Assembly: GCF_041415945.1 (NCBI RefSeq)
Contig: NZ_JBGCUS010000001.1
Coordinates: forward strand, 4,310,501-4,374,500
Length of the DNA stretch: 64,000 nucleotides
Direction of reading: 5' to 3'
Source: Ancylobacter sp. IITR112
GTDB taxonomy: Bacteria; Pseudomonadota; Alphaproteobacteria; Rhizobiales; Xanthobacteraceae
Shown here piece after piece: positions 1 to 64,000 of this stretch. The position numbers were made by a program, and so were the translations under genes. Positions within the stretch are counted from its first letter, which is position 1, and every line of letters begins with the position of its first letter. Under the pieces are notes generated by a model. The model did not search any database. It had not been told where the DNA came from and saw nothing but the letters and a program-made list of their open reading frames with translations.

Positions 1-585
1 ATGATCAACGGCCTGATGACGCTCTCGGGCGCCTGGGACAAGCTGCGCACCGACCCGGTGCTGCGCATGATGGTGGTGTCGGTCGCCTTCTACGGCATGT
101 CGACCTTCGAAGGCCCGATGATGTCGGTGAAGGCGGTGAATTCGCTGTCCCACTACACCGACTGGACCATCGGCCATGTGCATTCCGGCGCGCTGGGCTG
201 GGTCGCCTACATCTCCTTCGGCGCCGTCTACTGCCTGGTGCCGTGGCTCTGGCAGAAGCGGGAACTGTATTCGCTCCGCCTCGTCAACTGGCACTTCTGG
301 ATATCGACCATCGGCATCGTCTTCTACATCTCGGCGATGTGGGTGGCGGGCATCCTGCAGGGCCTGATGTGGCGCGCCTACACCTCGCTCGGCTTCCTCG
401 AATACTCCTTCATCGAGACGGTCGAGGCGATGCACCCCTTCTACATCATCCGCGCGGTGGGCGGCGTGCTGTTCCTGATCGGCGGGCTGATCATGGCCTT
501 CAACCTGATCATGACCATCCGCCAGCCGGATATGGCGGAAGCCGGTTCCGGTGCCCCCACCCCGTCCCTTGTGCCGGCCGAGTGA
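1..585 (+). CDS. ccoN: Cytochrome c oxidase cbb3-type subunit I, C-terminal part (partial)
   Basis: This is the last 194 residues of the haem-copper catalytic subunit of the cbb3 oxidase, an inner-membrane proton-pumping enzyme that reduces O2 at low oxygen. The frame is open at the left edge, so the ATG at base 1 is an internal methionine. The visible part has several membrane spans and the typical CcoN tail, with segments such as [24 protein letters not shown] and [14 protein letters not shown]. The two histidines in [10 protein letters not shown] match the C-terminal haem-ligand region of the family. ccoO begins 12 bases later behind a GAGGAGA ribosome binding site, so both lie in one ccoNOQP operon. 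The promoter and any FixK/FNR box lie outside the window. Confidence 0.97.
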
Positions 586-597
586 GGAGACAAGATC

Positions 598-1353
598 ATG
601 GCTGAAGCCGTCGCTCCGAAGAAATCCCTCTGGGCCAAGCACGCCTTCCTTGAGAAGAACTCGATCTGGCTGGTGATCGGCATCCTGCTCGTGGTCGCCA
701 TTGGCGGCCTCGTGGAGATCGTGCCGCTGTTCTACCTCAAGAGCACGATCGAGAAGGTGTCCGGCGTGCGTCCCTGGACGCCGCTGGAACTCGCCGGCCG
801 CAACATCTATGTCCGCGAGGGCTGCTACAACTGCCACTCGCAGATGGTGCGCCCGCTGCGCGACGAGGTGGAACGCTACGGCCACTATTCGCTGGCGGCC
901 GAGAGCATGTATGACCGCCCGTTCCAGTGGGGTTCCAAGCGCACCGGGCCGGACCTCGCCCGCGTCGGCAACAAATATTCCGACGAGTGGCAGCGCCAGC
1001 ACCTCGCCGATCCGCGCTCGGTGGTGCCGGGTTCGATCATGCCGGGCTATCCCTTCCTGGCGCAGACCCCGCTCAAGACCTACGAGATCGCCGACGACAT
1101 GAAGGTCAACGCCGTGCTCGGCGTGCCCTATTCCGAGACGATGATCGCCGAGGCGCTGGCCGACCTGCGGACCCAGGCCAACCCCGACGCCGATGCCGAC
1201 GGGCTGACCGAGCGCTATCCCGGCGCGCAGCAGCGCGACTTCGACGGCAATCCCAAGGTGCTGTCGGAAGCCGATGCGCTGATCGCCTATCTGCAGGCGC
1301 TCGGCACCATGGTCGACTTCAAGCTGTACGACGACAAGGCAAACATCCGCTGA
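598..1353 (+). CDS. ccoO: Cytochrome c oxidase cbb3-type subunit II (mono-haem)
   Basis: CcoO is the membrane-anchored mono-haem cytochrome c that passes electrons towards the CcoN active site. One N-terminal membrane anchor (about residues 20-45) is followed by a periplasmic domain with the haem motif CYNCH in [12 protein letters not shown]. The family signature [13 protein letters not shown] and a methionine in [10 protein letters not shown], a candidate axial ligand, come after it. At 251 residues it has the normal length. It lies 12 bases after ccoN and 10 bases before ccoQ, which is typical ccoNOQP order. No anomaly is seen. Confidence 0.98.
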
Positions 1354-1363
1354 GGAGGCTGGG

Positions 1364-1519
1364 ATGAACGAGACTTATCGCGCCCTCGCCGAATTCGCTC
1401 AGACCTGGGGGCTTCTCTACTTCGTCGGCATCTTCCTCTGCGTGCTCGCCTATGCGCTCTCGCCGCGGCGCAAGGCGCAGTTCGAGGACGCTGCCCGCAT
1501 GCCGCTGCGCGAGGATTGA
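1364..1519 (+). CDS. ccoQ: cbb3-type cytochrome oxidase subunit IV
   Basis: This 51-residue gene lies between ccoO and ccoP. A GGAGG ribosome binding site precedes the ATG by a few bases. The product begins MNETYRALAEFAQTWG and has one membrane helix (about residues 15-33, LLYFVGIFLCVLAYALSP). A charged tail of the kind found in CcoQ follows. CcoQ stabilises the CcoP-CcoNO interaction in the oxidase. The stop codon lies 2 bases before the ccoP ATG, which implies translational coupling. Its identity rests on position, size and topology, since CcoQ sequences are weakly conserved. Confidence 0.9.
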   Translation: MNETYRALAEFAQTWGLLYFVGIFLCVLAYALSPRRKAQFEDAARMPLRED

Positions 1520-1521
1520 TC

Positions 1522-2406
1522 ATGGCCGAGCATCACAAGAACGAAGTCGACGCCGTCACCGGCGTGTCGACGACCGGCCACGAGTGGGACGGCATTCGCG
1601 AGCTGAACAACCCGCTGCCGCGCTGGTGGCTGTGGACCTTCTACGCCACCATCGTCTGGGCGTTTCTCTACTGGATCGCCTATCCTGCCTGGCCGCTGGT
1701 GTCCAACTACACCTCGGGCGTGCTCGGCTGGAAGTCGCGCGAGGCCGTGCAGGTGCAGCTCGCCGATCTTCGCACGCAGCGCGGCGCCTTCGCCGAGAAG
1801 CTGGACGCCGCCTCACTGCAGCAGATCGAGGCGAGCCCGGAACTGCTGGCCTTCGCCCGCGCCCAGGGTCGCGCCGCCTTCGGCGACAATTGCGCTCCCT
1901 GCCACGGCTCGGGTGCCGCCGGCTCCAAGGGCTATCCGAACCTGAACGATGACGACTGGATGTGGGGCGGCTCGCTGGCGCAGATTCAGCAGACCATCCT
2001 GCACGGCATCCGCTCCACCGATGCCGACGCCCATGTCGGCGACATGCCCGCCTTCGGCCGCGACGGCATTCTGCAGCGGCCGGAGATCGTGGCGGTGGCG
2101 GATTATGTGCGCTCGCTGTCCAACCTGCCGGTGCCGAAGGGCGTGACCCCCGACCTCGCCAAGGGCAAGGAGGTGTTCGAAGCCAACTGCGCCGCCTGCC
2201 ACGGCGCCGACGGCAAGGGCAATGTCGAGATGGGCGCGCCCAACCTGACCGATGGCATCTGGCTCTATGGCTCGGACCGCGACACCATCATCGCCACGCT
2301 CACCAATGGCCGTGCCGGCATCATGCCGGCCTGGGCGGGGCGTCTCGATCCGACCACCATCAAGGCCCTCACCGTCTATGTGCACGCGCTCGGGGGTGGA
2401 CAGTAG
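1522..2406 (+). CDS. ccoP: Cytochrome c oxidase cbb3-type subunit III (di-haem)
   Basis: CcoP is the di-haem cytochrome c subunit that receives electrons from soluble cytochromes. The N-terminal cytosolic segment has the conserved DGIRELNNPLPRWW pattern and is followed by a membrane helix (about residues 35-60). Two cytochrome c domains follow, with haem motifs CAPCH and CAACH. The length is 294 residues, usual for the family. The ATG at 1522 is preferred over an in-frame TTG six bases upstream because it sits directly after the ccoQ stop and begins with the family-like MAEHHKNEVD. A strong hairpin terminator follows, so this closes the ccoNOQP unit. Confidence 0.98.
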   Translation: MAEHHKNEVDAVTGVSTTGHEWDGIRELNNPLPRWWLWTFYATIVWAFLYWIAYPAWPLVSNYTSGVLGWKSREAVQVQLADLRTQRGAFAEKLDAASLQQIEASPELLAFARAQGRAAFGDNCAPCHGSGAAGSKGYPNLNDDDWMWGGSLAQIQQTILHGIRSTDADAHVGDMPAFGRDGILQRPEIVAVADYVRSLSNLPVPKGVTPDLAKGKEVFEANCAACHGADGKGNVEMGAPNLTDGIWLYGSDRDTIIATLTNGRAGIMPAWAGRLDPTTIKALTVYVHALGGGQ

Positions 2407-2432
2407 CGCGCGCACCCTGACGGGTTGAGGCC

Positions 2433-2477
2433 ATGCGGCGGGGCGTTTCAGCGACGTCCCGCCGCATAAGCATTTTT
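2433..2477 (+). terminator. Rho-independent terminator after ccoNOQP
   Basis: A perfect 10-bp inverted repeat (ATGCGGCGGG at 2433-2442, CCCGCCGCAT at 2458-2467) is followed by AAGCATTTTT. It lies 27 bases after the ccoP stop and about 100 bases before ccoG. It therefore probably separates the structural oxidase operon from the assembly operon, or lets only part of the transcription continue into ccoG. Confidence 0.8.
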
Positions 2478-2575
2478 CCGCCCGGCAAGCCCCGGATCAA
2501 CGGCTTCCGCAGCCGGGTTTAGAACAGCTCCATGCGACGCGCGAACCCTCACCGGCGCGAGGCTCGGGGACCGAC

Positions 2576-4045
2576 ATGAACATGGCGACCAAGGTGGAAC
2601 GGCTGGAAGAGCCGGAATATGACGACGATGCCCCGCTCTACGAGGCCCGACGCAAGATCTACCCCATCGCCGTGCACGGCACCTTCCGCCGGATCAAATG
2701 GGCGCTGCTGATCATCACGCTGGGCATCTACTACCTTCTGCCCTTCCTGCGCTGGGACCGCGGGCCCAACGCGCCCTCGCAGGCGGTGCTGGTCGACCTC
2801 GCCAATGGGCGGTTCTATTTCTTCTTCATCGAAATCTGGCCGCAGGAAATCTACTACGTCACCGGCCTCTTGATCCTCGCCGCCCTGGTGCTGTTCCTGA
2901 TGAACGCGGTCGCCGGGCGGCTGTGGTGCGGCTATCTGTGCCCGCAAACCGTGTGGACCGACCTGTTCCAGGCGATCGAGCGCATGGTCGAGGGCGACCC
3001 GCGCGAACGGCGCGAAAAGCTGAAGACCGCCTCGCGGACCCAGCGCGCCTTCGAGGCGGCGGCCAAGCATTCGCTGTGGCTGATGGTGGCGTGGTGGACC
3101 GGCGGCGCCTGGGTGCTGTATTTCGCCGACGCGCCGACGCTGGTGTGGCAGCTCTTCACCGGCACCGCGCCGCTGATGGCCTATCTCTGGATCGGCATTC
3201 TCACCTTCACCACCTATGTGCTCGCCGGCCATATGCGCGAGCAGGTGTGCACCTATATGTGCCCCTGGCCGCGCATCCAGGCGGCGCTGACAGACGAATA
3301 CGCCTTCAACGTCACCTACCGCTATGATCGCGGCGAGCCGCGCGGCTCGTTCAAGAAGACCGAGGCGCTGCGCGCGGCGGGCGTGGCGGCCGGCGACTGC
3401 ATCGACTGCAAGCAATGCGTCGCCGCCTGCCCGACCGGGGTCGACATCCGCCTCGGCAGCCAGCTCGCCTGCATCCAGTGCGGCCTGTGCATCGACGCCT
3501 GCGACACGGTGATGAACAAGGTCGGCCGCCCCACCGGGCTGATCGCCTACGACACCGAGATGAATGTCGAGCGCCGCATGAAGGGGTTGGCGCCGGTGAC
3601 CCGGGTGCTGCGCGCCCGCACCCTGCTCTATGCCGGGCTGATCGTCATCGTCGGCGGCATCATGGTGGCGACGCTGGCGATGCGCGGCTCGGAAGGCGTC
3701 TCGGTCATCCATGACCGCAACCCGCTGTTCGTGCGGCTGTCGGACGGCTCGCTGCGCAATGCCTACACGCTGCGCATCGTCAACAAGCAGTCGCTGCCGC
3801 GCCGCTTCGCCATCGCGGTCGAGGGTGTGCCGGAGGCGCGGCTGGAGGTGGTGGGCGGCATTTCCGAGACCGAGAACGGCCATCCCGTGGTCGAGGTCGG
3901 GCCGGACCAGACCTATGAGCTGCGGGCGCTCGTCTCCACCTCGGCCAAGCTGCCGGCCAATGCCTCGCTGCCGGTCACCTTCTCCGTCACCGATGTCGTC
4001 GGCGGCGAGACCTCGACCGCACCCGACCATTTCAAGGGCCCCTGA
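2576..4045 (+). CDS. ccoG: Cytochrome c oxidase accessory protein CcoG (FixG/RdxA)
   Basis: CcoG is a membrane-bound polyferredoxin-like protein needed for cbb3 assembly. In studied bacteria it is linked to reduction of copper for the oxidase. The 489-residue product has N-terminal membrane spans and a NosR/NapH-like core with CGYLCPQTVW and CTYMCPWPRIQ. Two 4Fe-4S motifs follow in CIDCKQCVAACPTG and CIQCGLCIDACD. The C-terminus carries the immunoglobulin-like FixG domain. It opens the ccoGHIS assembly operon. A second ATG lies two codons downstream, so the exact start is uncertain by six bases. Confidence 0.97.
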   Translation: MNMATKVERLEEPEYDDDAPLYEARRKIYPIAVHGTFRRIKWALLIITLGIYYLLPFLRWDRGPNAPSQAVLVDLANGRFYFFFIEIWPQEIYYVTGLLILAALVLFLMNAVAGRLWCGYLCPQTVWTDLFQAIERMVEGDPRERREKLKTASRTQRAFEAAAKHSLWLMVAWWTGGAWVLYFADAPTLVWQLFTGTAPLMAYLWIGILTFTTYVLAGHMREQVCTYMCPWPRIQAALTDEYAFNVTYRYDRGEPRGSFKKTEALRAAGVAAGDCIDCKQCVAACPTGVDIRLGSQLACIQCGLCIDACDTVMNKVGRPTGLIAYDTEMNVERRMKGLAPVTRVLRARTLLYAGLIVIVGGIMVATLAMRGSEGVSVIHDRNPLFVRLSDGSLRNAYTLRIVNKQSLPRRFAIAVEGVPEARLEVVGGISETENGHPVVEVGPDQTYELRALVSTSAKLPANASLPVTFSVTDVVGGETSTAPDHFKGP

Positions 4046-4063
4046 GCCGAAGCGGAGGATGAC

Positions 4064-4561
4064 ATGGCCCCACCCATGAGCGCGCGCGAGCCGCAGGCCG
4101 GTCGGCCGCTGACCGGCCGGACCGTGCTGGTCTGCCTCATCGCCTTTTTCGGCGTGGTGTTCACCGCCAATTTCTTCCTGGTGCGGGCGGCGGTGACCAG
4201 CTTCGGCGGGGTGGAGACGGAAAGCTCCTACAAGGCCGGGCTCGCCTTCAAGGCGGAGGCCGAGGCCGCCGCCGCGCAGGCCGCCCGCCACTGGCAGGTC
4301 GACGCCCATGTCGAGCCGGGCCGTGTCGAGGTCGCCGCGCGCGATGCCAGCGGCCGCCCGCTCGCCGATGTCGACCTCGCGGCGACACTGCGCCACCCGA
4401 CCGACCGCCGCTTCGACGTGACCCTCGATCCCGTCGTCATCGGCGCTGGAAAGTGGCGTGCCAGCGATGCCGTCACCGCCGGGCAATGGGAACTGGTGAT
4501 CGAGCTTTCCCGCGACGGCGAGCGACTGTTCCGCTCCACCAACCGCGTCGTCATCCGCTAG
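4064..4561 (+). CDS. ccoH: cbb3 oxidase assembly protein FixH/CcoH family
   Basis: CcoH is a small membrane protein that takes part in early assembly of the cbb3 oxidase. The product has 165 residues, one N-terminal membrane helix (about residues 20-42, TVLVCLIAFFGVVFTANFFL) and a periplasmic beta-rich domain. The conserved sequence SSYKAGLAFK follows the helix, as in FixH. It lies 18 bases after ccoG and 13 bases before ccoI, in the standard fixGHIS order. Confidence 0.95.
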   Translation: MAPPMSAREPQAGRPLTGRTVLVCLIAFFGVVFTANFFLVRAAVTSFGGVETESSYKAGLAFKAEAEAAAAQAARHWQVDAHVEPGRVEVAARDASGRPLADVDLAATLRHPTDRRFDVTLDPVVIGAGKWRASDAVTAGQWELVIELSRDGERLFRSTNRVVIR

Positions 4562-4574
4562 ACCAGAGCGTACC

Positions 4575-6829
<2,255 letters not shown>

Positions 6830-6833
<4 letters not shown>

Positions 6834-7030
6834 GCGTGCTGCTCTATCTGGTGCCGGCGGCGCTGAGCCTCGGCCTGCTCGGGCTGGTGGCCTTCCTCTG
6901 GTCGCTGCGCAGCGGGCAGTATGACGATATCGAGGGCGCGGCGGTGCGCGTGCTCTCCGATGACGATCTGCACGAAGCGGGGCATGAGCGCCCGGACCGC
7001 AACGCGCTGACCGGCGAGCCGCGGGCATGA
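6830..7030 (+). CDS. ccoS: cbb3-type cytochrome oxidase assembly protein CcoS
   Basis: CcoS is a small single-span membrane protein needed for cofactor insertion into CcoN. The product has 66 residues: one helix (about residues 4-26), then the family hallmark WSLRSGQYDDIEG and a short polar tail. It overlaps ccoI by 4 bases at its start and the next gene by 4 bases at its end. The next gene is therefore translated as part of the same operon. Confidence 0.95.
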
Positions 7031-8178
7031 GCGCGAGCGAGTACTTCGACGCCGATACCGAGGCGGCGCGCGCCGGCCGGCTCGGCTGCGCCTGCCCGGA
7101 AGACGCGCCGCGCGTGCTGCGCCGCTCGCTCGGGCTCGGGCGGCTGGCCGGCGGCTTCGCCCTCGTGGTGCTGGCGCAGGCGCTGACGCTGGGCGCGCTG
7201 CCGCTCGCCGGGGCGATGCTGGCGCCGCGCCCGGACCTCGCCGCCCTGCCGCTCGCCGCGCTGCTGCTGGGCGCGGCGCTGGCGAGCCTGCCCGCCAGCG
7301 TCCTGCTCGACAATTTCGGCCGGCGCGCCGCCTTCGCGCTCGGCGCCAGCCTTGGCGTCGCCGGCGGGCTGATGGCGGCCTATGCGATGGCGCTCGGCGC
7401 CTTCCCGATGCTGGTGCTGGGCGCCGCCTGGCTCGGCGCGGCGCAAGGCTTCGGCATGTTCTACCGCCACGCGGCGGCCTTCGGTGCCGCCACCGGGGCG
7501 CGGGCGGGCATGGTGGCACGCCTCATCGGCGCCGGGGCGCTGGCGGGCCTCGCCGGGCCGCTGCTCGCCGGGGCGGCGGAAGCGGCCTTCGCCCCCTATA
7601 CTTTCGCCGGCACGCTGATCCTCGCCGCGCTGGCGCAGCTCGGCGCGCTGGCCTTCGCCGTGCTGCTGCCCGAGGCGCGCTTCTCGCATGCCGATCTCAC
7701 GGTCGAGGCTATGGCGCAGCCGCAGGAACGCCCGGCGCCGCTGGCCTGGCGGGCGCTGGTGGCCCCGACACTGATCGGCGCGCTGGCCTGGGGGGCGATG
7801 ACGTCAGCCATGGCCGGTGCGCCGCTGTCGCTGGCCGGCTGCGGGGTCGGTGTGCCGCTGATTTCCGGCGTCGTCGCCTGGCATGTGGTGGCGATGTACG
7901 CGCCGGCGCTGGCCGGCGGGATGCTGGTGCGCCGGATCGGCGCGACGCCACTGGCGCTGCTCGCCCTCGCGCTGTGCCTTGGCGCGGCTGTGGCGGTGAC
8001 GCAGGCGAGCGAGGCGGTGACGATCTCGCTCGCTTTTCTCGTGGTCGGCGCCGGCTGGGCGCTGGCGAGCCTTGCCACCACGCTGATGCTGCATGGCGCC
8101 GGCACGCCCAACCGGCTGCAGCTCGCCGCCCATGACGGCGCGCTGCTCGCCGCCGCGCTCGCCGGCGTGCTGATCTAG
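7027..8178 (+). CDS. ccoA: CcoA-like major facilitator superfamily copper importer
   Basis: This 383-residue MFS protein has about twelve membrane spans and is translationally coupled to ccoS. Two motifs point to the CcoA (CalT) family, copper importers required for cbb3 biogenesis in Rhodobacter capsulatus. They are an MxxxM motif (Met258, Met262, MTSAM) and an HxxxM motif (His286, Met290, HVVAM). The 28-residue distance between them equals the spacing I recall for the R. capsulatus motifs (M233xxxM237 and H261xxxM265). The N-terminal cytoplasmic segment also has a CxC pair (Cys21, Cys23). The copper role is inferred from motifs plus operon position. A generic MFS pump is the alternative. 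Confidence 0.8.
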   Translation: MSASEYFDADTEAARAGRLGCACPEDAPRVLRRSLGLGRLAGGFALVVLAQALTLGALPLAGAMLAPRPDLAALPLAALLLGAALASLPASVLLDNFGRRAAFALGASLGVAGGLMAAYAMALGAFPMLVLGAAWLGAAQGFGMFYRHAAAFGAATGARAGMVARLIGAGALAGLAGPLLAGAAEAAFAPYTFAGTLILAALAQLGALAFAVLLPEARFSHADLTVEAMAQPQERPAPLAWRALVAPTLIGALAWGAMTSAMAGAPLSLAGCGVGVPLISGVVAWHVVAMYAPALAGGMLVRRIGATPLALLALALCLGAAVAVTQASEAVTISLAFLVVGAGWALASLATTLMLHGAGTPNRLQLAAHDGALLAAALAGVLI

Positions 8179-8189
8179 CTTTCCTCGCG

Positions 8190-8221
8190 CGTCATCCCGG
8201 ACGGCCGCAGGCCGATCCGCG
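8190..8221. repeat. REP-like intergenic element, copy 1
   Basis: The short GC-rich sequence after the transporter gene contains GTCATCCCGG (8191-8200) followed by an imperfect palindrome (ACGGCCGCAGGCCG). The same decamer recurs at 30769 in another intergenic gap, where it is one arm of a longer inverted repeat. This is typical of small dispersed palindromic elements in Rhizobiales genomes. It may also act as the 3' hairpin of the ccoGHIS-ccoA transcript. Confidence 0.5.
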
Positions 8222-8265
8222 AGACGGACCTCTGTGCGATATTGACGCCCGCGACGGTTTATGTA

Positions 8266-8279
8266 AGTGATCGTTCACT
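8266..8279. promoter_or_regulatory. Candidate TetR-family operator
   Basis: AGTGATCGTTCACT is an inverted repeat (AGTGA, 4 bases, TCACT) of the kind bound by TetR-family repressors of fatty-acid and efflux genes. It lies 24 bases before the start of the acyltransferase/acyl-ACP synthetase gene. The last gene of that operon encodes a TetR-family regulator, so autoregulation is the simplest reading. Confidence 0.6.
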
Positions 8280-8302
8280 GACATTGCGGTGAGGGATCAG
8301 GC

Positions 8303-11300
8303 ATGTTCACGCGGCTGATGACGGCACGGCGCTTCGCGCCGCTGTTCTGGTGCCAGTTTTTCGCGGCGTTCAACGACAATTTCGTGAAGAACGCCATGGC
8401 GCTGCTGATCCTCTACGGCATCGCCCATGTGAATGGAGGCGCGCTGGTGACGCTGGCGGGCGGCGTGTTCATCCTGCCCTTCTTCCTGTTCTCCTCGCTC
8501 GGCGGCCAGCTTGCCGACCGCTACGACAAGGCGCTGATCGCCCGCCGGGTGAAGTTCGCCGAAATCTGGATCGTGCTCATCGCCAGCGCCGGCTTCGTCA
8601 TCCAGTCGATCCCGCTGCTGTTCCTCGGCCTGTTCCTCATGGGCACGCTGAGCGCGCTGTTCGGGCCGGTGAAATACGGCATCCTGCCCGATCACCTCGC
8701 CAAGGACGAACTGGTCTCCGGCAATGCGCTGATCGAGATGGCGACCTTCGCCGCCATTCTCGGCGGCACGGTGGGCGGGGCGCTGGCCTTCACCCACACG
8801 GGCGAATGGGCGGTGGCCGGCTTCACCTTCGTGCTCGCCGTCATCGCCTGGCTTTCCGCCCGCGCCATTCCGCCGACGCTGCCCGGCGCGCCGGACCTCA
8901 AAATCGACCGCAACATCTGGCGCAGCACGATGACGCTGCTCGCCGACATCCGCGCCGAGCGGCCGATCTGGCGCGGGGCGCTGATCGTCTCCTGGTTCTG
9001 GCTGGTCGGCGGCGTGGTGCTCTCGCTGCTGCCCACCCTGGTGAAGGACAATATCGGCGGGCTGGAAAGCGTCGTCACCCTGTTCCTCGTGCTGTTCACC
9101 ATCGGCGTCGCCATCGGCTCGACGCTGGCGGCGAAACTGTCGGAAGGGCGCATCCTGCTGGCGCTGGTGCCGGCGGCGGGGCTGCTGATGGGCGTGTTCG
9201 CGCTCGATCTCGCCTGGCTGATGGGCACGCTCGCCCCCGCCGCCCAGCCGATCGGCTGGGACGAATTCCTCACCTCCGGCGCCGGCGTGCATGCCGCCAT
9301 CGGGCTGATCGGCCTTGCCGCCGCCGGCGGCGCCTTCGTGGTGCCGACCTTCGCCTTCGTGCAGGCCGCCGCTGGCGAGGACCGCCGCGCCCGGGTGATC
9401 GCCGGCAACAATGTGCTGAACGCCGCCTTCATGGTGGCGGGCGCGGTGATCGTCGCCGGCCTGCAATTCGCCGGCTTCACCGCCCCCGCGCTGCTGGGCG
9501 TGATCGGCGCGGCGAGCCTGATCGTCGCCATCCTCGCCGGCCGCGCCTTTCAGGGGCAGGTGATGCGCGACCTGATCAAGCTGGTGTTCCGTGTGCTGTT
9601 CCGCGTCGAGGTGACGGGGGCGGAGCATCTGAAGGCCGCCGGCCCCGGCTCGGTGATCGCCATCAACCATGTGAGCTTCCTCGACGCGCCGCTGATCATG
9701 GCGCTGCTCGACAATGACCCGGTCTTCGCCGTCGACCGCACCATCGCCGAGGCCTGGTGGGTGAAGCCCTTCCTCAAGCTGGTGCGCGCCTTCCCGCTCG
9801 ACCCGACCAAGCCGATGGCGACCCGCGACCTGATCCGCCAGGTGCAGCAGGGCGAGCAATTGGTGATCTTCCCCGAGGGGCGCATCACCGTCACCGGCTC
9901 GATCATGAAGATCTATGACGGCTCGGCGCTGATCGCCGACAAGGCCGACGCGCCCGTGGTGCCGGTGCGGATCGAAGGGCTGGAGCAGACCTATTTCTCC
10001 CGCCTCGACGGCCACCAGACCCGCAAGCGCCTGTTCCCGAAGGTGCGCGTCACCATCCTGCCGCCGCGCAAGCTGAAGGTCGACAAGGAGCTGTTCGGCC
10101 GCAAGCGCCGGCGCGCGGCGGGCGCGGCGCTCTATGACGTGATGAGCGATCTCGTCTTCGAGACCAGCCACACCAATGTCACCGTCTATCAGGCGGTGGA
10201 GGACGCGGCGGTGCGGCTCGGCATGAAGCGCATCGTGCTGGAAGACCCGCTCGGCACCATCCTGTCCTATCGCAAGCTGCTGCTGGGGGCGAAGATCCTC
10301 GGCGACAAGCTGGCGAAGGAAACCGCGCCGGGCGAGAAGGTGGGCGTGCTGCTGCCCAACGCCGCCGGCATCGCCGTGGTGCTGATGGGCCTTTCCCGCC
10401 ATGGCCGCGTGCCTGTCATGCTGAACTACACCGCCGGCGCCACCAATCTCGTCACCGCCTGCAAGGCGGCGGAGGTGAAGCTGGTGGTCGCCTCGCGCGC
10501 CTTCATCGAAAAGGCGCGGCTGGAGGCGGAGGTGGCGGAACTGGAAAAGCATGTGCGGGTGCTGATGAGCGAGGATATCCGCGCCTCGGTCACCACGCCG
10601 GACAAGCTGCGCGCCCTGCTGCCGCTGCCCGCGCCCAAGCCCGCCCATCCCGACGATCCGGCCTTCGTGCTGTTCACCTCAGGCTCGGAAGGCACGCCGA
10701 AGGGCGTCGTGCTCTCCCACCGCAACATCCTGACCAATGTGGCGCAGGTGGCGGCGCGCATCGACTTCTCGCCCGCCGACATCATGTTCAACGTGCTGCC
10801 GGTGTTCCATTCCTTCGGGCTCACCGGCGGGCTGGTGTTGCCGATGGTGTCGGGGCTGAAGACCTATCTCTACCCCTCTCCGCTGCACTACCGGATCATC
10901 CCGGAGCTGGTTTACGCCACCAATGCCACCGCCATTGTCGGCACCGACACCTTCCTCATGGGCTATGCCCGCACCGCCAACCCCTATGATTTCCGCTCGC
11001 TGCGCTTCGTGGTGGCGGGGGCCGAGCCGGTGAAGATGGAAACCCGGCGGGTGTGGATGGAGAAGTTCGGCCACCGCATCCTTGAAGGCTATGGCGTCAC
11101 CGAATGCGCGCCGGTGCTGGCGGTGAACACGCCGATGTTCAACCGCGTCGGCACGGTGGGGCGCATGTTGCCGGGCATCCATCACCGGCTGGAGACCATG
11201 GCCGGCATCGAGGAAGGCGGCAGGCTGCAGGTGCGCGGGCCCAATGTGATGCTCGGCTATCTCCGCGCGGAGAAGCCCGGCGTGATCGAGCCGCCGGAGC

Positions 11301-11710
11301 ACGGCTGGTACGACACCGGCGACATCGTCAGCTTCGACGAGGAGGGCTTCGTCGCCATTCGCGGCCGGGTGAAGCGCTTCGCCAAGATTGCCGGCGAGAT
11401 GATCTCGCTCGCCGCCGTCGACGCCATGGTGGCGACGCTGCGGCCCGATGCCGAGCATGTCGCGGTGGCGGTGCCGGATGCGCGGCGCGGCGAGCGCATC
11501 ATCCTGATGACCACCGCGCCGGACCTGACCCGCGCCGCGCTGCAGGCGCATGGCCGCGAGCGCGGCGTGACCGAGCTGATGATCCCGGCCGAGATCCTGC
11601 GCATGGACGAACTGCCGCTGCTCGGCTCCGGCAAGGTGGACTTCACCCGGGCGCGCGCCATCGCGCTGGAAATGCTGGCCGCGCGGGCCCCGGCCGGGGA
11701 GGGGGCATGA
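8303..11710 (+). CDS. aas: Fused lysophospholipid transporter / acyltransferase / acyl-ACP synthetase
   Basis: This 1135-residue protein combines three activities for remaking membrane phospholipids. Residues 1 to about 415 form an LplT-like MFS flippase that would bring lysophospholipid inwards. Residues about 430-620 are a PlsC-type acyltransferase with NHVSFLDAP (HX4D) and FPEGRITVTG. Residues about 640-1135 are an AMP-forming acyl-CoA/ACP synthetase with FTSGSEGTPKGVVLSH and YGVTECAPV. E. coli has the first activity as LplT and the other two in Aas. The stop overlaps the start of the tetR gene (ATGA), and a candidate TetR operator lies just upstream. Confidence 0.93.
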   Translation: MFTRLMTARRFAPLFWCQFFAAFNDNFVKNAMALLILYGIAHVNGGALVTLAGGVFILPFFLFSSLGGQLADRYDKALIARRVKFAEIWIVLIASAGFVIQSIPLLFLGLFLMGTLSALFGPVKYGILPDHLAKDELVSGNALIEMATFAAILGGTVGGALAFTHTGEWAVAGFTFVLAVIAWLSARAIPPTLPGAPDLKIDRNIWRSTMTLLADIRAERPIWRGALIVSWFWLVGGVVLSLLPTLVKDNIGGLESVVTLFLVLFTIGVAIGSTLAAKLSEGRILLALVPAAGLLMGVFALDLAWLMGTLAPAAQPIGWDEFLTSGAGVHAAIGLIGLAAAGGAFVVPTFAFVQAAAGEDRRARVIAGNNVLNAAFMVAGAVIVAGLQFAGFTAPALLGVIGAASLIVAILAGRAFQGQVMRDLIKLVFRVLFRVEVTGAEHLKAAGPGSVIAINHVSFLDAPLIMALLDNDPVFAVDRTIAEAWWVKPFLKLVRAFPLDPTKPMATRDLIRQVQQGEQLVIFPEGRITVTGSIMKIYDGSALIADKADAPVVPVRIEGLEQTYFSRLDGHQTRKRLFPKVRVTILPPRKLKVDKELFGRKRRRAAGAALYDVMSDLVFETSHTNVTVYQAVEDAAVRLGMKRIVLEDPLGTILSYRKLLLGAKILGDKLAKETAPGEKVGVLLPNAAGIAVVLMGLSRHGRVPVMLNYTAGATNLVTACKAAEVKLVVASRAFIEKARLEAEVAELEKHVRVLMSEDIRASVTTPDKLRALLPLPAPKPAHPDDPAFVLFTSGSEGTPKGVVLSHRNILTNVAQVAARIDFSPADIMFNVLPVFHSFGLTGGLVLPMVSGLKTYLYPSPLHYRIIPELVYATNATAIVGTDTFLMGYARTANPYDFRSLRFVVAGAEPVKMETRRVWMEKFGHRILEGYGVTECAPVLAVNTPMFNRVGTVGRMLPGIHHRLETMAGIEEGGRLQVRGPNVMLGYLRAEKPGVIEPPEHGWYDTGDIVSFDEEGFVAIRGRVKRFAKIAGEMISLAAVDAMVATLRPDAEHVAVAVPDARRGERIILMTTAPDLTRAALQAHGRERGVTELMIPAEILRMDELPLLGSGKVDFTRARAIALEMLAARAPAGEGA

Positions 11711-12288
11711 GTGCCCCCGCCCGGCGCGGCCGCGACGGGGCGGATACGCGCGCGCGCATCGAGGCGGTGGCGCTGGAACTCTTCGCCCAGAAGGGCGTCG
11801 CCGCCACCTCGGTGCGCGACATCGCGCTTGGCGTCGGGGTGAGCGAGGGCGCGCTCTACCGGCATTTCCCCTCCAAGGAGCAATTGGCGCGCGAGCTTTT
11901 CCTCACCCGCTATGCCGGGCTGGCGGCGGAGATCTGCGCCATCGACGCCGCCGAGCCGGAACTTGAGCCCAAGCTGCGGGCGGTGGTAGGGCTCGCCTGC
12001 GAGCTGTTCGATTCCGAGCCGGCGCTGTTCGCCTATCTGCTCATCCACCAGCACGAACATCTCGGCGGCGTGCCGGAGGCGCCGGAGGAGAATGTGGTGG
12101 AAGCGGTGGCGCAGATGCTGCGCGGGGCCGGTGTGCCGCCGGCGCGGGTGACGCTGGCGAGCGCGCTGGCGCTGGGCTGCGTGGTGCAGCCGGCGGTGTT
12201 CGCGCTCTATGGCCGGATAAAAGGCCCGCTGGCGGCGCAGGCGGAGGCCATCGCCGAAAGCGTAATTTCGATAATTAGGAATATATAA
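11707..12288 (+). CDS. TetR/AcrR family transcriptional regulator
   Basis: This 193-residue repressor has a clear N-terminal TetR helix-turn-helix (about residues 15-60: ALELFAQKGVAATSVRDIA, then GVSEGALYRHFPSKEQLARE). The C-terminal domain is a variable ligand-binding fold. It is coupled to the upstream lipid-remodelling gene by a 4-base overlap, so it probably senses an acyl ligand and controls that operon. The last nine or so codons (SVISIIRNI) are AT-rich, unlike the rest of the gene, and run directly into an AT-rich segment. The native C-terminus may have been replaced by an insertion. Confidence 0.9.
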   Translation: MSAPARRGRDGADTRARIEAVALELFAQKGVAATSVRDIALGVGVSEGALYRHFPSKEQLARELFLTRYAGLAAEICAIDAAEPELEPKLRAVVGLACELFDSEPALFAYLLIHQHEHLGGVPEAPEENVVEAVAQMLRGAGVPPARVTLASALALGCVVQPAVFALYGRIKGPLAAQAEAIAESVISIIRNI

Positions 12289-12295
12289 TCATTAT

Positions 12296-12835
12296 TTAAT
12301 TACTAAATAGTAATTTGTGGTCGACGTGTATTCTTTTTATTTCAATTATTGCATTTCTTATTTCAGTATTTATGTCTCTGATCTCGGATATTATTTCTGA
12401 TTTATCATCGTCTATTGATTTTTTCAGTATTTCGCTTTTTTCGTAAAATCTAGTCTGCAAAAATTGCGCTCTTTTTGTCGCGTAATAGGCCTCTGAGAAG
12501 TATGATCTCAATTCAGATTTCGAATCTGATTTTTTCAGCAATGCGATCCATTCAAGATTTCTATTAACTATCCCGAACACAATATCAACTTGATTTACGT
12601 ATTCAAACCAAATCTCTCCTCGTGCTTGATGATGATTTACTATTTTTTCCAGAAGCTGCTGAAAGTGCTGTCCGTGTTCAAGAAATACAGCTTTCGCCGT
12701 CTTCCTGCGTTCCAGCCCCTGTAAGAACTGCTGGATGCAAAGAGCAATAATAGAGCCGGCGGCGGCGAGGAACCCGCCAACCACCGCGCCCAGAAAAGCG
12801 TCACTCGAAAACAGGGGTGAAGCTGATTCGATCAT
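12296..12835 (-). CDS. Orphan membrane-anchored protein in an AT-rich segment
   Basis: I do not recognise a family for this 179-residue product. It has one N-terminal membrane helix (about residues 13-38, AFLGAVVGGFLAAAGSIIAL). A long helical, charge-rich part likely to form coiled coils follows, including KKSIDDDKSEIISEIRDINTE. The first 35-40 codons are GC-rich like the host, while the rest is strongly AT-rich with many AAA, ATT and TTT codons. The gene may therefore be chimeric or recently acquired. It lies tail-to-tail with tetR and just downstream of ybaB, where many alphaproteobacteria have recR. A small accessory or defence-related membrane protein is possible but unproven. Confidence 0.65.
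   Translation of the reverse strand: MIESASPLFSSDAFLGAVVGGFLAAAGSIIALCIQQFLQGLERRKTAKAVFLEHGQHFQQLLEKIVNHHQARGEIWFEYVNQVDIVFGIVNRNLEWIALLKKSDSKSELRSYFSEAYYATKRAQFLQTRFYEKSEILKKSIDDDKSEIISEIRDINTEIRNAIIEIKRIHVDHKLLFSN
12298..12315. terminator. AT-rich hairpin between convergent tetR and orphan gene
   Basis: AATTACT (12298-12304) and AGTAATT (12309-12315) form a perfect 7-bp inverted repeat with a 4-base loop. It lies 9 bases after the tetR stop and overlaps the last codons of the convergent orphan gene. It could serve both transcripts weakly, but it has no long T run. Confidence 0.35.
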
Positions 12836-12844
12836 TTTTGCATT

Positions 12845-13165
12845 CTAGAACAGCTTCATGCCGGGAGGGATCGGCAGGCCGGCGGTGATCGCCTGCGTCT
12901 TCTCCTGCACGATGCGCTCGCCCTTGGCGCGGGCGTCGGCATGGGCGGCGACGATCAGGTCTTCCAGAATTTCGGCTTCGTCCGGGTTGAGCAGGCTCGG
13001 GTCGATATGGATCGCCTTCAGCGCGCCCTTGGCGGAGACGCGCACCGTGACCATGCCGCCGCCGGCGGCGCCGTCGACCTCGATGGCTTCAAGCTCCGCC
13101 TGGAGCTGCTCCATCTTCGACTGCATCTCCTTCACCTTGGACATGATGCCGAGAAGGTCTTTCAT
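12845..13165 (-). CDS. ybaB: YbaB/EbfC family nucleoid-associated protein
   Basis: This 106-residue DNA-binding protein starts MKDLLGIMSKVKEMQSKMEQ. It has the family core ELEAIEVDGAAGGGMVTVRVSAKG, then IDPSLLNPDEAEILEDLI. YbaB/EbfC dimers bind DNA and are almost always encoded directly after dnaX, as here with a 15-base gap and the same strand. The usual next gene, recR, is not found. An AT-rich orphan gene takes its place. Confidence 0.97.
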   Translation of the reverse strand: MKDLLGIMSKVKEMQSKMEQLQAELEAIEVDGAAGGGMVTVRVSAKGALKAIHIDPSLLNPDEAEILEDLIVAAHADARAKGERIVQEKTQAITAGLPIPPGMKLF

Positions 13166-13180
13166 CGGGAAACTCCTGTG

Positions 13181-15160
13181 TCAGAATTCGATCTCGTCAT
13201 CCGCGCCCGGCCCGTCGTCGCGGGCGGCCATCAGATCGGCGTCGGTCATGTCGGCATCGCCGGTGAAGCCGGCGGGCTCCTCCGGGGCGAGGGAGCGCAC
13301 ATCGACGATGGTGGCGCCGGGAAACCGCGCCAGCGCCGCCGCCACCAGCGGGTCGGCGCGCACGCCGGTCATCATCGCGTCGCGCTGGGCGGCGGCCTTC
13401 TCGGCCAGCGTCGGCTCGCCCTCTTCGCGCGACAGGGCGACCAGCCAGCGCCGGCCGGTCCATTCCGACAGCTTGGACTGAAGTTCCTGAATGAGGTTCG
13501 GCGCGCCGCCGGGGGCAAGCGCGACTTCCATCTGCCCGTCCTCGAAGGCGACGAGGCGCACGCTGTTTTCCAGCGCGAATTTGAGCTTGAGGTCGCGCCT
13601 TGCGGCGGCGAGGGCGACAAGGTCCTCGAAGCTCGCCACGGCGAGGCCGGGTGTGGGCGCGGGCGCCGGTGCGGCCGGGCGCGGCGTGGCGCGCGAGGCG
13701 ACGGAGAGGTGACTTGCGGCGGTCGGCGCCGCCGAGGGGGCGTGCGAAGGCGCGGGGAAGCTGCGCGGGGCGGTCGCCGCCATCGCCGAACCGCCGCCAC
13801 CGGACCCGCCGCCTCCAGAACCGTTGCCCATCGGCGCGCCGCCACCACCGGAAGGCCGGCCGGCGGGCGCATCCGCCGCGCCGTCGCGCAGGCGGCGCAG
13901 CGCCTCGTCCGGGGTTGGCAGGTCGCTGGCATAGGCGAGGCGCACCAGCACCATTTCCGCCGCCTGCATCGGCTTGGCCGCCTGCTGCACCTCACCGAGG
14001 CCCTTGGTGAGCATCTGCCAGGCGCGCGAGAGCACCCGCATGGACAGGCCGCGGGCGAACTCCCGCCCGCGCAGGCGCTCGGCCTCCACCAGCGCCGCAT
14101 CGTCCGCCGTCTCGGGCAGGATCTTCATGCGGGTGACGAGATGGGTGAACTCGGCGAGATCGGCGATCACCACCGCCGGATCGGCGCCGGAATCATATTG
14201 TTCGCGCAGTTCGGTCAGCGCCAGGGCGATGTCGCCCTTCATCAGCGCCTCGAACAGGTCGATCACCCGGCCGCGATCGGCGAGGCCGAGCAGCGCGCGC
14301 ACCTGTTCGCCATGCACCATGCCCCCCGTCGCCTGCCCGCCGGAATGGGCGATGGCCTGGTCGAGAAGCGAGAGCGCGTCGCGCACCGAGCCTTCCGCCG
14401 CGCGGGCGATGAGGCTCAGCGCCTCGGCGTCGATGCCGACCCCTTCCGATGCGCAGATGCCCTGGAGGTGCCGCGCCAGCGTGCCGGCCTCGACCCGGCG
14501 CAGATCGAAGCGCTGGGTGCGCGAGAGCACCGTGACCGGCACCTTGCGGATTTCCGTGGTGGCGAAGATGAACTTCACATGCTCGGGCGGCTCTTCCAGC
14601 GTCTTCAGCAGGCCGTTGAAGGCCGCTGTGGAGAGCATGTGCACTTCGTCGATGATGAACACCTTGTAGCGCGCCAGCACCGGCTTGTAGCGCGCCGCCT
14701 CGATGATCTCGCGGATGTCGCCGATGCCGGTATTGGACGCGGCGTCCATTTCCTGCACGTCGACATGGCGGCTTTCGATGATGTCGCGGCAATGGCGGCC
14801 GAGCACCGGCATGTCCAGCGTCGGCGCGCCACCACCGGCGGGGCCGTCGGCCGGCTCGTAATTGAGCGCGCGGGCGAGGATGCGGGCGGTGGTGGTCTTG
14901 CCTACCCCGCGCACGCCGGTGAGGATATAGGCCTGCGCGATGCGCCCGGAGGCGAAGGCATTGCCCAGCGTCCGCACCATCGCCTCCTGGCCGATCAGGT
15001 CGGCGAAGGTCTGCGGGCGGTATTTGCGCGCCAGCACGCGATAAGGCGCGGGCGCGGCGGCCGGCGCCAGCGCGGGCACCGCCGGGGCGATGCCGAGGTC
15101 GAAGCCCGGCGTGTCGTCGGCGGGCGTCTGGTCATGCCTGTCGGGGGTGTCGGCGCTCAT
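13181..15160 (-). CDS. dnaX: DNA polymerase III subunits gamma/tau
   Basis: This is the clamp-loader ATPase of the replicative polymerase. The AAA+ module has Walker A GVRGVGKTTTA, Walker B IIDEVHML and sensor region FIFATTEIRKVP. A proline/alanine/glycine-rich linker leads to a tau-type C-terminal domain. The chosen start (MSADTPDRHDQ) gives 659 residues, and an in-frame GTG/ATG 20 codons upstream is less likely. The four-cysteine zinc module of many DnaX proteins is reduced to a single cysteine (GRHCRD). I recall this as common in alphaproteobacteria. I saw no A-rich slippery sequence, so a separate gamma form is not expected. Confidence 0.96.
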   Translation of the reverse strand: MSADTPDRHDQTPADDTPGFDLGIAPAVPALAPAAAPAPYRVLARKYRPQTFADLIGQEAMVRTLGNAFASGRIAQAYILTGVRGVGKTTTARILARALNYEPADGPAGGGAPTLDMPVLGRHCRDIIESRHVDVQEMDAASNTGIGDIREIIEAARYKPVLARYKVFIIDEVHMLSTAAFNGLLKTLEEPPEHVKFIFATTEIRKVPVTVLSRTQRFDLRRVEAGTLARHLQGICASEGVGIDAEALSLIARAAEGSVRDALSLLDQAIAHSGGQATGGMVHGEQVRALLGLADRGRVIDLFEALMKGDIALALTELREQYDSGADPAVVIADLAEFTHLVTRMKILPETADDAALVEAERLRGREFARGLSMRVLSRAWQMLTKGLGEVQQAAKPMQAAEMVLVRLAYASDLPTPDEALRRLRDGAADAPAGRPSGGGGAPMGNGSGGGGSGGGGSAMAATAPRSFPAPSHAPSAAPTAASHLSVASRATPRPAAPAPAPTPGLAVASFEDLVALAAARRDLKLKFALENSVRLVAFEDGQMEVALAPGGAPNLIQELQSKLSEWTGRRWLVALSREEGEPTLAEKAAAQRDAMMTGVRADPLVAAALARFPGATIVDVRSLAPEEPAGFTGDADMTDADLMAARDDGPGADDEIEF

Positions 15161-15253
15161 GGCCCCTTCATAGCATCGCCGGCGGCGGATCGCGCAACGC
15201 GGCGACGACGGGGCGGACAAATTTCCGGGGACGGCGGGAGGCCGGAGCGCGCG

Positions 15254-17254
15254 CTACAGCCGCCATTTCACCGCGAGCGAGCCGGTCTGGTTGAGATAGG
15301 CGGAGGGGCTCGCCTGCACATCGTAGCGCGCCTCGAAGCTCAGCGTCTCGGAGCGCTGGGCGACGAGGCCGAGCCCGGCAGTGAACAGCCAGGGCGACAG
15401 GTCGGCGCCGGGCGTGACGAAAGGATCGCCGCCGCCGGCAAAGGCGGCGGTGACGCCGCCGGTGTCGCCGATGAGATCATAGCCGACGCTGCCGCGCGCC
15501 GTCAGTGCCAGCGTCTCGGTCAGCGCATAGCGCAAGGCGAGTTCGCCGGAGAGAAAGAGTTCGCGATAGGTCTGGCCGTCCACCGCGAGGTTGAGCGGGC
15601 CGGCGCCGGTCTCGCTGTAGCTGTCCGCGTCGACGCCGAGGAAATCGAGCCGTACCGCCGGCATCAGCGTCAGCCCGCCGCCGGCCGGCAGCGTGCCGCG
15701 CAGCCGCGCGCCGAGCTGGAGCACGCGGCTCTGGTAATCGCCCTGCGCCTGCGTGCCCATGAAGCCGATAGTGCGCGAGGTGTCGGTGTCGACCAGCCCG
15801 GCATTGACCAGCGCGCTGAGGTCGAGCCCCTCGCCCAGCGCGTAGGAGCCATAGGCGCCGAGCGTATAGGAGCGCAGATTGGCGGTGCCGGTGGCGAGAT
15901 TGGCCCGCGCGGCATCGGTGTCGGCGGAAACGCCGGTGGAGGTGAAGGCGAACAGCGCGCCAGCGCGGAACGCCCCGTCGAAGCTGCGGTCGACGCCGAA
16001 GGCGGCGCCGCCGCCATCGAAGCTGTAGCCCGGCACGCCGCCGATGGCGCTCTGATGGCCGCCGCCGCCGAGCGGGCGCACCCAGGCCCGGCTGGTCTCC
16101 GGCGCCGCGTCCAGCCGCTCGGTCACGACCTGCCCGAGCATGCGCTGGATGTTCGCGGTCGCCTCGGTGGCGGCGCCGGCGAGCACCGGCAGCGTCTGGC
16201 TGATCGCGCCCGACAGAGCGGGGCCGCCGAGATCGTTGAGGGTGAGCGTGACCGGCGCCATCGCGCCGAACAGCCCGTCCGTGGTGCCGGCGACGGCATA
16301 GAGCGTGCGGGCGGCGCCGAGGGCGGCGGCGGTGCCGGTCGCCGCCACTGTCTCGACATAGGGGCGCACGACGGTCGTCTGGGTGATGTCGCCGGTGAAG
16401 ACGGCTGAGGAATCATAGGTGCCGAGCAGCATCTGCGCGTCCGAGGCGTCGCCCTCGATGCCGCCATAGAGGCTGGCGAGCTCGCCATCGGTGATCGTGT
16501 TGAACAGCACCCGCCCTTCCGGCGTGATCGAGCCGAGCAGGGTGAAGGCGGTGCCGTCCGGGCGCAGGCCCTCGCCCCAGAAATAGCCGCTCTTGTAGCC
16601 GGTGATGATGAAGGTGCCGGGCTGGGCGGTGCCGAACGCCTCCGGGCTGACGATCCGCCATGGCGTGCCCTGCGACCACGCCCATTGCGGCGAGAGATTG
16701 CTCGGCACCACCTGCGCTTCCGGCGGGGTGAAGACAGCGGGATCATAGGGCAGCATATAGGCCCAGTGGCTCACCAGCAGATCGGTGCCGATGATCATCT
16801 GCATTTCCATGCTGATCGTGTCGCCGATCGGCACCATTCGCCCGAGCCCGATGGTGCTGGGGCCGCCATCCGTGGAGGTGAACACCATGGAAATCTGGCC
16901 GGCCGGCGTGACCGTGCCCTGGATGGTCAGTTCCGAGGTCGAAACGATGGGGCCGATGGCCAGCGTGCCGGTGCTGGTGCCGGTGAACACGCCGTCGGTG
17001 GAGGTGCCGAGCGCCCACAGCGTCTGGTCGCCAATGGGCAGCGGATTGGCGAAGCTGGTGTCCGGGGCCGCATAGGCCAGCATTTGCGGGACGGTGACAT
17101 ACCAGTTGCTGTTGCTGAGGAGGGGGTCCCAGACCGACTGGGCCTGCGCCGCCGGGGCGAGGAAAAGCGCGCCGAGCACCGCCGCGATCGGACCTGCCGC
17201 CCGTTGCCCGGTCTGAGCGGCTCCGCGCCGCTGCTCCCGCCTGCCCCGCTTCAA
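15254..17254 (-). CDS. Autotransporter beta-barrel domain protein
   Basis: This is a type V secreted or outer-membrane protein. A signal peptide (AAGPIAAVLGALFLAPAAQAQ) precedes a passenger of about 280-300 residues with many S/T/G-rich beta segments but no family I recognise. A C-terminal autotransporter barrel of roughly 280 residues starts near RAWVRPLGGGGHQSAIGG. I chose a TTG start at 17254 because GGAGG lies 8 bases upstream and it gives a normal signal peptide (MKRGRREQRR...). The next alternative is ATG at 17332 with a 26-residue longer N-terminus. It sits between ffs and dnaX, which are often neighbours in alphaproteobacteria, so it is probably an insertion. The last residue is Leu, slightly unusual for a barrel end. 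Confidence 0.85.
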   Translation of the reverse strand: MKRGRREQRRGAAQTGQRAAGPIAAVLGALFLAPAAQAQSVWDPLLSNSNWYVTVPQMLAYAAPDTSFANPLPIGDQTLWALGTSTDGVFTGTSTGTLAIGPIVSTSELTIQGTVTPAGQISMVFTSTDGGPSTIGLGRMVPIGDTISMEMQMIIGTDLLVSHWAYMLPYDPAVFTPPEAQVVPSNLSPQWAWSQGTPWRIVSPEAFGTAQPGTFIITGYKSGYFWGEGLRPDGTAFTLLGSITPEGRVLFNTITDGELASLYGGIEGDASDAQMLLGTYDSSAVFTGDITQTTVVRPYVETVAATGTAAALGAARTLYAVAGTTDGLFGAMAPVTLTLNDLGGPALSGAISQTLPVLAGAATEATANIQRMLGQVVTERLDAAPETSRAWVRPLGGGGHQSAIGGVPGYSFDGGGAAFGVDRSFDGAFRAGALFAFTSTGVSADTDAARANLATGTANLRSYTLGAYGSYALGEGLDLSALVNAGLVDTDTSRTIGFMGTQAQGDYQSRVLQLGARLRGTLPAGGGLTLMPAVRLDFLGVDADSYSETGAGPLNLAVDGQTYRELFLSGELALRYALTETLALTARGSVGYDLIGDTGGVTAAFAGGGDPFVTPGADLSPWLFTAGLGLVAQRSETLSFEARYDVQASPSAYLNQTGSLAVKWRL

Positions 17255-17427
17255 TGCTCGCCCTCCGCTGTTTCGGAGTAGCGAAAATGGCGGCAGGCGC
17301 CGTAAGGAGCAACCCGGGGCAGGGCGCTTCATGCCCCTATCCCTGCCGATTTTGGGTGCATTCGCCGGCATGGCCTCGCCCGGCGGGCGCCGGAACGGGC
17401 GGTGCGGGGCGTGGCATGGGTCGTGAG

Positions 17428-17526
17428 GTGGGAGGCTGGACAGAGACCCGATCCGGGCTCGTTGGGGCTGCTTCCTTCCGGACCTGACCCGGTTGGCGAG
17501 TGGCTCGTCCACCGCCAACCTCCCGC
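17428..17526 (-). ncRNA. ffs: Signal recognition particle 4.5S RNA
   Basis: The minus strand carries the universally conserved SRP core GGTCAGGTCCGGAAGGAAGC (about 17473-17492), with the GGAA tetraloop and the asymmetric loop bases bound by Ffh. Upstream is GCCACTCGCCAACC, a block I recall from alphaproteobacterial ffs genes. The ends pair as GGGAGG (17524-17519) with CCTCCC (17435-17430), giving a single long hairpin of about 100 nt. The RNA works with Ffh in co-translational membrane targeting. The exact ends are estimated from the terminal stem. Confidence 0.93.
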
Positions 17527-17568
17527 CGCCTATATCGTCCAGATGCGCGGGGGATGCAAGAGGGCGCA

Positions 17569-18261
17569 TCAGTCTCGTTTCGGCACGGAAATTGGAGGTA
17601 GCAGATGGACAATATTCGGGTACGAACTATAAACCAAATTTATTATTTCTGCTAAATTTATATGATTATCTTTTGATATTTCGAGAGATAGATTCATTTT
17701 CTTGAATGTTAATCTATAGACTCTCTTATCTATGTGGGGGATAATTATCCTATTATCTACTGTATGTCGCATTATTTCTTTAGGTGAAAATGTTATTTCA
17801 CATCGATGTCCAATGGCATTTCTCAATAGTTTTGCATTATTAAATTTATTGTCGAATTCAACTAATGCTCTATCCAATTCGTCACTTTTTGCAACGCTAT
17901 TGAGATAAGGTACTTTGTGTAAATACGATTGCAAATAAGATATTATTTCCCTTATCCCAAAAACGGTCATTCCTGCATCTCGGGCGGCTATGTTTTTCCA
18001 TCCATCTATAGTTCCACATATTTTATTTTTTGAAATAGTATTTAGTTTATCAATTTCTTTAATGAAATTATATTCTTGAATTTCAATTATCTCAAACAAA
18101 GATACTGCATTTATGAAATCGTTTAGCAACGAATTTAGATTAATCAAATTGTTAATATAGAAAACAAAATCTGCTCCCTCATCGCGAGGTAATGAAGATG
18201 CGATGGGATTAAAGATCCCAATATCGTATACGCCTTCTTCCCCAACTTTTGGCTTAATCAT
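17569..18261 (-). CDS. AT-rich orphan protein with HEPN-like RX4H motif
   Basis: This 230-residue, mostly helical protein is encoded by strongly AT-rich DNA, unlike everything around it except the segment at 12.3-12.7 kb. I do not recognise a full-length family. Near the C-terminus it has LLRNAIGHRCE, in which Arg147-Asn148 and His152 match the RX4-6H pattern of HEPN domains. Many of these are RNases in toxin-antitoxin or antiviral systems. No antitoxin-like partner is adjacent, and the gene ends about 40 bases from the 5' end of ffs. HEPN membership is an inference from one motif plus helical content. Confidence 0.7.
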   Translation of the reverse strand: MIKPKVGEEGVYDIGIFNPIASSLPRDEGADFVFYINNLINLNSLLNDFINAVSLFEIIEIQEYNFIKEIDKLNTISKNKICGTIDGWKNIAARDAGMTVFGIREIISYLQSYLHKVPYLNSVAKSDELDRALVEFDNKFNNAKLLRNAIGHRCEITFSPKEIMRHTVDNRIIIPHIDKRVYRLTFKKMNLSLEISKDNHINLAEIINLVYSSYPNIVHLLPPISVPKRD

Positions 18262-18362
18262 ATATTTCGTCCAATTTAAGAAGGTTTTTGGGTGATTGTA
18301 TTGCCTGAGCAGTTACGTCATCACCATGGATATATTCAAGGCGTCGCGTGTCCAAGGGGGGT

Positions 18363-18383
18363 ATGATAACGAATTTGTATCAT
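18363..18383. promoter_or_regulatory. Inverted repeat in AT-rich gap before exported methyltransferase gene
   Basis: ATGATA (18363-18368) and TATCAT (18378-18383) form a perfect 6-bp inverted repeat with 9 bases between. It lies in the 294-base gap between the AT-rich orphan gene and the downstream gene, near the point where base composition returns to GC-rich. It could be an operator for the divergent pair or a remnant of an insertion end. I see nothing else definite in this gap. Confidence 0.3.
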
Positions 18384-18555
18384 GGCCGTTTGTGGGCGCC
18401 TAGGGCGTCGCTGCGCTGCGGAAAGCCCCGGCTCAAAGCGTTGTGACCGTTGCGGCGTCAAGGTTAATTGAGTGGGCGCGATGAAGAGTGAATGTTACCA
18501 AACGTAAAGTCTCAATAGAGTCGAGTGAGAAAGTATCAACCGAAGGAGAGGTAAG

Positions 18556-19512
18556 TTGCTACGAGCGTTCGACGAAAATTCATCTGATTGTCATCAGTCG
18601 TCGCAAGTCGCCGATTCATCGCTCATCGGTGCGGCGCGGCGTCCTGAACGCACGGCGCGGCGGAGATACGGCGCCAGCGCTGGGCTCGCCGCGCTTCTCG
18701 CCGCGGGCGCGCTCACACTGGCCGGCCCGGCCACGGCGCAGACGGCACCGCCGGTGAACTCCCCGCCCGAGGTCACGACCTCGGCCGAGGAAGCCTATGC
18801 CCCCCAATCCGGCCAGCCCGGCAAGGATGTGGTGTGGGTGCCGACGCCCGATGCGCTGGTCGACCGAATGCTCGACATGGCGCAGGTGACGCCGCAGGAC
18901 TATCTCGTTGATCTCGGCTCCGGCGACGGGCGCACGGTGATCGCGGCGGCCAAGCGCGGGCTGCGCGCCCATGGCATCGAGTACAATCCGGAGCTGGTCG
19001 CGCTGGCCAAGCGCCGCGCCGAGGCCGCCGGGGTGGCCGACCGCGCCAGCTTCGAGCAGGCGGATATTTTCGAGACCGATTTCACCAAGGCACAGGTGCT
19101 CACCCTGTTTCTGCTGCCGCAGCTCAATGAGCGGCTGCGCCCGCAGATCCTGGACATGGAGCCGGGCACGCGCGTCGTCTCCAACAGCTTCGCGATGGGC
19201 GACTGGGAGGCCGACCGCATCGACCGCCTCGCCGATGATTGCAGCCGCTGGTGCACGGCGCTGATGTGGATCGTGCCGGCCAAGGTGGAGGGCGAGTGGC
19301 GGCTGGGCGAGCAGACGCTGCGCCTGACCCAGACCTACCAGAACGTGTCGGGCGATCTCGGCGGCACGCCGATTGAGAAGGGCCGCGTCGTCGGCAAGGA
19401 ACTGCACTTTTCCGCCGGCGGGATCGACTATGTCGGCGCGCTGGTCGGCGACAGCCTGTCCGGCACCGCTTCCGGCGGGCCGGTGAGGAACTGGACGGCG
19501 GTGCGCAGCTAA
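18556..19512 (+). CDS. Exported class I SAM-dependent methyltransferase-fold protein
   Basis: The 318-residue product has a Rossmann methyltransferase core with VDLGSGDGRTVIAAAKRG (SAM-binding motif I), then HGIEYNPELVALAKRRA. This resembles the KMT/FAM173-like small methyltransferases. A C-terminal domain of about 80 residues ends in NWTAVRS. Unusually, residues about 35-62 look like a signal peptide (AGLAALLAAGALTLAGPATAQ). The TTG start at 18556 is supported by AAGGAGAG five bases upstream, and there is no better ATG before the signal. Whether SAM is available outside the cytoplasm is unclear, so the real role is open. Confidence 0.8.
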   Translation: MLRAFDENSSDCHQSSQVADSSLIGAARRPERTARRRYGASAGLAALLAAGALTLAGPATAQTAPPVNSPPEVTTSAEEAYAPQSGQPGKDVVWVPTPDALVDRMLDMAQVTPQDYLVDLGSGDGRTVIAAAKRGLRAHGIEYNPELVALAKRRAEAAGVADRASFEQADIFETDFTKAQVLTLFLLPQLNERLRPQILDMEPGTRVVSNSFAMGDWEADRIDRLADDCSRWCTALMWIVPAKVEGEWRLGEQTLRLTQTYQNVSGDLGGTPIEKGRVVGKELHFSAGGIDYVGALVGDSLSGTASGGPVRNWTAVRS

Positions 19513-19540
19513 ATTCGCCTTCCTGTTCGCCGCGACTTCC

Positions 19541-19561
19541 CCCGCCCGCCCTGCGGGCGGG
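19541..19561 (+). terminator. Hairpin after exported methyltransferase gene
   Basis: CCCGCCCG (19541-19548) and CGGGCGGG (19554-19561) form a perfect 8-bp stem with a 5-base loop, 28 bases after the upstream stop. No T tract follows, so it is at best a weak or Rho-assisted terminator. Confidence 0.4.
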
Positions 19562-19610
19562 CGCGCCCTGCCGCGCATCTTCCTTCCCCCCCCCAATCGG
19601 AGAGATCCCC

Positions 19611-20984
19611 GTGAAGCCCCTCGCGATCGCGCGCGATTCCGCTGTGGCCGCCGGCGCCGTCCGGGCGCAGGGCGCGCCGAAGCCGAGCCTTTCCGCGCTG
19701 GACGGCATTGCCATGCTGATCGGCATCGTCGTCGGCATCGGCATTTTCCGCACGCCGCAGATCGTCGCGCTCAACGTGTCCAGCGAATGGGCCTTTGTCG
19801 GCTTCTGGGTGATCGGCGGTGCCATCACCCTGATCGGCGCCTTCGTCTATGCCGAACTCGGCTCGGCCTATCCGCATGCCGGCGGCGAGTATCATTATCT
19901 GCGCCGCGCGCTCGGCCGGCCGGTGGCGCTGCTCTTCGCCTGGGCGCGGCTCACCGTGATCCAGACCGGCGCCATCGCGGCGGTGGCCTTCGTCTTCGGC
20001 GATTACGCTCACGGCATCCTGCCTCTCGGCCCCTGGGGCCCGGCGCTCTATGCCGCGGGGGCGATCCTGCTGTTCACCGCGATCAACCTGACGAGTTCGC
20101 GGCAGAGCCGGACGCTGCAACTGGTGTTCACCATCCTCACTTTGCTCGCCGTGCTCGCCATTGCCGGCTTCGGCCTCGCGCTGGGCAGCGCGCCGGCAGA
20201 GGCGACGACCGGCAGCGCCGGTTCGGCCAGCGGGGCGTTCGGCCTCGCCATGGTGCTGATCCTGCTCACCTATGGCGGCTGGAACGAGGTGGCCTATCTC
20301 TCCGGCGAGATGAAGGATGCGCGCCGTAACATGCCGCGCGTGCTGGTGGCGAGCGTGGCGGTCATCACCGGGCTCTATTTCCTCGTCAACCTCGCCTATC
20401 TCAGCGTGCTCGGCCTTGACGGGCTGCGCGCCAGCGATGTGGTGGCGGCCGACACGCTGCAGCGTCTCTTCGGCCCCGGCGCCGCGCTGGCGGTGGCGCT
20501 GCTGGTGTGCTTCGCCGCGCTGAGCACGATGAACGCCACCATCTTCACCGGCGCCCGGCTGTACTACTCGCTGGGGCGCGAACTCCCGCTTCTGGGCCGC
20601 ATCGGCCTGTGGGAGGAGCGCAGCAATATGCCGGTCAACGCCATTCTGGCGCAGAGCGGCATCGCGCTGGCCCTCGTGCTGTTCGGCGCGAGCACCCGCG
20701 TCGGCTTCCAGGCGATGGTGGAATATACCGCGCCGGTGTTCTGGCTGTTCCTGCTGCTGGTGGGCGCGTCTTTCTTCATACTGCGCCGGCGCGAGAGCGG
20801 ACAGGCGGGCCATTTCCGCGCGCCGCTCTATCCGCTGACCCCGGCGCTGTTCTGCCTGACCTGCGCCTATCTACTCTATGCCAGCATCGCCTATACCGGC
20901 TATGGCGCGCTGGTCGGGGTCGGCGTGCTGCTGGCGGGCGCGCCCTTCATCTGGCTCGGCCGCGCCGGCGCCCGGCCGGCCTGA
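19611..20984 (+). CDS. APC superfamily amino acid permease
   Basis: This 457-residue membrane protein has about twelve predicted spans. It has the APC core signature near the N-terminus: GIVVGIGIFRTPQIVA in helix 1, then YAELGSAYPHAGGEYHYLRRALG. It probably imports or exchanges an amino acid or similar compound across the inner membrane. The substrate cannot be read from the sequence. The GTG start follows a GGAGAG site. Neighbours on both sides look functionally unrelated. Confidence 0.88.
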   Translation: MKPLAIARDSAVAAGAVRAQGAPKPSLSALDGIAMLIGIVVGIGIFRTPQIVALNVSSEWAFVGFWVIGGAITLIGAFVYAELGSAYPHAGGEYHYLRRALGRPVALLFAWARLTVIQTGAIAAVAFVFGDYAHGILPLGPWGPALYAAGAILLFTAINLTSSRQSRTLQLVFTILTLLAVLAIAGFGLALGSAPAEATTGSAGSASGAFGLAMVLILLTYGGWNEVAYLSGEMKDARRNMPRVLVASVAVITGLYFLVNLAYLSVLGLDGLRASDVVAADTLQRLFGPGAALAVALLVCFAALSTMNATIFTGARLYYSLGRELPLLGRIGLWEERSNMPVNAILAQSGIALALVLFGASTRVGFQAMVEYTAPVFWLFLLLVGASFFILRRRESGQAGHFRAPLYPLTPALFCLTCAYLLYASIAYTGYGALVGVGVLLAGAPFIWLGRAGARPA

Positions 20985-21018
20985 GGGCGCCCGCGCCGGA
21001 AAGCGCCGGCCAAGGGGG

Positions 21019-22194
21019 TCAGCCGGCGCCGCGCAGCCCTTCCACCAGCGCATAGACCGCCTTCACCCGCTCTTCATTGGGATAGTTGCGGTTGGCGAGC
21101 ACCACGATGCCGAGCTTTTCCGCCGGGATCATCGCGACATAGCTGCCGAAGCCATTGGTCGAGCCGGTCTTGTTGATGAAGCTCACTGGGGCTGGCGGGG
21201 AGGGCGGATCGAGCTTCTTGATCGGCTGCGGCTTCATCGCCATGTCGAGCGAATTGCCGGCGAGCAGCCGGTCGCGCTTCACCGGCCAGGGATAGCGCTC
21301 CCACACCATTTCCTGCACATAGTCGGCGGTCTGGTAATAGCCGGTATGGGTGCGCGCCAGCGCCCGCGCCATCTCCGGCTCGACCGTGCCGACGCCCATA
21401 TTGGCGTCGAGGAAGGTGAGCATGTCGAGCGCTGTCGATTTCACCCCATAGGCTTCCGGCGCCAGCAGGCCCGGGCTGACGCGGGCCGGCTTGTCGGCCT
21501 TGGTGTAGCCCATTGCGTAGCGGGCCATCTCGTTCTCCGGCACCTCGATATAGGTGCTGGAGAGGCCGAGCGCCGGGAACAGGTCGTTCTCCGCCGCGCG
21601 GGGGAAGCTGGTGCCCAGCGCGGTGGCGGTGACGAGGCCGAGCACGCCGATGCTGATGTTGGAATAGGCGCGCCGTGTCGCCGGGGGCGCCGCCGGCTTC
21701 CAGGCCGCGAGCCACTCCACCAGTTCCTTCTCGTTGCGCACGCTGTCGGGCACCTGCAGCGGCATGCCGCCCGTCGCATGGGTGGCGAGGTCGAGCGGGG
21801 TGAGCGCGCCGAAGGCGGTGCCGGTGAGCCGCTGCGCGACCTTGTCCAGCGGCGCGTCGAGGTCGAGCCGCCCGCGCTCCGCCGCCAGCGCGGCCAGCGT
21901 GACGTTGAACGTCTTGCTGACCGAACCGAGCTCGAACAGCGTGTCGCCATCCACCGGCTTGCCGTCGGTGCGGGCGGTCTGGCCGATGGCGAGGATTTCG
22001 TGCTGGCCGTTGCGGGTGAGGCCGACGACGAGGCCGGGAATGCCGTTGGCCTTGGCGAGCGCGGTGAAGATGGGCGCCGCGACCTTGCCGAAATCGGGCG
22101 CAGCCTTGGCGCTCTGGGCGCGGGCCGGCGCGATGGCGGCGCCGAGCGGCAGCAGCGCCGAGGCGAGCACGGCGCGGCGGGACAATGTGATCAT
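21019..22194 (-). CDS. ampC: Class C (AmpC-type) beta-lactamase
   Basis: This is a periplasmic serine hydrolase of 391 residues. The N-terminus is a twin-arginine-like export signal (LSRRAVLASALLPLGAAIAPARAQ). Active-site motifs of class C enzymes are present in order: SVSK in LGSVSKTFN (nucleophile and lysine), YSN in RAYSNISIG, and KTG in NKTGSTNGFGS. The chosen ATG has AAGGAG eight bases upstream. No ampR or ampD-like gene is adjacent, so induction cannot be inferred. Esterase or DD-peptidase relatives share the fold, but all three motifs favour a true beta-lactamase. Confidence 0.92.
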   Translation of the reverse strand: MITLSRRAVLASALLPLGAAIAPARAQSAKAAPDFGKVAAPIFTALAKANGIPGLVVGLTRNGQHEILAIGQTARTDGKPVDGDTLFELGSVSKTFNVTLAALAAERGRLDLDAPLDKVAQRLTGTAFGALTPLDLATHATGGMPLQVPDSVRNEKELVEWLAAWKPAAPPATRRAYSNISIGVLGLVTATALGTSFPRAAENDLFPALGLSSTYIEVPENEMARYAMGYTKADKPARVSPGLLAPEAYGVKSTALDMLTFLDANMGVGTVEPEMARALARTHTGYYQTADYVQEMVWERYPWPVKRDRLLAGNSLDMAMKPQPIKKLDPPSPPAPVSFINKTGSTNGFGSYVAMIPAEKLGIVVLANRNYPNEERVKAVYALVEGLRGAG

Positions 22195-22223
22195 GCGAGG
22201 CTCCTTGGCACGGACACCCCGCC

Positions 22224-23228
<1,005 letters not shown>

Positions 23229-23378
23229 CTACTCTACTCCGATGACGGGCGGCGGCGCTGCCTCCCTGAATTGAGAGGGAGCCTCGCCGTCAGCGGTGAG
23301 GTTTGGGCGCGGGCCGGGACCTGTGCGGCGGCGTTAACCCTGGGAGGAAACGCCCTCCCCATGCCGCAGTCTCTCCCC

Positions 23379-23393
23379 TTAACCCCCGCTTAA
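23379..23393. promoter_or_regulatory. CtrA-type box upstream of PBP gene
   Basis: TTAA-N7-TTAA occurs at 23379-23393, the full recognition pattern of the alphaproteobacterial cell-cycle regulator CtrA. It lies 59 bases before the ATG of the bifunctional penicillin-binding protein, a position suited to direct promoter control. I saw no second full site in the other gaps I inspected. Confidence 0.5.
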
Positions 23394-23452
23394 AGGCCCT
23401 GATTTAGGGTTCGTTTACCGGCTCACACAGGTGCCCTGCGGGGCGGAGGTTC

Positions 23453-25702
23453 ATGTTCGGACGACGCGGCGACAGGGAGAGGCGCGAGCCGGTGCTGGGA
23501 ACGCCCGGCTTCGATGGCGATCTGCGCCTCAGCGCCGATGATCGGCCGACGCTTCCTCCGGCCGCGCCGGACCGCGCGCGCAGCCGCAAGGCAGCGAAGG
23601 CGCTGCCGCCGCCGCGCGTCTCCCGCCGCCGGCATGACGAATGGGAGGAGGCCGAGGAGGCCGAGTGGGAGGACGAGCCGCGCGTGGCGAGGACAAGCCG
23701 GAACCGCCGACAGGATGAGGAGCGCGTACGGGAGCGCGGCCGCAGCAGCGGGCGCCGCCGCCCGCCCCGCCGCGGGCTGATCGGCCGGCTGGTCTATTGG
23801 GGCGTCGTTCTCGGCCTGTGGGGGGCGATCGGCCTTGCCGGGCTGATCTTCTACGAGGCGAGCCAGTTGCCGCCGATCCAGAACCTCGCCATTCCCGAGC
23901 GGCCGCCGACCGTCATCATCCAGGGGGCGGACGGGCAAGCGATTGCCACGCGCGGCGAGATGGGCGGCACCAATGTGCCGCTGCGGGCGCTGCCGCCCTA
24001 TCTGCCGCAGGCTTTCGTCGCCATCGAGGATCGGCGCTTCTATTCGCATTTCGGGCTTGATCCGCTGGGCCTTGCCCGCGCCGTGGTGGTGAACCTGACC
24101 CGGGGGCGGGTGCGCGAGGGCGGCTCGACGCTGACCCAGCAATTGGCGAAGAATCTGTTCCTCACCCAGGAGCGCACTTTGTCGCGCAAGGTGCAGGAAC
24201 TCATTCTCTCCATCTGGCTGGAGACCAAGTACACCAAGAACGAGATCCTCGAACTCTATATGAACCGCGTCTATTTCGGCGCCGGCGCCTATGGGGTGGA
24301 AGCCGCCGCGCAGCGCTATTTCGGCAAGTCCGCCCGGCAGGTGACGCTGTCGGAGGCGGCGATGCTGGCCGGGCTGGTGAAATCGCCCTCCGCCCTCGCC
24401 CCCACCCGCAACCTGGAGGGCGCGCAGGCGCGCGCCGAGGTGGTGCTGGCGGCGATGCAGGAGGCCGGCTTCATCACCCCGGAAATGCGCCAGACCGCGC
24501 TCAATCGCCCCGCCACCGTGGCGAAGGCGCAGGGGCCGGATTCCTATGGCTATGTCGCCGACTGGGTGCTCGATCAGGTGAAGACGCTGGTCGGCCCGGT
24601 GACGCAGGACCTCGTGGTCCAGACCACCATCGACCCCGCCGTGCAGACCGCCGCCGACAAGGCGCTGAAGGACGCGCTGGCGAAATCCGGCAAGAAGCTC
24701 GGCGTCGAGCAGGGCGCGCTCGTGGTGATGGACACGGTGGGCGGCGTGCGGGCGCTGGTCGGCGGGCGTTCCTATGAGGAGAGCCAATACAACCGCGCGG
24801 TGACGGCGCGGCGCCAGCCCGGCTCCGCGTTCAAGCCCTTCGTCTATCTCACCGCCATGGAGCGCGGGCTGACCCCGGAAAGCGTGCGCGCCGACGCGCC
24901 GATCCAGCTCAAGGGCTGGAAGCCGGAGAATTTCTCCCGCGACTATCGCGGCGCGGTCGAGCTGAAGACGGCGCTGGCGCTGTCGCTCAACACGGTGGCG
25001 GTGCGCCTCGCGCTGGAAGTGGGGCCGGACGAGGTGGTGAAGACCGCGCACCGGCTCGGCATCAATTCCAAGCTGGAGCCCAATGCCTCGATCGCGCTCG
25101 GCACCTCGGAAGTCTCGGTGCTGGAAATGGCCAGCGCCTATGCGCCCTTCGCCAATGGCGGCGTCGGCGTCACCCCGCATGTCATCGAGCGGGTGCGCGA
25201 CCGGAGCGGGGCCATCCTCTACACCTATGCCGAGGCCGGGCGCGGCATGGTGATGGCGCCGCCGCATGTGGCGATGATGAACCGGATGATGCAGGACGTG
25301 CTGATCACCGGCACCGCGCGGCGCGCCGACCTGCCGGGCTGGCCCGCTGCCGGCAAGACCGGCACCAGCCAGGATTATCGCGACGCCTGGTTCGTCGGCT
25401 ATACCGGCCGCTTCATCACCAGCGTCTGGCTCGGCAATGACGATTCCTCGCCGACCAGGAAGGCCGGCGGCTCCGGTCTGCCAGTGGAGATCTGGAGCCA
25501 GGTGATGAAGGCGGCGCACAAGGACCAGCCGGTCGTCGCGCTGCCGGGCACGGCGGTGCCCGTCAGTGCCGGGGGCGGGCAATTGCCGCCCGGCGACGTG
25601 CCCGAGGAGCCGGTGGTGACCGGTGGCCCCTCGCGCGCGCCCGCCGCCCCGCGACCCGGCCTCGACAACTGGCTGCTCGACAAGCTGTTTGGCAGCGGGT
25701 GA
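23453..25702 (+). CDS. Bifunctional penicillin-binding protein 1A family
   Basis: This peptidoglycan glycosyltransferase/transpeptidase has 749 residues. A long basic cytosolic arm (about 1-110) leads to one membrane helix (LVYWGVVLGLWGAIGLAGL). The GT51 domain has EDRRFYSHFGLDP and GGSTLTQQLAKNLFL. The transpeptidase domain has SAFK in RQPGSAFKPF, SLN in LSLNTVA, and KTG in GKTGTSQDYRDAW. The ATG follows GGCGGAGG. A CtrA-type box upstream suggests timing with the cell cycle. The C-terminal tail is proline-rich and variable. Confidence 0.96.
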   Translation: MFGRRGDRERREPVLGTPGFDGDLRLSADDRPTLPPAAPDRARSRKAAKALPPPRVSRRRHDEWEEAEEAEWEDEPRVARTSRNRRQDEERVRERGRSSGRRRPPRRGLIGRLVYWGVVLGLWGAIGLAGLIFYEASQLPPIQNLAIPERPPTVIIQGADGQAIATRGEMGGTNVPLRALPPYLPQAFVAIEDRRFYSHFGLDPLGLARAVVVNLTRGRVREGGSTLTQQLAKNLFLTQERTLSRKVQELILSIWLETKYTKNEILELYMNRVYFGAGAYGVEAAAQRYFGKSARQVTLSEAAMLAGLVKSPSALAPTRNLEGAQARAEVVLAAMQEAGFITPEMRQTALNRPATVAKAQGPDSYGYVADWVLDQVKTLVGPVTQDLVVQTTIDPAVQTAADKALKDALAKSGKKLGVEQGALVVMDTVGGVRALVGGRSYEESQYNRAVTARRQPGSAFKPFVYLTAMERGLTPESVRADAPIQLKGWKPENFSRDYRGAVELKTALALSLNTVAVRLALEVGPDEVVKTAHRLGINSKLEPNASIALGTSEVSVLEMASAYAPFANGGVGVTPHVIERVRDRSGAILYTYAEAGRGMVMAPPHVAMMNRMMQDVLITGTARRADLPGWPAAGKTGTSQDYRDAWFVGYTGRFITSVWLGNDDSSPTRKAGGSGLPVEIWSQVMKAAHKDQPVVALPGTAVPVSAGGGQLPPGDVPEEPVVTGGPSRAPAAPRPGLDNWLLDKLFGSG

Positions 25703-25736
25703 GGGAGGCGCGGTCGCGCATCCGTCGGAGGACCGG

Positions 25737-26501
25737 CTACTCCGCCCCGTAGCGGTGGAGACTGGCGCCGTGCGTCTTCAGCCAGGCCTCGGCGGCGTGG
25801 CGCTCGGGGAACAGGCCGTCCACAGTGGCCCAGAAGCGCGGGCCGTGGTTCATCTCGCGCCGATGCGCCACCTCATGCGCGGCGAGATAATCCAGCACCG
25901 CGGGCGGGGCGAGGATCAGCCGCCAGGAGAAGGACAGCGCGCCGGTGCTGGAGCAGGAGCCCCAGCGGCTCGCCGTGTCGCGCAGGGTGATGCGGGTGAT
26001 GGTCACGCCGAGCGCGCCGGCATGGCGCCGCGCGGCCGCGACAAGATCGCGGCGGGCCTCGCGCTTGAGGAAATCACTGACACGCCGGCCGACATGGGCC
26101 GCCTCGCCGGCGACGAACAGCACCGGCTCGTTTTCCTCAAGTCCCGCCCACACCGTGCCGCGCGCCTGCGGCACATGGACGATGCGGTGCGGGGTGCCGC
26201 GCAGCGGCAGATGCGCGCCGGGGGCGAAGGCGACAGTGTCCGGCAGGCGCGCGAGCCGCAGCTCCACCCAGCCGGCATGGCGGCGGGCGAAGTCCAGCGC
26301 CTCGTTCAGCGTGCCGCGCGCCGGCAGGGTGAGCACCACGTCGCGCGTGGCGGCGCGGACCCGCAGCGTGTAGCGCCGCGCCCGCGGATTGCGGCGCAAC
26401 TGAACGAGCACGTCCTCGCCGGTGAGCCGCAGCCGGAAATGGCTGGGCTCGGGCGCGGCCGGGGTCTTGCGGCGGGCGGGGATGAGGGCGCGGAAGAGCA
26501 T
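25737..26501 (-). CDS. YgjP/SprT-like zinc metallopeptidase (DUF45)
   Basis: The 254-residue product has the DUF45/YgjP layout. The N-terminal part has VQLRRNPRARRYTLRVRAA. The zinc motif HEVAH lies in YLAAHEVAHRREMNHG, with a downstream glycine-rich region and WGSCSSTGALSFSW, the conserved segment before the zinc site. The family is annotated as M48-like metal-dependent hydrolase, and its substrate is generally unknown. It is convergent with the PBP gene and 100 bases upstream of the gcrA stop on the same strand. Confidence 0.9.
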   Translation of the reverse strand: MLFRALIPARRKTPAAPEPSHFRLRLTGEDVLVQLRRNPRARRYTLRVRAATRDVVLTLPARGTLNEALDFARRHAGWVELRLARLPDTVAFAPGAHLPLRGTPHRIVHVPQARGTVWAGLEENEPVLFVAGEAAHVGRRVSDFLKREARRDLVAAARRHAGALGVTITRITLRDTASRWGSCSSTGALSFSWRLILAPPAVLDYLAAHEVAHRREMNHGPRFWATVDGLFPERHAAEAWLKTHGASLHRYGAE

Positions 26502-26601
26502 GCGACAACCGGCCGGGAAAATGGGTCCCCATTATGGCACCCGCCGGCGCGGATGCACCAGACGGGAGCGGGAGCCGGCCAGCGCGTCGTCCGAGGATGA
26601 C

Positions 26602-27105
26602 CTAACGGGCGACGCGGCGGCGGTTGCGGTCCTGCACCGGCTGATAGGCGATGCGGGCGTGATAGGCGCAATAGGGCAGGCCGGTCTTGGAGCGGCTGCC
26701 GCAATAATGGAAATCGCCCTTGCCGGGGTCGCCCACCGGCCAGCGGCAGGTGAATTCGGTGAGGTCGAGAATGGTGCAGCGCTCGCCCATCGGGATCACC
26801 TTGGCGACCGCGTCCGGCACCACTTCCGGCTCCGGCTCGGCTACGGGCGCCATGACCGGGGCGAGGACGGTGTTGCCCTGCACCATCGGCCGCGCCACCT
26901 GGGCCGCCGGCGCGGGGCGCGGCTTGCGCGGGCGCGGCGCCGGCGCGGCCGGCGCCTTGGCGCGGCCGGACAGGCCCAGCCGGTGCACCTTGCCGATGAC
27001 CGCGTTGCGCGTGACGCCGCCGAGTTCTGCCGCGATCTGGCTTGCCGAGAGGCCTTCCGACCAGAGTTTCTTCAGCAGCTCGACTCGTTCGTCGGTCCAG
27101 TTCAT
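26602..27105 (-). CDS. gcrA: GcrA cell-cycle regulator
   Basis: GcrA is an alphaproteobacterial transcription factor that binds RNA polymerase sigma70 and promoters carrying CcrM-methylated GANTC sites. The N-terminus, MNWTDERVELLKKLWSEG, followed by SASQIAAELGGVTRNAVIGK, is the diagnostic GcrA helix-turn-helix. An alanine/proline-rich linker follows. The C-terminal domain has CTILDLTEFTCRWPVGDPG and YCAYHARIAYQP, as in the family. At 167 residues it is of normal length. GANTC sites crowd its upstream region. Confidence 0.97.
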   Translation of the reverse strand: MNWTDERVELLKKLWSEGLSASQIAAELGGVTRNAVIGKVHRLGLSGRAKAPAAPAPRPRKPRPAPAAQVARPMVQGNTVLAPVMAPVAEPEPEVVPDAVAKVIPMGERCTILDLTEFTCRWPVGDPGKGDFHYCGSRSKTGLPYCAYHARIAYQPVQDRNRRRVAR

Positions 27106-27137
27106 CGCTTGGCCTCCTTCGTGCCGACCGCGAGGCG

Positions 27138-27340
27138 GAATCCCTCACCCCTCCGGCAGACCGAGCCTGCCGAACCCAACGCCCGCAAACGCAACAGGGA
27201 ATTGCCGCCGCACGAGATGTCGTATCTCACTGGGGGGAGGCTACAATATGCGTGGACTCGGGGCGAGTAGGTTCAGGGGCGAAACGATCGTTTTCCCCAG
27301 CTAGAGTCCGCACTGCAACACTCGCCGACGAAGCCGAGTC
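27138..27340. promoter_or_regulatory. Cluster of four GANTC (CcrM methylation) sites upstream of gcrA
   Basis: The 420-base gap between gcrA and the next gene contains GANTC at 27138, 27255, 27304 and 27336. With this base composition fewer than one site would be expected in 200 bases. Because GcrA acts at methylated GANTC promoters, this suggests methylation-linked control of gcrA itself or of the divergent side. Apart from these sites and one sigma-EcfG-like sequence, nothing else clear is seen in the gap. Confidence 0.5.
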
Positions 27341-27424
27341 GGATCAAGTACTTGGTCGGCGACACATCGCGCGGCCGGTGGGCGCAGGGCGGATCCTCAC
27401 GCGGATCGGCCCTGCGCGAGACGG

Positions 27425-27449
27425 GGAACTCCCCGGGTTTCCCGAGGTT
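27425..27449 (+). promoter_or_regulatory. Weak sigma-EcfG-like promoter before small secreted repeat protein
   Basis: GGAAC (27425-27429) is followed after 16 bases by GGTT (27446-27449), one mismatch from the EcfG consensus GGAAC-N16/17-CGTT. It lies about 75 bases before the gene at 27526. The mismatch makes this only a candidate. Confidence 0.35.
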
Positions 27450-27525
27450 TATGCCGCACGCGCAGGGACGTGCCGATCCCTTGGGAGAAGGCCGGCGCCG
27501 TGTGCCGCAACCGAGGGAGATGCCG

Positions 27526-27882
27526 ATGCCGCGCCTTGCCGCCGCCTTTGCCTGCCTGAGCCTTCTCGCCCTCTCCGCCGGCGCGGCCATTGCCCTGCCG
27601 GCCGGCTCTCCCGCGACGGCGCCGCTGGCGGGCGCGCGTCCGGACCCCGGCCTCACCCCGGTGGCCCAGGGCTGCGGGCCCGGCGCCTGGCGCGGGCCGT
27701 GGGGCGGGTGCCGCGACACGCCCTATACCGGGCCGCTGCCCGGCGGCGGCTATGCCGGCCCGCCCGGCGCGCCGGTCTATTACGGCAATGGCTGCCCGCC
27801 CGGCTTCTGGCGCGGGCCGTGGGGTCATTGCCGCGACACGCCCTATCACGGCCCGCTGCCCGGCGGCGGCTGGAAGCCCTGA
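27526..27882 (+). CDS. Small secreted protein with two GC-x-WRGPWG-x-CRDTP repeats
   Basis: The product has 118 residues, with a signal peptide (PRLAAAFACLSLLALSAGAAIA) and then two near-identical units. Each contains GPWG, CRDTPY and GPLPGGG, the first beginning GCGPGAWRGPWGG and the second GCPPGFWRGPWGH. The layout resembles secreted GCG_CRPN-type repeat proteins of alphaproteobacteria, whose function I do not know. The second of two in-frame ATGs is chosen because GAGGGAG is then correctly spaced. The cysteines could form one disulfide per unit. Confidence 0.75.
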   Translation: MPRLAAAFACLSLLALSAGAAIALPAGSPATAPLAGARPDPGLTPVAQGCGPGAWRGPWGGCRDTPYTGPLPGGGYAGPPGAPVYYGNGCPPGFWRGPWGHCRDTPYHGPLPGGGWKP

Positions 27883-27920
27883 GCCGAATGCCTGAGCCCT
27901 TGCACGCACGGAGACAGACC

Positions 27921-28436
27921 ATGACCTCTTTCCTCAGACTGGCGACGCTCGCCACCGTGCTTGCGATGGGCAATGTCGCGCAGGCGCAGAGCCCGGCACC
28001 CGCCGCGCCGCCCCCCTCCGCCGAGGCGGCGCAGCCTCTCGTCGACCTCTATAGTGAGGAGGACGCGCAGGCGACGCTGGATGCGCGGCTGGTGGCGCTG
28101 AAGACCGTCATCCGCCTGACCCCGGAGCAGGAGAAGCTGTGGCCGCCGGTGGAGGAGGCGATCCGCCACGCGGCGAGGAACGCCGCCGGTCGCGCCGCGG
28201 ACCGGGCAGAAGCTGAGCCGGCACAGGATTTTCTCGACGTGCTGGAGCGTCTCGCCGCGGCAGAAGCAGCCCGAGCCTCCGACCTCAATTCGATCGTCGC
28301 GGCGCTGAAGCCGCTGGTCGCCACGCTGAGCGTGGAGCAGAAGCGCCGCCTCCCGGCTTTTCTCGGCATGACCGACGATGCGGGCCGCCCGCAACCGACG
28401 CTGGAACTGTGGATTTTCGAGGCCGAGCAGGAATAG
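27921..28436 (+). CDS. Periplasmic Spy/LTXXQ-like protein
   Basis: This 171-residue exported protein has the signal peptide FLRLATLATVLAMGNVAQAQ. The mature part is helical with two LTXXQ-like segments, RLTPEQEKLWPPVEEAI and LSVEQKRRLPAFLGM. These are typical of the Spy/CpxP-related periplasmic chaperone or stress-sensor fold. GGAG lies about 9 bases before the ATG. It follows the secreted repeat protein by 38 bases and precedes a strong terminator, so the two probably form one small envelope operon. Confidence 0.8.
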   Translation: MTSFLRLATLATVLAMGNVAQAQSPAPAAPPPSAEAAQPLVDLYSEEDAQATLDARLVALKTVIRLTPEQEKLWPPVEEAIRHAARNAAGRAADRAEAEPAQDFLDVLERLAAAEAARASDLNSIVAALKPLVATLSVEQKRRLPAFLGMTDDAGRPQPTLELWIFEAEQE

Positions 28437-28530
28437 CGCCGCTAAGGCGCGCGGCCCGGCGGCAATTCGCGCCCGCCGGGCGGGCGAATATTGACCGCAC
28501 CGCCCCTTTCGCTAGAATTGCCGCCATCGG

Positions 28531-28564
28531 GTGCCGCCCCCGCAAGGGCGGCACGTTTCGTTTT
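28531..28564 (+). terminator. Rho-independent terminator upstream of argD
   Basis: GTGCCGCCC (28531-28539) pairs perfectly with GGGCGGCAC (28546-28554), followed by GTTTCGTTTT. It ends the two-gene envelope unit and lies 53 bases before argD, so argD must have its own promoter downstream of it or be read through it. Confidence 0.8.
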
Positions 28565-28616
28565 GGGCGGGCGCTGATCCTGTGCGGCGCTTCATGTTGA
28601 GAGAGGGAGGGGCGAG

Positions 28617-29825
28617 GTGATCACCCCCATCCTGCCGACCTATAACCGTGTCGACCTCGTCTTCGATCGGGGCGAGGGCGCCTGGCTGTTCACCAAGGAC
28701 GGGGAGCGATATCTCGACTTCACCGCCGGCATCGCGGTGAACGTGCTCGGCCACGCCCATCCCCATCTCGTGGCGGCGCTGACCGAACAGGCCGGCAAGC
28801 TCTGGCATCTGTCCAACCTTTTTCGCATCGAAGGCGGCGAGCGCCTCGCCGCGCGCCTCACCGCAGCGACCTTCGCCGACACCATGTTCTTCACGAACTC
28901 GGGTGCGGAGGCGCTGGAATGCGCGATCAAGATGGCGCGGAAGTACCATTCCGCCAGCGGCCAGCCCGAGCGCGCCCGCATCATCACCTTCGAGGGCGCC
29001 TTCCACGGCCGCACGCTGGCGACCATCGCCGCCGGCGGCAATGCGAAATATCTGGAGGGCTTCGGCCCGGCCATGCCCGGCTTCGACCAGGTGCCGTTCG
29101 GCGATCTCGACGCGGTGAAGGCGGCGATCGGCCCGGAGACCGGCGCCGTTCTCATCGAGCCGGTGCAGGGCGAGGGCGGCGTGCGCGCCGTCTCCTGGGC
29201 GTTCCTGCGCGAGCTGCGCGCGCTGTGCGACGCGCATGGCCTGCTGCTCATCCTCGACGAGGTGCAGTGCGGCGTCGGGCGCACCGGCAAGTTCTTCGCC
29301 CATGAATGGGCCGGTATCACCCCGGACATCATGGCCGTGGCCAAGGGCATTGGCGGCGGCTTCCCCGTCGGCGCCTGCCTCGCCACCGAGAACGCCGCCA
29401 AGGGCATGACCGCCGGCACGCATGGCTCGACCTATGGCGGCAACCCGCTGGCGATGAGCGTCGCCAATGCGGTGCTGGACGTGGTGCTGGAAGACGGCTT
29501 CCTCGACCGCGTGCTCGCCACTTCCGCCCGGCTGCGCCAGCGCCTCGCCGAGCTGAAGGACCGCCACCCGGCGGTGATCGCGGAAGTGCGCGGCGAGGGG
29601 CTGCTGCTCGGCCTGCGCACCGTGGTGCCGAACACGGATTTCATCGCCGCCATGCGCGCGGAAGGCATGCTCGCCCCCTCGGCGGCGGAGAATGTGGTGC
29701 GCCTGCTGCCGCCGCTGACCATTGGCGAGGCGGAAATCGACGCGGCGTTCGACAAGCTCGACGCCGCCTGCACGCGGATCGAGGCAGTGCTGAAGGCCTC
29801 GGCCGCGAAGGGAGCGGCGGCATGA
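28617..29825 (+). CDS. argD: Acetylornithine aminotransferase
   Basis: This PLP enzyme converts N-acetylglutamate semialdehyde to N-acetylornithine in arginine synthesis (family members may also act in lysine synthesis). It has 402 residues. Motifs are [17 protein letters not shown] near the N-terminus, [30 protein letters not shown], and the PLP lysine in [14 protein letters not shown] (Lys243). The GTG start follows GAGGGGCGAG. The gene overlaps argF by 4 bases (ATGA), so the two are translationally coupled. Confidence 0.97.
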
Positions 29826-30760
29826 ACGCGCATCATCGGGGTGCGGTGAAGCACTTTCTCGACCTTGACCAGATGCCGGCGGACGAACTGCGCGCGGTGA
29901 TGGAGCTGTCGAAGAGCCTGAAGAGCCGCCGCCGCGAAGTGGCGATGGAGCGGCCCTTTGCCGGCAAAGCGCTGGCGATGGTGTTCGATCAGCCCTCGAC
30001 CCGCACGCGCATTTCCTTCGATCTCGCCATGCGCCAGCTTGGCGGCGAGACGCTGATGCTGACCGGCGCGGAGATGCAGCTCGGGCGGGGCGAGACCATC
30101 GCCGACACCGCCCGCGTGCTTTCGCGCTATGTCGACGCGATCATGATCCGCATTCTCGACCACGCGGCGCTGGCCGAACTCGCCGAGCATGCCACCGTCC
30201 CCGTGATCAACGGGCTGACGCGCGATTCCCATCCCTGCCAGATCATGGCCGATGTGCTTACCTTCGAGGAGCATCGCGGGCCGATCACCGGGCGCACCGT
30301 CGCCTGGACCGGCGACGCCAATAATGTGCTGGTGTCCTGGGTGCATGCGGCGCAGCGCTTCGACTTCGCGCTCAACGTCGCCACGCCGCCCGAACTGGCC
30401 CCGCGTCCCGCGCTGGTGAACTGGGTGCGCGAGACCGGCGCCAAGGTCACCTTCGGCCATGAAGCGGAAGCGGCGGTGGAAGGCGCGGACTGCGTCGTCA
30501 CCGACACCTGGGTGTCGATGGGCGATGCCGAGGCCGAACGCCGGCACAATCTGCTGAAACCCTTCCAGGTGAATGGCGCGCTGATGCGGCGGGCGGCGAA
30601 GGATGCGCTGTTCATGCACTGCCTGCCGGCGCATCGCGGCGAGGAAGTCACCGACGAGGTGATGGACGGTCCGCAATCGGTGGTGTTCGACGAGGCGGAG
30701 AACCGGCTGCACGCGCAGAAGGGCATCCTCGCCTGGTGCCTCGAAGGCGCGGTGGCCTAG
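29822..30760 (+). CDS. argF: Ornithine carbamoyltransferase
   Basis: This cytoplasmic enzyme joins carbamoyl phosphate to ornithine to give citrulline. It has 312 residues. Diagnostic motifs are the carbamoyl-phosphate loop STRTR in [22 protein letters not shown], and the ornithine-site [11 protein letters not shown]. It is coupled to argD and followed by hslO after a gap that contains a palindromic repeat. The argE gene lies nearby on the other strand. Confidence 0.97.
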
Positions 30761-30768
30761 CGCCAAGC

Positions 30769-30856
30769 GTCATCCCGGCCGAAGCGCAGCGTCGTGCCGG
30801 GATGGCTGTCCATCCTGAAGCCGCTCCCGGATCGGCCTGCCGCCGTCCGGGATGAC
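30769..30856. repeat. REP-like palindromic element, copy 2
   Basis: GTCATCCCGG (30769-30778) and its reverse complement CCGGGATGAC (30847-30856) bracket a GC-rich insert. An inner palindrome CATCCCGG/CCGGGATG lies at 30771-30804. The left decamer is identical to that at 8191. The element fills most of the argF-hslO gap and could fold as a transcript 3' end. Confidence 0.55.
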
Positions 30857-30923
30857 AGCACCTGCGGGGCGTCCTCCGGCCCCCTCGCACATTCCCGGCG
30901 GCGCTCCTATATGGGCGGGCGAC

Positions 30924-31964
30924 ATGACAACACACAGCGCTTCTCCCTCCCCGGCCTCTCGTGGGCCCGATCCCCGCGCGGTCGACGACCGCGTGACCCC
31001 GTTCCACATTGACGGGCTCGATGTGCGCGGGCGCGTCGTGCGTCTGGGCACCAGCCTCGACGCCGTGCTCGCGCATCACGACTACCCCGCCCCGGTCAAG
31101 CGTCTGCTCGGCGAGGCCGTGGCGCTCACCGTGCTGCTCGGCTCGACGCTGAAGATTCAGGGCCGCTTCATTTTGCAGACCCGCACCGACGGGCCGGTCG
31201 ACCTGCTGGTGGTGGATTTCGCCGCGCCGCAGGATGTGCGCGCCTATGCCCGCTTCGATGCGGAGCGGCTGGAGGCGATGCAGGCGGCGCTGCCGTCCGG
31301 CGCCGGCTTCGACAGCGGCGCGCTGCTCGGCCATGGCCATCTCGCCATGACCATCGACCAGGGGCTGAGCGTTAACCGCTATCAGGGCGTGGTGGCGCTG
31401 GATGGCGAGGGGCTGGAAGCCGCGGCGCACCAGTATTTCACCCAGTCGGAACAGATCCCCACCCGGGTGCGCCTCGCGGTGGCGGAGGAGATGCACCCGG
31501 GCGGCGCGCCGTCCTCCTGGCGGGCCGGCGGGCTGATGGTGCAGTTCCTGCCGACCGAGGGCGGGCGGGTGCGCCCGGTCGACCTGCATCCCGGCGATGC
31601 GCCGGAAGGCACCGAACTGCCCGAGACGGACGAGGACGACGCCTGGGTCGAGACGCTCTCCATCATGGGCACGGTGGAGGATGTGGAACTGGTCGATGCC
31701 GACCTGTCCAGCGAGCGGCTGCTGTTCCGCCTGTTCCACGAGCGCGGCGTGCGGGTGTTCGACACCGAGGCCGTGGTCGCCAAATGCTCCTGCTCGCGCG
31801 AGCGGGTGATGAACGTGCTCTCCAGCTTCACGCGGGAAGAGCGCGACAGCCTGGTCGAAGACGGCAAGATCGGCGTCACCTGCGAATTCTGCGGCCGCAC
31901 CTATGACTTCAAGGCCGAGGAAGTCGTCGAGAGCGGCGAGGCGGGGGACGCGGCGCAAGGCTGA
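30924..31964 (+). CDS. hslO: Hsp33 redox-regulated molecular chaperone
   Basis: Hsp33 is a cytoplasmic holdase activated by oxidation. The 346-residue product has the N-terminal chaperone domain. Near the C-terminus is the four-cysteine zinc switch, CSCSRERV and CEFCGRTY (CXC plus CXXC). The ATG at 30924 gives MTTHSASPS and then a short low-complexity arm before the conserved VTPFHIDGLDVRGRVV. An upstream in-frame ATG would run into the repeat. It is convergent with argE, and a 15-bp hairpin separates the two. Confidence 0.95.
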   Translation: MTTHSASPSPASRGPDPRAVDDRVTPFHIDGLDVRGRVVRLGTSLDAVLAHHDYPAPVKRLLGEAVALTVLLGSTLKIQGRFILQTRTDGPVDLLVVDFAAPQDVRAYARFDAERLEAMQAALPSGAGFDSGALLGHGHLAMTIDQGLSVNRYQGVVALDGEGLEAAAHQYFTQSEQIPTRVRLAVAEEMHPGGAPSSWRAGGLMVQFLPTEGGRVRPVDLHPGDAPEGTELPETDEDDAWVETLSIMGTVEDVELVDADLSSERLLFRLFHERGVRVFDTEAVVAKCSCSRERVMNVLSSFTREERDSLVEDGKIGVTCEFCGRTYDFKAEEVVESGEAGDAAQG

Positions 31965-32026
31965 GCCCCGAGGGCTGAGCCCCGCCGCGATCTTCCACCG
32001 TTTCGCCCGCTCGGAACGTCATGAAC

Positions 32027-32059
32027 CCATGGTGCTCGGCCCCTGGCCGGGCACCATGG
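32027..32059. terminator. 15-bp hairpin between convergent hslO and argE
   Basis: Bases 32027-32041 and 32045-32059 pair over 15 positions with one G-T wobble and a 3-base loop. The core is CCATGGTGC/GCACCATGG. It lies in the 113-base gap between two convergent stops and could act on both strands, although neither side has a T run. Confidence 0.5.
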
Positions 32060-32077
32060 CGCTTCAGCGCACGCCGC

Positions 32078-33241
32078 CTACCCCGCGCATTCCGCGATGA
32101 GCCCGGCGAGAAACCGCTCGCAGGCGCGAAGCTGGGCGATCTCGATATATTCGTCCGGCTTGTGCGCCTGGTCGATCGAGCCCGGCCCGCAGATGATGGT
32201 CGGGATACCCTGCGCCTGGAAATGCCCGCCCTCGGTGCCGTAGGAGACGGTATGGGTGCGATTCTGCCCGGCGAGGCGCAGCGCCAGCGTTTCCGCCGGC
32301 GAGCCCGGCTGGGGGCTGAGCGGCGGCACCTTGTAGATGAAATCAGTGGTGATCGAGGATTCCGGCGCCGTCTCGCGCAGCTTCGGCAGCACCACGCTTT
32401 CCGCGAAGCGGGTGAAGCGGTCCAGCAGCGCGTCCTCGTCAAAGCCGGGCAGGCCGCGCACATTCCAGCGCAGGTGGCATTCGCGCGGCACGATGTTGCC
32501 GGCGGTGCCGCCGCCCACCACCGTCACCTGCACCGTGGTGGAGGGCGGGTCGAAGCGGCTGGAAGCATCGCCCGCCGCGACCAGTTCGGCGCGCGCGCGG
32601 TCGAGTTCGCCGATCAGTTCGGCGGCGGCGAAGATGGCATTGGCACCGAGCTGGGGCATGGAGGAATGCGCCTCGCGCCCGGTGACGGTCGTGACATAGG
32701 CGATGCCGGATTTATGCGCGTCCACCACCCGCATCGAGGTGGGCTCGCCGACGATGCACGCGCGCGGCAGCGGCAGATCCACCCCCAGCCGGCGCACCGC
32801 CGGCACCACGCCGGTGCAGCCGACTTCCTCGTCATAGGAGACGAGAAGATGGATGGGAGTCGCCAGCGGGCGCGCCACCATATCCGGCACCATGGCGAGG
32901 CAGCAGGCGAGAAAGCCCTTCATGTCGCAGGAGCCGCGCCCATAGACCTTGTCGTCGAGCGGCGTCAGGGTGAACGGGTCGGTGCTCCAGGGCTGGCCGT
33001 CCACCGGCACCACGTCGGAATGGCCGGAGAGGCAGACCCCGCCGACGCCGGACGGGCCGATGGTGGCGAACAGGCTCGCCTTGTCGCCGGCCTCGCTGGG
33101 GATGATCGTGCCCTCAATGCCGAAGGCGGCGAGGTAGTCGCGCACGAAGGCGATGAGGTCGAGATTGGAGTTGCGGCTCGTCGTGTCGAAGGCGACCAGA
33201 TAGGCCAGCAATTCCTCGGTCGTCGTCCGTACGGCAAGCAT
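32078..33241 (-). CDS. argE: Acetylornithine deacetylase (ArgE, M20 family)
   Basis: This zinc peptidase-family enzyme hydrolyses N-acetylornithine to ornithine in arginine synthesis. The 387-residue product has M20 metal-site motifs: GHSDVVPVDG (His and Asp ligands), GSCDMKG, and YDEEVGCTG with the catalytic Glu pair. A distal His lies in GTEGGHFQ. The ATG at 33241 is preferred because GAGG lies about 10 bases upstream and the product begins MLAVRTTTEELLAYLVAFDTT. An in-frame start 11 codons upstream is possible. Together with argD and argF, three arginine genes lie within 4.6 kb. Confidence 0.95.
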   Translation of the reverse strand: MLAVRTTTEELLAYLVAFDTTSRNSNLDLIAFVRDYLAAFGIEGTIIPSEAGDKASLFATIGPSGVGGVCLSGHSDVVPVDGQPWSTDPFTLTPLDDKVYGRGSCDMKGFLACCLAMVPDMVARPLATPIHLLVSYDEEVGCTGVVPAVRRLGVDLPLPRACIVGEPTSMRVVDAHKSGIAYVTTVTGREAHSSMPQLGANAIFAAAELIGELDRARAELVAAGDASSRFDPPSTTVQVTVVGGGTAGNIVPRECHLRWNVRGLPGFDEDALLDRFTRFAESVVLPKLRETAPESSITTDFIYKVPPLSPQPGSPAETLALRLAGQNRTHTVSYGTEGGHFQAQGIPTIICGPGSIDQAHKPDEYIEIAQLRACERFLAGLIAECAG

Positions 33242-33298
33242 GGGGGAATCCTCGTCTCGATAGGCCGCCAGCATAGAGGCTTATGCTGCGCCGCCAAA

Positions 33299-34750
33299 CT
33301 AGCGCCGCCAGAAACTCGGCAGGAACAGCACCAGCACGGTGAACAATTCCAGCCGCCCCAGCAGCATGGCGAAGGACAGCAGCCAGATCACATGATCGGG
33401 CAGGCTGGCGAAATTCTGCGCCGGCCCCACCACCGGGCCGAGGCCGGGACCGACATTGGCCAGCGCGGTGATGGCGGCGGAAAAAGCGGTGATGAGATCG
33501 AAGCCCAGCAGATTGATGGCGATGGCGACCAGCAGGAAGCTGGCGAGATAGAGAAAGGCGAAGGACAGCACCGAGGCCACCACATCGTCGCCGATCGGCT
33601 TGCCGCCATAGAGCACTGGGAAAACGCCATGGGGATAGATGACCCGCTTGAGGTGCTGCTTCAGCGACGAGCCGAGAATGGCGATGCGGAAGCTCTTCAT
33701 GCCGCCGGCGGTGGAGCCGGTGCAGGCGCCGAGGAACATCACCACGAAATAGAGCGCCTCGGTCGGCGGGCCCCAATGGGTGAAGTCCACCGTGACGAAG
33801 CCGGTGGTGGACATCAGCGACACCACGTTGAACAGCGCGAAGCGCAGCGCCGTCTCGCCCTGGTTGATGCCGCCGCTGACCTGCTGGATCGTGGAGACGA
33901 CGGCGAACAGCGCCACCAGCGACAGGAAAAGCCGCACCTCGGCATTGGCGAACAGCCGGCTGAAATCGCCGGCCAGCACGCGGACATAGAGCACGAAGGG
34001 CAGCGAGCCCGAGAGCATGAACACGATCGCCGCATAGTCGATGGCCGGGCTGTTGAAATAGCCGATCGAGGCGTCGTGGGTGGAGAAGCCGCCGGTCGAG
34101 ATCGTCGCCATGGCATGGGCGACGGCGTCGAACACGCTCATGCCGCAAAAGCCATAGGTGAGGGCGCAGGCGAAGGTGAGGAACAGATAGGAGGCGAGAA
34201 TGCCCTTGGCCATCTGCGCCGCGCGCGGCAGCAGCTTCTCTGACTTGTCGGAGGATTCGGCGCGGAAAAGCTGCATGCCGCCGATCCGCATCATCGGCAG
34301 CAGCGCAATGGCCATGACAATGATGCCGATGCCGCCATACCAGTGCAGGAAGGCACGCCAGATCAGCAGCCCCGGCGGGCGGTGGTCGAGCCCGCCAATG
34401 ACGGTGGCGCCTGTGGTGGTGAGCCCGCTCATCGCCTCGAAATAGGCGTCGGCCAGCGACAGGTCGGTTTCCGCCCACATGAAAGGAATGGCGGCGAAGG
34501 CCGATAGCAGCACCCAGCTCAGCGCGGTGAGCACGAAGGCCTGGCGCAGCGACAGTTTCTGAACCTCGCTGGAGCGGCCGGCCAGCCACAGCGACAGCCC
34601 GACAAAGACGGTGATCACGGAGGAGGCGGCATAGGCGAGGACATCGCCGCCGCCGGCGACGAGATCGACCATCGCCGGAATCATCATCGTCGTGCCGAGA
34701 ACGGCGAGGAGGACGCCGAGAATGGCGGCGATCGGGCGGAAGTCGATCAC
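33299..34750 (-). CDS. trkH: Trk-type potassium uptake membrane subunit
   Basis: This 483-residue TrkH/KtrB-family channel subunit imports K+ across the inner membrane. The four selectivity-filter loops can be seen: LTTTGATVIGG, ATISTGGFSTHDASIG, SLMSTTGFVTVDF, and ALANVGPGLGPV. TrkH needs a cytosolic TrkA-type partner. None is in the window. It lies between argE and apaG on the same strand, with a 105-base gap upstream. Confidence 0.95.
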   Translation of the reverse strand: MIDFRPIAAILGVLLAVLGTTMMIPAMVDLVAGGGDVLAYAASSVITVFVGLSLWLAGRSSEVQKLSLRQAFVLTALSWVLLSAFAAIPFMWAETDLSLADAYFEAMSGLTTTGATVIGGLDHRPPGLLIWRAFLHWYGGIGIIVMAIALLPMMRIGGMQLFRAESSDKSEKLLPRAAQMAKGILASYLFLTFACALTYGFCGMSVFDAVAHAMATISTGGFSTHDASIGYFNSPAIDYAAIVFMLSGSLPFVLYVRVLAGDFSRLFANAEVRLFLSLVALFAVVSTIQQVSGGINQGETALRFALFNVVSLMSTTGFVTVDFTHWGPPTEALYFVVMFLGACTGSTAGGMKSFRIAILGSSLKQHLKRVIYPHGVFPVLYGGKPIGDDVVASVLSFAFLYLASFLLVAIAINLLGFDLITAFSAAITALANVGPGLGPVVGPAQNFASLPDHVIWLLSFAMLLGRLELFTVLVLFLPSFWRR

Positions 34751-34855
34751 GGGATCAGGAGACCGTTCGGCGCGGCGGGGGACCCGCCAAGGAAAGCTGG
34801 CGCCAGCATAGCCGCTTCAACGCAGGGCCGGAAGCCGCCCGCGCGGGCCATCCCG

Positions 34856-35248
34856 TCAGTTCAGCGTCCGCGCCTCGCCCGGCACGTCGAGCGAGAAGGC
34901 CGGCACCTCGGCCTCGAAGCTCTCGCCCGTGGCGGTCTGCAGCCCGTAGCGGCCTTCCATGATGCCGGTGGAGGTCGGCAGCGGCACGCCGCTGGTATAT
35001 TCGAAATGCGCGCCCGGCGGCAGCACCGGCTGTTCGCCCACCACGCCGGCGCCGCGCACTTCCTGCACGCGGCCCAGCGCGTCGGTGATGATCCAGTGCC
35101 GGGTGAGCAGGCGCACCGTGTCGAGGCCGAGATTGACGATCTCGATCGTATAGGCCCAGAAATACTGGCTACGCTCGGGATCGGAGCGTTCGGGCGCAAA
35201 GCGCGGCGTCACCGTCACCTGCACGCCTTTCGTCGTCGCCCGATACAT
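34856..35248 (-). CDS. apaG: ApaG/Co2+-Mg2+ efflux-associated protein
   Basis: This is a 130-residue single-domain protein of the ApaG immunoglobulin-like fold. It has the characteristic YFWAYTIEIVNLG, then RLLTRHWIITDALGRVQEV and the GxGVVGEQPVLPPGAHFEYTS-type block. ApaG is linked to cobalt/magnesium resistance in Salmonella, but its molecular activity is unresolved. It lies 116 bases downstream of metZ on the same strand. Confidence 0.95.
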   Translation of the reverse strand: MYRATTKGVQVTVTPRFAPERSDPERSQYFWAYTIEIVNLGLDTVRLLTRHWIITDALGRVQEVRGAGVVGEQPVLPPGAHFEYTSGVPLPTSTGIMEGRYGLQTATGESFEAEVPAFSLDVPGEARTLN

Positions 35249-35364
35249 GCCCGCTCTCCCGGCCCCCCGAATCGCCCAAGTCCCACTAATGAAAGGCCTT
35301 CGGTGCCGGAGGGCAAGGCGGCGGCGGGTAACGCCTGCGTTTTGTGCCGCCGCCGCTTACCGTT

Positions 35365-36573
35365 TCACACTGCCTTCAGCGCCCGGGCGATGTCGTCGGT
35401 GAGGTCGTCCACATGTTCGAGGCCGACCGAAAGCCGCACCATGCCGTCGAGAATGCCCATTTCGGCGCGCGCCTCGGGCGTGAAACGCTGATGTGTGGTG
35501 GTGGCGGGATGGGTGACGAGGCTCTTGGCGTCGCCGAGATTGTTGGAGATGCGCACCACCTTGAGCTGGTTGAGGAAACGGAACGCGCCGGCCTTGCCGC
35601 CCTCCACCTCGAAGGTCACCAGCGTGCCGCCGCCGCGCATCTGCCGCGTCGCCAGCGCGTGCTGGGGATGATCGGCGCGCCAGGGATAGAGCACGCGGCT
35701 TATGCCCGCGAGCCCCGCCAGCCGGTCGGCCAGCGTGGCGGCGCTCGCCTGCGCACGCTCGACCCGCAGCGGCAGCGTCTCCAGCCCCTTCAGCATCACC
35801 CAGGCATTGAAGGGCGAGACGGAGGGCCCGGTCTGGCGCAGGAAGGTCTGCAGATGGTCGGTGAGGAATTTCTCCGAACACAGCACCACGCCGGCGAGGC
35901 AGCGGCCCTGACCGTCAATATGCTTGGTGGCGGAATAGACCACCACATCCGCGCCGAGGCTGAGCGGGCTCTGCAGCATCGGCGTGGCGAAGACGTTATC
36001 GACGATGAGGCAGGCGCCGGCGGCCTTGGAGATGTCCGCCACCGCCGCGATGTCGACCAGTTCCAGCGTCGGGTTGGTCGGGCTTTCCAGGAAGAAGACC
36101 TTGGTTTCCGGCCGCACCGCCGCCTTCCAGGCGGCGAGGTCGGTGCCGTCGACCAGGGTGGAGGCGATGCCGAAGCGCGGCAGCAATTCCTCGATCACAT
36201 AGCGGCAGGAGCCGAACAGCGCCCGCGCCGCCACCACATGGTCGCCGGCCTTGAGCTGGCACAGCAGCGAGGCGGTGACGGCGGCCATGCCGGAGGCGGT
36301 GGCGCGGGCGACTTCCGCCCCTTCCAGCAGCGCGAGGCGGCTCTCGAACATCGCCGCCGTCGGGTTGGAATAGCGGGTGTAGATGAAGCCGGGATCCTCG
36401 CCCTTGAAGCGGGCTTCGGCCTGCTCGGCGCTCTCATAGACATAGCCCTGGGTGAGGTAGAGCGCTTCCGCCGTCTCGCCGAAGGGCGAGCGCAGAATGC
36501 CGCCCTGCACGAGGCGCGTCTCGGGCCGCAGCGCGGCGATGTCGGCGGGGGAGAGTTTGGGCGTGTCGGTCAT
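35365..36573 (-). CDS. metZ: O-succinylhomoserine sulfhydrylase
   Basis: This PLP enzyme makes homocysteine directly from O-succinylhomoserine and sulfide, one step before methionine. The 402-residue product belongs to the Cys/Met metabolism PLP family, with YSRYSNPT-like YTRYSNPTAAMFE and the PLP lysine in YSATKHIDGQGRC. The N-terminus DIAALRPETRLVQGGILRSPFGE is typical of MetZ. A SAM-II riboswitch upstream confirms methionine control. CGGAG lies 8 bases before the ATG. Confidence 0.96.
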   Translation of the reverse strand: MTDTPKLSPADIAALRPETRLVQGGILRSPFGETAEALYLTQGYVYESAEQAEARFKGEDPGFIYTRYSNPTAAMFESRLALLEGAEVARATASGMAAVTASLLCQLKAGDHVVAARALFGSCRYVIEELLPRFGIASTLVDGTDLAAWKAAVRPETKVFFLESPTNPTLELVDIAAVADISKAAGACLIVDNVFATPMLQSPLSLGADVVVYSATKHIDGQGRCLAGVVLCSEKFLTDHLQTFLRQTGPSVSPFNAWVMLKGLETLPLRVERAQASAATLADRLAGLAGISRVLYPWRADHPQHALATRQMRGGGTLVTFEVEGGKAGAFRFLNQLKVVRISNNLGDAKSLVTHPATTTHQRFTPEARAEMGILDGMVRLSVGLEHVDDLTDDIARALKAV

Positions 36574-36599
36574 CTGCGGCTCCGGTCTCGTGCAGTGAA

Positions 36600-36631
36600 C
36601 CGGGGTCGCTCGCGCTCACGCGCGGCCCCGG
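36600..36631 (-). promoter_or_regulatory. Expression-platform hairpin between SAM-II aptamer and metZ
   Basis: A GC-rich hairpin with outer arms CCGGGG and CCCCGG lies between the aptamer and the metZ start. Its 5' arm on the minus strand overlaps the last bases of the aptamer's pseudoknot strand, so the two structures would compete. It therefore could be the switching element. This is inference from base pairing only. Confidence 0.5.
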
Positions 36632-36687
36632 CCTTTTTAGCAACCTTGTTTAGCGTGGCGGCAAGCCGGCCGGCTCAAATGACCACG
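36628..36687 (-). ncRNA. SAM-II riboswitch upstream of metZ
   Basis: The minus strand shows the SAM-II pattern: 5' stem arm CGTGGT, loop ATTTGAGCC, GGCTTGC, 3' arm GCCACG and the hallmark GCTAAAAAGG near the end. CGTGGT/GCCACG pair as P1, and CCGGCC with the terminal GGCCGG can form the pseudoknot stem. This class binds S-adenosylmethionine and lowers expression of methionine genes in alphaproteobacteria. It precedes metZ by about 55 bases, the expected gene context. Confidence 0.9.
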
Positions 36688-36811
36688 TCGATGCCTTTCG
36701 CTTACTCCCGTGCCGGGCGGCGCGTCAAGCGGACTCCACATGCGGCTTGGCGCCGTCGGGCGCGTCCGCTAAAGCCATGGCACGGTTAGCGCGCAGCGAC
36801 GGAGCGGCAGA

Positions 36812-37930
36812 GTGGCGGAGTCAGGTCTGAGCGGCGAGGGCATTCTGCCCGGCCACGCCATCGAGGCGCTGGCCGCGGGCGGCGCCATCCGCAGCGCCCG
36901 CCCCTTCGATGCCGATCAGGTGCAGCCGGCGAGCCTCGATCTGCGGCTCGGCCCGGTGGCGTGGCGCATCCGCGCCAGCTTCCTGCCCGGCCCCGGCGAG
37001 ACGGTGGCGGATCGCCTGACCCGGCTCGGCCTGCACCAGCTCGACCTCACCGGCGGCGAGGTGCTGGAGACGGGTTGCGTCTATCTCGTCGAACTGGAGG
37101 AAGCGCTGGCGCTGCCCGCCGACATCGCCGCCTCGGCCAACCCGAAAAGCTCCACCGGCCGGCTCGACGTGTTCACCCGCGTCATCGCCGACCGTTCGCG
37201 CGCCTTCGACATCGTGCCCGCCGGCTATGCCGGCAAGCTCTATCTGGAAATCAGCCCGCGCACCTTCCCCATTCTGGTGCGGCAGGGCTCGCGCCTGTCG
37301 CAGATCCGCTTCCGCCGCGGCGATGCGCGGCTTGATGAAGCGGGCATCGCGGCGCTGAACGCCGCCGAGCGACTGGTCGACAGCGCCGAGGCGGATGTGG
37401 CGGGCGGCGGCATCGCGGTCAGCGTCGATCTCTCCGGCGAGGGCTTTGGCGGGCTGCTCGGCTTCCGCGCCAAGCGCCATACCGGCGTCATTGATGTCGA
37501 CCGCCGCGCCGCCTGCGAGGTCGAGGATTTCTGGGAGCCGCTGGTCACGCGCGGCCGGCGCGAACTGGTGCTGGACCCCGACGCTTTCTACATTCTCGCC
37601 TCCAAGGAAGCGGTGCATGTGCCGCCCGGCCATGCGGCGGAGATGGTGCCGTTCGACCCGCTGGTGGGCGAGTTCCGCGTGCATTATGCCGGCTTCTTCG
37701 ACCCCGGCTTCGGCCATGACGCCGCCGGCGGCCGAGGGGCGCGCGCGGTGCTGGAAGTGCGCTCGCGCGAGGTGCCGTTCATTCTCGAAGACGGGCAGAT
37801 CGTCGGCCGGCTGGTCTATGAGACCATGCTGGAGCGCCCCCGCACCCTCTATGGCGAGGGCCTCGGCTCCAATTATCAGGCGCAGGGGCTGAAGCTCTCC
37901 AAGCATTTCAAGGCCTGGACGCGGGAGTGA
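36812..37930 (+). CDS. dcd: Double-length dCTP deaminase
   Basis: This enzyme deaminates dCTP to dUTP for thymidylate synthesis. At 372 residues it is about twice the usual size because it holds two dCTP-deaminase-like modules. The first has ANPKSSTGRLDVFTRVI and AGYAGKLYLEISP, and the second has PPGHAAEMVPFDPLVGEFR and GARAVLEVRSREVPF. Each carries a glutamate at the position of the catalytic residue. Tandem forms are known in alphaproteobacteria. The GTG start has GGAG about 8 bases upstream. It is divergent from metZ. Confidence 0.92.
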   Translation: MAESGLSGEGILPGHAIEALAAGGAIRSARPFDADQVQPASLDLRLGPVAWRIRASFLPGPGETVADRLTRLGLHQLDLTGGEVLETGCVYLVELEEALALPADIAASANPKSSTGRLDVFTRVIADRSRAFDIVPAGYAGKLYLEISPRTFPILVRQGSRLSQIRFRRGDARLDEAGIAALNAAERLVDSAEADVAGGGIAVSVDLSGEGFGGLLGFRAKRHTGVIDVDRRAACEVEDFWEPLVTRGRRELVLDPDAFYILASKEAVHVPPGHAAEMVPFDPLVGEFRVHYAGFFDPGFGHDAAGGRGARAVLEVRSREVPFILEDGQIVGRLVYETMLERPRTLYGEGLGSNYQAQGLKLSKHFKAWTRE

Positions 37931-37936
37931 GCGCCG

Positions 37937-38368
37937 TCAGGCGGGACGCGCGGCAAACACCTCGCGGGCGGCGAACAGCCCGTTGAGAGCGGCGGGGAAG
38001 CCGGCATAGACGGCCATCTGCATGAGGATTTCGACGATTTCCTCGCGGCTGAGGCCGACATTGAGACCGGCCTCGATATGCACCTTTAGCTGCGGCGCGG
38101 CATTGCCCAGCGCGGCGAGCGCGGCGATGGTCGCCACCTCGCGCAGGCGCAGATCCAGCCCTGGGCGGGTGTAGATGTCGCCGAAGGGAAACTCGATCAG
38201 CAGCCGGCCGAAATCCGGAGCGATGTCGCTGAGCTGGTCGACCACCCGCGTGCCGGCCTCGCCGTCGATCCGTGCCAGCGCTGCCCATCCGGCTGCATAG
38301 CGCGTATCGGTATTACCGGCGGGGTCTGGCGCCGTGCGCGGGGCCGGGTTGTTCATCGTCGGGGTCAT
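37937..38368 (-). CDS. Carboxymuconolactone decarboxylase family protein
   Basis: The 143-residue product has an AhpD-like helical domain. Typical pieces are PGLDLRLREVATIAALAALGN, then HIEAGLNVGLSREEIVEIL and MQMAVYAGFPAALNG. It lacks the CXXC redox pair of AhpD, so it is closer to true decarboxylases or their relatives of unknown substrate. The start overlaps the 3' end of the upstream merR-type gene by 56 bases. The conserved region starts about 30 residues in, so a later non-ATG start cannot be excluded. Confidence 0.85.
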   Translation of the reverse strand: MTPTMNNPAPRTAPDPAGNTDTRYAAGWAALARIDGEAGTRVVDQLSDIAPDFGRLLIEFPFGDIYTRPGLDLRLREVATIAALAALGNAAPQLKVHIEAGLNVGLSREEIVEILMQMAVYAGFPAALNGLFAAREVFAARPA

Positions 38369-38732
38369 GGTTCACGTCCTCATGGGTGGTGCCGGCATAG
38401 CCGGCGATCTTGGTGTCGAGGACAGCCAGGCAGGCGTGAAGTTCGTCGACATGCGCCTGCACCGCTTCGCGGTGATGCCGGAGCAGGGCGCCGCGTTCCG
38501 CAGCCGTTTCCTCCCCCTGCGCCCGAAGCGCGGCATAGCGCACCATGTCGCGGATCGGCATTCCCGTGGTTTTCAGCCGTCGGAGAAAGGCGATCCAGGT
38601 GAGGATGGACGGGTCATAATCGCGCTGGCCCGCCGCGTTCCGGTCGGCGGGCGGGAGCAGGCCGATGCGCTCATAGTAGCGGATGGTGTCGAGGCTCAAT
38701 CCCGTGCGCCGGGCCAGTTCGCCGATCTTCAT
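38313..38732 (-). CDS. MerR family transcriptional regulator
   Basis: This 139-residue regulator has a textbook MerR DNA-binding domain: MKIGELARRTGLSLDTIRYYERIGLLPPADRN. A wing, RDYDPSILTWIAFLRRLKTTGMP, and a coiled-coil dimerisation helix follow. No metal-binding cysteine set is seen at the C-terminus, which is a short hydrophilic tail. It probably controls the overlapping carboxymuconolactone-decarboxylase gene, its only operon partner. Confidence 0.92.
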   Translation of the reverse strand: MKIGELARRTGLSLDTIRYYERIGLLPPADRNAAGQRDYDPSILTWIAFLRRLKTTGMPIRDMVRYAALRAQGEETAAERGALLRHHREAVQAHVDELHACLAVLDTKIAGYAGTTHEDVNHDPDDEQPGPAHGARPRR

Positions 38733-38852
38733 CTCTGTCCTGAAAGGTTACGACGCACATGGGTCTAGGTGCTGGAGCGCACTCCAGGTCAAGCGCTTTC
38801 TCACCAGCGTTCATCCATGGCCGTCCCACGCCGGCGTGGCAGCCTTTCGGCC

Positions 38853-39854
38853 TCACCCCGCCGGCGGGTCTTTCCCCTCGACGAACGCCCGCAGCAGATG
38901 ATGGGCGATCGCCATGCGGGGCGGGGCGATCAAACCGTTCGGGTGGGTGCGGGTGAGCAGCAGCCGCGCTTCCTCGCGCGAGAACCAGCGCGCGGCTTCC
39001 AGCTCGTTCGGGTCGATCGCGATCTCCCGCGACGCCGCCTGCGCGTGAAAGCCGGTCATGACAGACATCGGGAACGGCCAGGGCTGAGAACAGAGATAGC
39101 GCACCGCGCCGGTGGCGATGCCGGCCTCTTCCAGCGTCTCGCGCCGCACCGCGTCCTCGAAGGTCTCGCCGGGCTCGACGAAACCGGCGAGGCAGGACCA
39201 CATGCCGGGCGCGAAGCGGGCGGAGCGGCCGAGCAAACACTCGTCGCCATCCACCGTGAGCATGATCACGACAGGATCGGTGCGCGGAAAATGCTGCGCG
39301 CCGCAGGCCGGGCAGTCGCGCCGCCAGCCGGCCTCGGCCATGGCGAGCCGGCCGCCGCAATTGGAGCAGAAGCTGCGCCGCGCATGCCAGGCGAGCATCG
39401 CCTTGGCGGTGGCGAGCTGCCCGGTCTCCTCGACGCTGGTGAGTTCGCGCACCGCGATGGCGCGCAGGTCGATGACGAGAAGGTCCGGGCGTGCCTCGGG
39501 CCGCTCGGTGAGGGCGCCAAGCGCGGCGGCGGGCAGGGGCAGGGCGATATGTGGAACCTCGCCGTCGAGCCCGAGCAGGCAGGCCTCATCCAGCCGCCCG
39601 CCCATCGAGACGGCTTCTGCCAGCGGGAACAGAGCGGTGCAGGAGCCGGGCCCTTCTTCCATGCCGGTGATGAAGCCGGGCAGGCGGCGCAGCACGACGC
39701 TTTCGCCTGACATCAGGCAGGCGTGGGCACGGGGATCAGCGCGGAAGCTCTCCATCTCGCCGCGCCGCAGCCCGGCGCGGTCGAGCCGGGAGCCGGTATA
39801 GCCGAGATGCGGCCACAGGCCGAGCGCGTCGTCGGCGGGGGCAAGGCCGCTCAT
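38853..39854 (-). CDS. nudC: NAD+ diphosphatase (NADH pyrophosphatase)
   Basis: This Nudix hydrolase cleaves NAD(H) to NMN(H) and AMP and can remove NAD caps from RNA. The 333-residue product has a zinc ribbon CSNCGG...CPACG, the Nudix box GFVEPGETFEDAVRRETLEE with its Glu residues, and the NudC-specific SQPWPFPMS. The ATG at 39854 overlaps the stop of the upstream HIT gene by 4 bases, which fixes the start and indicates coupling. Confidence 0.96.
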   Translation of the reverse strand: MSGLAPADDALGLWPHLGYTGSRLDRAGLRRGEMESFRADPRAHACLMSGESVVLRRLPGFITGMEEGPGSCTALFPLAEAVSMGGRLDEACLLGLDGEVPHIALPLPAAALGALTERPEARPDLLVIDLRAIAVRELTSVEETGQLATAKAMLAWHARRSFCSNCGGRLAMAEAGWRRDCPACGAQHFPRTDPVVIMLTVDGDECLLGRSARFAPGMWSCLAGFVEPGETFEDAVRRETLEEAGIATGAVRYLCSQPWPFPMSVMTGFHAQAASREIAIDPNELEAARWFSREEARLLLTRTHPNGLIAPPRMAIAHHLLRAFVEGKDPPAG

Positions 39855-40273
39855 GCCGTCAGCGCCCCGCGCAGCCGCGCCACAAGTTGCATCGCCTGCG
39901 GCGCCGCATAGGTCTGGCGCTCGCCGCCCGCGCCCCACACCGCGCCGGGCCAGGCGGTATCCCGCTCGAAGCGGGCGATGACGTGGATGTGCAACTGGCG
40001 CACCATATTGCCGAGTGCGGCGACATTGAGCTTGTCGCATTGCGTGAGCGCTTTCAGTGCCCGGCTCACCGCGTCGATCTCGCCCCACAGCGTGGCGCGG
40101 GCCGCGTCGTCGAGGTCGACCAGTTCGGCGAGGCCCGGCCGGCGCGGCACCAGGATTGCCCATGGAAACCGCGCGTCGTCCATCAGCCGCACGCTGGCGA
40201 GGGCGAGGTCGATCACCGGGAAACTGTCGCCCTCAAGGCGCGGATCGAGAACGAAGGTCGAGGCATCGTTCAT
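39851..40273 (-). CDS. HIT family protein
   Basis: This 140-residue histidine-triad nucleotide-binding protein probably hydrolyses or transfers nucleoside monophosphates. The active-site region is GNMVRQLHIHVIARFERD, a QXHXH variant of the histidine triad. The N-terminal half has FPWAILVPRRPGLAELVDLDD. It is translationally coupled to nudC, so the pair may act in nucleotide or NAD turnover. The ATG at 40273 is the only start that yields a standard HIT N-terminus. Confidence 0.93.
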   Translation of the reverse strand: MNDASTFVLDPRLEGDSFPVIDLALASVRLMDDARFPWAILVPRRPGLAELVDLDDAARATLWGEIDAVSRALKALTQCDKLNVAALGNMVRQLHIHVIARFERDTAWPGAVWGAGGERQTYAAPQAMQLVARLRGALTA

Positions 40274-40454
40274 GCTGCGGGCTCCCTTGCGCGCCGGGCT
40301 CGCGGGCGCGGGCCAGCTATAGCGCCGCGCGCGGCGCCGTGCCATGGGCCGGAGGGTTGTAAAAAGGCGGGGCCTCCCCCACTCTGGCGGCATTTGTCGT
40401 GCGCGGCATTTTGTCCTAGAGAGGATGCCGCGTCCCCCGCCCAAGCAGCGTGCC

Positions 40455-41657
40455 ATGACCCTTTCCGTGCCCGCCGATTCCTTGCGCCGCACCGCCATGC
40501 CGGTGCTGGTGGCGCTCAGCGCCGCCCATTTCCTCAACGACATGATCCAGTCGCTGATCCCGGCGATCTACCCGCTGATCAAGAACGCCTATGCGCTCGA
40601 TTTCGCGCAGATCGGCATCATCACCCTGACCTTCCAGATTTCCGCCTCGCTGCTGCAGCCGCTGATCGGGCTCTATACCGACCGGCACCCGCTGCCCTAT
40701 TCCACCGTGGCGGGAATGGGGTTCACGCTGGTCGGGCTCATCGGCCTCGCCCATGCCGGCACCTATCCGCTGCTGCTGGTCTCGGCCGCCCTTGTCGGCA
40801 TCGGCTCGTCGATCTTCCATCCGGAGGCGACGCGCATGGCGCGCAAGGCCTCGGGCGGGCGGCACGGCTTCGCGCAGGGGCTGTTTCAGGTCGGCGGGCA
40901 GACCGGCGGCGCCATCGGGCCGCTGCTCGCCGCCTTCATCATCGTGCCGAACGGCCAGTCGAGTCTCGCCTGGTTCTGCGCCGCCGCGCTCATCGCCATG
41001 CCGCTGCTCACCTGGACCGCCCGCCACAGCGCGCTCGCCGTGCCGACGCGGCCGGCCGGGCATCGGGGTGAGCCGGACGTGGCGCACCGTCCGTTCCGCG
41101 ACGTGGCGTTTCCGCTGGCGGTGCTGATCGTGCTGCTGTGCTCGAAGACCGCCTATACCGCGAGCTTCACCTCCTTCTACACCTTCTACCTGATCGAGCG
41201 TTTCGGCGTGTCGGTTCAGGCCTCGCAGCTCATGCTGTTCCTGTTCCTCGTCTCCTCGGCGGCGGGGGTGTTGTTCGGCGGCATGCTGGGCGACCGGATC
41301 GGGCGCAACAAGATCATCTGGTTCTCGATCCTCGGCGCGCTGCCCTTCACCCTGGCGCTGCCCTATGCCGGGCTCGCCGGGACCGCCGTGCTCACCGTCG
41401 TCATCAATCTCATCATGTCGAGCGCCTTCGCCGCCATCCTGGTCTATGCGATCGAGCTGATGCCGCACCGCATCGGGCTGGTGGGCGGGTTCTTCTACGG
41501 GCTGGTGTTCGGCCTTGGCGGGCTGGCGGCGGCGGCGCTGGGCGTGTTCGCCGACCGCCATGGCATCGACGCGGTCTATCAGGCCTGCGCCTTCCTGCCC
41601 GCCTTCGGCCTGCTGGCTTTCCTGCTTCCAAGCCTGCGCGGGGCGCGAGTGTCCTGA
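40455..41657 (+). CDS. MFS transporter, fosmidomycin-resistance (Fsr) type
   Basis: This 400-residue efflux protein has about twelve spans. It has Fsr-family features: AHFLNDMIQSLIPAIYPLIK after the first residues, LIGLYTDRHPLPYS between helices 2 and 3, and GIGSSIFHPEATRMAR. The substrate is not predictable beyond a likely drug or metabolite. ATG at 40455 is chosen. Another in-frame ATG at 40425 directly abuts AGAGAGG and is a poorer fit. The gene is divergent from the HIT gene and convergent with glnD. Confidence 0.9.
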   Translation: MTLSVPADSLRRTAMPVLVALSAAHFLNDMIQSLIPAIYPLIKNAYALDFAQIGIITLTFQISASLLQPLIGLYTDRHPLPYSTVAGMGFTLVGLIGLAHAGTYPLLLVSAALVGIGSSIFHPEATRMARKASGGRHGFAQGLFQVGGQTGGAIGPLLAAFIIVPNGQSSLAWFCAAALIAMPLLTWTARHSALAVPTRPAGHRGEPDVAHRPFRDVAFPLAVLIVLLCSKTAYTASFTSFYTFYLIERFGVSVQASQLMLFLFLVSSAAGVLFGGMLGDRIGRNKIIWFSILGALPFTLALPYAGLAGTAVLTVVINLIMSSAFAAILVYAIELMPHRIGLVGGFFYGLVFGLGGLAAAALGVFADRHGIDAVYQACAFLPAFGLLAFLLPSLRGARVS

Positions 41658-41690
41658 CCGCGTGCCGCCGGCGCAAGGCGCCGCGGCCGT

Positions 41691-44483
41691 TCAGGCGGCA
41701 TTGGCCTCGTCATCGGCGTCGAGCACCTGCAGCAGCGCGCGGCGGATGGCGGAATGGCGCGCCGCGCCCATGATCTTCGCCCCCATCAGATCGGTGACGT
41801 AGAACACGTCCACCGCCCGCTCGCCGAAGGTGGCGATGTGGGCGGAGGCGATGTTGAGATTGAGCCGCGACAGCGTCTGGGTGAGGCCGTAGAGCAGGCC
41901 GGGCCGGTCGAGCCCCGACACCTCGATCACGGTATGGCGGTTCGACCAGGAATTGTTGAGCGTCACTTCCGGCTCGACGGTGAAGGCGCGCGGGCGCTTC
42001 GGGATGCGGCGGGCGACCACCTCCGGCAGCTTGATCTCGCCGGAAAGCGATTTCTCGATGGCGGCGGCGATGCGGTCGGCGCGGCGCAGCTCGTCCTCGT
42101 CCTGCTCGAAGGCGCGGGTCAGCGAGATGGTGTCGAGCGCGCGCCCGTCGGTGGTGGTGCTGATCTGGGCGTCGACGATATGCGCCCCGGCGCTGGCGCA
42201 GGCGCCGGCGATCACTGCCAGCAGCTTGGGGTGGTCGGGGGCGAAGACGGTGAGCTCGGTGATGCCGCGGCTGGGATCGGTGACGGCGCGGGTGGCGAGC
42301 GCCTTGCCCTGCGCCTCGGTCTCGCGGATGAAGCGGGCATGCTCCATCTGGTGCTCGCGGTCGGTCTGCAGCCAGTAGGTGGGGTAGTGGCGGCCGAGAT
42401 AGGCATCGAGCTCGGCGCTGTCCCAGTCGCCGAGCGCGCCGCGCAGCTCCTGCTGGGCGCGGGCGACGCGCTGGTTGCGGTTGCTCTCGGAAAAGCCGCC
42501 GGTGATGACCGGCTCGGTCTCGTGATAGAGCGTGCGCAGAAGCTGCGACTTCCAATTGTTCCACACGCCCGGCCCCACGGCGCGGATGTCGGCGGTGGTG
42601 AGGATGAGCAGAAGCTTCATCCGCTCCAGATTCTGCACCACGCTCGCGAAATTCTCGATCGTCTTGCGGTCGGAGAGGTCGCGCGACTGGGCGATGGTGG
42701 ACATGGTGAGGTGCTGTTCGATCAGCCAGGCCACCGTGTCGGTGTCCACCGGGCTGAGGCCGAAGCGCGGGCACAGGCGGCGGGCGACGCGGGCGCCGGC
42801 GATGGAATGGTCCTCCGGCCGGCCCTTGGCGATGTCGTGCAGCAGCACCGCGATGTAGAGCAATTGCCGGTTCTTGATGGTCGGCATCAGTTCGTTGGCG
42901 AGGCCGTAATCGGGCCGGTCGCCGCGCTCGATGCGCGAGAGCGCGCCGATGGAGCGGATGAGGTGCTCGTCCACCGTGTAGGAATGGTACATGTTGAACT
43001 GCATCATCGCGACGATGCGGCCGAATTCGGGGATGAAGCGGCCGAGCACGCCGGTCTCGTTCATCCGCCGCAGCACGATTTCCGGGCTTTCCTTCGAGGT
43101 GAGGATCTCGACGAACAGCCGGTTGGCTTCCGGGTTCTCGCGCAGATTGTGGTCGATCAGCTTGAGCGAGCGCGTGGCGAGACGCATCGCGTCCGGGTGG
43201 AAGTTCAGCCCGTGCTTGCCGGCGAGATGGAAGATGCGGATGAGGTTCAGCGGGTCGCGGCCGAAGGCGCTGGAATCGGCGACATTGATGCGGTCATTGT
43301 CGACGATGAAGTCGGCGCTTTCCTTCAGCGTGCGCCGGCCGGAGCGGCGCAGCCGCGCGATCATCCGGTCGAGCCGCGGCACCGGCTTGTCGTGGCGCTC
43401 TTCCAGCGCGGCGGAGACGATGGCGGTGAGGTCGCCGACATCCTTGGCCACGAGGAAATAGTGCTTCATGAAGCGCTCCACATCCTTCAGCCCGGGATGG
43501 GAGACATAGCCGAGCCGCTCGGCCATTTCGCGCTGCAGGTCGAAGGACAGGCGCTCCTCCGCCTTGCCGGCGAGGAAATGCAGGTGGCAGCGCACCGACC
43601 AGAGGAAATTCTCGCAGCGGCGGAAGATCTTGGCTTCCTCCGCCGTGAAGACGCCCTTGGCGACGAGTTCGCGCGTCTCGTGGACGCGATAGACATATTT
43701 GGCGATCCAGAACAGCGTGTGCAGGTCGCGCAGGCCGCCCTTGCCGTCCTTCACATTCGGCTCGACGACATAGCGCGACTGGCCGGCGCGCTTCAGCCGC
43801 TCCTCGCGCTCGCCGAGCTTGGCGGCGACGAATTCGGCGGCCGTGCCCTGCACCACCTCCTTGTCGAAGCGTGCGGTCAACTCGTCGAACAGGTTTTTGT
43901 CGCCGATCAGCAGGCGGGCTTCCAGCAGCGCGGTGCGGATGGTCATGTCGCCGCGCGCCTGGCGGATGCACTCATCGACCGAGCGGGTGGAGTGGCCGAC
44001 CTTCAGCCCCATGTCCCACAGCACATAGAGAATGGCTTCGGCGACGCTCTCGCCCCAGGCGGTCTGCTTGTAGGGCAGCAGGAACAGAATGTCGGTGTCC
44101 GAGCCCGGCGCCATCAGGCCGCGGCCATAGCCGCCGACGGCGACGATCGCCATGCGCTCGGAGGTGGAGGGGTTGTCCGAGGGGTAGAGCGTCTTCACCG
44201 CCAGTTCGTGCACCAGCGCGATGATCTCGTCCTGCAGGCGCGAGAGCCGTTCGGCACAGCGCCGGCCGGAACCGTCCTCCATCAGCCAGCGCTCGGCGAC
44301 CATATGGCCGTGCTGATAGGCGGCTTTCAGGCGGCGGGCCATCTGCGTGCGCAGTTCGATCTCGCGGCCAGAGCGGCTGGTGCCCAGCACCTCGCGCGCC
44401 AGCGTGCCGAGTTCGGCCCGCATGGCGTCGATGTCGAACAGTTCCTTGAAGGGATGGTCGGGGCGGCGGCGGGGTTCGGTCAT
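41691..44483 (-). CDS. glnD: Bifunctional [protein-PII] uridylyltransferase/uridylyl-removing enzyme
   Basis: GlnD senses glutamine and modifies PII proteins, controlling nitrogen assimilation. The 930-residue product has a nucleotidyltransferase site GGYGRGLMAPGSDTDILFL, an HD hydrolase domain with LLHDIAKGRPEDHS, and two C-terminal ACT domains. These begin near TVFAPDHPKLLAVIAG and VIEVSGLDRPGLLYGL. All four domains are intact. The gene lies downstream of three tandem terminator-like repeats that shield it from the stress-response genes on the same strand. Confidence 0.97.
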   Translation of the reverse strand: MTEPRRRPDHPFKELFDIDAMRAELGTLAREVLGTSRSGREIELRTQMARRLKAAYQHGHMVAERWLMEDGSGRRCAERLSRLQDEIIALVHELAVKTLYPSDNPSTSERMAIVAVGGYGRGLMAPGSDTDILFLLPYKQTAWGESVAEAILYVLWDMGLKVGHSTRSVDECIRQARGDMTIRTALLEARLLIGDKNLFDELTARFDKEVVQGTAAEFVAAKLGEREERLKRAGQSRYVVEPNVKDGKGGLRDLHTLFWIAKYVYRVHETRELVAKGVFTAEEAKIFRRCENFLWSVRCHLHFLAGKAEERLSFDLQREMAERLGYVSHPGLKDVERFMKHYFLVAKDVGDLTAIVSAALEERHDKPVPRLDRMIARLRRSGRRTLKESADFIVDNDRINVADSSAFGRDPLNLIRIFHLAGKHGLNFHPDAMRLATRSLKLIDHNLRENPEANRLFVEILTSKESPEIVLRRMNETGVLGRFIPEFGRIVAMMQFNMYHSYTVDEHLIRSIGALSRIERGDRPDYGLANELMPTIKNRQLLYIAVLLHDIAKGRPEDHSIAGARVARRLCPRFGLSPVDTDTVAWLIEQHLTMSTIAQSRDLSDRKTIENFASVVQNLERMKLLLILTTADIRAVGPGVWNNWKSQLLRTLYHETEPVITGGFSESNRNQRVARAQQELRGALGDWDSAELDAYLGRHYPTYWLQTDREHQMEHARFIRETEAQGKALATRAVTDPSRGITELTVFAPDHPKLLAVIAGACASAGAHIVDAQISTTTDGRALDTISLTRAFEQDEDELRRADRIAAAIEKSLSGEIKLPEVVARRIPKRPRAFTVEPEVTLNNSWSNRHTVIEVSGLDRPGLLYGLTQTLSRLNLNIASAHIATFGERAVDVFYVTDLMGAKIMGAARHSAIRRALLQVLDADDEANAA

Positions 44484-44550
44484 GGCAGGGTCCGGCTGGT
44501 CGGATATCCGCTTTACCCGATCCGCCGCCCCGCGTCATCGTGCGCTGCCG

Positions 44551-44693
44551 CGCGGGCAAGGGGGTCAAACAAGACATGCCCGCCCCGCCGCGAGGGGCGG
44601 GCAAGGGGTTCAAACAAGACATGCCCGCCCCGCCACGAGGGGCGGGCAAGGGGTTCAAACAAGACATGCCCGCCACGAGGGGCGGGCATGTCC
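44551..44693. repeat. Three tandem 45-bp repeats forming terminator-like hairpins
   Basis: Units start at 44551, 44596 and 44641, with a period of 45 bases and only a few differences. The third unit lacks 5 bases. Each folds into a strong stem, TGCCCGCCCC/GGGGCGGGCA at 44577-44603 and 44622-44648. The third is a perfect 12-bp stem at 44663-44692. Read on the minus strand each stem is followed by TTGTTTGA, as in Rho-independent terminators. They lie between the PRC-barrel gene and glnD, both on the minus strand. Confidence 0.85.
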
Positions 44694-44767
44694 ATCCTGA
44701 CGGCACGGCTGACGCCGGCGGTCGCTACAAGAGGGCCGCGCAAGGCGGCCGAACCGTGAGGTCGTGA

Positions 44768-45364
44768 TCAGTTAGTGGTGGTGGCCGGCGCGGTGCCGGT
44801 GCTCGGGGTCTCCGAACGAGCCTGCTCAAGGCTCTTGAATTCCGGGGCCGAGTTCAGCTCTTCCTTGGTCAGCGACACGACGACCTTCTCGCCGTCATCG
44901 GTCGGGGTGGCGGTCAGCGACTCGAAGGAGACCGCGACCGGCTTGGCGCCGATGCCGAGGAAACCACCCACGTCGATCACCACGGCGATGATTTCGCCTT
45001 CGCGCTCGACGATCACGTCGCTGATCGAGCCGAGCTTCTCGTCATTGGCGGTGACGACTTCGGTGCCCATCAGATCGGAGCCGAGCCACTGGCCGGCGCT
45101 CTGCGCGCTGATGAACTTCGGCGCGGCCGGGGTCGCGGCGGCCGACGCGGCCGGAGCGGCGCTGTCGGTCGAGCCGGCGGTGCCCGGCGTCGGGGTGGTC
45201 GCCGGCATTTCGGCGGCCGGAGCCTGCGGGTTGCCGGCATCCGGCTGCACCGGGCTGGCGGCCGGCGGGGTGGTGGTCTCGGGAGCCGGGCTCTGGGCGA
45301 AGGCGACCGCCGGGGCGAGCGCCAGGGCAGCGGCGGCGGTGAGTGTCGCAAGCTTGCTGGTCAT
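44768..45364 (-). CDS. Exported PRC-barrel domain protein
   Basis: The 198-residue product has a signal peptide (LATLTAAAALALAPAVAFAQ), a long proline/alanine/threonine-rich linker (about residues 23-88) and a PRC-barrel domain. The domain includes LGSDLMGTEVVTANDEKLGSI and GFLGIGAKPVAVSF. PRC-barrel proteins of this kind are common envelope stress proteins in Rhizobiales. A perfect sigma-EcfG promoter lies upstream, which supports stress control. The molecular role is unknown. Confidence 0.9.
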   Translation of the reverse strand: MTSKLATLTAAAALALAPAVAFAQSPAPETTTPPAASPVQPDAGNPQAPAAEMPATTPTPGTAGSTDSAAPAASAAATPAAPKFISAQSAGQWLGSDLMGTEVVTANDEKLGSISDVIVEREGEIIAVVIDVGGFLGIGAKPVAVSFESLTATPTDDGEKVVVSLTKEELNSAPEFKSLEQARSETPSTGTAPATTTN

Positions 45365-45427
45365 CGTCTTCTCCGTCAGGTTTGGAATTTCTGAAATCGG
45401 ACCGATCTCTCGGCCGTCCGCAGAAAA

Positions 45428-45452
45428 AACGAAGTAGAGTGGAAGAAGTTCC
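45428..45452 (-). promoter_or_regulatory. Sigma-EcfG promoter of PRC-barrel gene
   Basis: On the minus strand GGAAC (45452-45448) and CGTT (45431-45428) are separated by exactly 16 bases, a perfect match to the alphaproteobacterial general-stress promoter GGAAC-N16/17-CGTT. The expected transcript would start near 45420, about 55 bases before the ATG at 45364. Confidence 0.85.
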
Positions 45453-45496
45453 AAGCGGACCAGGTTTTTCGCCAATGGTAATGGCTTATGACTGCG

Positions 45497-45946
45497 TCAG
45501 CTTCGGCCGATCATCGAGGCGTCGGCGACGCAAACGGTGAGTTCTTCGGTGGAGAGACTGGACTTGGTCACTCCGAGGGCCGACAGGCATCCCTTGGGAG
45601 TGCGTGTCGCGCGGCTCGGCGCGATGGGAGCCGGTTCCGGCTGGCTGTTGACGATGGCGGGGGTCGGCGTCCGGTCCGAGGTGGCGAGAGGCGTGTCCGC
45701 TGCGGTGGCGGCGTGGGCCGGAGCGGCGATGTCGAGGCGCGCGCCCTTGCCGGTGCGGTTGACGAGATGCGCCTGCCGCGCACCCGGCTCTGGCCCGAAG
45801 CTCTCGATCGCCACGGGCTGCGGCGCCGCGCGCGTCATCGAGCCGGTGGCCAGCGCGCCGGCGGTGAGCGGCACCATCAGGGCGACGCCGGTGGCGGCGC
45901 CGAACAGATAGGCGGAGGTTTTGAAAACGCTGTCGGTGCCCGGCAT
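45497..45946 (-). CDS. Small single-span membrane protein, unknown
   Basis: This 149-residue protein has a membrane helix near the N-terminus (SAYLFGAATGVALMVPLTAGALA), a proline/alanine-rich middle, and a C-terminal block, KGCLSALGVTKSSLSTEE, then TVCVADA. The C-terminal block looks conserved in composition and has two cysteines. I do not recognise the family. The ATG at 45946 has GGGGAG nine bases upstream. It lies between the PRC-barrel gene and the stress-response kinase gene, and a sigma-EcfG-type promoter (17-base spacer) lies about 140 bases upstream. A stress-related role is therefore likely. Confidence 0.75.
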   Translation of the reverse strand: MPGTDSVFKTSAYLFGAATGVALMVPLTAGALATGSMTRAAPQPVAIESFGPEPGARQAHLVNRTGKGARLDIAAPAHAATAADTPLATSDRTPTPAIVNSQPEPAPIAPSRATRTPKGCLSALGVTKSSLSTEELTVCVADASMIGRS

Positions 45947-46085
45947 CACTGTCTCCCCTTCCAGCCCGTCCGCAGGCAGCCGCCCTCGCTCGCGCGGCGC
46001 CTCACGCCGCTGCCGGAGCTTTTCCGCAGACGATTTGTTTCGGTGAACCTGGTGCGGCGAGCGCTGTCGCCGCGATCGCAGGGTT

Positions 46086-46111
46086 AACGCGGGTAAAGGG
46101 TTTCCCGTTCC
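46086..46111 (-). promoter_or_regulatory. Sigma-EcfG promoter (17-base spacer) upstream of small membrane protein
   Basis: Minus-strand GGAAC (46111-46107) and CGTT (46089-46086) are separated by 17 bases, the other accepted spacing for EcfG promoters. It lies in the 232-base gap between the kinase stop and the start at 45946, leaving a leader of about 130 bases. No other gene is downstream on this strand before 45946. Confidence 0.7.
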
Positions 46112-46178
46112 CGCGCGCATTCACGTTTTCGTGCGCGGCGGGCCGGACCATGTTCGCGACAATGAGCGGAGGGCGCGC

Positions 46179-47498
46179 TCAGCGCTCGGGCGTCAGGTGG
46201 CTTTCGGGCACGCTGACGGTGCAGACAAGGCCGGTGGGGGCGAAGTCGAGTTCGACCTTGCCGTCGAGCGCGCGGGCGAGGTTGCGCTCAATCACCAGAG
46301 AGCCGAAGCCGCGCCCGGCTGGCTTCGACACGGGCGGGCCGCCGCGCTCGCGCCAAGTGAGTTCGAAACCGCCGCCGGCTTCCGGCGTGCGCCTCATCCA
46401 GGTGATGTCGACATGGCCGCCCGGCACCGACAGCGCCCCATATTTGGCGGCGTTGGTGGAAAGCTCGTGGATGGCGAGGCCGATATTCTGCGCCGCCTCG
46501 GGCTTCAGGAAGAGGCTCGGGCCGTCAATGGTGAACTGGCTGTTCTCGCGGTCGAGATGATGGCCGAGCTGGGAGCGGACCATGTCGTTGAGCGAGGCGC
46601 CGTACCAGCTTTCCTGCACCAGCAGGTCGTGCGACTTCGACAGCGCCTGCAGCCGCGCGCTGAAAATCTCGACGAAATTGTCGATCGAGCCAGCGTGGCG
46701 GGCGGTCTGGCGCGCCATCGCCTGGATCACCGCCAGAAGATTCTTCGAGCGGTGGGTGAGTTCGCGCATCAGCAGGCGCAGATGCTGCTCATTCTCCTTG
46801 CGCTCGGTCACATCGACGGCAGCGCCGGTGAGCCCGACCGTCGTGCCGGCGAGGTCGCGCAGCGGGTCGATATGGATGTCGTACCAGCATTTGCGTCCGG
46901 CTTCCTCGATCTCGATCTCGCCCTTGCGCGAGGCGGAGGTGGCGACGGCGTCGCGCTTGAGCAAGGTGAGCGCCTGGGCGTGGCCTTCACCGAGAAGTTC
47001 GGCATCAGTCGAGCCGAGCACCCGCTCCACGGGAAAGCCGAACAGGGGCTTGCTCACCGAGGTGTAGCGAAGGTCGCGATCCTGGGTGAAGATCGCCACA
47101 TTGGAGCCGCGCAGCGCCATCTCGTAGCGCTGCAGTGCCGTAGCCAGTTCCAACGTCAGCCGGCGCTGCTCGCTGATCACATGGCGCGGCGCCGGCATGT
47201 CGATCAGCGCGGCGAAATTCGACCACAGCGCCACCGCGCCGGTGAGGTTGAGCAGGGCGATGCCGATGCGCACCCCCATCGGCAGCAGCGGAAAGGTGCT
47301 GCCGAAGTCGAAGATCACCAGCAGGGACAGCACGCCGAACAGCAGCACCAGCGTCGCGAGCAGCAGGCCCAGCAGCCGGGTGCGCAGCGACAGATTGGGC
47401 CTGAGGTAGAGCAGGCGCACCAGAGCGACGAAAATCGCCAGCGACGCCAGAACGGTGGTCCAGCGCGCGGCGTTGTCGACGAGAGCGATGTCGAGCAT
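46179..47498 (-). CDS. HWE-family sensor histidine kinase with PAS domain
   Basis: This membrane kinase has 439 residues. Three or so N-terminal spans (residues 10-100) precede a PAS domain (about 125-235), then an HWE/HisKA_2 transmitter with His249 in RELTHRSKNLLAVIQAMARQ. The catalytic domain has IHELSTNAAKYGAL (N box) and the WRE signature in LTWRERGGP. HWE kinases next to phyR are the phosphodonors of the general stress response. The gene lies 10 bases after phyR on the same strand, so it shares phyR's promoter. Confidence 0.93.
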   Translation of the reverse strand: MLDIALVDNAARWTTVLASLAIFVALVRLLYLRPNLSLRTRLLGLLLATLVLLFGVLSLLVIFDFGSTFPLLPMGVRIGIALLNLTGAVALWSNFAALIDMPAPRHVISEQRRLTLELATALQRYEMALRGSNVAIFTQDRDLRYTSVSKPLFGFPVERVLGSTDAELLGEGHAQALTLLKRDAVATSASRKGEIEIEEAGRKCWYDIHIDPLRDLAGTTVGLTGAAVDVTERKENEQHLRLLMRELTHRSKNLLAVIQAMARQTARHAGSIDNFVEIFSARLQALSKSHDLLVQESWYGASLNDMVRSQLGHHLDRENSQFTIDGPSLFLKPEAAQNIGLAIHELSTNAAKYGALSVPGGHVDITWMRRTPEAGGGFELTWRERGGPPVSKPAGRGFGSLVIERNLARALDGKVELDFAPTGLVCTVSVPESHLTPER

Positions 47499-47508
47499 TT
47501 AGGGGCGC

Positions 47509-48312
47509 TCAGGCAGTGGCGCGCTGCTCCCGCGGGCGGGCGCGTCGTTCGAAGAACAGCGCCTGGCTGATGACGGCGGCGACCGTCGAGGGCTGGAACG
47601 GCTTGGCGATCAGGAAGGCCGGCTCGGGGCGCACGCCGGTGAGGAAGCGCTCGGGATAGGCGGTGATGAAGATCACCGGCACCTCGGTGTTCTCGATCAG
47701 CTCGTTCACCGCATCGAGGCCGGAGGAGCCGTCCGCCAGCTGGATGTCGGCGAGGATGAGGCCGGGCGCCTTGCGGCGGGCGAGATCCACCGCTTCCGTA
47801 TGCGTGCGGGCGATGCCGGTGACGCGGTGGCCGAGACCCTCGACGAGGCCTTCGAGATCCAGCGCGATGAAGGGTTCGTCCTCGATGATCAGCACGTCGG
47901 TGGCGATTTCCGCCGCCAGTTCCCGCCCGGCATCCTCGACCAGATTGCGCAGTGTTGGAACGTCGATGGAGAGGATGCTGGCCGCCTCTTCCTCCGAGAA
48001 ACCTTCCAGCGACACCAGCAGAAACGCCTGGCGCACCACAGGGGTGATATGGCCGAGACGCCGCTCGCCCTGGAGCGGCGCGGGCGTCGCGTCGACCTGG
48101 GCGTTCAGTGTCACCGAATCCCACAGGCGCGTGAGCAGGGTATAGAGCGCGACGCGAGGATCAATCGAACGGTCGAGCGTCGAGGGGTCGGCGATCAACG
48201 TTTCGAGCAGGGCCGTAACATAGGCGTCGCCGGCCGACTGGCTGCCGCTCAGCGCGCGCGCATAGCGGCGCAGAAAGGGCAGGTGCTGCGCGACAAGTTG
48301 AGAAGTGCTCAC
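47509..48312 (-). CDS. phyR: Anti-anti-sigma response regulator PhyR
   Basis: PhyR is the switch of the alphaproteobacterial general stress response. When phosphorylated it binds NepR and frees the sigma factor EcfG. The 267-residue product has an N-terminal sigma-like domain (about 1-135, with LEGFSEEEAASILSIDVPTL) and a C-terminal receiver domain. The acidic pocket is IIEDEP, the phospho-acceptor is Asp189 in LILADIQLADG, and the conserved lysine lies in IAKPF. It is divergent from nepR-ecfG. Its upstream region contains a perfect EcfG promoter on its own strand. Confidence 0.97.
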   Translation of the reverse strand: MSTSQLVAQHLPFLRRYARALSGSQSAGDAYVTALLETLIADPSTLDRSIDPRVALYTLLTRLWDSVTLNAQVDATPAPLQGERRLGHITPVVRQAFLLVSLEGFSEEEAASILSIDVPTLRNLVEDAGRELAAEIATDVLIIEDEPFIALDLEGLVEGLGHRVTGIARTHTEAVDLARRKAPGLILADIQLADGSSGLDAVNELIENTEVPVIFITAYPERFLTGVRPEPAFLIAKPFQPSTVAAVISQALFFERRARPREQRATA

Positions 48313-48351
48313 TCGCGTCTCCCCGAAGCTGCAAATTGTGAAGCGGCTGTT

Positions 48352-48376
48352 AACGCATCATGGACCGCCCGGTTCC
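48352..48376 (-). promoter_or_regulatory. Sigma-EcfG promoter of phyR and the HWE kinase gene
   Basis: Minus-strand GGAAC (48376-48372) and CGTT (48355-48352) are separated by 16 bases. The transcript would begin near 48345, about 30 bases before the phyR ATG at 48312. This implies positive feedback of EcfG on its own activator. Confidence 0.88.
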
Positions 48377-48415
48377 GGAGTAGGTCAAAAATTTCTTGCA
48401 CGCACTACAATTCCC

Positions 48416-48440
48416 GGAACCGTTTTGGCTTTGGCTCGTT
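48416..48440 (+). promoter_or_regulatory. Sigma-EcfG promoter of nepR-ecfG
   Basis: GGAAC (48416-48420) and CGTT (48437-48440) are separated by 16 bases, in the gap between phyR and nepR. It faces away from the phyR promoter, and the two -35 elements lie 39 bases apart back to back. It would give a leader of about 48 bases before nepR and makes nepR-ecfG autoregulated. Confidence 0.9.
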
Positions 48441-48495
48441 GTGACCTCGTATGCAGCGACGGAGCCGTCTTCCCTCTCGACCTTTCGGGGGCTCA

Positions 48496-48750
48496 ATGTC
48501 GGGAAAGAAAATTATGAGTGACGATCATTCGGAGGGCGCCGCCGCCGCAGCGGACGGTTTGTCCTCCTCGCCTCTCGGAGGCGGCAAGGACACCGCGCTC
48601 GGCAACGAGATCCAGGCCAAGATCGGCCAGCATCTGCGCGCCATGTATGACGATGTGGTGCGCCAGGGCGTGCCCGACCGGTTCATGGACCTGCTGTCCA
48701 AGCTCGACAAGGCGGACACCTCGTCCGATGGGGGCGGGGGGCGCCAGTGA
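48496..48750 (+). CDS. nepR: Anti-sigma factor NepR
   Basis: NepR is a small protein that holds EcfG inactive until PhyR removes it. The 84-residue product has the conserved helix pair IQAKIGQHLRAMYDDVVRQG, then VPDRFMDLLSKLD, with disordered ends. The ATG at 48496 is used, and another at 48514 would shorten it by six residues. It overlaps ecfG by 4 bases (GTGA), giving matched synthesis of anti-sigma and sigma. Confidence 0.95.
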   Translation: MSGKKIMSDDHSEGAAAAADGLSSSPLGGGKDTALGNEIQAKIGQHLRAMYDDVVRQGVPDRFMDLLSKLDKADTSSDGGGGRQ

Positions 48751-49298
48751 GCCGATTTGACCCGACCCTGCGCGACGAGATCATCGCCGCCATCCCCAAT
48801 CTGCGAGCTTTCGCCATCTCGCTCTCGGGCAGCGTCGACCGTGCCGACGACCTGGTGCAGGAAACGCTGCTGCGGGCCTTCGCCAATATTTCGAGCTTCC
48901 GGCCCGGCACCAATTTGCCGGCCTGGCTGTTCACCATCCTGCGCAACCTGTTCCGCTCGGAATATCGCAAGCGGCGGCGGGAGGTGCCGGATTCCGATGG
49001 CGCCTTCGCGGCGACGCTGACCAGCAATCCCGACCAGAACACGCATCTGGATTTCGAGGATTTCCGCGCCGCGCTCGACCAGCTTCCGCCGGATCAGCGC
49101 GAGGCGCTGGTGCTCGTCGGCGCGTCCGGTTTTTCCTATGAGGAAGCCGCCGATATCTGCGAGTGCGCGGTGGGCACCATCAAGAGCCGGGTGAACCGGG
49201 CGCGCAAGCGGCTCGGCGAGATGCTGGCGTTGGACGATGCCAGCGATTTCGGTCCCGACAAGACCACGCGGGCGGTTCTCGCCGCCGAGCGCACCTGA
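48747..49298 (+). CDS. ecfG: ECF sigma factor EcfG (general stress sigma)
   Basis: This 183-residue ECF15-type sigma factor directs RNA polymerase to GGAAC/CGTT promoters. Region 2 has LSGSVDRADDLVQETLLRAFANI, then FTILRNLFRSEYRKRRRE. Region 4 has LDQLPPDQREALVLVGASGFSYEEAA, then VGTIKSRVNRARKRL. It starts with GTG inside the nepR stop. A strong terminator lies 68 bases after the stop codon. Confidence 0.96.
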   Translation: MSRFDPTLRDEIIAAIPNLRAFAISLSGSVDRADDLVQETLLRAFANISSFRPGTNLPAWLFTILRNLFRSEYRKRRREVPDSDGAFAATLTSNPDQNTHLDFEDFRAALDQLPPDQREALVLVGASGFSYEEAADICECAVGTIKSRVNRARKRLGEMLALDDASDFGPDKTTRAVLAAERT

Positions 49299-49366
49299 AC
49301 CGGCGCCGGCCGGACGACCTATCCCCCCTTCACTCGCGCCTTTTCAGCCCCGTGCCCTCACGCGGG

Positions 49367-49396
49367 AACGCCCCCGGTTTGCGCCGGGGGCGTTTT
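49367..49396 (+). terminator. Rho-independent terminator after ecfG
   Basis: AACGCCCCCGG (49367-49377) pairs perfectly with CCGGGGGCGTT (49384-49394), with a 6-base loop and a TTTT tail. It ends the nepR-ecfG transcript and lies tail-to-tail with the DUF1328 gene, so it may serve both. Confidence 0.9.
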
Positions 49397-49424
49397 GCGC
49401 GGTTCGGCTGGCGGGCGTCGCCCG

Positions 49425-49598
49425 TCAGGGCGCCCGCCCCCGGCGCATGAAGCCGACCACCGCCGACACGAGGAACAGGATGATGGCGACAAAGAAGATG
49501 ATCTTGGCGATTTCGATCGCGGTCCCGGCGATGCCGCCGAAACCGAGCACGGCGGCGATCAGTGCCACCACGAGAAAGGTCAGCGCCCAACCCAGCAT
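49425..49598 (-). CDS. DUF1328 small membrane protein
   Basis: This 57-residue peptide has two hydrophobic helices: [20 protein letters not shown] and [19 protein letters not shown]. It ends in MRRGRAP. It is a typical DUF1328/YtjA member, a small inner-membrane protein of unknown function. These are often members of stress regulons. GGAGG lies 8 bases before the ATG. A near-consensus EcfG promoter upstream and its place beside ecfG fit that idea. Confidence 0.9.
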
Positions 49599-49652
49599 GT
49601 AAGCCTCCACTTGACTCGACCCGGCGAAACGGCCGTGGCCGTGTGGCGGGAC

Positions 49653-49677
49653 AACCGCTGAGGCGGGCGAGGGTTCC
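49653..49677 (-). promoter_or_regulatory. Near-consensus sigma-EcfG promoter of DUF1328 gene
   Basis: Minus-strand GGAAC (49677-49673) is followed after 16 bases by GGTT (49656-49653), differing from CGTT only in the first base. It lies about 55 bases before the ATG at 49598. It is less certain than the perfect copies nearby. Confidence 0.5.
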
Positions 49678-49765
49678 CCCGGCACCGGGGGGATGGCCGG
49701 CGCCGACTTGCCGTCCGATGGGGGGCAGCTAGGATGGGCAGGGTGCTGGCGGGGTATTGGGGCGC

Positions 49766-50590
49766 ATGAGCCTGCGAAACTGGGTAAAATCTTGTGTGCC
49801 GCCGGCTGTGCTGGCGCGCCTGCGCGCCATCCGCGCGCGCTTCGCGCCGCCGCATCCGATCCAGGCGTTCGTCTACAGCGATGCGCGCGAGGTGCGCGAG
49901 GATATCGCCCGCAAATATGGTGAGGTGGGCGACATGCTCACTTATTTCGCCGGCCACGATGTGGGTGTCGTCCACAAATGGCACCATTACATCCCGCTCT
50001 ATGAGCGCTATTTCGCGCCCTATCGCGGCCGGCCGGTGCGGCTGCTGGAGATCGGCGTCAGCAAGGGCGGCAGCCTGTGGATGTGGCGCCGCTATTTCGG
50101 CCCGGACGCGGTCATTTACGGCATTGATATCGACCCGGCCTGCGCAGCCTATGATGGCGTGGCCGGTCAGGTTCGGATCGGCTCGCAGGTCGATGTGGCG
50201 TTCCTCCACCGCGTGGTGGATGAAATGGGCGGCGTGGATATCGTCCTCGACGATGGCAGCCATCTCATGGAGCATCTTCCGGTGACGCTGGAGGCGCTAT
50301 TCGGCCGGCTGTCGGATGGCGGCCTCTACATGGTCGAGGATCTGCACACCGCCTATTGGCGCGAATATGGCGGCGGCTATGGCAGCCGGCGCAATTTCTT
50401 CCGCTATGTCGACGGCATCATCGCCGACATGCATCGCTGGTATCACCGCCACAAGCTGGTGCACCCCGCCGTCAGCGCGCGCTGCACGGGCATCCACATC
50501 CATGATTCGATGGTGATCCTCGAAAAGGGGCCGGTCTACCCGCCGGTTTCGTCCCAAGTCGGTACGGAGGCGCCCGCCTCCCCGAACTGA
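49766..50590 (+). CDS. Class I SAM-dependent methyltransferase (MycE-like)
   Basis: The 274-residue product has a methyltransferase core with [38 protein letters not shown] and [11 protein letters not shown]. This pattern matches sugar O-methyltransferases of the MycE / rhamnosyl O-methyltransferase group. The likely substrate is a glycan or sugar-containing metabolite, but none is indicated by the neighbours. The ATG at 49766 is chosen over a TTG three codons earlier. A short basic N-terminal arm precedes the domain. Confidence 0.85.
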
Positions 50591-50605
50591 AGCGTTCGTG
50601 GCCGT

Positions 50606-51505
50606 TCACATCCGCGCGGCGAGCAGGGGCGCGACGGCGCGGGCTTCCGCCAGCAGGGCGGTGACGATCGGGGTCATCGGCTCGCGGTCGAGCACCACAA
50701 GGCCCATCTGGTGCAGCACTTCCGGCCCCTCGATGGGGATGGAGCGGATGCTGGCGGGAAAGGCGAACACATCCGCCAGGGTGTTGGCCACCACGCTCGC
50801 CCATTGGCCGGTGCGAACATGCGACAACAGAGCGAGGGTGGAGTTGGCCTCCAGCTTCGGCGTCACCGCATGGCCCGCCTCGGCGAGCTGCTTGTCGACG
50901 ATGCGGCGGTTCTGCATGTCCGGGGTCAGCAGGCACAGCGGCACCTGGCCGATTTCCTCCCATGTCACCTTGGCACTGTCGCCGAGCGGCGAATCGACGG
51001 AGGTGAGAAAGCGGTAGCCCTCGCGGTAGAGCGGCACGGTCTGCACGCGGCCGAGCGGATCATTGTCGAGATAGGTGATGCCGGCGTCGGCTTCCAGATT
51101 CTCGATCAGCCGCAGCACCTCGTTGGATGAGGCGGAAATCAGCGTGAAGCGCACATCGGCGTGCTTGCTGTGAAAAGGCGTTGTCAGCTCGGAGAGCATC
51201 GGCATGGCGGTGGGAATCGCGGCGATGCGCAGATGGCCGGAAAGCCCCTTGCGCATGCCGGCGATTTCCTGGCGCATGGCACGCACATCGCCGATGACCC
51301 GACGCGCCCATTGCAGCGCGCGCTCCCCTTCCGGGGTGAAGCCGATGAAGCGCGAGCCGCGTTCCACCAGCCGCACGCCGAGCTGTTCCTCCAACTGCTT
51401 GAGGCCGGCTGACAGCGTGGGCTGGGTGACGCCGCAGGCCTCGGCCGCGCGGCCGAAATGGCGCTCCTTGGCGAGGGCAAGCAGAAGTTCGAAGCGGTCG
51501 ATCAC
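50606..51505 (-). CDS. LysR family transcriptional regulator
   Basis: This 299-residue regulator has an N-terminal winged helix, HFGRAAEACGVTQPTLSAGL, then KQLEEQLGVRLVERG. The two-lobed effector domain begins near GHLRIAAIPTAMPML. The sequence style (RIAAIPTA, LTPDMQNRRI) recalls the LysR proteins found beside NAD-dependent formate dehydrogenase genes, but no such genes are in the window. A perfect palindrome just upstream is a likely autoregulatory site. Confidence 0.9.
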   Translation of the reverse strand: MIDRFELLLALAKERHFGRAAEACGVTQPTLSAGLKQLEEQLGVRLVERGSRFIGFTPEGERALQWARRVIGDVRAMRQEIAGMRKGLSGHLRIAAIPTAMPMLSELTTPFHSKHADVRFTLISASSNEVLRLIENLEADAGITYLDNDPLGRVQTVPLYREGYRFLTSVDSPLGDSAKVTWEEIGQVPLCLLTPDMQNRRIVDKQLAEAGHAVTPKLEANSTLALLSHVRTGQWASVVANTLADVFAFPASIRSIPIEGPEVLHQMGLVVLDREPMTPIVTALLAEARAVAPLLAARM

Positions 51506-51529
51506 GCGGGACGATTCCTGAGAGGCAAC

Positions 51530-51546
51530 GATAGAAACGTTCTATC
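51530..51546. promoter_or_regulatory. Palindromic LysR-type binding site upstream of lysR gene
   Basis: GATAGAA (51530-51536) and TTCTATC (51540-51546) form a perfect inverted repeat with 3 bases between, including the ATAG-N7-CTAT spacing used by many LysR-type regulators. A further CTATC lies just beyond it. It is 25 bases upstream of the regulator's ATG, suited to negative autoregulation. Confidence 0.55.
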
Positions 51547-51612
51547 AAACTATCAGCAAAGCATCATCCTGCGAATTGGACGGATTAAAGACGCCGCTCC
51601 CGTCGCCCTCGC

Positions 51613-52821
51613 TCACTCGGCCGCCCCCCGCAGCGGCGGTGTGGGCAGCGTATCCGCCGCAAAGAGATCGGACGGCGCGGGCGCGCCCGCCGGGCCGTCC
51701 GCCTCGAATTCGAGCTGCTCGATGCGCTCCCCGCGCCGGGCGATCTTGTCGGCGGAGGTCAGCGCCTGCGCCACATCCTCGTTGAGCTGGCCGAAATGCC
51801 GCTGCAGATTGCCCACCCGGTCGCGCAGGCGCACCACATCGGCGACCAGCTTGCCGCACTCGGTGCGGATGAGGTCGGCCTGCTCGCGCATGCGCGCATC
51901 CTTGCAGATGGCCTGTACCACCTGCACCGCCAGCATCAGCAGCGAGGGCGAGACGAGAATGACGCGGGCGCGGAACGCCTGCTGGATGAGGTCGTCGAAA
52001 TGCTCGTGCAACTCGCCATAGACGGATTCGGAAGGCACAAACATCAGCGCCACATCCTGCGTCTCGCCGCTGACGAGATAGCGCTCGGCGATGTCCTTCA
52101 CATGCCGGCCGACATCGGTGCGCAGCCGCGCCTCGGCCGGCTTGCGCGCCTCCGCCGTCTGCGCCTCGCGACAGGCGGTGATCGCCTCCAGCGGGAATTT
52201 GGAATCGACCAGCAGCGGGCGCCGGTCGCCGGGCAGGAAGATGGCGCAATCGGCGCGGCGGCCATTGCTCAGCGTGTGCTGGAAGGCGAAGCTGTCGCGC
52301 GGCAGGGCGTCGGCGACGATCGCCTGCAGCCGCCCCTCGCCGAAGGCGCCACGCGCCTGCTTGTTGGCCAGCGTCTCGCGCAGGCTCATCACCTGGCCGG
52401 AGAGTTCGCCCAGGCTCGCCCGCGCCTGATCGACAAGGGCGAGGCGCTCATTCAGCCGCACGAGATTTTCGTGCGTGGCTTCGCTCGCCCTTGCCAGGCT
52501 CTCGCCCATGCGGTGCGAGGAGGCGTCGAGCCGCTCGGCCACGGCGCGGGCGAGGTCGCCCTGGCGCTGGGCCAGTACCTCTGTCATGGACTGCACCCGG
52601 CCGATGGTTTCCGCCTGGGTGCGGGCGAGATCGGCGAGGCGCTCTTCCAGTTCATCGGCGCGGCGGGCCTGCTCGTCGGCCTCGAAGGCGTTCTGCCGGG
52701 CGCTGCGCGAGACGGCGCGCAGTACCGCGAGCAGCAGCAAAAAGACGAGCGCAGCGGCACCGGCCAGCGTCTGCGCCAGCGTCACCGGCTGGGTGCCAAG
52801 CGTGAACACGATCTGATCCAT
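51613..52821 (-). CDS. rmuC: DNA recombination protein RmuC
   Basis: This 402-residue protein has an N-terminal membrane helix ([19 protein letters not shown]) and a long coiled coil (about 35-165). The RmuC nuclease-like domain has [12 protein letters not shown], then [23 protein letters not shown] and [15 protein letters not shown]. RmuC limits inversion of short repeats and has recently been tied to nuclease activity. The putative catalytic DSKFP motif is present. It is divergent from the def gene, with a gap of 110 bases. Confidence 0.95.
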
Positions 52822-52931
52822 CGCCGTCTTCTAACAGATTCTGGCGTTGGCGCGAACGGAGAGTGAACATCCGTCGCTGTCAGGGTAAACCCCGCGTTGA
52901 CGGAATCCGGCGTGGCGCTTATCTGGACGGC

Positions 52932-53483
52932 ATGTCGATACGTCCGCTCGTGATCCTCCCCGATACCCGCCTGCGCCAGCTCTCCGATCCCGTGCTGCGC
53001 GTGGATGCGCGCGTGCGCGCCATCGTCGAGGACATGTTCGAGACCATGTATGACGCCCCTGGCATCGGGCTGGCGGCGATCCAGGTCGGCATTCCCGAGC
53101 GCATCGTCACCGTCGATGTCGGCCCGCGCCAGGCGCAGGCGGACGGCGCCGAGGACGAGGAGGCGGAGCGCGAGAAGCACCCGCTGGCGCTGATCAACCC
53201 GGAGATCATCGCCTCGTCGGAGGAGATGTCGGTCTATGCCGAGGGCTGCCTGTCGATCCCGGAATATTACGCCGATGTCGAGCGCCCGGCGCGGGTGAGG
53301 GTCCGCTATATGGACCTCAATGGCGAGACGCAGGAAATGGACGCCGACGGCCTGCTCGCCACCTGCGTGCAGCACGAGATCGACCATCTCAACGGCGTGC
53401 TGTTCATCGACCACATCTCCAAGCTCAAGCGCGACCGGGTGATCACCAAGTTCACCAAGCTGGCGAAGAAGGAGCGGGCCTGA
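52932..53483 (+). CDS. def: Peptide deformylase
   Basis: This metalloenzyme removes the formyl group from nascent proteins. The 183-residue product has all three motifs: [20 protein letters not shown] and QHEIDHLNG, giving the Cys and two His metal ligands. The ATG at 52932 gives the standard [16 protein letters not shown] start. A short acidic insert ([13 protein letters not shown]) lies between motifs 1 and 2. fmt follows after 46 bases, the usual pairing with the enzyme that adds the formyl group. Confidence 0.97.
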
Positions 53484-53529
53484 CCCCGCCGCCCGACGCC
53501 TCGTCTTCCACATTCTCGCGGGGAGCCAC

Positions 53530-54447
53530 ATGCGCATTGTCTTCATGGGCACGCCCGATTTCGCGGTTTCCACGCTGGTGGAGATTGTCGGTGCCGGCCA
53601 CGAGGTGGTCGCGGCCTATACGCGCGCCCCGGCGCCGGCCGGGCGGCGCGGGCTCGATCTCGTGCCCTCGCCGGTGCACCGCGCGGCGGAACGGCTGGGC
53701 ATTCCCGTGCTGACCCCGTCCAGCCTGCGCGACGAGGACGCGGCCGCGACCTTCGCCGCGCATGAAGCCGACGCCGCCGTGGTGGTAGCCTATGGGCGCA
53801 TTCTCCCGCAGGCGATCCTCGATCTTCCCCCGCTCGGCTGCCTCAACCTGCACGCTTCGCTGCTGCCGCGCTGGCGCGGCGCGGCGCCGATCCAGCGCGC
53901 GATCATGGCCGGCGACACGGAGACGGGCGTCGCTGTCATGAAGATGGAGGCCGGGCTCGACACCGGGCCGGTGGGGCTGGTGGAGCGCGTCGCCATCGGG
54001 CCGGACATGACGGCGGGCGAGTTGCACGACCGGCTGATGATCGTCGGCGGCGACCTGATGGGCCGGGCGCTGGCGGCGCTGGAGCGCGGCGCGCTCGGCT
54101 TCACACCGCAGCCGATCGAGGGCGTGACCTATGCCGCCAAGATCGACAAGAACGAGACCCGCATCGACTGGACCCGGCCGGCGCAGGCGGTGCACGACCA
54201 TATTCGCGGTCTCTCGCCCTTTCCCGGCGCCTGGTTCGAGCTCGACGGCGCGCGGGTGAAGGTGCTGCGCTCGACGCGGGGCGCGGGTGCCGGCGCGCCC
54301 GGTACGGTGCTCGACGACGCGCTCACCATCGCCTGCGGAGACGGCGCGGTACGGCTTGTCGAGGTGCAGAAGGCCGGTAGCCGGGCGATGCCGGCGGACG
54401 AGTTCTTGCGCGGCAGCGATCTGACCGCAGGCAGGGTGGTGACATGA
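53530..54447 (+). CDS. fmt: Methionyl-tRNA formyltransferase
   Basis: This enzyme formylates initiator Met-tRNA. The 305-residue product starts [16 protein letters not shown] and has [15 protein letters not shown], then the folate-site [20 protein letters not shown] and [20 protein letters not shown]. The C-terminal tRNA-binding domain is present. A GGGGAG site precedes the ATG. It overlaps the GNAT gene by 4 bases, so that gene takes the place often held by truA. Confidence 0.97.
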
Positions 54448-54893
54448 CGGACATACGCGCGCTGAACGCCGACGACCACGCCCACTGGCTGCCGCTCTGG
54501 CAGGCCTATCTCACCTTCTACGAGGCGACGTTGCCGGACGAGGTGACGGCGACCACCTGGCAGCGCCTGCTCGATCCCGCCGAGCCGGTGCATGGCGCGC
54601 TTGCCTTCGATGCCGCCGGGCAGGCGGTGGGCCTCACCCACTGGCTGTTCCACCGTTCCACCTGGTGGGTGGGCGATGTGTGCTATCTCAACGACCTCTA
54701 TGTCGACGCCAGCCAGCGCGGCCAGGGCCTCGGCCGCCGGCTGATCGACCATGTGGCGGCCGATGCGGCGGCCAAGGGCAGCCCGAAGGTCTACTGGCTG
54801 ACCCACGAGACCAATCTCACGGCGCAGCGGCTCTATAACAGCCTCGCCGAGCGCACCGGCTTCATCCAGTACCGCAAGCCGCTGACCCCCTGA
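54444..54893 (+). CDS. GNAT family N-acetyltransferase
   Basis: This 149-residue acetyltransferase has the acetyl-CoA motif [20 protein letters not shown] (Q/RxxGxG/A) after the beta-strand [10 protein letters not shown]. The C-terminal part has [19 protein letters not shown] and FIQYRKPL. The substrate is unknown. It is translationally coupled to fmt. Relatives in this position are widespread in alphaproteobacteria but uncharacterised as far as I know. Confidence 0.92.
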
Positions 54894-55008
54894 GCCGCTG
54901 CGCCCTGGCCGGGCGTGTCGCGCATGCGAGACAAGGCTCGCGTCTCCGCCTTGGCGCCGATGCGCCCGCGCGGAAGTCGGCGGCGAATCCGCACTCTCCC
55001 CTGACGGT

Positions 55009-55033
55009 GGAACCCGTGGCCCGAGCGCACGTT
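55009..55033 (+). promoter_or_regulatory. Sigma-EcfG promoter of glycine-zipper lipoprotein gene
   Basis: GGAAC (55009-55013) and CGTT (55030-55033) are separated by exactly 16 bases. This perfect copy lies in the 238-base gap after the GNAT gene, about 90 bases before the lipoprotein ATG at 55132. It puts this gene in the EcfG regulon although it is 6 kb from the stress locus. Confidence 0.85.
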
Positions 55034-55131
55034 ACCCGACGGGCGCCGCGCCCGCCGACGCGGCGAGCGCCTGTCAGATTTTCCGTCACGATCTGCCGGG
55101 CAGGTCCGGCACGCTCAAAAGGAGAGGGATC

Positions 55132-55389
55132 ATGCTCAAGATCGTTGTGCTCACGCTGGCCACGCTCAGCATTGCCGCCTGCACCACCACGGAGCGCCGT
55201 GCCACCGGCGGCGCGCTCATCGGCGGCGGCACTGGCGCGGTGATCGGCGGCATTGCCGGCGGCGGCACTGGCGCGGCGATCGGCGCGGGCGTGGGCGCGG
55301 GCACCGGCGCGCTGATCGGCGCGGCGACCTCGCCGGGCGACTGCTGGGCCTATGACCGCTATGGCCGGCGCGTGCCGGCGCGCTGCTGA
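55132..55389 (+). CDS. Glycine-zipper outer-membrane lipoprotein
   Basis: This 85-residue protein has a lipoprotein signal (VVLTLATLSIAAC, lipobox cysteine at residue 17). A glycine/alanine/isoleucine-rich zipper of repeating GG(T)GA(V/A)IG units follows, and the tail is CWAYDRYGRRVPARC with two cysteines. Glycine-zipper lipoproteins insert in or near the outer membrane and respond to envelope stress. A strong AAAGGAGAGGG site precedes the ATG, a perfect EcfG promoter lies upstream and a terminator follows. It is therefore a single-gene unit. Confidence 0.9.
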   Translation: MLKIVVLTLATLSIAACTTTERRATGGALIGGGTGAVIGGIAGGGTGAAIGAGVGAGTGALIGAATSPGDCWAYDRYGRRVPARC

Positions 55390-55421
55390 CCGCAGCGCCT
55401 TAAGCGAACGGCCGAACGAGG

Positions 55422-55444
55422 CGGCCCCCGGCGGGGGCCGTTTT
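55422..55444 (+). terminator. Rho-independent terminator after lipoprotein gene
   Basis: CGGCCCCC (55422-55429) pairs perfectly with GGGGGCCG (55433-55440) with a 3-base loop, followed by TTTT. It lies 33 bases after the lipoprotein stop and just before the convergent repressor gene. Confidence 0.88.
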
Positions 55445-55453
55445 CGTGTGTGG

Positions 55454-56080
55454 CTACTGGCTTGCCCACAGTACGCGGGCGATCCAGGCGATGTCCGCCT
55501 CCTGCAGCAGGCGGTCGGGGTGGTCGGGGTTGAGCGAGCGCAGTTCCACCGTGCGATTGGTCTGGCGCTTCAGTTCCTTGGCCAGCACCTCGCCCTCGCG
55601 GGTCTTCACCACCACCCGGTCGCCGCGCCGGATCGGTGCCGCCGGCGAAACGACGACAACATCGCCGTCGCGGTAGAGCGGCAGCATGGAATCGCCGGAG
55701 ATTTCCAGCGCATAGGCGTGCTCGTCGCCGACATTGGGAAAGGCGATCTCATCCCAGGCGCCGCCGACGGGAAAGCCGGCATCGTCGAAATAACCACCCT
55801 CTCCCGCCTGCGCGAAGCCGATGAGCGGAATGGCGCGGCGCCCGCCGGTGCCGCCATTCACCAGCCCCATGAAATCGTCGAGGCTGGTGCCGGTGGCGGC
55901 CAGCACCTTGGCGATGCTCTCGGTGGAGGGCCAGCGCGGACGCCCGTCCGCCGCCTCGCGCTTGGAGCGATTGAAGGTTGTGGCGTCCAGCCCGGCGCGG
56001 CGGGCGAGGGCCGAGGGGCTAAGGTCCAGCCGCTCCGCCAGCCTGTCCAAAGCACGCCAGATCTGGGCATGGCTGAGCAT
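55454..56080 (-). CDS. S24-family HTH repressor (LexA/CI-like)
   Basis: This 208-residue regulator has an N-terminal helix-turn-helix (LDLSPSALARRAGLDATTFN, then SKREA) and a C-terminal S24 peptidase domain. The catalytic serine lies in EISGDSMLPLYRDGD and the lysine in VVVKTREGEVLAKEL. The Ala-Gly cleavage pair seen in self-cleaving repressors could be in FAQAGEGG. It is a stand-alone chromosomal gene with no prophage genes nearby. Its upstream region is unusually AT-rich, with a palindrome over a TATAAT box that suggests autoregulation. Confidence 0.9.
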   Translation of the reverse strand: MLSHAQIWRALDRLAERLDLSPSALARRAGLDATTFNRSKREAADGRPRWPSTESIAKVLAATGTSLDDFMGLVNGGTGGRRAIPLIGFAQAGEGGYFDDAGFPVGGAWDEIAFPNVGDEHAYALEISGDSMLPLYRDGDVVVVSPAAPIRRGDRVVVKTREGEVLAKELKRQTNRTVELRSLNPDHPDRLLQEADIAWIARVLWASQ

Positions 56081-56108
56081 GATTCGTGCCCGGATTTTTG
56101 TCAGATAG

Positions 56109-56126
56109 TTAGGAATTATACCCTAA
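56109..56126 (-). promoter_or_regulatory. Promoter with overlapping operator of S24 repressor gene
   Basis: TTAGG (56109-56113) and CCTAA (56122-56126) form an inverted repeat that encloses a minus-strand TATAAT (56120-56115). About 15-16 bases further upstream is TGGACA, resembling a -35 element. A repressor bound here would block the -10 region. It lies 29 bases before the ATG at 56080. Confidence 0.6.
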
Positions 56127-56235
56127 TGTCGCCGCTGTCCAGCCGCTTTGCCCGGCGTGGCGCGCCCGCCGCACCCGTGGCTGGACAGAGCGCCCGCCCC
56201 GCCTAGGATGGCCGCCCTTTCGGGCAGGGGCCGAC

Positions 56236-57678
56236 ATGCACAGGGACGAGACGCCACAGGACGACACCGAGGCCCTGCTGCTGGCGGCGGCGCGCCGGGC
56301 CATCGCCTACCGTGCGGACCCCACGGCGCACCCGCCGGCGACGGATTATGCCGCCTGCCTCGCCGCCTTTGACGGCCCGCTGCCCGAGGCCGGCGTGCCG
56401 GGCGCGGACGTGCTCGACGCGCTGGTGACGCGGGCTGAGCCGGGGCTGCGCGCTTCCGTCGGGCCGCGTTTCTTCGGCTGGGTGATCGGCAATTCCCACC
56501 CGGTCGGTGTCGCCGCCGACTGGCTGACCGCCGCCTGGGGCCAGAACACCGCCAACCACTTCGCCGCGCCCGCCGCCGCCGCCGCCGAGACGGTCGCGGC
56601 GCGCTGGCTGCTGGAGGTGCTGGGCCTGCCGCCGGAGAGCGGGGTCGGCTTCGTCACCGGCGCCACCATGGCAAGCTTTGTCGCCCTCGCCGCCGCGCGC
56701 GGCGAGGTGCTGCGGCGCGCGGGCTGGGATGTGGAGGCGCAGGGCCTGTTCGGCGCCCCACCGGTGCGGGTGCTGATCGGCGAGGAGGCCCATGCCAGCG
56801 TGTTCTCGGCGCTGCATTATCTCGGCTTCGGCAAGGCGAGCCTGATCCGCGTGCCGGCCGACGCGCAGGGCGTGATGCGGCCCGACGCTTTCGAGGATCT
56901 GCTGGCGCGGGCCGTGCCCGAGGGCGCGCCGCTGATTGTAGTGACGCAGGCCGGGCATATACATAGCGGCGCCACCGACGCGCATGAGCGGCTCGTGCCG
57001 CTCGCGCGGGCGCGGGCGGGATGGGTGCATGTGGACGGCGCCTTCGGCCTGTGGGCGCGCGCCTGCCCGACGCGCGCGCATCGTGCCGCCGGTGTCGAAG
57101 CGGCCGATTCCTGGGCGACCGACGGGCATAAATGGCTGCAGACGCCGTTCGATTGCGGCTATGCCATCGTGCGCGACGCCGACGCCCACCGCCGGGCGAT
57201 GACCATCGCGGCGAGCTATCTGCCGCCGGTGAGCGAGCATGAGCGCGACCCCTCGCATTACGTGCCCGAACTGTCGCGCCGCGCGCGGGGATTTTCCACC
57301 TGGGCGCTGCTGCGCCATTTCGGCCGCGACGGGATCGCCGCCATGGTGGAGCGCCATTGCGCGCTGGCGCGGGCTCTGGCGGGCCGTCTTGCGGCGGAGC
57401 CCGGCATAGCCGTGCTGAACGAGGTGGTGCTGAACCAGGTGGCGGTGCGCTTCGGCGGCGCGGCGGAGGGGGCGGAGGGCGACGCGCTGACGCGCGCCAC
57501 CATCGCGGCGGTGCAGGAAGAGGGCACCTGTTTTGCCGCCGGCGCGGCATGGCGCGGGCGCTGGATCATGCGGCTCTCGGTGATTGGCGCTTCCACCACC
57601 GAGGAAGACATCCATCTCTCGGCCGACGCCATCCTCCGCGCCTGGCGCCGCGTTGCCTCGGCGGCCGGGGCCCTGTAG
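56236..57678 (+). CDS. PLP-dependent decarboxylase-like enzyme (group II family)
   Basis: This 480-residue PLP enzyme is related to aromatic-amino-acid, glutamate and diaminobutyrate decarboxylases. Features are PRFFGWVIGNSHPVGVAADW near the N-terminus, VTGATMASFVALAAARG, the HVDGAFGLWA aspartate region, and the PLP lysine in TDGHKWLQTPFDCGYA (Lys299). The exact substrate cannot be assigned. Family members include both decarboxylases and aldolase-like forms. It is divergent from the S24 repressor gene. Confidence 0.88.
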   Translation: MHRDETPQDDTEALLLAAARRAIAYRADPTAHPPATDYAACLAAFDGPLPEAGVPGADVLDALVTRAEPGLRASVGPRFFGWVIGNSHPVGVAADWLTAAWGQNTANHFAAPAAAAAETVAARWLLEVLGLPPESGVGFVTGATMASFVALAAARGEVLRRAGWDVEAQGLFGAPPVRVLIGEEAHASVFSALHYLGFGKASLIRVPADAQGVMRPDAFEDLLARAVPEGAPLIVVTQAGHIHSGATDAHERLVPLARARAGWVHVDGAFGLWARACPTRAHRAAGVEAADSWATDGHKWLQTPFDCGYAIVRDADAHRRAMTIAASYLPPVSEHERDPSHYVPELSRRARGFSTWALLRHFGRDGIAAMVERHCALARALAGRLAAEPGIAVLNEVVLNQVAVRFGGAAEGAEGDALTRATIAAVQEEGTCFAAGAAWRGRWIMRLSVIGASTTEEDIHLSADAILRAWRRVASAAGAL

Positions 57679-57710
57679 GACGGGCCGACGATACAAGGCG
57701 GGAAACGGAC

Positions 57711-58073
57711 ATGGCGGCGGCGCAGGCGAGGCTCATCTACAAGATCGCGCCGCGCGCGCTGTGGCAGGCGGCGGAGGCCGCCGGGCGGTTCATTGGCGCG
57801 CCGGTGGATGTGGCGGACGGCTTCATCCATTTCTCCACCGCCGGGCAGGTGGCGGAAACGGCGGCCAAGCATTTCGCCGGGCAGGACGACCTGCTGCTGG
57901 TGGCGGTGCGGGTGGAGCATCTGCCGGCGGAGCTGCTGCGCTGGGAGCCCTCGCGCGGGGGCGATCTGTTCCCGCATCTCTACGGCCCGCTCGCCCTTGA
58001 GGCGGTAGCCTATGTGCGCGAACTGCCGCTCGGCCCGCATGGGCGGCATCTGTTCCCGGCCCTGGAAGGGTGA
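57711..58073 (+). CDS. DUF952 domain protein
   Basis: This 120-residue DUF952 protein has [20 protein letters not shown], then [20 protein letters not shown] and FPHLYGPL. The function is unknown. The fold is thought to resemble small cysteine-free hydrolase or transferase domains. The start is set by the first ATG giving the family N-terminus. It lies 32 bases after the PLP enzyme gene and 4 bases before pyrD, an arrangement that I recall as common in Rhizobiales. Confidence 0.92.
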
Positions 58074-58077
58074 TCTC

Positions 58078-59160
58078 ATGAGCCGCCTGCTCGACCTCGC
58101 CCTTCCTTTCGCCCGGCTGATGGACCCGGAGACCGCGCATGGACTCTCCATTCGCGCGCTCGCCTGCCTGCCGCCGCGCGCCGCGCCCGTGGACGATTCC
58201 CGCCTCAAGGTCTCCGCCTTCGGCCTCACCTTCCCGAACCCGGTGGGGCTGGCGGCGGGGTTCGACAAGGAGGCGGAGGTGCCGGACGCGATGCTCGGCG
58301 CCGGCTTCGGCTTTGTCGAGGTCGGGACGATCACGCCGCGCCCGCAGCCGGGCAATCCGCGCCCGCGCAATTTCCGCCTCGTCGAGGACCGGGCGGTGAT
58401 CAACCGCTATGGCTTCAACAGCGGCGGCCATGGCCCGGCGCTGGCGCGGCTTTCCGCCCGGACAAAGCGCCGGGCGCCGGGCATCGTCGGGGTCAATGTC
58501 GGGGCGAACAAGGACAGCACCGACCGCGCTGCCGACTATGTCGCCGGCATCCGCGCCTTTGCCGGGGTGGCCGGCTATTTCACCGCCAATGTCTCCTCGC
58601 CCAACACGCCGGGCCTGCGCGATTTGCAGGAGGAGCGCGCGCTCGACGAATTGCTGGCGCGGGTGATCGCGGCGCGCGACGAGGCGGCGCCCGGCGTGCC
58701 GCTGCTGCTGAAGATCGCGCCCGATCTCGCTCTGCCGCATCTCGATGGGGTGGTCGCGGTGGCACGCCGGCGCAGGATCGACGGGCTGATCGTCTCCAAC
58801 ACCACCATCTCCCGCCCGCCCGGCCTGCGCTCGCCGCACAAGAGCGAGACTGGCGGGCTCTCCGGCCGGCCGCTCTTCGCCCTCTCCACCCGCATGTTGG
58901 CGGAAACCTATGTGCGGGCGGAAGGCGCCTTTCCGCTGATCGGCGTCGGCGGCATCGACAGCCCCGCCGCCGCTCGGGCCAAGATCGAGGCCGGGGCGAG
59001 CCTCATCCAGCTCTATTCCGCTCTCGTCTATGAGGGGCTAGGGCTGGTGGAGCGGATCAAGCAGGGGCTGGTCGCCGAGCTTGCGCGCGAGAACACGACG
59101 CTCGCCGCGCTCACCGGCCGCAAGGCGGCGGTAAAGGTGGCCGAGCCGTTTCCCGGCTAA
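58078..59160 (+). CDS. pyrD: Dihydroorotate dehydrogenase (quinone)
   Basis: This membrane-associated FMN enzyme oxidises dihydroorotate to orotate in pyrimidine synthesis and passes electrons to quinone. The 360-residue class 2 form has the N-terminal amphipathic region, [44 protein letters not shown], then [14 protein letters not shown] with the catalytic serine, and GVGGIDS and LYSALVYEG at the FMN site. Its stop overlaps the convergent MATE gene stop by 4 bases. Confidence 0.97.
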
Positions 59161-60482
59161 TTGAACGTCGCCCGTTCCAGCCCTGGCATCCGCAGCGCCA
59201 GGAACACGCCGCGCCCGCCCATGAAGGCGAGATAGGCGAGCCACAGGCCGGTATTGCCCAGCGGCAGGGTCAGCCACCAGGCGAGGAAGAACAGCGCCAC
59301 CGCCGGCATCATCATGTTGCGCATGTCGCGGGCCCAGGTCGAGCCGGCATAGATGCCGTCATAGGCGAAGGCGGCGACGCCCAGCAGCGGGGTGAGCGCC
59401 GCCAGCGGCAGGAAGGCGCGGCCGACCTCGCGCACCTGTTCGTTAGCCGACAGAAGGTCGATCAGCGGCCCGCCGCCCAGCATCAGCAGGGCGCTGGCCG
59501 GGGCGGCGAAGCCGACGCCCCAGCCCAGCACCAGCCGCACCGCGCGGCGGAAGCCCGCCCGGTCCCTCGCCCCGATGCTCTGCCCGCACATCTGTTCGGC
59601 GGCGGTGGAGAAACCGTCGAGGAAGAAGGTCGAGACCATGACGATGTTGTAGAGCACCGCATTGGCGGCGAGCGTCACGTCGTCCTGCCGGGCGCCCTGC
59701 GCGGTGAAGAACAGCAGCACGCTCATCAACAGCGCGGTCCGGATCATGATGTCGCGATTGACCGCCAGCGTCTCGATCAGCCGCGTGCGGGCGAGCAGGG
59801 CTCGCCACGGCACATGCCAGTCGCGCCCGACCAGCCGGGCGGCGGCAATGAGGCCGAACAGCGTGCCGGTGATTTCCGCCAGCACATTGGCGCTCGCCGC
59901 GCCAGCAATGCCGAAATCCCACCACAGCACCAGCAGCACCGTCGCGAGCGCGTTTACCGCCGCGATGAGGATCTGCAGCCCGAGCCCGATATCGGTGCGG
60001 GCGATGCCGACCAGCCAGCCGAGCAGGGCGAAATTGCCGATGGCAAACGGGGCGGAAAGGATGCGGACGGAGAAATACAGCGTAGCCGCCGCGTGCACGC
60101 CCTCGCTCGCGCCCATGGCGAGAAAGGCGAGGTCGGCCAGCGGCCCATGCACGGCGATCAGCACGAGCCCGATGACGGCCGAGATCAGCAGCGCCCGGAT
60201 CAGCACCGCGCGCAGTTCTACCCGCTCGCCGCGGCCCAGCGCCTGCGCGGTCAGCCCGGCCGTGCCCATGCGGATCGAGCCGAAGATCCAGAAGGCGAAA
60301 TCGAACAGCAGCGCGCCCACCGCCACCGCGCCGAGCAGCACCGCGTCGCCCAGCCGGCCGATGGCGCCGGTGGCCACCAGCCCGAGCACGGGCGTCGTCA
60401 TCTGCGCCAGCGTCGCCGGCAGTGCAATGGCGAGAAAGCGCCGGGAGGTGACCTCCACCCGGCCGGCGGCCGCGAGGCTCAC
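59157..60482 (-). CDS. MATE family efflux transporter (DinF-like)
   Basis: This 441-residue, twelve-span antiporter of the MATE superfamily starts near [30 protein letters not shown]. It has the duplicated six-helix layout with [15 protein letters not shown] in the second half. The DinF branch is suggested by the N-terminal pattern and length. The substrate is unknown. It follows the DUF6460 gene by only 4 bases on the same strand, and both follow the ligase gene, so one operon is possible. Confidence 0.9.
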
Positions 60483-60486
60483 GGCC

Positions 60487-60756
60487 TCAGCGTCCGCGAT
60501 TGGCGATGCGCAGGATGAGCCAGAGCGGGATGACGATCACCGCGCCGAGCACGAAATAGCGCCACAGCCGCTCGATCGCCTCGAAGCTGAAATTGAACAG
60601 ATGCCGCACCAGGCTTTCCAGGCTGGCGAGGATGTTGAGCGGATCGAGCCCCAGCGCGGCGAGGATGACGCCGACCACCACCGAGAGCAGCACGAGCCGC
60701 ATGAGAACCCAGAAGGGCGAACCGCCCATCCAGCGGGCAAGCTGATTATCGGCCAT
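60487..60756 (-). CDS. DUF6460 small membrane protein
   Basis: This 89-residue protein has two hydrophobic segments, about residues 18-38 (LMRLVLLSVVVGVILAALGL) and 66-84 (RYFVLGAVIVIPLWLILRIA). They flank an amphipathic LNILASLESLVRHLFNFSF. This matches the alphaproteobacterial DUF6460 family, which has no known function. It lies 3 bases after the ligase gene and 4 bases before the MATE gene, so it is part of a tight operon. Confidence 0.85.
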   Translation of the reverse strand: MADNQLARWMGGSPFWVLMRLVLLSVVVGVILAALGLDPLNILASLESLVRHLFNFSFEAIERLWRYFVLGAVIVIPLWLILRIANRGR

Positions 60757-60759
60757 GAC

Positions 60760-62454
60760 TCACTTTTCCCCGGCAGGCGAACGCTGCTTCCCTAGCACGG
60801 CGGTGGGCCGGCGGGGAGCGTGGCTTTCATCGCCGATCATCGCCTCCAGCGTTTCCAGCCGGTCGGCCTCGCCCGGCGGCTTGTCCCAGCGCAGCCGGGC
60901 GATGCGGGGAAAGCGCATGGCGAGGCCGGAGCGGTGGCGGGTGGAGCGCGCCAGCCCCTCAAAGGCGACCTCCACCACCAGCCCTTCCGTCGGCGTGTGC
61001 ACCACCTCGCGCACCGGGCCGAAACGGTTCACCGTGTGGCGGCGCACGAAGCGGTCGATCTCGATCAGCTCGGCGTCGGTGAAGCCGAAATAGGCCTTGC
61101 CGACCGGCACCAACTCGCCCGCTTCCGTCCAAACGCCGAAGGTGTAGTCGGAATAATAGGAGGAGCGCTTGCCATGGCCGCGCTGGGCATACATCAGCAC
61201 CGCATCGACGCTGTGCGGGTCGCGCTTCCATTTCCACCACGGGCCCTTGGGGCGGCCGGGCAGATAGGCACTGTCGGCGCGCTTGAGCATCACCCCTTCC
61301 ACCGCTTCCGCATCCTCGCCCGCGCCATGGGCGGCGGGGTCGGCGCGGGCCGCCGTCAGCGCTTCCCAGCTTGGGAACGGCACCAGCGGGGAAAGGTCCA
61401 GCCGCCCCTCCGCCGGATGGGCGGCGATGAGCGCCTCCAGCCGCGCGCGGCGGGCCTCGAAGGAAAGATGGCGCAGGTCTTCGCCCGCTTCGACCAAGAG
61501 GTCATAGGCGCGGATATGGGCGGGGAACTCCAGCATGAGCTTGGCCGAGACCGCTTTGCGGTTCAGCCGCTGCTGCAGCACGTTGAAGGACTGCACCCGC
61601 CCCTCGCGCAGGATCAGCAATTCGCCGTCCACCACCCCGTCAAAGGCGAGGGCCTCGGCAAGATCGGGGAAGGCGCCGGAAATATCCTCGCCGGTGCGGC
61701 TGTAGAGCCTTGTGACATGCCGCCCGTCCGGTCCGGCGGCGCGGGCCGCCTGCACTCGGATGCCGTCCCATTTCCACTCGGCGCGGAACTCGGCGGGGGC
61801 GAGCTTCTCGACATCCGCCTCTTCCAGCGGATGGGACAACATCACCGGGCGGAACGGGGCGGGGTCTTCGGTTTCCGGCTTCGGCCCGCGCCCTTCCGCC
61901 CAGGCGAACAGCTCTTCATAGGGCGGTGCCAGTCCCGGCCAGACCAGCTCGATCGCGTCGGGTGCGTGCTCGCCCAGCGCCGCCACGGCGGTCTTGGCGA
62001 GGCGGGCGGACACGCCGATGCGCAGCCCGCCGGTGATGAGCTTCAACAGCGCCCAGCGCCCGGTCTCGTCCAGCCGGTCGAGCAGCGCGGCGAGCACCGC
62101 CGGCATCTCGGCGCGGCCCATATGGGTGAAGGCGTGGACGATGGCGGAAAGCGGCGGCGGCTCGGTGTCGTTGAGCCCATGCGGCGCCGGCCACATCAGC
62201 GCCACCGTCTCCGAGAGGTCCCCGACATAATCATAGGAAAGCGCGAACAGCACCGGGTCGGTGCGCTCGCCGATGAGCTGGCGGATGAGGCCGGGCTTGG
62301 CGTTGCGGAAGGACAGCGCGCCGGTGAGCGCCGCCAGCGCCCAGCCGCGCTCCGGGTCGGGCGTGTGGCGGAAATAATCGGCGATGAGCCTTATCTTGCC
62401 GTTGCGGCGCGGCTCATAGGCGAGGCGGTCGAGCAAGGCGGCGAAGCGGTTCAC
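60760..62454 (-). CDS. ATP-dependent DNA ligase (ligase-exonuclease pair)
   Basis: This 564-residue ligase seals DNA nicks in a repair pathway often labelled cisplatin-damage response. The N-terminal domain (about 1-190) begins MNRFAALLDRLAYEPRRNGK. The adenylation domain has the nucleotide-binding lysine in EWKWDGIRVQ (KXDG), DGELLI, EGVMLKR and WWKWKRD. The OB-fold follows to KYFGFTD-like AYFGFTDAEL. The GTG start overlaps the exonuclease gene stop by 4 bases, so the two are made together. No Ku or LigD primase domain is present. Confidence 0.94.
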   Translation of the reverse strand: MNRFAALLDRLAYEPRRNGKIRLIADYFRHTPDPERGWALAALTGALSFRNAKPGLIRQLIGERTDPVLFALSYDYVGDLSETVALMWPAPHGLNDTEPPPLSAIVHAFTHMGRAEMPAVLAALLDRLDETGRWALLKLITGGLRIGVSARLAKTAVAALGEHAPDAIELVWPGLAPPYEELFAWAEGRGPKPETEDPAPFRPVMLSHPLEEADVEKLAPAEFRAEWKWDGIRVQAARAAGPDGRHVTRLYSRTGEDISGAFPDLAEALAFDGVVDGELLILREGRVQSFNVLQQRLNRKAVSAKLMLEFPAHIRAYDLLVEAGEDLRHLSFEARRARLEALIAAHPAEGRLDLSPLVPFPSWEALTAARADPAAHGAGEDAEAVEGVMLKRADSAYLPGRPKGPWWKWKRDPHSVDAVLMYAQRGHGKRSSYYSDYTFGVWTEAGELVPVGKAYFGFTDAELIEIDRFVRRHTVNRFGPVREVVHTPTEGLVVEVAFEGLARSTRHRSGLAMRFPRIARLRWDKPPGEADRLETLEAMIGDESHAPRRPTAVLGKQRSPAGEK

Positions 62455-63518
62455 GGCGCCGCCTCCGGTGCTGGCGCCGCTTCCGTAGCGGGGGCATCGG
62501 GCGCGGCGCCGCCCTCGCCCTCCTCCTCGCCATAGCCGACCATGTGCAGCGGCCGGGCGCGCAGCCCTTGCTGCGTCGCCCAATGCACCAGCGCGTCTTC
62601 CTGACCGTGGGTGACCCAGAGTTCCTCGCAGCCGGTGGCGCGGATGGCGACCTCCAATTCGTCCCAGTCGGCATGGTCGGAGAGGATCAGCGGCAGTTCG
62701 ACGCCGTTCTGCCGGGCGCGGGCGCGGATGCGCATCCAGCCCGAGGCGAAGGCGGTGACGGGATCGGGAAAGCGCCGCGACCACACATCGGCCAGCGCGC
62801 CGGGCGGGCACAGCACCACGGCGCCCGCGCGTTCGGCCGGCGTGGCGTCCCGTGCGGGGCGGGTGTCGCCGAGGTCGATGCCCTGGGTGCGGTAATAGGC
62901 GGTCAGCTTTTCCATCGCGCCGTGCAGCAGGATCGGCCGGTCGTGCCCGGCGGCGCGCAGCAGCGCCATCACACGCTGCGCCTTGCCGAGCGCATAGGCG
63001 CCGACCAGATGCGCCCGCTCGGGAAACAGCGCCAGCGAATCCATCAGCTTGCCAATCTCCACCGCCGGGGCGGGATGGCGGAACACCGGCAGGCCGAAGG
63101 TCGCCTCCGAGATGAAGACATGGCAGGGCACCGGCGCGAAGGGCAGGGCGGTGGGGTCGGCGCCGGGCTTGTAGTCGCCGGAGGCGACGATGGTGCAGCC
63201 GCGCCAGTCGAGCGCGATCTGCGCGCTGCCCAGAATATGTCCGGCGGGGTGGAAGGTGACGCCGACGCCGTTCACCTCGACGCGCGTTCCATAGGCCGCC
63301 GCTTGCGTCGTGCCGGCGAAGGCTTCGCCATAGCGGATGGCCATGATGTCGAGCGTCTGCTGCGTCGCCAGCACGCGGCCATGGCCGGCGCGGGCATGGT
63401 CGGAATGGCCATGGGTGATGAGCGCCCGCGCCACTGGCCGCGTCGGGTCGATGAAGAAATCGCCGGCCGGCGAGTAAAGCCCCTGTGGGGTGGTGTGGAG
63501 AAGCTCTTCCGGGCGCAT
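62451..63518 (-). CDS. Ligase-associated DNA exonuclease (metallo-beta-lactamase fold)
   Basis: This 355-residue nuclease has the metallo-beta-lactamase/beta-CASP fold, related to SNM1/Artemis and mRNA 3'-end processing enzymes. Metal-site motifs are THGHSDHARAG (HXHXDH), AGHILGSAQI, SGDYKPG and LSDHADW. It is coupled to the downstream ATP-dependent ligase, and the pair is known as a DNA-processing module in proteobacteria, often near lhr and pdeM. Those two are not in this window. The C-terminus is an alanine/proline/glutamate-rich tail. Confidence 0.94.
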   Translation of the reverse strand: MRPEELLHTTPQGLYSPAGDFFIDPTRPVARALITHGHSDHARAGHGRVLATQQTLDIMAIRYGEAFAGTTQAAAYGTRVEVNGVGVTFHPAGHILGSAQIALDWRGCTIVASGDYKPGADPTALPFAPVPCHVFISEATFGLPVFRHPAPAVEIGKLMDSLALFPERAHLVGAYALGKAQRVMALLRAAGHDRPILLHGAMEKLTAYYRTQGIDLGDTRPARDATPAERAGAVVLCPPGALADVWSRRFPDPVTAFASGWMRIRARARQNGVELPLILSDHADWDELEVAIRATGCEELWVTHGQEDALVHWATQQGLRARPLHMVGYGEEEGEGGAAPDAPATEAAPAPEAAP

Positions 63519-63568
63519 CGTGGAACCTATATAGGGCGCCGCTGCCCATTTTTCGCGAGTTTCCCGCC

Positions 63569-64000
63569 ATGGCCAACGGCCGGCTTATTCTCTCCTCCGG
63601 CGACCCGACGGTCGATCGCCGGATCGACTGGGCGCGCGCGCTGATGGAGGAGGGCAACGCCGCCGATGCGGCGGAACTGCTGGCCGAGGCGGTGGCCTGC
63701 GCCGGCCATTACGCCCCGGGCTGGTTCCTGCTCGGCGAGGCGCGCGAGGCGGCGGGCGACGCGCCGGGGGCGGGCGACGCCTTCGCGCAGGCGCGGGCGC
63801 TCGATCCCGCCGACACGCTGGGTGCCACGCTGCGGCTCGCCCGGCTGGAAGGCGAGGTGGCGGGCATGAGCCCGGCCTATGTCCGCGCGCTGTTCGACCA
63901 GTACGCCGACCGTTTCGACGCGGCGCTGGCGCGGCTCGACTATCGCGGGCCGGAAGTGATCGACGCCGGGCTGGCGGCGGCCTGCGCCCGGCTCGGCCGG
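63569..64000 (+). CDS. TPR-containing methyltransferase, N-terminal part (partial)
   Basis: The frame is open at the right edge, with 144 residues visible. The N-terminal half has TPR-like helices (RIDWARALMEEGNAADAAEL, then HYAPGWFLLGEAREAAGD and DAFAQARALDPADT). It then reaches MSPAYVRALFDQYADRFDAAL, the hallmark at the start of the methyltransferase domain in predicted TPR-repeat methyltransferases. The SAM-binding part lies outside the window. It is divergent from the exonuclease gene with a 50-base gap. Confidence 0.88.
   Translation, partial: MANGRLILSSGDPTVDRRIDWARALMEEGNAADAAELLAEAVACAGHYAPGWFLLGEAREAAGDAPGAGDAFAQARALDPADTLGATLRLARLEGEVAGMSPAYVRALFDQYADRFDAALARLDYRGPEVIDAGLAAACARLGR

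Follow-up and report, generated by a model that had tools for sequence, protein, structure and literature searches.

The 64,000-nt stretch of the Ancylobacter sp. IITR112 genome analysed here (the window) very probably carries the core locus of the known alphaproteobacterial general stress response together with a local sigma-EcfG regulon. Less usual is a small membrane protein without a name, whose gene has kept its place next to the switch in many relatives. The switch genes form two divergent units, phyR-kinase and nepR-ecfG, each with a conserved EcfG-type site ahead. phyR (47509-48312, - strand, 267 aa, GTG start) scored 361.7 bits against NCBIfam NF006623 (cut-off 240) and, according to Pfam and NCBIfam, encodes a sigma-like domain plus a receiver (PF22029, PF22233, PF00072). 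Starting 10 nt after phyR, the gene for an HWE-family sensor kinase (46179-47498, - strand, 439 aa; PF07536, E = 4.7e-27) encodes a hydrophobic N-terminus, a PAS_4 domain (PF08448) and, in translation, HRSKN as its HRxxN motif. The anti-sigma factor gene nepR (48496-48750, + strand) matched PF18557 with 62.8 bits (cut-off 25.7), a match unique in the genome, and remained below the cut-off of NCBIfam NF051865 (33.8 of 100 bits). It overlaps by 4 nt with ecfG (48747-49298, + strand, 183 aa), whose ECF sigma factor product matched NF009192 (347.7 bits, cut-off 307) and the Pfam models Sigma70_r2 and Sigma70_r4_2.

Three neighbouring genes encode a PRC-barrel protein with a signal-like stretch at its N-terminus (44768-45364, - strand, 198 aa; PF05239, E = 9.8e-14), a DUF1328 small membrane protein (49425-49598, - strand, 57 aa; PF07043, E = 2.7e-15) and a YMGG glycine-zipper lipoprotein (55132-55389, + strand, 85 aa; PF13441, E = 9.8e-8). 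For the PRC-barrel, HWE kinase, PhyR, NepR, EcfG and DUF1328 genes, Pfam and mostly also NCBIfam agreed with the identities given in a preliminary description of this DNA. Read from the sequence, the most likely starts are ATG 45364 for the PRC-barrel gene (the mechanical ORF begins with TTG 45475) and ATG 45946 for the small-protein gene, and nepR more likely starts at 48496 or 48514 than at 48451.

We then scanned for EcfG-type sites. GGAAC-N16/17-CGTT matched five times in the window versus 0.51 expected (sd 0.82, largest 4), and none of 100 dinucleotide-preserving shuffles of the window yielded five matches. GGAAC-N16-CGTT copies lie 63 nt upstream of the PRC-barrel gene (45428-45452, - strand), 39 nt upstream of phyR (48352-48376, - strand), upstream of nepR-ecfG (48416-48440, + strand) and 98 nt upstream of the lipoprotein gene (55009-55033, + strand), and the N17 form lies 139 nt upstream of the small-protein gene (46086-46111, - strand). 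All five were found exactly where they had been claimed before. The copy 54 nt upstream of the DUF1328 gene (49653-49677, - strand) had been reported with one mismatch, and indeed G replaces C at the first -10 base (GGAAC-N16-GGTT). Since the EcfG consensus is written GAAC-N16,17-C/GGTT in the consulted part of PMC4814048 and thus permits C or G at this base, the DUF1328 site is a full match to the published consensus. A sigma-70 scan gave a single match at 48757, just within ecfG (0.4 expected).

The sites recur in relatives. Gene order was kept across 20 Ancylobacter-type loci, and C/G-tolerant sites were present before phyR in 18/20, nepR in 19/20, the PRC-barrel gene in 18/20, the small-protein gene in 13/20, the DUF1328 gene in 18/19 and the lipoprotein gene in 19/19 of them. 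Six of the loci without a full small-protein site have a one-mismatch copy. With CGTT alone, the counts were 16/20 (PRC-barrel), 10/19 (DUF1328) and 19/19 (lipoprotein), at similar distances. None of four flanking genes in these loci had a C/G-tolerant site (glnD 0/20, LysR 0/19, fmt 0/19, GNAT 0/18), and eight wrong spacings gave almost no sites before the genes of interest. Among distant loci, the phyR site was found in 45/60 and, with C/G tolerance, the nepR site in 48/60; here, wrong spacings before nepR also scored, with 7 matches over eight spacings. A looser pattern, GGAA-N17/18-(C/G)GTT, was set aside; it scores before LysR in 11/19 loci. At the level of sequence, the local regulon that had been predicted is supported: sites recur at the PRC-barrel, small-protein, phyR, nepR, DUF1328 and lipoprotein genes. 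The kinase gene and ecfG (each 0/20 in Ancylobacter-type loci) have no site of their own and would belong to the regulon only via presumed co-transcription.

Genome-wide, GGAAC-N16/17-CGTT yielded roughly double the matches per spacing of its neighbours, with 38.5 at N16-17 (77 sites), 20.5 at N12-15 and 22.5 at N18-21. As a control, the reversed pattern is itself uneven: it gave 41 matches at N16-17 and 130 and 131 over the four spacings each of N12-15 and N18-21 (20.5, 32.5 and 32.75 per spacing); set against the latter two values, the N16-17 excess is small. By match length, N17 accounts for 30 of the 77 sites, only modestly above the neighbouring spacings, so many of the individual sites in the genome must have arisen by chance. 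Other genome sites precede stress genes, among them those for Ku, topoisomerase IB, SOD and trehalose phosphatase, in a survey that covered 75 of the 77 sites and scanned 20 proteins chosen by eye from 49. For two sites of the window itself (46086 and 55009), the composition rule used in this survey assigned no gene downstream, so it misses real targets.

The small-protein gene (45497-45946, - strand, 149 aa) had been listed as encoding an unknown small membrane protein. It matches no Pfam or NCBIfam family, as was the case for all ten members scanned, and it belongs to an unnamed phyR-linked family, a membership that had been missed. The family is fast-evolving and is characterized by one helix, an NRxxKGxRL-like motif and a C-terminal cysteine pair. 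We obtained 237 homologues at E<=1e-3. Among 119 genomes of the bacterial family there were 71 good matches, at least 50 of which lie on the same strand and no more than 5 kb downstream of phyR; at least 57 lie within 30 kb of phyR, one of them (G156) upstream of it. For these counts, phyR positions were PF22029 matches picked from among the matches listed. In all 30 distant loci with a member, the gene follows phyR and shares its strand. One of the 45 small-protein hits among the loci (L001) is a chance hit.

Alignment of 36 members (A1) showed R70, L71, G119, C120 and C139 to be invariant, and alignment of 57 members (A2) K67, R70, L71, C120 and C139, an invariance that is partly circular because rows were selected by motif or profile. 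Members in L117-L126 were missed by the motif rule and taken from profile matches; the leucine of the motif and the glycine just ahead of the first cysteine are variable in L120-L125 and L117-L119. A hydrophobicity filter lost L031, L034, L036 and the window, where the start was too far in; better starts were used, and L043 and L045 were gained. The 22-row set for hhalign includes one wrong-frame row (L033, 104 aa). AlphaFold2 on A2 predicted one confident helix (residues 7-33) and the rest with low confidence (mean pLDDT 59.9, pTM 0.26). Members in Xanthobacteraceae, Rhodoplanes, Pseudolabrys, Microvirga and Methylobacterium (among L051-L110) likewise have one hydrophobic stretch, a KGxRL-like motif and a C-terminal cysteine pair. 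They differ in length (97-200 aa), some with an additional segment of about 45 residues, and often no kinase gene separates phyR from the small-protein gene. Upstream of the small protein, sites were found in 26/30 distant loci versus 95/837 background ORFs. Just a one-mismatch site was present in L031, L032, L034 and L035, which are among the closest relatives. In nine genomes of the same bacterial family (L117-L125), no full GGAAC-N16/17-(C/G)GTT precedes phyR or the small-protein gene, and one-mismatch sites were the only ones seen before the latter.

The mechanism predicted for the locus is as follows. An HRxxN kinase, probably the neighbour of phyR, would phosphorylate PhyR (four HWE kinases come into question as the cognate one), which would then capture NepR; EcfG, once freed, would initiate transcription at GGAAC-N16/17-(C/G)GTT sites. 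These sites would give feedback on phyR-kinase and nepR-ecfG and switch on the nearby small envelope proteins, i.e. the PRC-barrel protein, the DUF1328 protein, the glycine-zipper lipoprotein and the single-helix protein (45497-45946). Both promoter activity and partner switching are predicted here from sequence. We take the small protein to be an effector anchored in the inner membrane, with a flexible tail that would be exported, and infer that it serves as an envelope-side stress effector.

Could phyR and nepR be the only genes with real promoters, the PRC-barrel, small-protein, DUF1328 and lipoprotein sites being chance matches or relics? Judged by the neighbouring spacings, roughly one in two of the 77 genome sites is expected anyway, and the DUF1328 copy has G for C. 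However, the sites recur before orthologues at similar distances while wrong spacings are nearly empty in the Ancylobacter-type set, and we consider this reading very unlikely. Even less credible, to the point of being nearly negligible, is that the frame 45497-45946 is no protein gene but part of adjacent transcripts, as their leader or 3' region. The missing domain, the weak structure prediction and the 139-nt leader would be compatible with it, but dN/dS was 0.16-0.51 versus eight relatives (about 0.02-0.035 for the last 40 codons versus three relatives), the homologues are numerous, and Rfam at gathering cut-offs gave no match in 44400-49800.

Besides being an effector, the small protein might also be a feedback part of the switch that acts from the envelope side, either on the membrane kinase linked to phyR or on the phosphorylation of PhyR, which we regard as unlikely. 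The phyR linkage of good whole-genome matches points in this direction, as do the conserved helix and juxtamembrane motif and the conserved cysteine pair in a tail otherwise predicted to be unstructured. In addition, the protein is kept in loci such as L052, L056, L065, L067 and L070, in which no relative of the HWE kinase turned up next to phyR. These same loci, on the other hand, speak against that kinase as the partner, and a simple effector would show linkage too. An unlikely further reading is that, in this bacterial family, the small protein is a conserved component of the general stress switch that has been overlooked: made under EcfG and membrane-bound, it might use its exported tail to feed the envelope state, e.g. 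redox via the two cysteines, back into PhyR signalling. As a phyR-linked family without Pfam or NCBIfam match, it is a candidate missing part or effector of the stress response. No description of the family was found in homologue names or in the literature searched, which covered few subscription papers.

The layout matches the PhyR-NepR-sigma(EcfG) locus of Alphaproteobacteria, with all parts present. In the consulted part of PMC4814048, nepR-ecfG is an operon divergent from phyR, both have EcfG-type promoters, and HRxxN kinases are the input. Unlike in the standard locus, phyR is followed here by the HWE kinase, unnamed small-protein and PRC-barrel genes. The same part of that source places none of the six ecfG genes of Methylobacterium extorquens at the phyR locus, which fits the result for L084, L085 and L096, all Methylobacterium loci, where no EcfG match was found. 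According to the parts consulted, EcfG-dependent genes of Sphingomonas melonis include Ku, topoisomerase IB, GlgX and PRC-barrel genes (PMC6599016; DUF1328 does not occur in that part), and RpoE2 of Sinorhizobium meliloti raises a PRC-barrel gene (PMC6180224). These regulons share with ours a GGAAC...GTT-type motif and PRC-barrel, Ku, topoisomerase IB and GlgX-type targets, whereas the Ancylobacter regulon is defined here by sites and conservation. The analysis makes the general stress regulon readable for Ancylobacter-type bacteria; in the literature searched, as far as its text was covered, 'Ancylobacter' and 'general stress response' occurred together only in a work titled on N-methylglutamate production, once each.

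Two further observations were made. An antisense site inside phyR was present in 8/20 Ancylobacter-type loci and absent from the window; it comes after the codons for ITP..RQAF (seven loci and the window compared). In the whole genome, PF22029 gave four matches, and a sigma factor gene (G000:C1:25405-25569) was among the two matches listed. As a second EcfG it was rejected: it is 38% identical to EcfG (residues 16-163), no EcfG site was found in the 4 kb read, and we took it as a different ECF sigma factor. By eye, the frame after this gene resembles an anti-sigma gene.

The preliminary description had placed five GGAAC-N16/17-CGTT sites in this window, and all lie where it put them: at 45428-45452 (-), 46086-46111 (-, N17), 48352-48376 (-), 48416-48440 (+) and, before the lipoprotein gene (55132-55389), at 55009. 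By chance 0.51 would be expected, and none of 100 shuffles reached five. The site before the DUF1328 gene (49653-49677, -), described as a one-mismatch copy, does depart from CGTT by one base, reading GGAAC-N16-GGTT, yet it is a full consensus match since the Methylobacterium extorquens form, written as GAAC-N16,17-C/GGTT in one account (PMC4814048), permits C or G. Family matches bore out the gene identities, and the likely start codons lie at 45364 for PRC-barrel, 45946 for the small protein and 48496 or 48514 for nepR. To the extent that sequence alone can tell, the predicted local EcfG regulon is supported; the locus itself is an ordinary general stress locus. In the interval between the PRC-barrel and glnD genes (44552-44688), a 45-bp unit occurs about three times, accompanied by minus-strand hairpins that resemble terminators.

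In the known system, as outlined in PMC4814048, PhyR phosphorylation is under the control of HRxxN kinases, and phosphorylated PhyR binds NepR, so that EcfG becomes free for the polymerase. In this locus the kinase gene, which lacks its own site, starts 10 nt after phyR, and the nepR and ecfG frames share 4 nt; phyR-kinase and nepR-ecfG are therefore presumably each co-transcribed, from two divergent EcfG sites. Such a switch would exert feedback on its own genes and activate small envelope proteins to either side.

A PhyR scan of genome contigs gave 342 loci, of which the best 80 were taken; PhyR relatives at 96-97% identity come from five Ancylobacter species and 'Xanthobacteraceae bacterium 501b'. 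Twenty loci (L031-L050) are of Ancylobacter type (17 named Ancylobacter species, strain 501b, one Xanthobacteraceae MAG and 'Bosea sp. 117') and share the order lipoprotein, GNAT, fmt, LysR, DUF1328, ecfG, nepR / phyR, kinase, small protein, PRC-barrel, glnD, except at a contig end (L048) and where the GNAT match is absent (L049). CGTT sites within 300 nt preceded phyR in 18/20 loci, nepR in 13/20, the small protein in 12/20, PRC-barrel in 16/20, DUF1328 in 10/19 and the lipoprotein in 19/19; with C or G tolerated, these counts became 18/20, 19/20, 13/20, 18/20, 18/19 and 19/19. The tolerant pattern was found upstream of neither the flanking controls glnD (0/20), LysR (0/19), fmt (0/19) and GNAT (0/18) nor the intra-operon ecfG and kinase genes (0/20 each), and eight wrong spacings, summed over the 20 loci, gave at most one match per gene. 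With hand-set starts, the small protein had a CGTT site within 400 nt in 13/20 loci, GGTT in a fourteenth and a one-mismatch site at 134-155 nt in the other six. Eight of these loci (L039, L041, L042, L044, L045, L046, L049, L050) also carry an antisense perfect GGAAC-N17-CGTT inside phyR (9267-9292, -), directed toward nepR-ecfG and preserved by an ATA codon in the five whose sequence was inspected; it is absent from the window.

Among the 60 distant loci (L051-L110), tolerant sites preceded phyR in 45/60, nepR in 48/60, DUF1328 in 18/23, PRC-barrel in 6/7 and the lipoprotein in 2/2, versus 4/55 for ecfG and 1/35 for the kinase within the operons. The eight wrong spacings together gave seven matches for nepR, four for the kinase, three for DUF1328 and one for phyR. 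In L100, L107 and L110, a gene for a small exported protein (TCDISGGIG...FGLD.GAT.GGEMVW), which we take to be DUF992-like, lies 3' of the HWE kinase gene with an EcfG-type site just upstream.

What merits work at the bench is the phyR-linked small-protein family, single-helix proteins with a KGxRL-like motif and a C-terminal cysteine pair. The window's member (45497-45946, -) is selected as a protein: dN/dS ranges from 0.16 to 0.51 across comparisons with eight relatives, and for the final 40 codons, compared with three relatives, it is about 0.02-0.035. AlphaFold2 predicted one helix (7-33) and otherwise no confident structure; we infer that the protein is anchored in the inner membrane and has a flexible tail outside it, in which a disulfide may form. 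A protein search scoring 8000 candidates returned 237 homologues at E<=1e-3; the best 120 contained no Pfam domain, and the named ones among them are labelled hypothetical or uncharacterised, one label being unreadable. In the longer members (L051, L066, L076, L080, L085, L086, L088, L089, L096, L103, L106), an additional stretch of about 45 residues (like EVVGIRDAAIVYRDRDGRVLYRSDP) follows the KGxRL motif and precedes the cysteine pair; five of these proteins that were scanned gave no convincing Pfam match.

When all loci were searched for the motif on both strands and irrespective of position, 30 of the 60 distant loci yielded relatives, all downstream of phyR and on its strand. This position is independent evidence for the family; the 94.9% probability for a match between the Ancylobacter-type profile and the distant one is not, because both sets were picked through shared motifs. 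A perfect CGTT site lay within 300 nt upstream in 26 of the 30 (two others had GGTT, one a one-mismatch site and one no site), versus 95 of 837 background ORFs picked greedily from the same loci, known stress genes included (Fisher p 8e-20, a statistic that ignores common descent).

Of 119 genomes from the bacterial family, 80 contained a match in a whole-genome profile search that again ignored position. Among the 71 matches at E<=1e-5 (67 genomes), 50 lay on the phyR strand no more than 5 kb downstream of that gene's start, and a limit of 30 kb from phyR, still on its strand, took in 57; 14 were elsewhere, 12 on another contig and two far off on the same one. All 98 matches at E<=1e-3 included 58 linked within 5 kb, and 26 of these had midpoints 1.06-1.53 kb from the phyR start, near enough for the next gene. 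An order-wide sample of 150 genomes yielded 10 matches: five lay downstream of phyR at no more than 5 kb, a sixth was some 16 kb off, and the remaining four, all weak, were elsewhere.

Nine further genomes of the family (L117-L125) complicate this picture. Their proteins are true relatives, with an NRxxK(A/G/S)DR motif and a (G/A)C...GRC(V/I)T end, and none of the nine has a full site ahead of either phyR or the small-protein gene. All nine carry a one-mismatch site before the latter, in five (L117, L119, L120, L121, L123) differing solely in the first G and so fitting GAAC-N16,17-C/GGTT; as evidence for EcfG sites these are weak, because such matches also arose by chance in controls.

Across the genome (4,991,190 bases, 11 contigs) we counted 77 perfect sites at N16-17 versus 82 at N12-15 and 90 at N18-21, or 38.5 versus 20.5 and 22.5 per spacing; N16 accounts for 47 and N17 for 30, so the excess is mainly N16. 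Reversed patterns gave 41 at N16-17 and 130 and 131 in the other two sets, and are therefore not a flat baseline; judged by the latter two counts the excess would be small, and we relied on the spacing comparison. Chance probably accounts for about half of the 77. A rough composition rule placed 63 of 75 sites read outside coding-looking frames, 49 of them with a coding-looking start 5-260 nt downstream. Nineteen of 20 eye-selected downstream proteins had Pfam matches: Ku (two), DJ-1/PfpI, Cu-Zn SOD, transglycosylase-associated, topoisomerase IB, PRC-barrel, DUF308, trehalose phosphatase, a second DUF1328, CBM48/amylase, amylase, PAS_2-GAF, DUF892, PAS/GAF, ROK, DUF1236, nucleotidyl transferase and DUF2934. 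EcfG-dependent genes listed for Sphingomonas melonis include Ku, topoisomerase IB, GlgX and a PRC-barrel protein (PMC6599016), and in Sinorhizobium meliloti RpoE2 is reported to raise a PRC-barrel gene with a GGAAC-N16-CGTT promoter (PMC6180224).

Eight perfect sites within 33 kb (G000:C1:718664-751472 of this genome), denser than the window group, possibly mark a second stress island; three precede topoisomerase IB, DUF2934 and transglycosylase-associated genes. Genome-wide, NepR is matched once and HWE kinases four times. At G000:C1:2224007-2224031 (-) (locus L136), an EcfG-type site precedes a phytochrome-like PAS_2-GAF frame by about 170 nt, with an HWE kinase match (2222037-2222279) further along that strand, so that stress may itself induce a light input to the stress response.
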